A stretch of 18,247 bases of DNA from Chloroflexota bacterium (lineage in GTDB: Bacteria; Chloroflexota; UBA6077), in assembly GCA_021845945.1 (NCBI GenBank), contig JAJZRD010000049.1, positions 1 through 18,247 of the forward strand. Direction: 5' to 3'. The position numbers were made by a program, and so were the translations under genes. Positions 1 to 18,247 of this stretch are shown piece after piece. How positions within the stretch are numbered: the stretch's first letter is position 1; each line of letters opens with the position of its first letter. The notes under the pieces were generated by a model. It had not been told where the DNA came from, ran no database searches, and saw only the letters and a program-made list of their open reading frames with translations.

Positions 1-2
1 AG

Positions 3-128
3 AAGTATCACTGCGTGGCCGCCTTGGTGGAAAGGAGGATTCCTGGAGGACCACCAACGGCCCAGCAGCTCGAGGATCTGATCCTACGACTGGCACGAGA
101 CCCTCCAGTTGGGGCCGCAGTTGGTTAG
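3..128 (+). CDS. Partial hypothetical protein, C-terminal end
   Basis: An open frame enters from the left edge and stops at TAG 126-128, giving 41 residues with no start in the window. The stretch has a plausible protein composition, with an amphipathic helix-like segment near its end (QQLEDLILRLA). I do not recognise a family. The other two forward frames also stay open for a while: one stops at about 83 and the other runs to just past 130. Support therefore rests only on composition and on the stop lying just before an inverted repeat. It sits tail-to-tail with tRNA-Sec. Selenocysteine genes are sometimes neighbours of selC, but nothing here identifies this as selA, selB or selD. Confidence 0.35.
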   Translation, partial: KYHCVAALVERRIPGGPPTAQQLEDLILRLARDPPVGAAVG

Positions 129-151
129 CTACTTGACAATACTTATATAAT

Positions 152-195
152 GATAGCTACCTGGATTTATCACTTTTATACTTCAGGTAGCTATC
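152..195. repeat. Perfect 12-bp inverted repeat with AT-rich loop
   Basis: Arms GATAGCTACCTG (152-163) and CAGGTAGCTATC (184-195) are perfect reverse complements around a 20-bp AT-rich loop. The repeat lies 24 bp past the stop of the left-edge frame and 13 bp past the CCA end of tRNA-Sec, so it could end transcription from both sides. Neither flank has a proper T-run: the minus-strand side is AT-rich but mixed. A bidirectional terminator is plausible but not typical. An operator or mobile-element scar is the alternative. TTGACA at 133-138 and TATAAT at 146-151 lie beside it but only 7 bp apart, too close for a sigma-70 promoter. Confidence 0.6.
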
Positions 196-208
196 GTTTC
201 AGTCCGAT

Positions 209-307
209 TGGCGGAGGCGCATGGGAGTCGAACCCACCCGGGACGGCGATTACCGCCCCGCAGACGGTTTTGAAGACCGCGAGGCCCACCGGGACCCGTC
301 CACCTCC
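209..307 (-). tRNA. selC: tRNA-Sec (anticodon UCA)
   Basis: Read on the minus strand this is a 99-nt tRNA starting GGAGGTGG and ending in encoded CCA (209-211) after discriminator G. The anticodon loop is CUUCAAA with anticodon UCA (plus-strand TGA at 271-273). Family hallmarks are all visible: six-pair D stem (GGGUCC with GGGCCU), long variable arm closed by a CGGGG/UCCCG-type stem, and T-loop UUCGACU. The acceptor stem gives seven pairs (one U-G), then a G opposite G at position 8, where bacterial tRNA-Sec normally has an eighth pair. It inserts selenocysteine at UGA with SelB, so the organism should encode selenoproteins. A TATAAT box lies upstream. No selenoprotein gene is seen in the window. 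Confidence 0.95.
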
Positions 308-339
308 AGGCAAGAGGGCTCTCTGGCGCCCTCACAGGA

Positions 340-369
340 ATTATATCCCGTCGGCCGAAGCCCCCGCAA
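340..369 (-). promoter_or_regulatory. Probable sigma-70 promoter of tRNA-Sec
   Basis: On the minus strand a perfect TATAAT (345 to 340) lies 18 bp after a weak TTGCGG (369 to 364). The predicted start near 333 would put about 25 nt before the mature 5' end at 307, normal for a processed tRNA precursor. Confidence 0.5.
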
Positions 370-372
370 GGG

Positions 373-484
373 ATGGTTCACGAATGCGGTCACAGTGCGG
401 GAGGGCGAAGCTCCTGCTGAGCCGGCTCGCCGGGAGGCTCACCCTCCCGCAACTGTCACCCGATCTCGCGCCCTAGTGAACCAT
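373..484. repeat. Long imperfect palindromic element (about 110 bp)
   Basis: Outer arms ATGGTTCAC (373-381) and GTGAACCAT (476-484) are perfect complements. Inside them GGTCACAGT-GCGGGAGGG is mirrored by CCCTCCCGC-AACTGTCACC, and the centre GAGCCGGCTC (419-428) is itself a palindrome. Almost the whole segment can fold as one long hairpin; the right arm is about 10 bases longer than the left. It carries no gene and looks like a MITE-like or hairpin-forming intergenic repeat. No target-site duplication was identified. It lies between the tRNA-Sec promoter and the response-regulator promoter region. Confidence 0.6.
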
Positions 485-501
485 GCCCCCCGCAAATGGA
501 G

Positions 502-519
502 TTGGCACAGCTCCTGCTA
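502..519 (+). promoter_or_regulatory. Candidate sigma-54 (-24/-12) promoter
   Basis: TTGGCAC at 502-508 followed by CTGCTA at 514-519 has the obligatory GG-N10-GC spacing (GG 504-505, GC 516-517). It matches the sigma-54 consensus except C for T at the first base of the -12 box. It lies about 50 bp before the response-regulator start at 571. A competing sigma-70 reading (TTGGCA, 15-bp spacer, TATAGT 523-528) has a short spacer. Whether this organism has RpoN is unknown. Confidence 0.35.
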
Positions 520-570
520 CTTTATAGTGGCTGAAGGGCGCGTTGGAGACCCAGTAGTCTGGAGAGACCC

Positions 571-1200
571 GTGAAGAGCCGCATCCTTGTCGTGGATGAC
601 GATCTTTCCATCCTGGAGTTGCTGCGCACCCTTCTCGAAAGCGAGGGCTACCACGTCCAAACCTTCGACTCCGGTGCGGTAGCCCTCAGGAACGCCCTGA
701 GACACCCCCCCGACGCCGCCATCGTCGACCTGATGATGCCCGGCATGAACGGGCTCGACCTCATCCAAGCCCTTCGCTACGACCGGCGGACCCATCAACT
801 CCCGGTTCTGATCTGCTCGGCATACTACGGCGATCTGCGCCACATCACCGACGACCTTCAGCACAACAACACCTCCTGCCTCCGCAAGCCCTTCCAGATC
901 CAGGAACTGCTCGACCTGCTGGCCCAGATGGTGGCCAACCGGAGGCGCAGCAGCCGCCGCCGGGACAATACGGAGTCGCAGCCCGAGGCCCCAACCCCCA
1001 TCGCCTCGGCACCGGCCAACTGGGCTCCCCTGATCGCCTCCTCGCCCGCCCGGCGGTCCCACCGTCGGGGCGCGGCCCGAGCCCAGGAGGCCGTTGCGTC
1101 ATCGGGCAGCTCGTCCCTGGCCGCGGTCCGTCCCAGGGCCCGCGCCGAAAGGCCAGAGATCATGGACGGCCTGAACCATCCCGGCGGCGGGAGGGCCTAG
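571..1200 (+). CDS. Response regulator, receiver domain with disordered tail
   Basis: The 209-residue protein begins with a complete CheY-type receiver (about 1-123): acidic pair in LVVDDD (residues 7-11), phospho-acceptor Asp53 in IVDLMMPG, Ser83 in ICSAY and Lys106 in LRKPF. Residues 124-209 are rich in Arg, Ala, Ser and Pro, with no recognisable DNA-binding, enzymatic or coiled-coil domain, so the output is unknown. It probably acts by protein contact in the cytoplasm or as a phosphate sink. GTG at 571 is chosen because the receiver starts at once and a GGAGAG site lies 5 bp before it. No sensor kinase is adjacent; the next gene to the right is on the opposite strand. A sigma-54-like site lies upstream. 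Confidence 0.88.
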   Translation: MKSRILVVDDDLSILELLRTLLESEGYHVQTFDSGAVALRNALRHPPDAAIVDLMMPGMNGLDLIQALRYDRRTHQLPVLICSAYYGDLRHITDDLQHNNTSCLRKPFQIQELLDLLAQMVANRRRSSRRRDNTESQPEAPTPIASAPANWAPLIASSPARRSHRRGAARAQEAVASSGSSSLAAVRPRARAERPEIMDGLNHPGGGRA

Positions 1201-1299
1201 CGAAAGGCCCCACACGAAAACACCCCCCGGCTCTTGCCAGGGGGTGCAGCGACTTCGCTCCCGGAAGCTGCTAGTGCTTCGCCACAGGGATTTCGAGAT

Positions 1300-1374
1300 G
1301 TAGGGCAGGGCGCTCTGCCCTGCCGCCGGCCTGCCATCGCCACGTGGGCGGTGGGGCACAGGGCCCCACCCTAC
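1300..1374. repeat. GTAG double-hairpin repeat, copy 1
   Basis: The element starts GTAGGG and ends CCCTAC. It holds two perfect 8-bp hairpins: GGCAGGGC-5-GCCCTGCC at the left and GGTGGGGC-5-GCCCCACC at the right, joined by a spacer of about 25 bp. The first 42 bases are identical to the copy at 11207. It lies between the convergent response regulator and the small membrane-protein gene and could end or stabilise both transcripts. The rest of 1201-1399 shows no gene. Confidence 0.8.
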
Positions 1375-1399
1375 GTATCAGAACCAATTTGGCGATGTG

Positions 1400-1747
1400 C
1401 TAGTGGATCGCGAAGGAGAGGGCCACCAGCCCGCCGAAGAGGAGCACCGTCAGCCCGCCTATCAGCTTCAGGTCGGTGTAGACGTAGCTGTAATCGACTG
1501 CCTGGAGCATCGCCCTCGCCGCGGAGCCTCCCTTGGCTACCATCGAGCGCGCGGCCGCAGCCTCCCGAGGTCGGAACTGTAGCACCGGCCCGCTCGACCG
1601 CTGAACGGGACCCGTCGGCTCCTCCTGAACGGGCTCCTGGGCCATAGTAGAGGCATGCATCGAGCTAGCCGACTGCGGCTCGTACCGCTTCTTCGCCTTC
1701 TTCTTTCCGGCAGCGAACCGCGTTGCACCGCGGGAAGGTTTGGCCAT
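1400..1747 (-). CDS. Small single-pass membrane protein, unknown function
   Basis: A 115-residue protein. The start ATG at 1747 is preceded by AGGAGG at good spacing; an in-frame ATG at 1825 has no such site and lies upstream of the promoter. The N-terminus is strongly basic (GKKKAKKRYEP around 15-25). A low-complexity linker rich in Ala, Ser, Pro and Gln follows, then one hydrophobic segment at about residues 91-113 (IGGLTVLLFGGLVALSF) ending almost at the C-terminus. This looks like a tail-anchored or single-pass inner-membrane protein with a basic cytoplasmic part that could bind nucleic acid or phospholipid. I recognise no family. It is divergent from the DUF255 gene and has its own promoter. 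Confidence 0.7.
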   Translation of the reverse strand: MAKPSRGATRFAAGKKKAKKRYEPQSASSMHASTMAQEPVQEEPTGPVQRSSGPVLQFRPREAAAARSMVAKGGSAARAMLQAVDYSYVYTDLKLIGGLTVLLFGGLVALSFAIH

Positions 1748-1793
1748 CCGTGTCCTCCTGGGCAGGTCATGAGGGAATGTCCCTACTCGGACT

Positions 1794-1821
1794 ATTATAC
1801 CCCATCCCCACCCGCTGTCCA
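1794..1821 (-). promoter_or_regulatory. Sigma-70 promoter of the small membrane protein gene
   Basis: On the minus strand TGGACA (1821 to 1816; five of six to TTGACA) precedes a perfect TATAAT (1799 to 1794) by 16 bp. Transcription would start near 1787, about 40 nt before the ATG at 1747. The same AT-rich spot reads TATTAT on the plus strand and might also serve the DUF255 gene, though no convincing plus-strand -35 was seen. Confidence 0.55.
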
Positions 1822-1880
1822 GCATGGCCCGTGGATTGCCGTTGGCCCTCGGGTACGCATCCCATGGAAGGGGGTGGCAA

Positions 1881-3425
1881 ATGGCTAGAATTGCGGCAAA
1901 GGAACGGCTCCCCTTCTCTCCCCGTCAGCATCGCGCTCGGGCGATCCACTGGTATCCCTGGGGACAGGACGCCTTCCAGGCGGCTCAGCGGGAGGACAAG
2001 CCGATCCTGCTGGCCCTCACCGCCTCGTGGTGTGACGAGTGCCATCGCATGGACGAGGTCGGCTACTCCGACCAGCGAGTCATCGACAGGATCAAGGCCG
2101 GCTACGTGGCGGTCCGCGTCGACTCGGATCGCCGTCCCGACGTCAACGACCGCTACACCCTGGGCGGCTGGCCCACCACGGCGCTGCTGGCCCCCACCGG
2201 CGAACTGCTCACCTCGGGCGGCTATCTTGCCCCCGAGGAGATGGCTGCCCTGCTGGACCAGGTGACCGGCTGGTACGAGACCCAGGCCGCCGAGCTGCGC
2301 CAGGAGATCCTGGACATGGAGGCCCGCCGGCAGCAGCTCCTCCAGTACACCGAATGCCCCCAGGATCAGCCCAGCCCGGAGCTGCTGGAAAGGGTCGCGT
2401 CGGACCTCCAGGGCCTCTACGATCCCCTGTACGGGGGGTTCGGCGATCAGCCCAAGTTTCCCCACGCCGACGCCCTCCGCTTCGCCCTCCGGCGGCTGGA
2501 GACACCCGGGGCCGAGCGATGGGGGGAGATCGTCACCAGGTCGCTGGACGCCTTGGCCGCCGGTCTCCTGGACCGTGTAGGGGGCGGCTTCTTCCGCTCG
2601 GCGGACCGCCGGGACTGGACCCACCCCCGCACCGAGAAGCTGCTGGAGGTGAACGCCGACCTGCTCAGCCTCTACCTGGAGGCTTTCCAGGCCACCCACG
2701 ACGACGGCTACCGGGCCGTGGCCCAGCTGGTTCTCGCCTTCCTCGACTCCACCCTCCGCAACACGGGCACCCCCGCTTTCGCCGGAAGCCAGGCGGCCGA
2801 CCCCGACTACTACAGACTCGATTCGCGGGCCCCCGTTGGCGCCCAGCCGCCCCCGGTGGACCGAACCGTCTTCGCGGAGGGGAACGCCCGGGCCGCCCTC
2901 GCCTACCTGATGGCCTTCGAGCTTCTGGGCGACCCCGATCGGCTGCGGACGGCAACACAGCTGCTGGACTTCCTCTGGGCGCAAATGGTGGACCCCGAAC
3001 AGGGCGTCGTGCGCTACTGGGACGGCCATCCCGGCGGTCCTCACCTGCTCCGGGACCAGGCATGGGTAGCGTCGGCGCTGGCGGAGGCTTATGATGTCAC
3101 CGGCGACGACCGCTTCCTGGAGAAGGCGGCGCTGCTGGCGGAAGTCATCATGAGAGACTACCCCGGCCTGCCCGGCGGCTTCTACGACGTTCGGGCGGAG
3201 CGCGACGCCCAGGGCGGCCTGTCCAACCGGCGTTGGAACCTGGTGGAGAACGCACGGGTGGCCCGGTTGATGGTGCGGCTGGCCCGCTTCGGAGGCGATG
3301 GACGGTACCTGGAGGCCGCCCGCTCGTCGCTGCAGCTGTTCTCACAGGACTACTCTCGCTTCGGCCCACTGGAAGGGTCCTACGCCCTCGCCCTGGAGGA
3401 GTACCTGCGGGGCAAGACCGGGTGA
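1881..3425 (+). CDS. DUF255 thioredoxin-like / six-hairpin domain protein (YyaL/SPATA20 type)
   Basis: A 514-residue protein. Residues 20-130 match the DUF255 thioredoxin-like domain: HWYPWGQDAFQAAQREDKPI is close to the family's VDWYPWGEEAF signature. WCDECHRM carries Cys51 and Cys54 where most members have WCHWCHVM. VDSDRRPDV and GGWPTTALLAPTG follow. The rest is an alpha-helical region resembling the six-hairpin glycosidase fold. Family members are usually nearer 650-700 aa, so this is a short form. ATG 1881 is preferred because AGGGGGTGG lies just before it; a start 19 codons upstream has no better site. Function in bacteria is unclear: a redox or thiol role and sugar epimerase-like folding are inferences. 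It is monocistronic and convergent with rex. Confidence 0.85.
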   Translation: MARIAAKERLPFSPRQHRARAIHWYPWGQDAFQAAQREDKPILLALTASWCDECHRMDEVGYSDQRVIDRIKAGYVAVRVDSDRRPDVNDRYTLGGWPTTALLAPTGELLTSGGYLAPEEMAALLDQVTGWYETQAAELRQEILDMEARRQQLLQYTECPQDQPSPELLERVASDLQGLYDPLYGGFGDQPKFPHADALRFALRRLETPGAERWGEIVTRSLDALAAGLLDRVGGGFFRSADRRDWTHPRTEKLLEVNADLLSLYLEAFQATHDDGYRAVAQLVLAFLDSTLRNTGTPAFAGSQAADPDYYRLDSRAPVGAQPPPVDRTVFAEGNARAALAYLMAFELLGDPDRLRTATQLLDFLWAQMVDPEQGVVRYWDGHPGGPHLLRDQAWVASALAEAYDVTGDDRFLEKAALLAEVIMRDYPGLPGGFYDVRAERDAQGGLSNRRWNLVENARVARLMVRLARFGGDGRYLEAARSSLQLFSQDYSRFGPLEGSYALALEEYLRGKTG

Positions 3426-3474
3426 CGGGGAGACGCGGGGACGCGGAGAGATTCCATCTCCCACGGGGAAAGGC

Positions 3475-3547
3475 GTGGGGCAGGGGCTTGTCCCCTGCTG
3501 CCCGTCTGCCATTGCCCGAGGCGGCGGGGCGCAAGACCCCGCCCTAC
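3475..3547. repeat. GTAG double-hairpin repeat, copy 2
   Basis: This has the same layout as copy 1 (GTGGGG start, CCCTAC end, two hairpins) but the sequence has drifted. The left hairpin is GCAGGGG-5-CCCCTGC and the right is GGCGGGG-7-CCCCGCC, so base changes are matched on both arms. It fills the space between the convergent ends of the DUF255 gene (3425) and rex (3572) and may act as a shared transcript end. Confidence 0.7.
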
Positions 3548-3571
3548 GTCATCCTGTGCTCCCCTGGACCG

Positions 3572-4210
3572 CTACGAGTCTCTCCCGCGGGTCATGCGGA
3601 AGGACAGGGTCGCCAGGCGGGCAGCGAGATCCTCGTTGGAGACCACGATCCCGGACGGCACTTCCAGCTTCACCGGGGCGAAGTTCAGGATCGCCTTGAT
3701 CCCCGCGGCAACCAACTGGTTGGCCACCTTCTGCGCCGCAGCGGAGGGCACGGTCAGGATCGCCATCTGGATGCTGCGCTCCTGGATGAAGCGGGGCAGA
3801 TCCTCGACGTCCAGCACCTCCAGACCGCCCACCCTGGTGCCAACCTTCGCGGGATCCTGGTCAAACAGCGCCGCTATGCAGAGCGAGTAGGTGGCGAAGC
3901 CGGGGTAGGAGGCGATGGCACTCCCCAACCGCCCTGCCCCCACCACGATGACCTCTTTCTCCATGGCCAGGCCAAGCAGCTCGGCCAGCCTTCGCTGCAT
4001 CTCGGCCACGTCGTAGCCAATCCCAGGACGGCCGAACTCTCCCAGATAGCCCAGATCCTTGCGCACCTGGGCGGCCGGGACCCCCGCGGCATCCCCCAGC
4101 ATCTCCGAGGACACGACGGTCAGCCGCTGCTCCCGAGCCTCCAGGAGATATCGATAGTAGAGGGGGAGACGGTTCAGACTCGGGGTTGGGACCTTCGGGC
4201 GATTCACCAC
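3572..4210 (-). CDS. rex: Redox-sensing transcriptional repressor Rex
   Basis: The 212-residue protein is the usual Rex size. Residues 1-80 form the winged-helix DNA-binding domain, with the characteristic LPLYYRYL at 15-22 and QVRKDLGYLGEFGRPGIGY at 48-66. The NAD(H)-binding Rossmann fold follows, with GAGRLGSA at 91-98. NFAPVKLEVP near the C-terminus is also typical. Rex binds its operators when NADH/NAD is low and releases them when NADH rises, controlling anaerobic and respiratory genes. The GTG start at 4210 follows AGGAGGT (4219-4225); a second GTG directly after it is also possible. It is divergent from hemA, an association known from Streptomyces, where Rex controls rex-hemACD. A candidate operator over its own start region suggests autoregulation. 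Confidence 0.95.
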   Translation of the reverse strand: MVNRPKVPTPSLNRLPLYYRYLLEAREQRLTVVSSEMLGDAAGVPAAQVRKDLGYLGEFGRPGIGYDVAEMQRRLAELLGLAMEKEVIVVGAGRLGSAIASYPGFATYSLCIAALFDQDPAKVGTRVGGLEVLDVEDLPRFIQERSIQMAILTVPSAAAQKVANQLVAAGIKAILNFAPVKLEVPSGIVVSNEDLAARLATLSFRMTRGRDS

Positions 4211-4229
4211 CGACTACCACCTCCTAACG

Positions 4230-4247
4230 TTCTGCCGTTCCGCACAA
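4230..4247. promoter_or_regulatory. Candidate Rex operator in the rex promoter
   Basis: The minus strand reads TTGTG-N8-CAGAA, nine of ten positions of the general Rex core TTGTG-N8-CACAA and the standard 18-bp length. It sits just downstream of the rex -10 box, so bound Rex would block its own transcription. Basis: pattern match plus context; binding is untested. Confidence 0.5.
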
Positions 4248-4251
4248 TTTG

Positions 4252-4280
4252 ATGGTACCTTCTTCCACCACTCAGGTCAA
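4252..4280 (-). promoter_or_regulatory. Sigma-70 promoter of rex
   Basis: On the minus strand TTGACC (4280 to 4275) is followed after 17 bp by TACCAT (4257 to 4252). The predicted start near 4245 leaves about a 35-nt leader containing the AGGAGGT ribosome site. The stretch between this promoter and the hemA promoter (4281-4411) shows no gene or other clear feature. Confidence 0.5.
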
Positions 4281-4411
4281 TGCGATCGTCGGCCATCCCC
4301 ATCGACGGCCGGTTACTCGCCGGCCAACCATACCAACCGCAGCTTCGGCCGTCAAACGGGGGTGCGAAGGAGAGTGCCGGCCCCCAACAGCTTCCAATGA
4401 AGAAGAGCCTA

Positions 4412-4441
4412 TTGACCGCGACTCCTGGTGGTGCATATAAT
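4412..4441 (+). promoter_or_regulatory. Sigma-70 promoter of hemA
   Basis: TTGACC (4412-4417) and a perfect TATAAT (4436-4441) are separated by 18 bp. Transcription would begin near 4448, leaving an untranslated leader of about 170 nt before the hemA ATG. That leader includes a GCCGGCC-5-GGCCGGC hairpin at about 4568-4586 close to the ribosome-binding site, which could modulate translation. Confidence 0.6.
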
Positions 4442-4450
4442 CACGAAGCT

Positions 4451-4468
4451 TTGTGCAGGTTTGCATAG
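4451..4468. promoter_or_regulatory. Candidate Rex operator at the hemA start site
   Basis: TTGTG-N8-CATAG matches eight of ten core positions of the Rex site (one perfect half, one degenerate half). As a dyad it reads TTGTGCA-4-TGCATAG. It covers about +3 to +20 of the predicted hemA transcript, a repressing position. It is weaker than the site at rex. Confidence 0.35.
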
Positions 4469-4620
4469 CTTTCGGCGCCTTTGCTCGCCGGCACCGGCGT
4501 CACCCGCGCCGTCCCGACCAATTCTGAACTGCACGCGATCTTCCCACCCAACTCGGAAGGGCGACCGCCGGCCAGGGCGGCCGGCAGCAAGAGTAATGAA
4601 AGCTCTAAGGCAGGTCTAGA

Positions 4621-5889
4621 ATGGAGATAGTCGTCGTCGGTGTAAACCACAAGGCAGCCCCGGTCCAGGTTCGCGAGCATCTGGCCTTCACCCCCGCCCA
4701 GATGGAGTCGGCCCTCTCCGCCCTGCGGGAGAAGACTCCGGAGGCAGTGCTCCTCTCCACCTGCAACCGCACCGAGATCTACGCGATCGTTCCCTCCGCC
4801 GAGGACGGCGCCAGAGAGGTAGCCAACTTCCTCGCGGACTTTCACGCCGTCCCGGTGGAGCGCTTCGCCCCCTACCTCTTCTCCCAGAGCGGAAGGGAGG
4901 CGGTCGCCCACCTCTTCGCCGTGGCCTCGGGCCTCGACTCCATGATCCTCGGCGAGCCCCAGATCCTCGGCCAGGTTCGGGAGGCCTACCTGGCTGCCCT
5001 GGCCCAGGATACGGCGGGCACCCTGCTCTCCTGGGTTTTCCACCACGCCATGAAGGTCGGCAAGCAGGTGCGTACCGACACCAACATCAGCCGCAGCGCC
5101 GTCTCGGTCAGCCACGCCGCCGTCGAGCTGGCCAAAGGGATCTTCGGCACCCTCGCGGACCGCTCGATCTTGCTGGTGGGGGCCGGCGAGATGGGGCAGC
5201 TGGCGGCCCGAAACCTCATGGACAACGGCTGCGCCAGGCTCGTCGTGACCAACCGCACCTATAGCAGGGCCGCGGAGCTGGCAACCCGCTTCGGGGGAAC
5301 CCCAAAGGAGTTCGACCGGCTGCCGGAGCTGCTGGGGGAGGTGGACGTCGCCATCTCCGCCACGGGCGCCCCCAGCTTCGTTCTCACTGCCGAGATGGTG
5401 CGCCAGGCTCTGCGGGGCCGCGCCGGGCGTCCCCTGATCCTGATAGACATCGCCGTCCCCCGGGACGTGGACCCGCTGGTGCGGCAATTCGAGCAGGTAC
5501 TCCTTCACGACATCGACGACCTGCAGGCCGTATGCACGGCCAACCTGGAGGAGCGCCGCAAGGAGGTGGGTCGCGCCCAGGGGATCATCGACGCCGAGCT
5601 GAATCTGTTCGAAACCTGGTGGGGAAGCCTGCAGGTGGTACCTACCATCAAGGCCCTCCGCGATCGCGCCGAGGCGATCCGCCAGATCGAACTGCAGAAG
5701 GCACTCCCTCGTCTGGGCGAGCTGACCGACCGCCAGCGCTCGGTCGTGGAAGCCCTTACTGTAGGCATCGTCAACAAGATGCTCCACCAGCCTACTGTGC
5801 GACTGAAGGCTCAAGGGGGCAACGGCGCCGGCACCAACTACGTCCAGATCCTTCGGGAGCTCTTCGCCCTGGAGGAGAGCCGGGCCTAG
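4621..5889 (+). CDS. hemA: Glutamyl-tRNA reductase
   Basis: The 422-residue protein is full length for HemA. It reduces glutamyl-tRNA(Glu) with NADPH to glutamate-1-semialdehyde, the first committed step of C5 tetrapyrrole synthesis. The nucleophile Cys48 lies in LLSTCNRTE. The family signature GLDSMILGEPQILGQV is at 104-119 and the nucleotide-binding GAGEMG at 187-192. DIAVPRDVDP and the C-terminal dimerisation helices (from about 310) are present. ATG 4621 has AAGGCAGG just upstream. Products include siroheme and cobamides, which the sulfite reductase and CbiA-type genes downstream need. No hemC or hemB follows; the next gene is convergent. A sigma-70 promoter and a Rex-like dyad precede it. 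Confidence 0.97.
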   Translation: MEIVVVGVNHKAAPVQVREHLAFTPAQMESALSALREKTPEAVLLSTCNRTEIYAIVPSAEDGAREVANFLADFHAVPVERFAPYLFSQSGREAVAHLFAVASGLDSMILGEPQILGQVREAYLAALAQDTAGTLLSWVFHHAMKVGKQVRTDTNISRSAVSVSHAAVELAKGIFGTLADRSILLVGAGEMGQLAARNLMDNGCARLVVTNRTYSRAAELATRFGGTPKEFDRLPELLGEVDVAISATGAPSFVLTAEMVRQALRGRAGRPLILIDIAVPRDVDPLVRQFEQVLLHDIDDLQAVCTANLEERRKEVGRAQGIIDAELNLFETWWGSLQVVPTIKALRDRAEAIRQIELQKALPRLGELTDRQRSVVEALTVGIVNKMLHQPTVRLKAQGGNGAGTNYVQILRELFALEESRA

Positions 5890-5909
5890 TTGGAGCTATC
5901 AGCTATCAG

Positions 5910-6678
5910 CTACTCTTCCGGCATCAGGATGTGCTTGGGCGGCATCGGCGTGGGGGCCGGCATGGCGATCATGCCGGGATAGGGCACCCTCTTGGAGCGC
6001 TCCCGGATCCCCTCCAGCAATGCCTCCAGCTTCGAGCCGGGGAAGGCCAAGCTCATCTGGGTACGCTCGATCCCCGCGTAGTTGCGACCGCCGGCGCAGG
6101 CCGAGGTGAGGCCGATCTTGCCGAGGTAGCCGGCCCTCACGGCGCCGTAAGCGCACACCAGGCTGTTGGTGCCCACCTCTATGGTGAGGGGCGCGTCGCC
6201 CGTGGCGTACAGGTAGTCGTCCAGGGCGAAGTAGGCCTGCCAGGGCACCACCACCATCAGGACGGCATCCGGCTCGAATGAGGCCTTGGCCAGGGGCGCC
6301 ACCGCCAGACCCTGGACCTCCCCCGCCGGCATGGCCGGCTTGGAGGCGATCAGCTTTCGGGCCGCCTCCGGATTCGGGGCATAGACCCCCACGTGGTTCT
6401 TGATCGCCTTCTCCAATCAGCGCTGCGTCTTGCCTGGGATCGTACATCCCGAAGGCGATCCGGGCGTTGGGGCACCCCAGGTTCTCCCGGGTCACCCAGA
6501 AGGGGTAACCACCGGTGGCCGCGGCCGAGAGGAACTGGCAGAAGGTCAGCACCTTGCTTCTCTCCAGCAGCCCGTCGGGGGGTTCCTTCCCCACCGGCAC
6601 CATCCTGACCGCCACCGGCGCGGCGTCGAGTCGCAGTCGCGCCTCCAGGGCGGAGGCCATCTCGGCGTTGCTCACCAT
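5910..6678 (-). pseudogene. DUF169 cysteine-containing protein, broken by a one-base frameshift
   Basis: Two adjacent minus-strand frames make one DUF169 protein. The first part, from ATG 6678 (GAGGAG upstream), gives about 87 residues with Cys47 (TFCQFL) and Cys69 (LGCPNARIAFGMYDP). Near 6411-6416 the match jumps frame and resumes as EKAIKNHVGVYAPNPE, running to TAG at 5910 with later cysteines in SLVCAYG and TSACAGGRNY. The span is 769 nt, one base more than 256 codons, so deleting one base around CTGATTGGAG restores a 255-aa protein, normal for the family. The spot is not a homopolymer, so a true mutation or an assembly error are both possible. Unshifted translation would give a scrambled second half. 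DUF169 function is unknown; it is common in anaerobes. It is last in the dsr direction. Confidence 0.85.
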
Positions 6679-6703
6679 CGAGCATCTCTCCTCACTTGCT
6701 GGT

Positions 6704-6800
6704 CCCTCTCCCAAAGGGAGAGGGTCGGGATGAGGGCTTGGCCTGAAGCGTCGAATCAGCCCTCACCCGCCCTTCGGGCGGCCTCTCCCTCTGGGAGAGG
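6704..6800. repeat. Four-hairpin intergenic repeat
   Basis: Four perfect hairpins follow one another. CCCTCTCCC-3-GGGAGAGGG is at 6704-6724 and TGAGGGCT/AGCCCTCA at 6731-6765. CCGCCC-3-GGGCGG is at 6767-6781 and CCTCTCCC-3-GGGAGAGG at 6782-6800. The first and last are near copies, like inverted ends. Repeats of this look are scattered in many bacterial genomes (general knowledge). It separates the 68-aa gene from the DUF169 gene and may attenuate or process the operon transcript there. Confidence 0.75.
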
Positions 6801-6811
6801 CAAGCACCATC

Positions 6812-7018
6812 CTACTCGTCCGGGATGATGGACGCCAGGAACTGCAGGGCCGCCACCACCTCCGGGTCGGCCCCGCTCGCCAGATCCTCCTCGTCCCCGT
6901 CGCTTTTCCAGGAACCGAAGAGAGCGCTCAGGTTGGACAAGGCGGCTCGCAGCCACTCCAGCAGGCCGGAGGTCGGCTGCCCAACCTCCCAGCTCCGGGC
7001 CTGTTCAGCCTCTATCAC
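6812..7018 (-). CDS. Small hypothetical protein (68 aa) coupled to the amidase gene
   Basis: It starts at GTG 7018, overlapping the TGA of the amidase gene by four bases (GTGA), and ends at TAG 6812. The protein is acidic. A Leu/Ala/Trp-rich amphipathic stretch (LLEWLRAALSNLSALFGSW, about 19-37) is followed by an acidic linker (DGDEEDL) and a C-terminal helix-like segment (EVVAALQFLASIIPDE). There are no cysteines or signal peptide. I recognise no family. Reality rests on the tight overlap, the same pattern as the other junctions of this operon. It could be a small accessory or chaperone-like protein, but that is a guess. Confidence 0.55.
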   Translation of the reverse strand: MIEAEQARSWEVGQPTSGLLEWLRAALSNLSALFGSWKSDGDEEDLASGADPEVVAALQFLASIIPDE

Positions 7019-8418
7019 GTCCGTCCCCCTTTGCTGCCCGCGGTCCGGCCCCGCTGCTGCTCGGCCGCCGCCACAAAGCTGTCGGCCCAGCCCGGTGCCG
7101 CCAGGGCATGAAGATGGGTGTAGGCCGCCAGAACGTTCCCAACTACCAGACCGTCGTGGTGATCGTCGTCGATCCCGGCTCCCTTCCGCAGCCGGTAGGC
7201 GAAGGCCGCTCTCCTTCTGTCCAGGGAAGCCACTCGAGTGTTGTGGAACTCGTGTCCCCTCAGCACCGTGCCGCGACGGAAGAAGGGGTTATCGGCCACC
7301 ACCTCCGCCTCGGAGTATCCGTGTCCCTGGGGTTTGCTCGTCATCTCTATCTCGCAGGTTAGGGCACCAACCATCTCGCAGGATCGGCCTTCCCATCGGA
7401 TCCTCTCCGATAGGTAGATCAGCCCGGCGCACTCGGCGTAGACGGGCATGCCGGCCTGGATCCGCCGCCGGAGATCCTCCCGCAGGGAGTGATTGGCCTC
7501 CAACTGCTCCATGAACAGCTCGGGGAACCCCCCGCCCACGTAGAGCGCGTCCACCTCGGGCAACGTCGGGTCCGCCAGGGAGTCCACGGACTGGAGCGTC
7601 GCCCCGGCCCGCTCCAGAGCCTCCAGATTCTCGGGGTAGTAGAAGGTGAAGACCCTGTCCAGCAGCACCCCGATCCTCACCGAGCGCCCGCCGGCGCCAC
7701 GGGTCAGACCGCCGCCATCGGGTAGCGGAGGGGCGGAGCGCGCGATCTCCAGGATGCGGTTCAGATCCAGATGCTCCACGGCCGCGCGGCGAGCGTTCTC
7801 GATGGCCGGCACCAGCCTATCGTCCTCGGTCCTGGGGATCAGTCCCAGGTGGCGATCGGGGATGGAGAGCAGCTCGGACTTGGGCACGCAGCCGAGGACC
7901 GGGATCCCGCAGTAGCGCTCGATGGCGCCCACCAGCACCCTCTCGTGGCGGCAGCGGGCCACGTTGTTCAGCACCACCCCTGCCAGATTCACGTCCGGCT
8001 CGAAGTGCTGGTAGCCGCTCACCAGGGCGGCCACGCTCCGGGTCATCCGGGTGGCGTCCACCACCAGCAGGACGGGAGCCTTCAGCAGCCTGGACAGATG
8101 GGCGGTGCTGCCGCTGCCCTCCAGGTCCACCCCGTCGTACAGCCCCATCGCCCCCTCGATGACGGCCACGTCGGTGCCCCTGGCGCCCTCTTGAAAGGCC
8201 GCCAGGGTGGACTCCTCGCCCATCAAGAAGAGATCCAGGTTCCGGCAGGGCCTGCCTCCCGCTCCCGTCAGCCAGCTGGGATCGATGTAATCCGGCCCCT
8301 TCTTGAAGGGCTGAACCGCCAGCCCCATCCCGGCCAGTGCCGCCACCAGCCCGATGGCCACCGTGGTCTTGCCGGAGCGCCCCCGGGGCGCAGCGACCAC
8401 CAACCGCGGATAGTTCAT
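7015..8418 (-). CDS. dsrN: CbiA/DsrN-type a,c-diamide synthase (probable siroheme amidase)
   Basis: The 467-residue protein has the full CbiA layout. The N-terminal dethiobiotin-synthetase-like ATPase has loop APRGRSGKTT (10-19), then GPDYIDP (41-47) and EGAMGLYDG (88-96). A C-terminal class I glutamine amidotransferase follows, with Cys330 in YAECAGL, GHEFHNTR (388-395) and YTHLH (433-437). CbiA uses ATP and glutamine to amidate the a and c side chains of cobyrinate. The homologue DsrN, encoded next to dsrAB in sulfur bacteria, is thought to amidate siroheme. Position two genes after dsrB, with ATGA overlap to the gene before it, favours DsrN. No other cobalamin gene is here, but a role in cobamide synthesis cannot be excluded. 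ATG 8418 directly precedes the ATPase loop. Confidence 0.85.
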   Translation of the reverse strand: MNYPRLVVAAPRGRSGKTTVAIGLVAALAGMGLAVQPFKKGPDYIDPSWLTGAGGRPCRNLDLFLMGEESTLAAFQEGARGTDVAVIEGAMGLYDGVDLEGSGSTAHLSRLLKAPVLLVVDATRMTRSVAALVSGYQHFEPDVNLAGVVLNNVARCRHERVLVGAIERYCGIPVLGCVPKSELLSIPDRHLGLIPRTEDDRLVPAIENARRAAVEHLDLNRILEIARSAPPLPDGGGLTRGAGGRSVRIGVLLDRVFTFYYPENLEALERAGATLQSVDSLADPTLPEVDALYVGGGFPELFMEQLEANHSLREDLRRRIQAGMPVYAECAGLIYLSERIRWEGRSCEMVGALTCEIEMTSKPQGHGYSEAEVVADNPFFRRGTVLRGHEFHNTRVASLDRRRAAFAYRLRKGAGIDDDHHDGLVVGNVLAAYTHLHALAAPGWADSFVAAAEQQRGRTAGSKGGRT

Positions 8419-8627
8419 TGCCCGCTCCTGACCTCTCTGGGGCGCTGGATCCAGTTGCTGCACCCGGCACAGAGGATGGGGTTCTTCAAGGCGTGCTGGT
8501 AAGCCCGCCGGACGGCCTTGTTGACCCGCAGCGAGGACTCGTCGAAGACCGACATCACGTACCCGCAGCGGGGGCATTCAACCCGTATCGAGTTGGCGGC
8601 ACCAAACGTGTCTTCAGCGTGAGCCAT
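8415..8627 (-). CDS. Small zinc-ribbon protein in the dsrD position
   Basis: A 70-residue protein. It has two CxxC knuckles, CPRC near residue 18 and CAGC near residue 53, separated by a basic helical stretch (LRVNKAVRRAYQHALKN), which fits a small zinc ribbon or rubredoxin-like metal site. Its ATG (8627) overlaps the dsrB end by 14 bases and its TGA overlaps the amidase ATG, so translation is probably coupled. In classical sulfate reducers this place in dsrABDN holds dsrD, a winged-helix protein of similar length without cysteines. This protein does not resemble DsrD. A role in assembly, regulation or electron transfer for the sulfite reductase is inferred only from position. Confidence 0.8.
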   Translation of the reverse strand: MAHAEDTFGAANSIRVECPRCGYVMSVFDESSLRVNKAVRRAYQHALKNPILCAGCSNWIQRPREVRSGQ

Positions 8628-9705
8628 CGGCTCGGTCCCAACGGATCTGTAGATTGCGTCGCACCGAGAAGGGATCGAAGTCGTCGATCAGGTAGGGATC
8701 GAAGACGACCCCCACCCGCCTCAAGAAGCTGGGCCACCCGATCCGGTCGACGAAATCGCCCACCCGCTCGCCCCGGCGGGCGCTGCATCTCCACAGGTCG
8801 ATCACCCGCCCGACCACATCCAGAACCGGCCCGCACTCCAGCGGGCTCTCCAGCGGGATGAAGGGCACCAGCAAGCGGGCCAGCCGCGGCCCGCGCCCGG
8901 TGTTGCTGGCGATCCCGCCCACGGCGATTGCGACCCCGCGCTGGCCGCTCATCTGGATGGCGGCGGGGCAGACGTTGGAGCAGGAGGTGCAGCGGGTACA
9001 ACGCTCGGGGTTGATCTCCACCGACATACCCCCCCGCACGGCCTTCGGCTTGATGGCCCCCGTGGGGCACCAGAAGCAGAGCAGGGGGACGTCGCACTGG
9101 GATTCCACCAGCCTGGCATCGTCCACCTGGGGTAACCCCTTGAACACCCCCAGGAGGCCGACGTCGGCCTCGACCCCACCCCCGCACTGGTTCGGGCACC
9201 CACCGATGGAGAGCTTCAGCCACGCGGGATACCGCTGGGTCACGGCGTCGTCGAAGAAGCGATCGCCCAGGGCCTTGGCCAGGGCAGGGGAATCGATAGC
9301 CGCGTTCTGGCAGGCGACGAAGCCACCGCACGACTTGATCTGGTGCAGGGAGTTCCCGGTCCCGCCGACGGGGTAGCCCAGAGCCGCCAGCTGCTCGATC
9401 AGCTCCTCCAGCCGCTCCGGATCTACTCCCACCAGCTCGAAGGCGTTTCGGCTGGTTCGCCGCCCCACCTGGGCGTGCCGATCCACCAGATCGGCCAGCC
9501 GGCGGAAGCTGTCGGAGGACAGGAGGCCGTTGGGGGGAAGCTGGATCCGCACGGTGACGCACTCGTCGCCGCTGCTGCTGAGGTGGCGGTACACGCCGGG
9601 TCTCAGCCCCTCGTGGCGCACCCACATGCCCTCGTTGCGCAGCAGCAGATCGGGAAGCTGAGCCCGTGGATCGGGCATGATGCCGGCGGGCAGCTTGCCC
9701 TTCAT
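8614..9705 (-). CDS. dsrB: Dissimilatory sulfite reductase beta subunit (DsrB-like)
   Basis: A 363-residue protein. The region GMWVRHEGLRPGVYRHL (about 26-42) matches the DsrB N-terminus, followed by VGGTGNSLHQ (113-122). The siroheme-[4Fe-4S] site shows C126-X5-C132 and C170-X3-C174 (GGCPNQC). A ferredoxin insert carries Cys236, 239, 242 and 246 (CTRCTSCSNVCP). The C-terminal IGWPSFL and LIDDF are DsrB hallmarks. With DsrA it forms the cytoplasmic alpha2beta2 enzyme for six-electron sulfite reduction, or the reverse reaction. Classical DsrB keeps only the second Cys of CX5C and has CC-X3-C, so this pattern is unusual. Its ATG overlaps the dsrA TGA (ATGA). The frame stays open far upstream within dsrA, but homology begins at this ATG. 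Confidence 0.92.
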   Translation of the reverse strand: MKGKLPAGIMPDPRAQLPDLLLRNEGMWVRHEGLRPGVYRHLSSSGDECVTVRIQLPPNGLLSSDSFRRLADLVDRHAQVGRRTSRNAFELVGVDPERLEELIEQLAALGYPVGGTGNSLHQIKSCGGFVACQNAAIDSPALAKALGDRFFDDAVTQRYPAWLKLSIGGCPNQCGGGVEADVGLLGVFKGLPQVDDARLVESQCDVPLLCFWCPTGAIKPKAVRGGMSVEINPERCTRCTSCSNVCPAAIQMSGQRGVAIAVGGIASNTGRGPRLARLLVPFIPLESPLECGPVLDVVGRVIDLWRCSARRGERVGDFVDRIGWPSFLRRVGVVFDPYLIDDFDPFSVRRNLQIRWDRADGSR

Positions 9706-10898
9706 GGTTCCGCCCCCGCCCCAGTCTCCGGCCACACCACGAACATCCTGTGGGCGGGCTCCTCCAGGACGGCGGGGTCGGGCTCCGTCTCCATCAGCTC
9801 CAGCACCGTCCGCAGCCCCAGCCTCACCAGCATGTCGCCCACCCGCTCCTTCCGGCGACCGTAGTCGGCGTACAGGTCCAGGAAACGCTTGTGGATCTCC
9901 ACGATCTCGGCGTAGTCGGGAGGCACGGCCGGAATGAAGGGCGCGAGGACGAAGCCAACCATCGGACCGTTGGCACCTCGATGGCCGTACTTGCCGCCAG
10001 CCACCCAGGCCACGCCCCGATCGCCGCCAGGACGGATAGCGGGACACTTGTTGATGCACAGCATGCAGTGGCGGCAGGAGGCCGGATCGATCGCCACGGA
10101 ATCCCCCGAGCGCTCGATGGCGGAGCCGGGGCAGTTTCTCACCAGGTAGTCCAGATCCACCCGGCCGGTGCTCCCCGCCGAGGCCCCGGTGCCGCCCTCG
10201 TGGAGCCACCGATCCATCGACCGATGGTCCACCACCGGAGCCCCTCGGAAGACCCCCAGAAAGGCGTGATCCTTCTGCATCTGGGCCCGCACGCAGTCGT
10301 TGGGACAGCCGGAAACGGCGGTCTTCACCTTGTTGGGCATCCCTGGATACTGCTGGTCGTCCATGGTGGCCTGGCCCAGGGCGTAGGCCACGTCGGGGGC
10401 GTTGACCAGAGCCAGATCGCACCGGAAGCTGCCCGGACAGGCGGAGATGCAGCGCACGTCGTCGCCGGTGGACCCCACGTCCATCCCCAGTCCGTTGGCC
10501 GCGGCGACTGCCTCCAGCATCCTCTCCCGCTGGACGCCGAACTCGAGGCTGCTGGCGGTGGTCCAGCGCAGGTAGCCGTGGCCGTACCGGTCGGCGAGGT
10601 CGGCCAAGCCGCGCATCAGCCCGGCCGACAGGTATCCTCCGGGCACCCCCAGCAACCGAAGGCAGGTGATCTCCGAGGTGATCTCGGGGCGGTTGCTCCC
10701 GATGACGGACACGCCAGCCAGAAGGGGAGGCACCGACACGTATCCCCCCGTTCCCCACTGGGTGCGGTTCTGGCGCAGCCCGTCTTCCAGCATCCGCAGA
10801 GGGAATCCGCTCTGCCGCAACTCCCGAACGTGGCTGGGATAAGGCCCCTCCACCAGCCGGTCGCAGAGAGGACTCTCCCATTGCCGCTCGTTCCCCAC
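9702..10898 (-). CDS. dsrA: Dissimilatory sulfite reductase alpha subunit (DsrA-like)
   Basis: A 398-residue protein. EGPYPSHVREL (18-28) resembles the DsrA start EKGPWPSFVKE, and GSTGDDVR (142-149) precedes the siroheme-[4Fe-4S] ligands C154-X5-C160 and C198-X3-C202. A ferredoxin domain has Cys275, 278, 281 and 285, followed by RPGGDRGVAW. The C-terminal PPDYAEIVEI...RKERVGDMLVRLG fits DsrA. It is shorter than the roughly 435 aa of Desulfovibrio DsrA, mainly at the N-terminus. GTG 10898 is chosen for GGAGG seven bases upstream; upstream in-frame codons lack homology. It catalyses sulfite/sulfide conversion with DsrB, passing electrons and product sulfur to DsrC. No dsrC or dsrMKJOP lies in the window, so direction and partner proteins remain unknown. 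Confidence 0.92.
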   Translation of the reverse strand: MGNERQWESPLCDRLVEGPYPSHVRELRQSGFPLRMLEDGLRQNRTQWGTGGYVSVPPLLAGVSVIGSNRPEITSEITCLRLLGVPGGYLSAGLMRGLADLADRYGHGYLRWTTASSLEFGVQRERMLEAVAAANGLGMDVGSTGDDVRCISACPGSFRCDLALVNAPDVAYALGQATMDDQQYPGMPNKVKTAVSGCPNDCVRAQMQKDHAFLGVFRGAPVVDHRSMDRWLHEGGTGASAGSTGRVDLDYLVRNCPGSAIERSGDSVAIDPASCRHCMLCINKCPAIRPGGDRGVAWVAGGKYGHRGANGPMVGFVLAPFIPAVPPDYAEIVEIHKRFLDLYADYGRRKERVGDMLVRLGLRTVLELMETEPDPAVLEEPAHRMFVVWPETGAGAEP

Positions 10899-10962
10899 CC
10901 TGTTCCCTCCGGCGTGCCTGCTTTCCCGCGCCGACCAGACCGGCATAGGCCACGGGACCGGG

Positions 10963-11008
10963 CGCACTCCTGGTGCGACATTGGGAGTCTAGGCACCAGG
11001 GGCGGTGC
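10963..11008. promoter_or_regulatory. Nested dyads upstream of dsrA with possible -10 box
   Basis: CGCAC-5-GTGCG (10963-10977) and GCACC-6-GGTGC (10993-11008) are local dyads. CCTGGTGC (10969-10976) also pairs perfectly with GCACCAGG (10993-11000), so alternative folds exclude each other. A minus-strand TAGACT (10991 to 10986) could be a -10 for dsrA, but no strong -35 is seen. The region could be an operator set or a switching leader. Confidence 0.4.
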
Positions 11009-11011
11009 ATT

Positions 11012-11083
11012 GAATAGGTGGAACGCCCTAAAGGGGGATAGGAGAAACGCCCTATCTTGGGAGGAGTCGGGAACCCGAGATAG
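11012..11083. promoter_or_regulatory. Repeated TAGG-N8-CCTA operator-like sites before dsrA
   Basis: Two 19-bp direct copies (11012-11030 and 11036-11054) lie 24 bp apart and agree at 15 of 19 bases. Each has a TAGG-N8-CCTA dyad, perfect to six bases in the second (GATAGG-8-CCTATC, 11037-11056). A further dyad, CTATCTTGGG (11052-11061) against CCCGAGATAG (11074-11083), has one mismatch and shares the CTAT motif. This looks like tandem binding sites for one dimeric regulator, 110-190 bp before the dsrA start. No known regulator consensus was recognised. Confidence 0.5.
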
Positions 11084-11206
11084 GGGACGATAACCAGGCC
11101 CAAAGCAACGGGCAGAAGGCAACACGGAACTGGGAATGCGGCGGCTTGGTGCCGCTTTCGCTTCGACCGAGAGGTGTACCGAACCACCGCGATGATCTCG
11201 GATGGC

Positions 11207-11300
11207 GTAGGGCAGGGCGCTCTGCCCTGCCGCCGGCCTGCCATCGCCCGCGGGGCAGCCGGCACAGGCGTGGCGCTATGCTCGCTCGCGCCACGTACCC
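11207..11300. repeat. GTAG double-hairpin repeat, copy 3
   Basis: The first 42 bases are identical to copy 1, including hairpin GGCAGGGC-5-GCCCTGCC. The right part differs in sequence but keeps a hairpin, GTGGCGC-11-GCGCCAC (11270-11294), and ends GTACCC. It begins 14 nt after the DUF1847 stop on the minus strand and lies upstream of the dsrA control region, so it may separate the two transcripts. Confidence 0.7.
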
Positions 11301-11313
11301 TGCATCGTCGCGG

Positions 11314-11952
11314 CTACCCTTCCCTATGTCGCTGGTACAGGGCCTTGTTGAAGTAGCCGTACGCACAGTTGAGGGCGCCGATGGGGTTGTGGGCCAGCGC
11401 CCGATCCTTGGCCACCAGACAGGTGACGGGAGCCTCGGAGTACTTGATGAAAAGGGAATCGTGGCCCACACAGAGGCCGAACAGCACGTTGAGGCCGGTG
11501 TCGGCTTCGTTGAGCAGCCTGGCCTGGCCGATGGGATTGCACATCGGCTCGAAGCTGCCGGGCCTCACCTGCTCCTCGTCCGACACCCCTATGTGGGCCT
11601 TGGAGATGGATCCGGTCTTGCAGCAGGCCGAAACCACGTCGAAGCCGTTGACCTCCAGCACCTTGTTCAAGATCTTGGCCTCCTGCCTCAGACCGACGCA
11701 GAAGGCCACCCCCAGCCGCTTGATCCCCAGCCTCCTGGCGAACTGCATGGTTTCCTCTACTCGGGTCCACTCGCAGTAGCCCACCGCCTCCACTACGGCA
11801 GATTCCCTGGCCATCGCCCGGATCATCGGGTCGGTGTATACCTCCCGGGTATCCACGATCTCGGGGCTCACCCTCATGGGGCAGTTGGCGGGCGCCGCCT
11901 CCAGGTGGCCCGTCCGGCAGACGAAGACGTCGCAAGTGGCGCAAACACTCAC
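11314..11952 (-). CDS. DUF1847 cysteine-rich putative metal-binding protein
   Basis: A 212-residue protein. The N-terminus CATCDVFVCRTG (Cys4, 7, 12) plus ANCPMR (Cys24) is the family's typical metal-binding start, and more cysteines recur later (GYCEWT, AFCVGL, SACCKTGS, MCNPIG, GLCVGHDS, VTCLVAKD). There is no signal peptide, so it is cytoplasmic. DUF1847 proteins are found mostly in anaerobes and have no assigned reaction; iron-sulfur or zinc binding is the usual prediction. GTG 11952 follows AGGGAGGGAAGG closely and starts right before the cysteine motif. It lies upstream of dsrAB on the same strand but is separated by 415 bp with a hairpin repeat, so co-transcription is doubtful. Length is normal. 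Confidence 0.85.
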   Translation of the reverse strand: MSVCATCDVFVCRTGHLEAAPANCPMRVSPEIVDTREVYTDPMIRAMARESAVVEAVGYCEWTRVEETMQFARRLGIKRLGVAFCVGLRQEAKILNKVLEVNGFDVVSACCKTGSISKAHIGVSDEEQVRPGSFEPMCNPIGQARLLNEADTGLNVLFGLCVGHDSLFIKYSEAPVTCLVAKDRALAHNPIGALNCAYGYFNKALYQRHREG

Positions 11953-12051
11953 GATACCTTCCCTCCCTTCCTACTGCGAGGACCCATCGACAACAGGGCT
12001 GCACGTGGCCCCGACGGGGGCGCCCCCAAGCCGTGAAAGAAGCTCCGCGTA

Positions 12052-12079
12052 CTCCGTGCCTCCGTGGCTCCGTGGCTCC
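12052..12079. repeat. Short tandem octamer repeat
   Basis: Three and a half copies of an 8-bp unit CTCCGTGG (first copy ends GC) lie in the spacer between DUF1847 and the SDR remnant. A perfect GGGGGCGCCCCC palindrome lies nearby at 12016-12027. No function is apparent. Confidence 0.6.
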
Positions 12080-12089
12080 CCGCTCGCCA

Positions 12090-12173
12090 CTACACGACGG
12101 CCGAGGTGCCACCGTCGATGTTGATGGAATCGCCCGTGACCAGTGCAACCTTGCCGGCGAGTCCCAGATCCAT
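12090..12173 (-). pseudogene. Short-chain dehydrogenase remnant with its core deleted
   Basis: From ATG 12173 (GGAGGG seven bases upstream) the minus strand encodes MDLGLAGKVALVTG, the classic SDR N-terminus that normally continues ASxGIG. Instead it runs directly into DSINIDGGTSAVV and a TAG stop (12090), the classic SDR C-terminus (usually xTGxxxxVDGG). Only 27 residues remain of about 250, and the whole catalytic core (NNAG, Ser, YxxxK) is gone with the frame kept. Both SDR ends normally contain a TG before these positions, so recombination between short repeats coding VTG (12132-12140) would explain the join. It is probably nonfunctional debris. It lies upstream of DUF1847 on the same strand, and its own control region may now drive that gene. 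Confidence 0.8.
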
Positions 12174-12350
12174 CTCGAATCCCTCCATCTGGTGAAGGTA
12201 CTTCACTTTATGCCGTCCGAGGCGCCATGTCATCCTGCCGGGCGACCTACATCATGCACCTGGAAGGCCCTGCAGCGCAATGCCGCGGGTGAACTATCCG
12301 AAAGCTAGCGAGTGCAACGGCTCGAGACGCCGGATAGAGGGCCGAAAGAA

Positions 12351-12395
12351 GGGACCAAAGTCCGCCTTTCCTGGACGACCGATGTCGAGTATACT
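12351..12395 (+). promoter_or_regulatory. Possible promoter with DosR/NarL-like box for the CheY-HAD operon
   Basis: GGGACCAAAGTCC (12351-12363) resembles the GGGAC-N4-GTCCC palindrome bound by DosR/DevR-type regulators, with nine of ten arm bases matching. A -10-like TATACT lies at 12390-12395 with no good -35. The box would centre near -45, an activating position. The leader to the regulator ATG at 12581 would be about 180 nt. Most of 11953-12580 is otherwise without genes apart from the SDR remnant. Confidence 0.35.
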
Positions 12396-12580
12396 GGCCG
12401 ACACTCGAAGGTGGCATGTTGACTCGCCTTTCATCGGCACTCAGCCCTCTCCGTTCCGCGTCGGACTTCAGCCTCACCGTCTCGGTGGCAAGTAGCGGCA
12501 ACTGGCAGTGCGCCTGGTTCAGATCGGCCTTCGCTGCCTCTGCGTCGGGCAGCGGAGGGCACAGAAGGGGGGTCGAGCGT

Positions 12581-12949
12581 ATGGCCAAAATCCTGGTCGT
12601 CGACGATGATGTCATTGCTCGTCCGGTGGCCGTCAACCTTCTCGTTCAAGCTGGATATCAGGTGGTCGAGGCCCTGGACGGAGTTCAAGCGGTAAGCAAG
12701 TACGAAGATGAGCGTCCGGACGCGGTTCTCATGGACATTCAGATGCCTCGGATGGATGGAATGAACGCCCTGGTGGCCATTCGGAAGTACGACCCGAAGG
12801 CCCGGGTTATCATGGTGACGGGGATCGCCGACAAGCAGGTGGCCCTGGCGGCGATCAAGATGGGGGCACGCGACTTCATCGTCAAACCGTTCAGGGTCGA
12901 TAGGGTGCTGTCGGCGGTGAAACAGCTTCTGGAGACCGATCACAAGTGA
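12581..12949 (+). CDS. CheY-like single-domain response regulator
   Basis: A 122-residue stand-alone receiver domain. ILVVDDD holds the acidic pair (Asp9, Asp10). The phospho-acceptor is Asp52 in VLMDIQMPRMDG, with Thr80 in MVTGIAD and Lys102 in FIVKPF, so all active-site residues are present. It is a cytoplasmic phospho-relay or signalling protein whose partner kinase is not in the window. The ATG at 12581 is set by the domain start and an AGAAGGGGGG site 8 bp before it; the frame is open further upstream but without homology. The stop overlaps the next ATG by one base (TGATG), so it is translationally coupled to the HAD gene. It is more similar to CheY/Spo0F types than to DNA-binding regulators. 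Confidence 0.92.
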   Translation: MAKILVVDDDVIARPVAVNLLVQAGYQVVEALDGVQAVSKYEDERPDAVLMDIQMPRMDGMNALVAIRKYDPKARVIMVTGIADKQVALAAIKMGARDFIVKPFRVDRVLSAVKQLLETDHK

Positions 12950-13704
12950 TGGAGGAATCCCCTGCGGGCGGGCGCACCGGCGGGCGAAGGATCCGAGCGG
13001 CGCTGTTCGACCTTTACGACACCCTGATCTGGTTGGACGTCGGGAAATCCAACGAAAGGCGAAAGCAGATGGCCGGCAGGCTGGGCGTCCCGCTGCGGCG
13101 CTTCCTCGGGGTCTGGAGCCGATCCGTGGAGGATCGGATGCTGGGCAGGGGAGGTAATCTGGCCGACCATCTGGCCACCACCGCCGCTGCCCTGGGCATC
13201 GAGCCCACCCCCGACCTGGTACCCGACCTGGTGGCCATCGAGCTTCACCGGCTGGAGGAATCGGTCCACCTGTATCCCAGCACGGTGCCGACCCTGGGGC
13301 GGCTGAGGGCGGCCGGATACCGGCTGGGGCTCATCAGCAACGCATCCGACGGCGCGGCCATCCCGATCGCCCGGCTGGGCATCGACCGGCTTTTCGACGA
13401 ACTGGTGCTCTCCCACGAGGTGGGACTTCTGAAACCCGATCCCGCCATCTTCGACCTGGCCTGCTGCCGGCTGAGGGTAGCCCCCGCCGAGACCCTCTTT
13501 GTGGCCGACGGCGGGTTTGGCGAACTGGATGCCGCCCAGCAGATGGGGATCTTCAGCGTCCTGCTGGAGCAGGAGGGGCAGAGCAAAGACTACGGGTTCA
13601 GCACCCGGTACGATGCCAAGATCCACGACCTTCGGGAGCTGGAGCGGCTCCTTCCGCTCCCCGGCCAACCCGAACCAGGAGGGCGCCCTTGCAGCCCGCC
13701 GTGA
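12949..13704 (+). CDS. HAD superfamily hydrolase (HAD-IA)
   Basis: A 251-residue protein. Motif I FDLYDTL (Asp21 nucleophile, Asp24 acid/base) comes after a short basic N-terminus. A helical cap domain follows, then motif II LISNASD, motif III LLKPDPAIF (catalytic Lys) and motif IV VADGGFGELDAAQQMG. Motif IV normally reads VGDxxxxDxxGA, so the second acidic position is shifted or replaced here, though an Asp remains. Family members are cytoplasmic, magnesium-dependent phosphatases or dehalogenases, and the substrate cannot be told. ATG 12949 overlaps the CheY stop; the first 14 residues are low-complexity. The end overlaps the next gene by 16 bases, so CheY, HAD and SpoIIM-like form one operon. 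Confidence 0.88.
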   Translation: MEESPAGGRTGGRRIRAALFDLYDTLIWLDVGKSNERRKQMAGRLGVPLRRFLGVWSRSVEDRMLGRGGNLADHLATTAAALGIEPTPDLVPDLVAIELHRLEESVHLYPSTVPTLGRLRAAGYRLGLISNASDGAAIPIARLGIDRLFDELVLSHEVGLLKPDPAIFDLACCRLRVAPAETLFVADGGFGELDAAQQMGIFSVLLEQEGQSKDYGFSTRYDAKIHDLRELERLLPLPGQPEPGGRPCSPP

Positions 13705-14303
13705 GCCTGCTGCGGCGCCACACGAGAGCCTATCTGCTTCTCAACGTCGCCTTCTACGGCCTCGTCGTCCTGGGCACCATGTTCGCCTTCGCCAATCCGG
13801 AGGCGCAGGCATCCCTGACCCGGGCGATTCTCGAGGGATTCGGCTCCCCGCCCCTCAGCTTCGCCAAAGACGCGTACCTCAGCAAGAACGTCCCGGCAGC
13901 GGCCCTGGTGACTTTTCTGGTCAACAGCATCTTCGGCTCCTTCCTTACCATCACGGTCCCCTCCCTGTTGATACCTATTGCCGGGGTGGTGGTCGGCCTC
14001 TACCGGGCGCTGGTGTGGGGGATAGCGCTGGCTCCCACCTCCCCGGATCTGGCGCGGGCCATGGTGCCCCACTCCCTCACCCTGCTGCTGGAGGGCCAGG
14101 GCTACGTCCTGGCGATGTTCGCGGCCCACCTGCTGTGGGTTTCCGCCTTCGGCGGCTTCCGCAAGGGGGCCAAGGGCTTCCTGTCCGGCTACCTGGCCGG
14201 GCTGCGCACCACCCTCACCACCTACCGTCTGGTGGCCCTTCTTCTCGCGGTTGCCGCCATCTACGAGGCCTTCGAGGTAATCTATCTCATCGGCACCCGC
14301 TGA
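13689..14303 (+). CDS. SpoIIM/DUF95-family integral membrane protein
   Basis: A 204-residue protein with about five hydrophobic segments (roughly 14-35, 68-85, 90-112, 128-150 and 178-201). A conserved VPHSLTLLLEGQGYVLA region (about 124-140) resembles the family's PHG-LE motif. SpoIIM acts in the septal peptidoglycan machine of endospore formers, but homologues are widespread in non-sporulating bacteria, with unknown role. TTG 13689 is preferred: AGGAGG (13677-13682) lies six bases before it, while the next candidate GTG at 13701 is too far. It overlaps the HAD gene by 16 bases, implying coupled translation. Whether this organism sporulates cannot be judged here. Confidence 0.75.
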   Translation: MQPAVSLLRRHTRAYLLLNVAFYGLVVLGTMFAFANPEAQASLTRAILEGFGSPPLSFAKDAYLSKNVPAAALVTFLVNSIFGSFLTITVPSLLIPIAGVVVGLYRALVWGIALAPTSPDLARAMVPHSLTLLLEGQGYVLAMFAAHLLWVSAFGGFRKGAKGFLSGYLAGLRTTLTTYRLVALLLAVAAIYEAFEVIYLIGTR

Positions 14304-14374
14304 AAGCCGCGAGCCCCGCAGGAGCCGGCAGCCGCGGGGACCCCTCCCGATCGCGGCATGGTCGCCAAACCACC

Positions 14375-14450
14375 AGCTTTCGGCTATTGGCAGCCACTTG
14401 CTTCTTCAGATGGCCGATGGCTGACTGCTGATAGCCAGTGGCCGAAAGCT
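14375..14450. repeat. Imperfect inverted repeat downstream of the SpoIIM-like gene
   Basis: AGCTTTCGGC (14375-14384) and GCCGAAAGCT (14441-14450) are perfect 10-bp arms. Between them GGCAGCCA and similar TGGCTG/ATAGCC words partly pair. It looks like another hairpin-forming intergenic repeat. A related word, GCTATCAGCTATCAGC, occurs at 5895-5910 between hemA and DUF169. Confidence 0.55.
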
Positions 14451-14477
14451 GACTGCCGACCGCTTTCTTGCTATGAT
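14449..14477 (+). promoter_or_regulatory. Probable sigma-70 promoter of the NfeD gene
   Basis: CTGACT (14449-14454; four of six) and TATGAT (14472-14477; five of six) are separated by 17 bp. The start near 14484 leaves a very short leader that already contains AAAGGAGGTGG (14486-14496), an almost perfect anti-Shine-Dalgarno match before ATG 14501. Confidence 0.45.
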
Positions 14478-14500
14478 AGACGGGGAAAGGAGGTGGCGAC

Positions 14501-15847
14501 ATGCTGCCTTCAAGAGTCAAGTTCTGGATAGCCCTTCAAGCAGTTTCCCTCCTGGTAGTGGTCCTTACCCTGCCCGTACCCTCCTCCGCTCAAAGCGACC
14601 ACGTCGACGTGGTGCCGCTGCGGGGCATCATCAACCCCGTGATGGCCAGCTACGTGGAGCGCGCCATCGGACAGGCCGAGGTGAACGAGGCGGCGGCAGT
14701 GGTGATAGAGATGGACACCCCCGGCGGCCTGGACACCTCCATGCGCGCCATCATCCAGCGTATCATGGCCTCCAAAGTTCCGGTCATCGTCTACGTAGCT
14801 CCACCGGGCGCTCGGGCCGGGTCCGCCGGCGTCTACATCACCTACGCCTCCCACGTCGCCGCCATGGCCCCCAACACCAATATCGGCTCGGCCCACCCCG
14901 TCGCCATGGGGGACAATGGGGGAGAGCAGCAGATGTCCGACACCATGCAGGAGAAGGTGACCAACGACGCCGTAGCCTACATCAAGGGGCTGGCACAGTC
15001 CCGGGGCCGCAACGCCGATTGGGCGGAGAAGGCGGTGCGGGAGAGCGTCAACGTCACCGCTCAGGAGGCGCTGAATCTCAAGGTGATCGACCTGGTCGCC
15101 GACGACCTGCCCTCCCTGCTGGAGAAGGTGGATGGACGGGAGGTGCAGCTATCCAGCGGCAAGACCACCCTGAGGACCAGGGGGCTGCCGACCCAGCGGG
15201 TCGAGATGACCCCCTTCGAGAGCCTGCTGCACGTCATAAGCGACCCCACCATCGCCTACATCCTGCTGAGCCTGGGCACCATGGGGCTGATCTTCGAGCT
15301 CTCCAACCCGGGGGCCATCCTGCCGGGGGTGGTGGGGGGGATCTGCCTGCTCTTCGCCCTCTTCGGATTGGGGACGCTTCCCGTGAACGTAGCCGGGCTG
15401 CTGCTGATCGGCTTCGCCTTCCTCCTGTTTGCGGCCGACATCTTCGCCCCCACCCACGGTGTCCTGACAGGGGGCGGGACGATCTCCTTCGTGCTGGGAT
15501 CGTTGATACTGATCAACACCCGCAACGCCCCCTTCCTGGAGATCTCGAGATCCGCCATCGTGGCGGTCAGCCTCGGCCTCACGGCCTTCTTCGCCTTCGT
15601 GGTGGGGGCCATCGTGAGGTCTCGACGCCAGCGCCCGACCACGGGACAGGAGGGATTGGTGGGGCAGGTGGGTAGAGCCAGGTCCCCTCTCGACCCCGCA
15701 GGCACGGTGTTCCTGAATGGCGAGCTGTGGAAGGCTCTCAGCGAGGCAGGGGACGTGGCCGAGGGGGAGTTGGTGGAGATCGTGGGAACTCAGGGGCTCA
15801 CCCTGGTAGTGAAACCTCGACCAGTTGAGAAGCGGTTGAGAAGCTGA
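14501..15847 (+). CDS. NfeD family membrane-bound serine protease (ClpP class)
   Basis: The 448-residue protein has the long NfeD (1510-N plus 1510-C) architecture. A signal peptide (about 1-30, cut after PSSA) is followed by a ClpP/crotonase-like protease domain at 35-230. It has MDTPGGLDTSMR, catalytic Ser108 in ARAGSAGVYI, NTNIGSAHPV, and a likely catalytic Lys152 by position. Several membrane helices span about 245-375 and an OB-fold NfeD domain lies at about 385-445 (GLVGQVGRA, GELWKA). Archaeal homologues cleave stomatin, and bacterial genes often pair with a stomatin/prohibitin gene; none is adjacent here. It has its own promoter and a very strong ribosome site. A membrane quality-control role is a family-level inference. 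Confidence 0.92.
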   Translation: MLPSRVKFWIALQAVSLLVVVLTLPVPSSAQSDHVDVVPLRGIINPVMASYVERAIGQAEVNEAAAVVIEMDTPGGLDTSMRAIIQRIMASKVPVIVYVAPPGARAGSAGVYITYASHVAAMAPNTNIGSAHPVAMGDNGGEQQMSDTMQEKVTNDAVAYIKGLAQSRGRNADWAEKAVRESVNVTAQEALNLKVIDLVADDLPSLLEKVDGREVQLSSGKTTLRTRGLPTQRVEMTPFESLLHVISDPTIAYILLSLGTMGLIFELSNPGAILPGVVGGICLLFALFGLGTLPVNVAGLLLIGFAFLLFAADIFAPTHGVLTGGGTISFVLGSLILINTRNAPFLEISRSAIVAVSLGLTAFFAFVVGAIVRSRRQRPTTGQEGLVGQVGRARSPLDPAGTVFLNGELWKALSEAGDVAEGELVEIVGTQGLTLVVKPRPVEKRLRS

Positions 15848-15865
15848 GGAGGCGCGTGCTATGCT
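15836..15865 (+). promoter_or_regulatory. Probable sigma-70 promoter of the acyl-CoA synthetase gene
   Basis: TTGAGA (15836-15841) and TATGCT (15860-15865) are 18 bp apart. The -35 lies inside the last codons of the NfeD gene. Transcription would begin near 15872. Confidence 0.45.
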
Positions 15866-15871
15866 TCCGGT

Positions 15872-16036
15872 ACTTGGAGGGGCCTATGGTCTAGTTCTTG
15901 CTCGCTCCCGTCGGGAGTAGCTGGGTCTCTTCAAGCCCGATGTGTGGAAACCCCGAGCGATGCTGCTCGAGACCGGGCCGCTGCGGGCCGCGATAGATGC
16001 CCAACGAAGTTAACCGCTGCAAGGAGGCAGAGACAG
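15872..16036 (+). other. Structured 5' leader of the acyl-CoA synthetase gene
   Basis: About 165 nt of untranslated sequence lie between the predicted start and GTG 16037. It includes hairpin CTCCC-3-GGGAG (about 15906-15918), GAGC-6-GCTC (about 15956-15969), and a GC-rich CGGGCCGC/GCGGGCCG segment just after. No known riboswitch core (cobalamin, FMN, SAM, glycine, c-di-GMP) was recognised. It may be an uncharacterised regulatory leader or simply spacer. Confidence 0.35.
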
Positions 16037-18196
16037 GTGACGGAGACCATTTCCAAGCCGGAATTCATCGTTTTCAGCAGGCAATCGGGGGGAGGCGTGC
16101 TGGACGTCTTTTTCAAGCCGAAGTCCGTAGCCGTGGTCGGTGCCACCCGAGACCCCAAGGGGCTGGGTGGCAGCGTCTTGAACAACATCCTCACCGCCGG
16201 CTACACGGGACCCGTGTTCCCCATCAACCCCAAGGCCACCGATATCGCCGGGCTGAAGGTCTACCCAACGGTGGTGGACGTGCCCGATGATGTGGACCTG
16301 GCCGTGGTCACCACCCCGGCCCGCTTTGTGCTGCAGATCGTCGATGAGTGCGGCCGCAAGGGTGTCCGGGGGATGATCGTCATCAGCGCCGGCTTCCGTG
16401 AAGTGGGTCCCGAGGGCCGCAAGATGGAGCGGGAGGTCACCGACACCGCAGCCCGCTACGGCATGAGGATCATCGGCCCCAACGTCCTGGGGGTGGTGGA
16501 TACCTTCGCCCCCTTGAACGCCACCTTCGCGGCCGTGATGCCGGGGCAGGGTCGCACGGCCTTCATGTCCCAGTCCGGCGCATTGATGTCGGCCATCCTG
16601 GACTGGTCCATCGGCGAGGGGTTCGGCTTCTCCAGCATGGTGAGCCTGGGCAACAAGGCCGACGTCGATGAGATCGACCTCTTGGAGGCCTGGGCCAAGG
16701 ACGAGAACACCAAGGTCATCCTGGGCTACCTGGAGGGGATCACCGACGGACCTCGCTTCATCCAGACCGCCAAGAAGGTGACCAAGAAGAAGCCGGTTCT
16801 GGTGATCAAGTCCGGGACCACGGCCGCCGGCCAGCGCGCCGTATCCTCTCACACCGGAACCCTGGCCGGCTCCGATGCGGCCTACAAGGCGGCCTTCGCG
16901 CAGTGCGGCGTGATCAGGGCCACCTCGGTCCAGGAGCTGTTCGACTACGCCTTCGCCTTCGCCAACCAGCCGGTGCCCTTGGGGAACCAGGTGGCCGTGG
17001 TCACCAACGCCGGTGGCCCGGGCATCATGGCCAGCGACGCCGCCGAGCGGCTGGGGTTGAGGATCGTGGGCCTGACGCCGGAGACCACGGAGAAGCTGCA
17101 GTCGGCGCTGCCACCCCAGGCCAGCGCCCACAACCCGGTGGACGTCCTGGGCGATGCCCTGGCCGACCGCTACGCCACCGCCACGGAACTGGTGCTGCGG
17201 GACCCCAACGTTCACTCCGTGCTGGTGCTGCTGACTCCTCAGGTGATGACCGACTCCACCGAGACGGCCAGGGCGATCGCGGAGGTAGCCCGTCGATACG
17301 ACAAGCCGGTTCTGGCCTCGTTCATGGGAGCCTCGAAAGTAAAGGAGGGGGTCGACATCCTGTCGGCCAACGAAATCCCCAACTACCCCTTCCCCGAGCG
17401 CGCCATGGAGGCCATGGCGGCCATGGTTCGCTACCGGCGCTGGCTGGACTCCCCTGAGCTAACCATTCCGACCTTCCAGGTCGACAAGCCCGCCGTCTCC
17501 AATCTGTTCAACCGGTTCCGAGAGGAGGGGCGGCTCACCCTGGGTGAGGTGGAAGGCCGCTCCGTCCTGGAGGCCTACGGGATCCGCATCCCCAAGGGAG
17601 GCCTCGCCAGGAGCGCTGCCGAGGCCGGCAAGCTGGCCACCAAGATCGGCTTCCCGGTCGTCGTGAAGATCGCCTCCCCGGATATCCTGCACAAGTCCGA
17701 CGTCGGGGGCGTGATGGTGGGCCTGAACAGCGCCGAAGAGGTGGAGCACGGCTTCCACACCATGGTTACCAAGGTCCGGAGCCGGATGCCCGAAGCCGAC
17801 ATCTGGGGCGTCAACATCGCGGAGATGGTCCCCAAGGGTCGAGAGGTCATCATCGGGGTGAACCGAGATCCTCAGTTCGGCCCGCTGCTGATGTTCGGCC
17901 TCGGCGGCATCTACGTCGAGGTGCTCAAGGACGTGAGCTTCCGGGTTGCCCCGATCAACGAACGATCCGCTCGCAACATGATGAGTGAGATCCGGTCGTA
18001 CCAGCTGCTGCTGGGCGCCCGTGGCGAGCCGCCGGCGGACCTGGAAGCGGCCAAAGAGGTCTTGATGAGGGTCTCCCAAATGGTCACAGACTTCCCGGAG
18101 ATCCTGGAACTGGATATCAACCCGTTGGTTCTGATGCCCGAAGGGCAGGGTGCGATAGCTCTCGATGCCCGGCTGACCCTGGCACCGCAGAGCTAG
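16037..18196 (+). CDS. ADP-forming acyl-CoA synthetase, fused alpha-beta
   Basis: The 719-residue protein has the order of fused NDP-forming acyl-CoA synthetases. A CoA-binding Rossmann domain at about 24-145 starts SVAVVGATRDP. Two succinyl-CoA-ligase-like domains reach about 460, with MSQSGAL and phospho-His272 in SSHTGTLAGSD. A C-terminal ATP-grasp domain covers about 490-719 (FPVVVKIASPDILHKSDVGGV, LFGLGGIYVEV, LDINPL). It interconverts acyl-CoA plus ADP and phosphate with acid, CoA and ATP, giving substrate-level ATP in anaerobes. GTG 16037 is chosen for AAGGAGG (16021-16027) nine bases upstream; a longer frame from 15944 has no site and no homology. The usual GPNCLG reads GPNVLG here. 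Acyl substrate is unknown. It is alone behind its own promoter and leader. Confidence 0.93.
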   Translation: MTETISKPEFIVFSRQSGGGVLDVFFKPKSVAVVGATRDPKGLGGSVLNNILTAGYTGPVFPINPKATDIAGLKVYPTVVDVPDDVDLAVVTTPARFVLQIVDECGRKGVRGMIVISAGFREVGPEGRKMEREVTDTAARYGMRIIGPNVLGVVDTFAPLNATFAAVMPGQGRTAFMSQSGALMSAILDWSIGEGFGFSSMVSLGNKADVDEIDLLEAWAKDENTKVILGYLEGITDGPRFIQTAKKVTKKKPVLVIKSGTTAAGQRAVSSHTGTLAGSDAAYKAAFAQCGVIRATSVQELFDYAFAFANQPVPLGNQVAVVTNAGGPGIMASDAAERLGLRIVGLTPETTEKLQSALPPQASAHNPVDVLGDALADRYATATELVLRDPNVHSVLVLLTPQVMTDSTETARAIAEVARRYDKPVLASFMGASKVKEGVDILSANEIPNYPFPERAMEAMAAMVRYRRWLDSPELTIPTFQVDKPAVSNLFNRFREEGRLTLGEVEGRSVLEAYGIRIPKGGLARSAAEAGKLATKIGFPVVVKIASPDILHKSDVGGVMVGLNSAEEVEHGFHTMVTKVRSRMPEADIWGVNIAEMVPKGREVIIGVNRDPQFGPLLMFGLGGIYVEVLKDVSFRVAPINERSARNMMSEIRSYQLLLGARGEPPADLEAAKEVLMRVSQMVTDFPEILELDINPLVLMPEGQGAIALDARLTLAPQS

Positions 18197-18247
18197 GCGA
18201 CACCGAATCGCGTTCCCCAGACTATGCCGGCGCTAACAGAATCAGAC

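What the first reader, a model, noticed from the sequence alone, without database searches (positions are those of the whole stretch)
6812..10898. Compact dsrA-dsrB-zinc ribbon-dsrN-like-68aa operon beside DUF169 and DUF1847 genes
Five genes overlap by 4-14 bp in one strand, with siroheme sulfite reductase subunits, an amidase of the DsrN kind and two small unknown proteins. DUF169 and DUF1847, both cysteine-containing and unassigned, flank it. The set could be a variant dissimilatory sulfite-reducing system with its own accessory proteins. No dsrC, dsrMKJOP, aprAB or sat is visible here.
Basis: partly seen in the sequence, partly recalled or inferred. Interest (0 to 1): 0.7.

Follow-up and report, generated by a model that had tools for sequence, protein, structure and literature searches.

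The report
Ancient-type sulfite reductase operon, new partners
A likely Chloroflexota bacterium carries an operon for a deep-branching sulfite-reductase-like enzyme whose function is still untested, and the operon holds two tiny conserved proteins of unknown role at the places where the usual helper genes sit.

Summary
The operon is real: window 6812-10898 (-) holds dsrA, dsrB, a 70-aa zinc ribbon (ZnR), a CobB/DsrN-type amidase and a 68-aa protein (P68), overlapping by 4, 14, 4 and 4 bp. DsrAB scores far below NCBI's cut-offs for ordinary DsrA/DsrB and falls with Chloroflexota homologues and the Moorella "second copy", published as "basal type I DsrAB", function unknown. DsrA keeps four basic residues known for sulfite binding, so a sulfite-type reductase is the best reading; activity is unproven. 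ZnR and P68 were found only in this clade's company: 5 of 12 ZnR relatives and 1 of 5 P68 relatives share an exact contig length with a clade DsrB. They sit where DsrD and DsrC sit in the published order dsrABDNC, without detectable kinship to them. Bacillota loci instead carry a short DsrC paralogue (17 of 17), lacking the second arm cysteine in 15. DUF169 is frame-broken here, and neither DUF gene is regularly linked to dsr in the Moorella order. A selenium role was tested and looks positional. The whole genome is not held, so dsrC, dsrMK, apr and sat elsewhere could not be checked.

The parts
9702..10898 (-). dsrA, basal type I (398 aa, GTG start): siroheme/4Fe-4S sulfite reductase alpha-like subunit with ferredoxin domain
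   Evidence: Pfam NIR_SIR/NIR_SIR_ferr; TIGR02064 229.4 bits against cut-off 392.85; 49% to Moorella DsrA2; four substrate-binding basic residues kept
8614..9705 (-). dsrB, basal type I (363 aa, ATG start), CX5C + CX3C + ferredoxin cysteines
   Evidence: TIGR02066 272.5 bits against cut-off 341.5, scored on the 345-aa frame 8614-9651; relatives; alignment A1; trees
8415..8627 (-). ZnR: 70-aa protein with CxxC-x31-CxxC, at the place of dsrD
   Evidence: 12 relatives, 28 invariant columns including all four Cys; model pLDDT 82.6; only weak fold matches
7015..8418 (-). dsrN-like siroheme amidase (467 aa), CbiA/CobB family
   Evidence: TIGR00379 475.9 bits against 261.4; 54% to the amidase of the same locus in Moorella sulfitireducens
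6812..7018 (-). P68: 68-aa protein without cysteine, nearly invariant C-terminal stretch, at the place of dsrC
   Evidence: 5 relatives besides itself, 34 invariant columns; helical model of low confidence, pLDDT 63
11314..11952 (-). DUF1847 gene upstream of dsrA, same strand, 415 bp gap; membership in the system uncertain
   Evidence: PF08901 2.3e-62; 57% homologue directly after dsrMK in L023
5910..6678 (-). DUF169 gene downstream of P68, interrupted by a frame break near 6416-6433; membership uncertain

Best explanation
This is the operon of a basal type I DsrAB, a deep-branching siroheme-[4Fe-4S] sulfite-reductase-type enzyme, with its own siroheme amidase (DsrN) and two small lineage-specific partners. 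Most likely DsrA and DsrB form the usual heterotetramer, DsrN amidates the siroheme, and the enzyme reduces sulfite (or a close oxyanion) at a site made by conserved Arg and Lys residues of DsrA. Shown from sequence: operon structure, clade, cofactor and substrate residues, recurrence of ZnR and P68. Inferred: that it reduces sulfite, that ZnR and P68 bind DsrAB or its assembly intermediates as activator and partner (they occupy the places of DsrD and DsrC in the published order dsrABDNC), and that the electron donor and sulfur acceptor are encoded elsewhere.
For: Placement: window DsrB lies among the Chloroflexota-type rows, apart from the branch of all other DsrB rows (canonical plus the P0055-P0060 group; 100/100, 1.0 changes per site); window DsrA joins Moorella DsrA2 with 100/99 (63 rows; 88 rows). 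Equivalog cut-offs are missed by both subunits and also by Moorella copy 2. The Arg98/Arg170/Lys211/Lys213 positions (numbering recalled from the A. fulgidus enzyme) are R/R/K/K in window DsrA and in the 9 other DsrA rows aligned. CX5C is present in 62 of 62 DsrB relatives outside the 34 canonical ones, which have HTQGWxHC in 34 of 34. Published DEH-C11 order dsrABDNC (PMC4959651, passages).
Against: No activity of any basal type I DsrAB is proven (PMC12948486, passages). No dsrC or dsrMK was found in the window, and the genome is not held. The roles of ZnR and P68 rest on position: hhalign finds no kinship with DsrD or DsrC (probability 0.1% each). ZnR was not found in 8 Bacillota genomes with the same enzyme (a search without a positive control) and P68 gave no hit in the Bacillota loci examined, so the enzyme probably does not need them everywhere. 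Window DsrA is on a long end branch (0.97), which the tree program flags as unsure.
Confidence: 0.55

Rival explanations
1. An ordinary dissimilatory sulfite reductase of a sulfite-respiring Chloroflexota: dsrC, dsrMK and the rest lie elsewhere in the genome, and ZnR and P68 are minor local additions.
For: In Bacillota the same enzyme usually stands near normal Dsr genes: a two-cysteine dsrC in 16 of 17 loci, canonical dsrAB in 13 of 17 fetched stretches, and a canonical dsrB in 13 of the 14 genomes of the Moorella order that have the basal one. Substrate residues kept.
Against: None of these genes was found in the 18 kb window; the canonical Dehalococcoidia cluster of DEH-C11 holds dsrABCMK with dsrD and dsrN together (PMC4959651, passages); the clade has no proven sulfite-reducing activity.
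Confidence: 0.25
2. A low-flux sulfite (or nitrite) detoxifying or assimilatory reductase that works without the DsrC trisulfide cycle, fed by ferredoxin through the built-in ferredoxin domains.
For: No dsrC or dsrMK found nearby; in Bacillota the DsrC paralogue in the cluster lacks the second arm cysteine in 15 of 17 loci.
Against: That cysteine is kept in 2 of 17 loci (L007, L008), and a normal DsrC is there in 16 of 17. DsrN points to amidated siroheme, tied to dissimilatory enzymes (PMC10504309, passages); both Moorella copies were found in a proteome, role unknown (same paper).
Confidence: 0.2
3. A selenium enzyme: reduction of selenite to selenide for selenophosphate synthesis.
For: tRNA-Sec 6.5 kb beyond P68 in the window; selD follows dsrN-HTH(-tusA) in 13 of 13 loci of the Moorella order that reach so far.
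Against: Of 7 sister genomes with selD but no basal dsrB, 4 keep the same other neighbours (yceG, PF03601 or a YkuD-labelled gene) beside selD, so the cluster sits in, or was lost from, an old selD neighbourhood (L037, L039, L040, L041; the other 3, L038, L042, L043, show none). In G009 neither selD contig shows dsrN or the HTH gene (L044, L045). Outside the order selD is not in the cluster (0 of 3 stretches: L007, L008, L074) and in G007 and G008 it lies elsewhere. selD is in 21 of 22 genomes of the order whether or not they have this DsrAB. No tRNA-Sec in 21 Bacillota loci scanned.
Confidence: 0.05

Closest known systems
Basal type I DsrAB, including the Moorella second copy (PMC12948486; PMC10504309; passages of both)
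   Same: Same group by tree; 46-52% DsrB identity to the rows named Moorella; dsrN directly follows; cofactor and substrate residues shared
   Different: No DsrC paralogue, tusA, dsrMK or canonical dsrAB found beside it; ZnR and P68 present instead
Canonical dsrABDNC cluster of Dehalococcoidia (DEH-C11, PMC4959651, passages)
   Same: Gene order dsrA-dsrB-small gene-dsrN-small gene
   Different: The small genes are not DsrD or DsrC by profile comparison; DsrAB is of another lineage
CobB/CbiA/CfbB tetrapyrrole amidases
   Same: Window amidase scores over the cobB subfamily cut-off and 462 bits to CfbB, below its cut-off of 560
   Different: Encoded inside a dsr operon and 54% identical to the amidase that follows dsrAB copy 2 in Moorella

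Membership tests
Siroheme sulfite/nitrite reductase superfamily | NIR_SIR and NIR_SIR_ferr domains with CX5C-Xn-CX3C | tested here: met
Canonical DsrA/DsrB (TIGR02064, TIGR02066) | score over the equivalog cut-off | tested here: not met
   229.4 of 392.85 and 272.5 of 341.5 bits
Basal type I DsrAB | groups with Moorella second copy and Chloroflexota homologues apart from canonical DsrAB | tested here: met
   DsrA with Moorella DsrA2 100/99, though on a long branch; DsrB outside the branch of the other DsrB rows (100/100). Whether all basal DsrB rows are one clade is unresolved (p-AU 0.161)
Minimal Dsr pathway DsrABCMK(N) | DsrN | tested here: met
   CbiA/GATase_3 amidase inside the operon, 54% to the amidase of the Moorella locus; no amidase tree was built
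Minimal Dsr pathway DsrABCMK(N) | DsrC and DsrMK in the genome | not testable with these tools
   not found in the window; no whole genome held
Sulfite-reducing enzyme | four basic substrate residues in DsrA | tested here: met
   residue numbers recalled
Sulfite-reducing enzyme | measured activity | not testable with these tools
   none reported for the clade (PMC12948486, passages)
DsrD (for ZnR) | profile kinship | tested here: not met
   hhalign probability 0.1% against 3 DsrD rows
DsrC/TusE (for P68) | profile kinship and C-terminal cysteine | tested here: not met
   hhalign probability 0.1% against 7 DsrC-type rows; no cysteine in the 6 aligned P68 rows
Known zinc-ribbon family (for ZnR) | Pfam match over cut-off or clear fold match | tested here: inconclusive

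The most novel reading that the evidence does not exclude
Basal type I DsrAB is a separate kind of sulfite reductase that does not depend on the two-cysteine DsrC trisulfide cycle: in most Bacillota loci it works with a short DsrC paralogue reduced to one arm cysteine, and in Chloroflexota the DsrD and DsrC roles are taken by an unrelated zinc ribbon and by P68. (Lowered from 0.25 in my draft, because a recount showed the second cysteine kept in 2 of 17 loci.)
Probability: 0.18. Interest if true: 0.8.

Novelty: new variant of a known kind. Interest (0 to 1): 0.5.

Why it matters
Basal type I DsrAB roots published trees of one of the oldest respiratory enzymes, yet no member has a reported function. 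Two dedicated small genes in one phylum and a recurring short DsrC paralogue in the other give concrete, testable handles on what the enzyme does and whether it belongs to sulfite respiration at all.

Tried and rejected
Selenium role: followed through selD adjacency, sister loci and tRNA searches, and judged positional. Rex control of dsr: Rex is encoded at 3572-4210, but its operator consensus (recalled) has no good copy near dsrA; one match with 3 mismatches at 15825, seen in 23 of 200 shuffles. DUF169 and DUF1847 as fixed partners: not supported in the Moorella order; the loci looked at were short (mostly 1.6-3.6 kb, several at contig ends). ZnR as a wide family: 0 of 8 genomes with the same enzyme, no positive control; 2 of 398 genomes of the phylum gave weak partial hits (E about 1e-4, one with a stop inside, one covering half), taken as noise. 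ZnR fold: no row stood out. P68 fold: no usable match. Viral contigs: no relative. Defence library: no hit for ZnR, P68, the DUF169 C-part or DUF1847. Papers: no paper of the library holds both zinc ribbon and dsrAB; the listings of the other searches and the passages read showed no description of ZnR, P68 or the short DsrC paralogue. No paper was read whole and supplements could not be read, so an earlier mention is possible.

Rows left out. Tree: P0001, P0002 (near-identical to the window), P0028, P0030, P0032, P0061, P0092 (short or partial) and every second canonical row of P0062-P0096. Tree: also P0063, P0054, P0052 and A2_L007 (long branches), 13 further relatives and half of the remaining canonical rows. 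Alignment A1 used 21 of 96 hits. The phylum search missed G008, which does hold a (split) basal dsrB, so its count is a lower bound.

Corrected on recount: my draft said the DsrC paralogue has one arm cysteine in 17 of 17 loci; one search shows the second one kept in L007 and L008, so it is 15 of 17. The odds of the DsrC-free rival (0.25 to 0.2) and of the novel case (0.25 to 0.18) were lowered for that.

Full report
What is there. The window (18,247 bases, 66% GC) carries on the minus strand DUF1847 (11952-11314), dsrA (10898-9702), dsrB (9705-8614), ZnR (8627-8415), dsrN (8418-7015), P68 (7018-6812) and a frame-broken DUF169 (6678-5910). The five dsr-operon genes overlap by 4, 14, 4 and 4 bp and have third-position GC of 0.82-0.88. 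Around them lie Rex (3572-4210 -), hemA (4621-5889 +), a DUF255 thioredoxin-like protein, two response regulators, a HAD hydrolase, NfeD and a CoA ligase of the ADP-forming type (name recalled from its domains), and a tRNA-Sec gene at 209-307.

Which enzyme. DsrA scores 229 bits against the dsrA model (cut-off 393) and DsrB 272 against the dsrB model (cut-off 341); the Moorella second copy scores alike (238 and 250) while the Moorella first copy scores 584 and 495. Among 96 DsrB relatives the nearest are rows at 69-100%, of which P0007, P0019 and P0030 are named Chloroflexota by their source and P0008 Sphingomonadaceae; then rows at 42-61%, among them those named Moorella (46-52%); then a small group around a Hydrothermarchaeota MAG and the canonical rows. 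The organism of the window itself is not named; Chloroflexota is an inference from these names. Trees rooted on the DsrA/DsrB duplication put window DsrA with Moorella DsrA2 (100/99, with a long-branch warning) and window DsrB outside the branch that holds the canonical rows and the P0055-P0060 group (100/100, length 1.0); whether all basal DsrB rows form one clade is open (p-AU 0.161). [quoted passage not shown] The clade itself is therefore not new.

What the residues say. All ten DsrA rows compared, the window's included, keep the four basic residues known for substrate binding (numbering recalled), and both window subunits keep the full cysteine set. DsrB relatives outside the 34 canonical ones have CX5C in 62 of 62; the canonical ones have HTQGWxHC with a double cysteine further on in 34 of 34. 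This fits a working siroheme reductase for sulfite or a similar oxyanion. It does not prove the substrate.

The small genes. ZnR has 12 relatives in a database of 5.8 billion proteins (a search limited to proteins sharing short words), 66-87% identical in the alignment, with all four cysteines invariant. Five of the 12 lie on contigs whose exact length equals that of a contig with a clade DsrB (24,406; 16,217; 2,703; 4,470; 2,824 bases), which I take as the same contigs. P68 has five relatives besides itself; one lies on a contig of the same 24,406 bases; its C-terminal part is nearly invariant. ZnR models as a small strand-helix-strand fold with two CxxC knuckles (pLDDT 82.6); the fold searches give only weak matches, many of them to small ribosomal zinc-ribbon chains (bL33 by my reading), the top one by Z to an unrelated pilin. 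P68 models as helices at low confidence. Both stand where DsrD and DsrC stand in the published Dehalococcoidia order dsrABDNC (PMC4959651, passages), but profile comparison shows no kinship. Their role as partners is a proposal.

The Bacillota counterpart. In 17 of 17 Bacillota loci with this DsrAB there is a short DsrC paralogue that ends in a cysteine. It lacks the second arm cysteine in 15 and keeps it in 2 (L007, L008, both outside the Moorella order). A normal two-cysteine DsrC is also present in 16 of 17; the seventeenth is cut by its contig. In 11 of the 14 loci of the Moorella order the run is dsrM-dsrK-dsrC-dsrC2-dsrA2-dsrB2-dsrN-HTH-(tusA)-selD; the other three (L004, L006, L032) differ upstream or are cut. 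Outside the order two loci read dsrA2-dsrB2-dsrN-HTH-dsrC2-dsrA1-dsrB1-dsrC followed by weak DsrM- and DsrK-like matches (L007, L074). ZnR was not found in the 8 genomes searched, without a positive control. In the order, 14 of 22 genomes carry the basal enzyme and 13 of these 14 also a canonical dsrB; in an even draw from the phylum 13 of 398 pass 1e-110, a lower bound.

Flanking DUF genes. DUF1847 occurs in 9 of 22 genomes of the order and lies directly after dsrMK in one (G004, L023, 57% identical to the window's); DUF169 occurs in 17 of 22, and none of the 12 short loci fetched shows dsrABN beside it. One paper's table lists a DUF169 gene next to a TauE-type sulfite exporter among nitrate-fitness genes of Desulfovibrio G20 (PMC4001038, one passage). 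Their tie to this system stays open for Chloroflexota, whose flanks could not be fetched.

Selenium. selD follows the cluster in 13 of 13 loci of the order that reach so far, and the window has tRNA-Sec. But 4 of 7 sister genomes without the basal dsrB keep the same other neighbours beside selD, G009 shows selD away from dsrN, three loci outside the order lack it, selD is in 21 of 22 genomes anyway, and none of 21 Bacillota loci scanned holds tRNA-Sec. I rate this unlikely.

Verdict. Without the genome, the pathway cannot be called dissimilatory.

Noticed in passing
window 209-307 (-): Selenocysteine tRNA gene, 70 bits to RF01852; the organism probably makes selenoproteins. A Moorella SelD query found no selD in the window; selA and selB were not searched.
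   Followed up: partly
window 5910-6678 (-): DUF169 gene is split over two frames near 6416-6433: sequencing error or pseudogene, undecided.
   Followed up: no
window 3572-4210 (-): Rex redox repressor divergent from hemA; 40% to the Rex gene that also lies upstream of the Moorella dsr cluster.
   Followed up: partly
L001:8589-8843 and 16 further Bacillota loci: Short DsrC paralogue ending in a terminal cysteine in the cluster of basal type I dsrAB in 17 of 17 loci; the second arm cysteine is missing in 15 and kept in L007 and L008.
   Followed up: partly
L001:12569-13614 and like loci: A protein with several XRE-type HTH domains follows dsrN in the 16 Bacillota loci whose downstream sequence was held; in 10 of 13 loci of the Moorella order tusA follows it.
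   Followed up: no
L015 (G017) and G007: The search reports one stop inside the basal dsrB match in G017 (TAG) and one in G007 (TGA).
   Followed up: no
L023:1745-2398: DUF1847 directly downstream of dsrM-dsrK in a Clostridia MAG, followed further on by a second DsrK-like gene and a long FAD-type oxidoreductase-like frame (by reading, not searched).
   Followed up: partly
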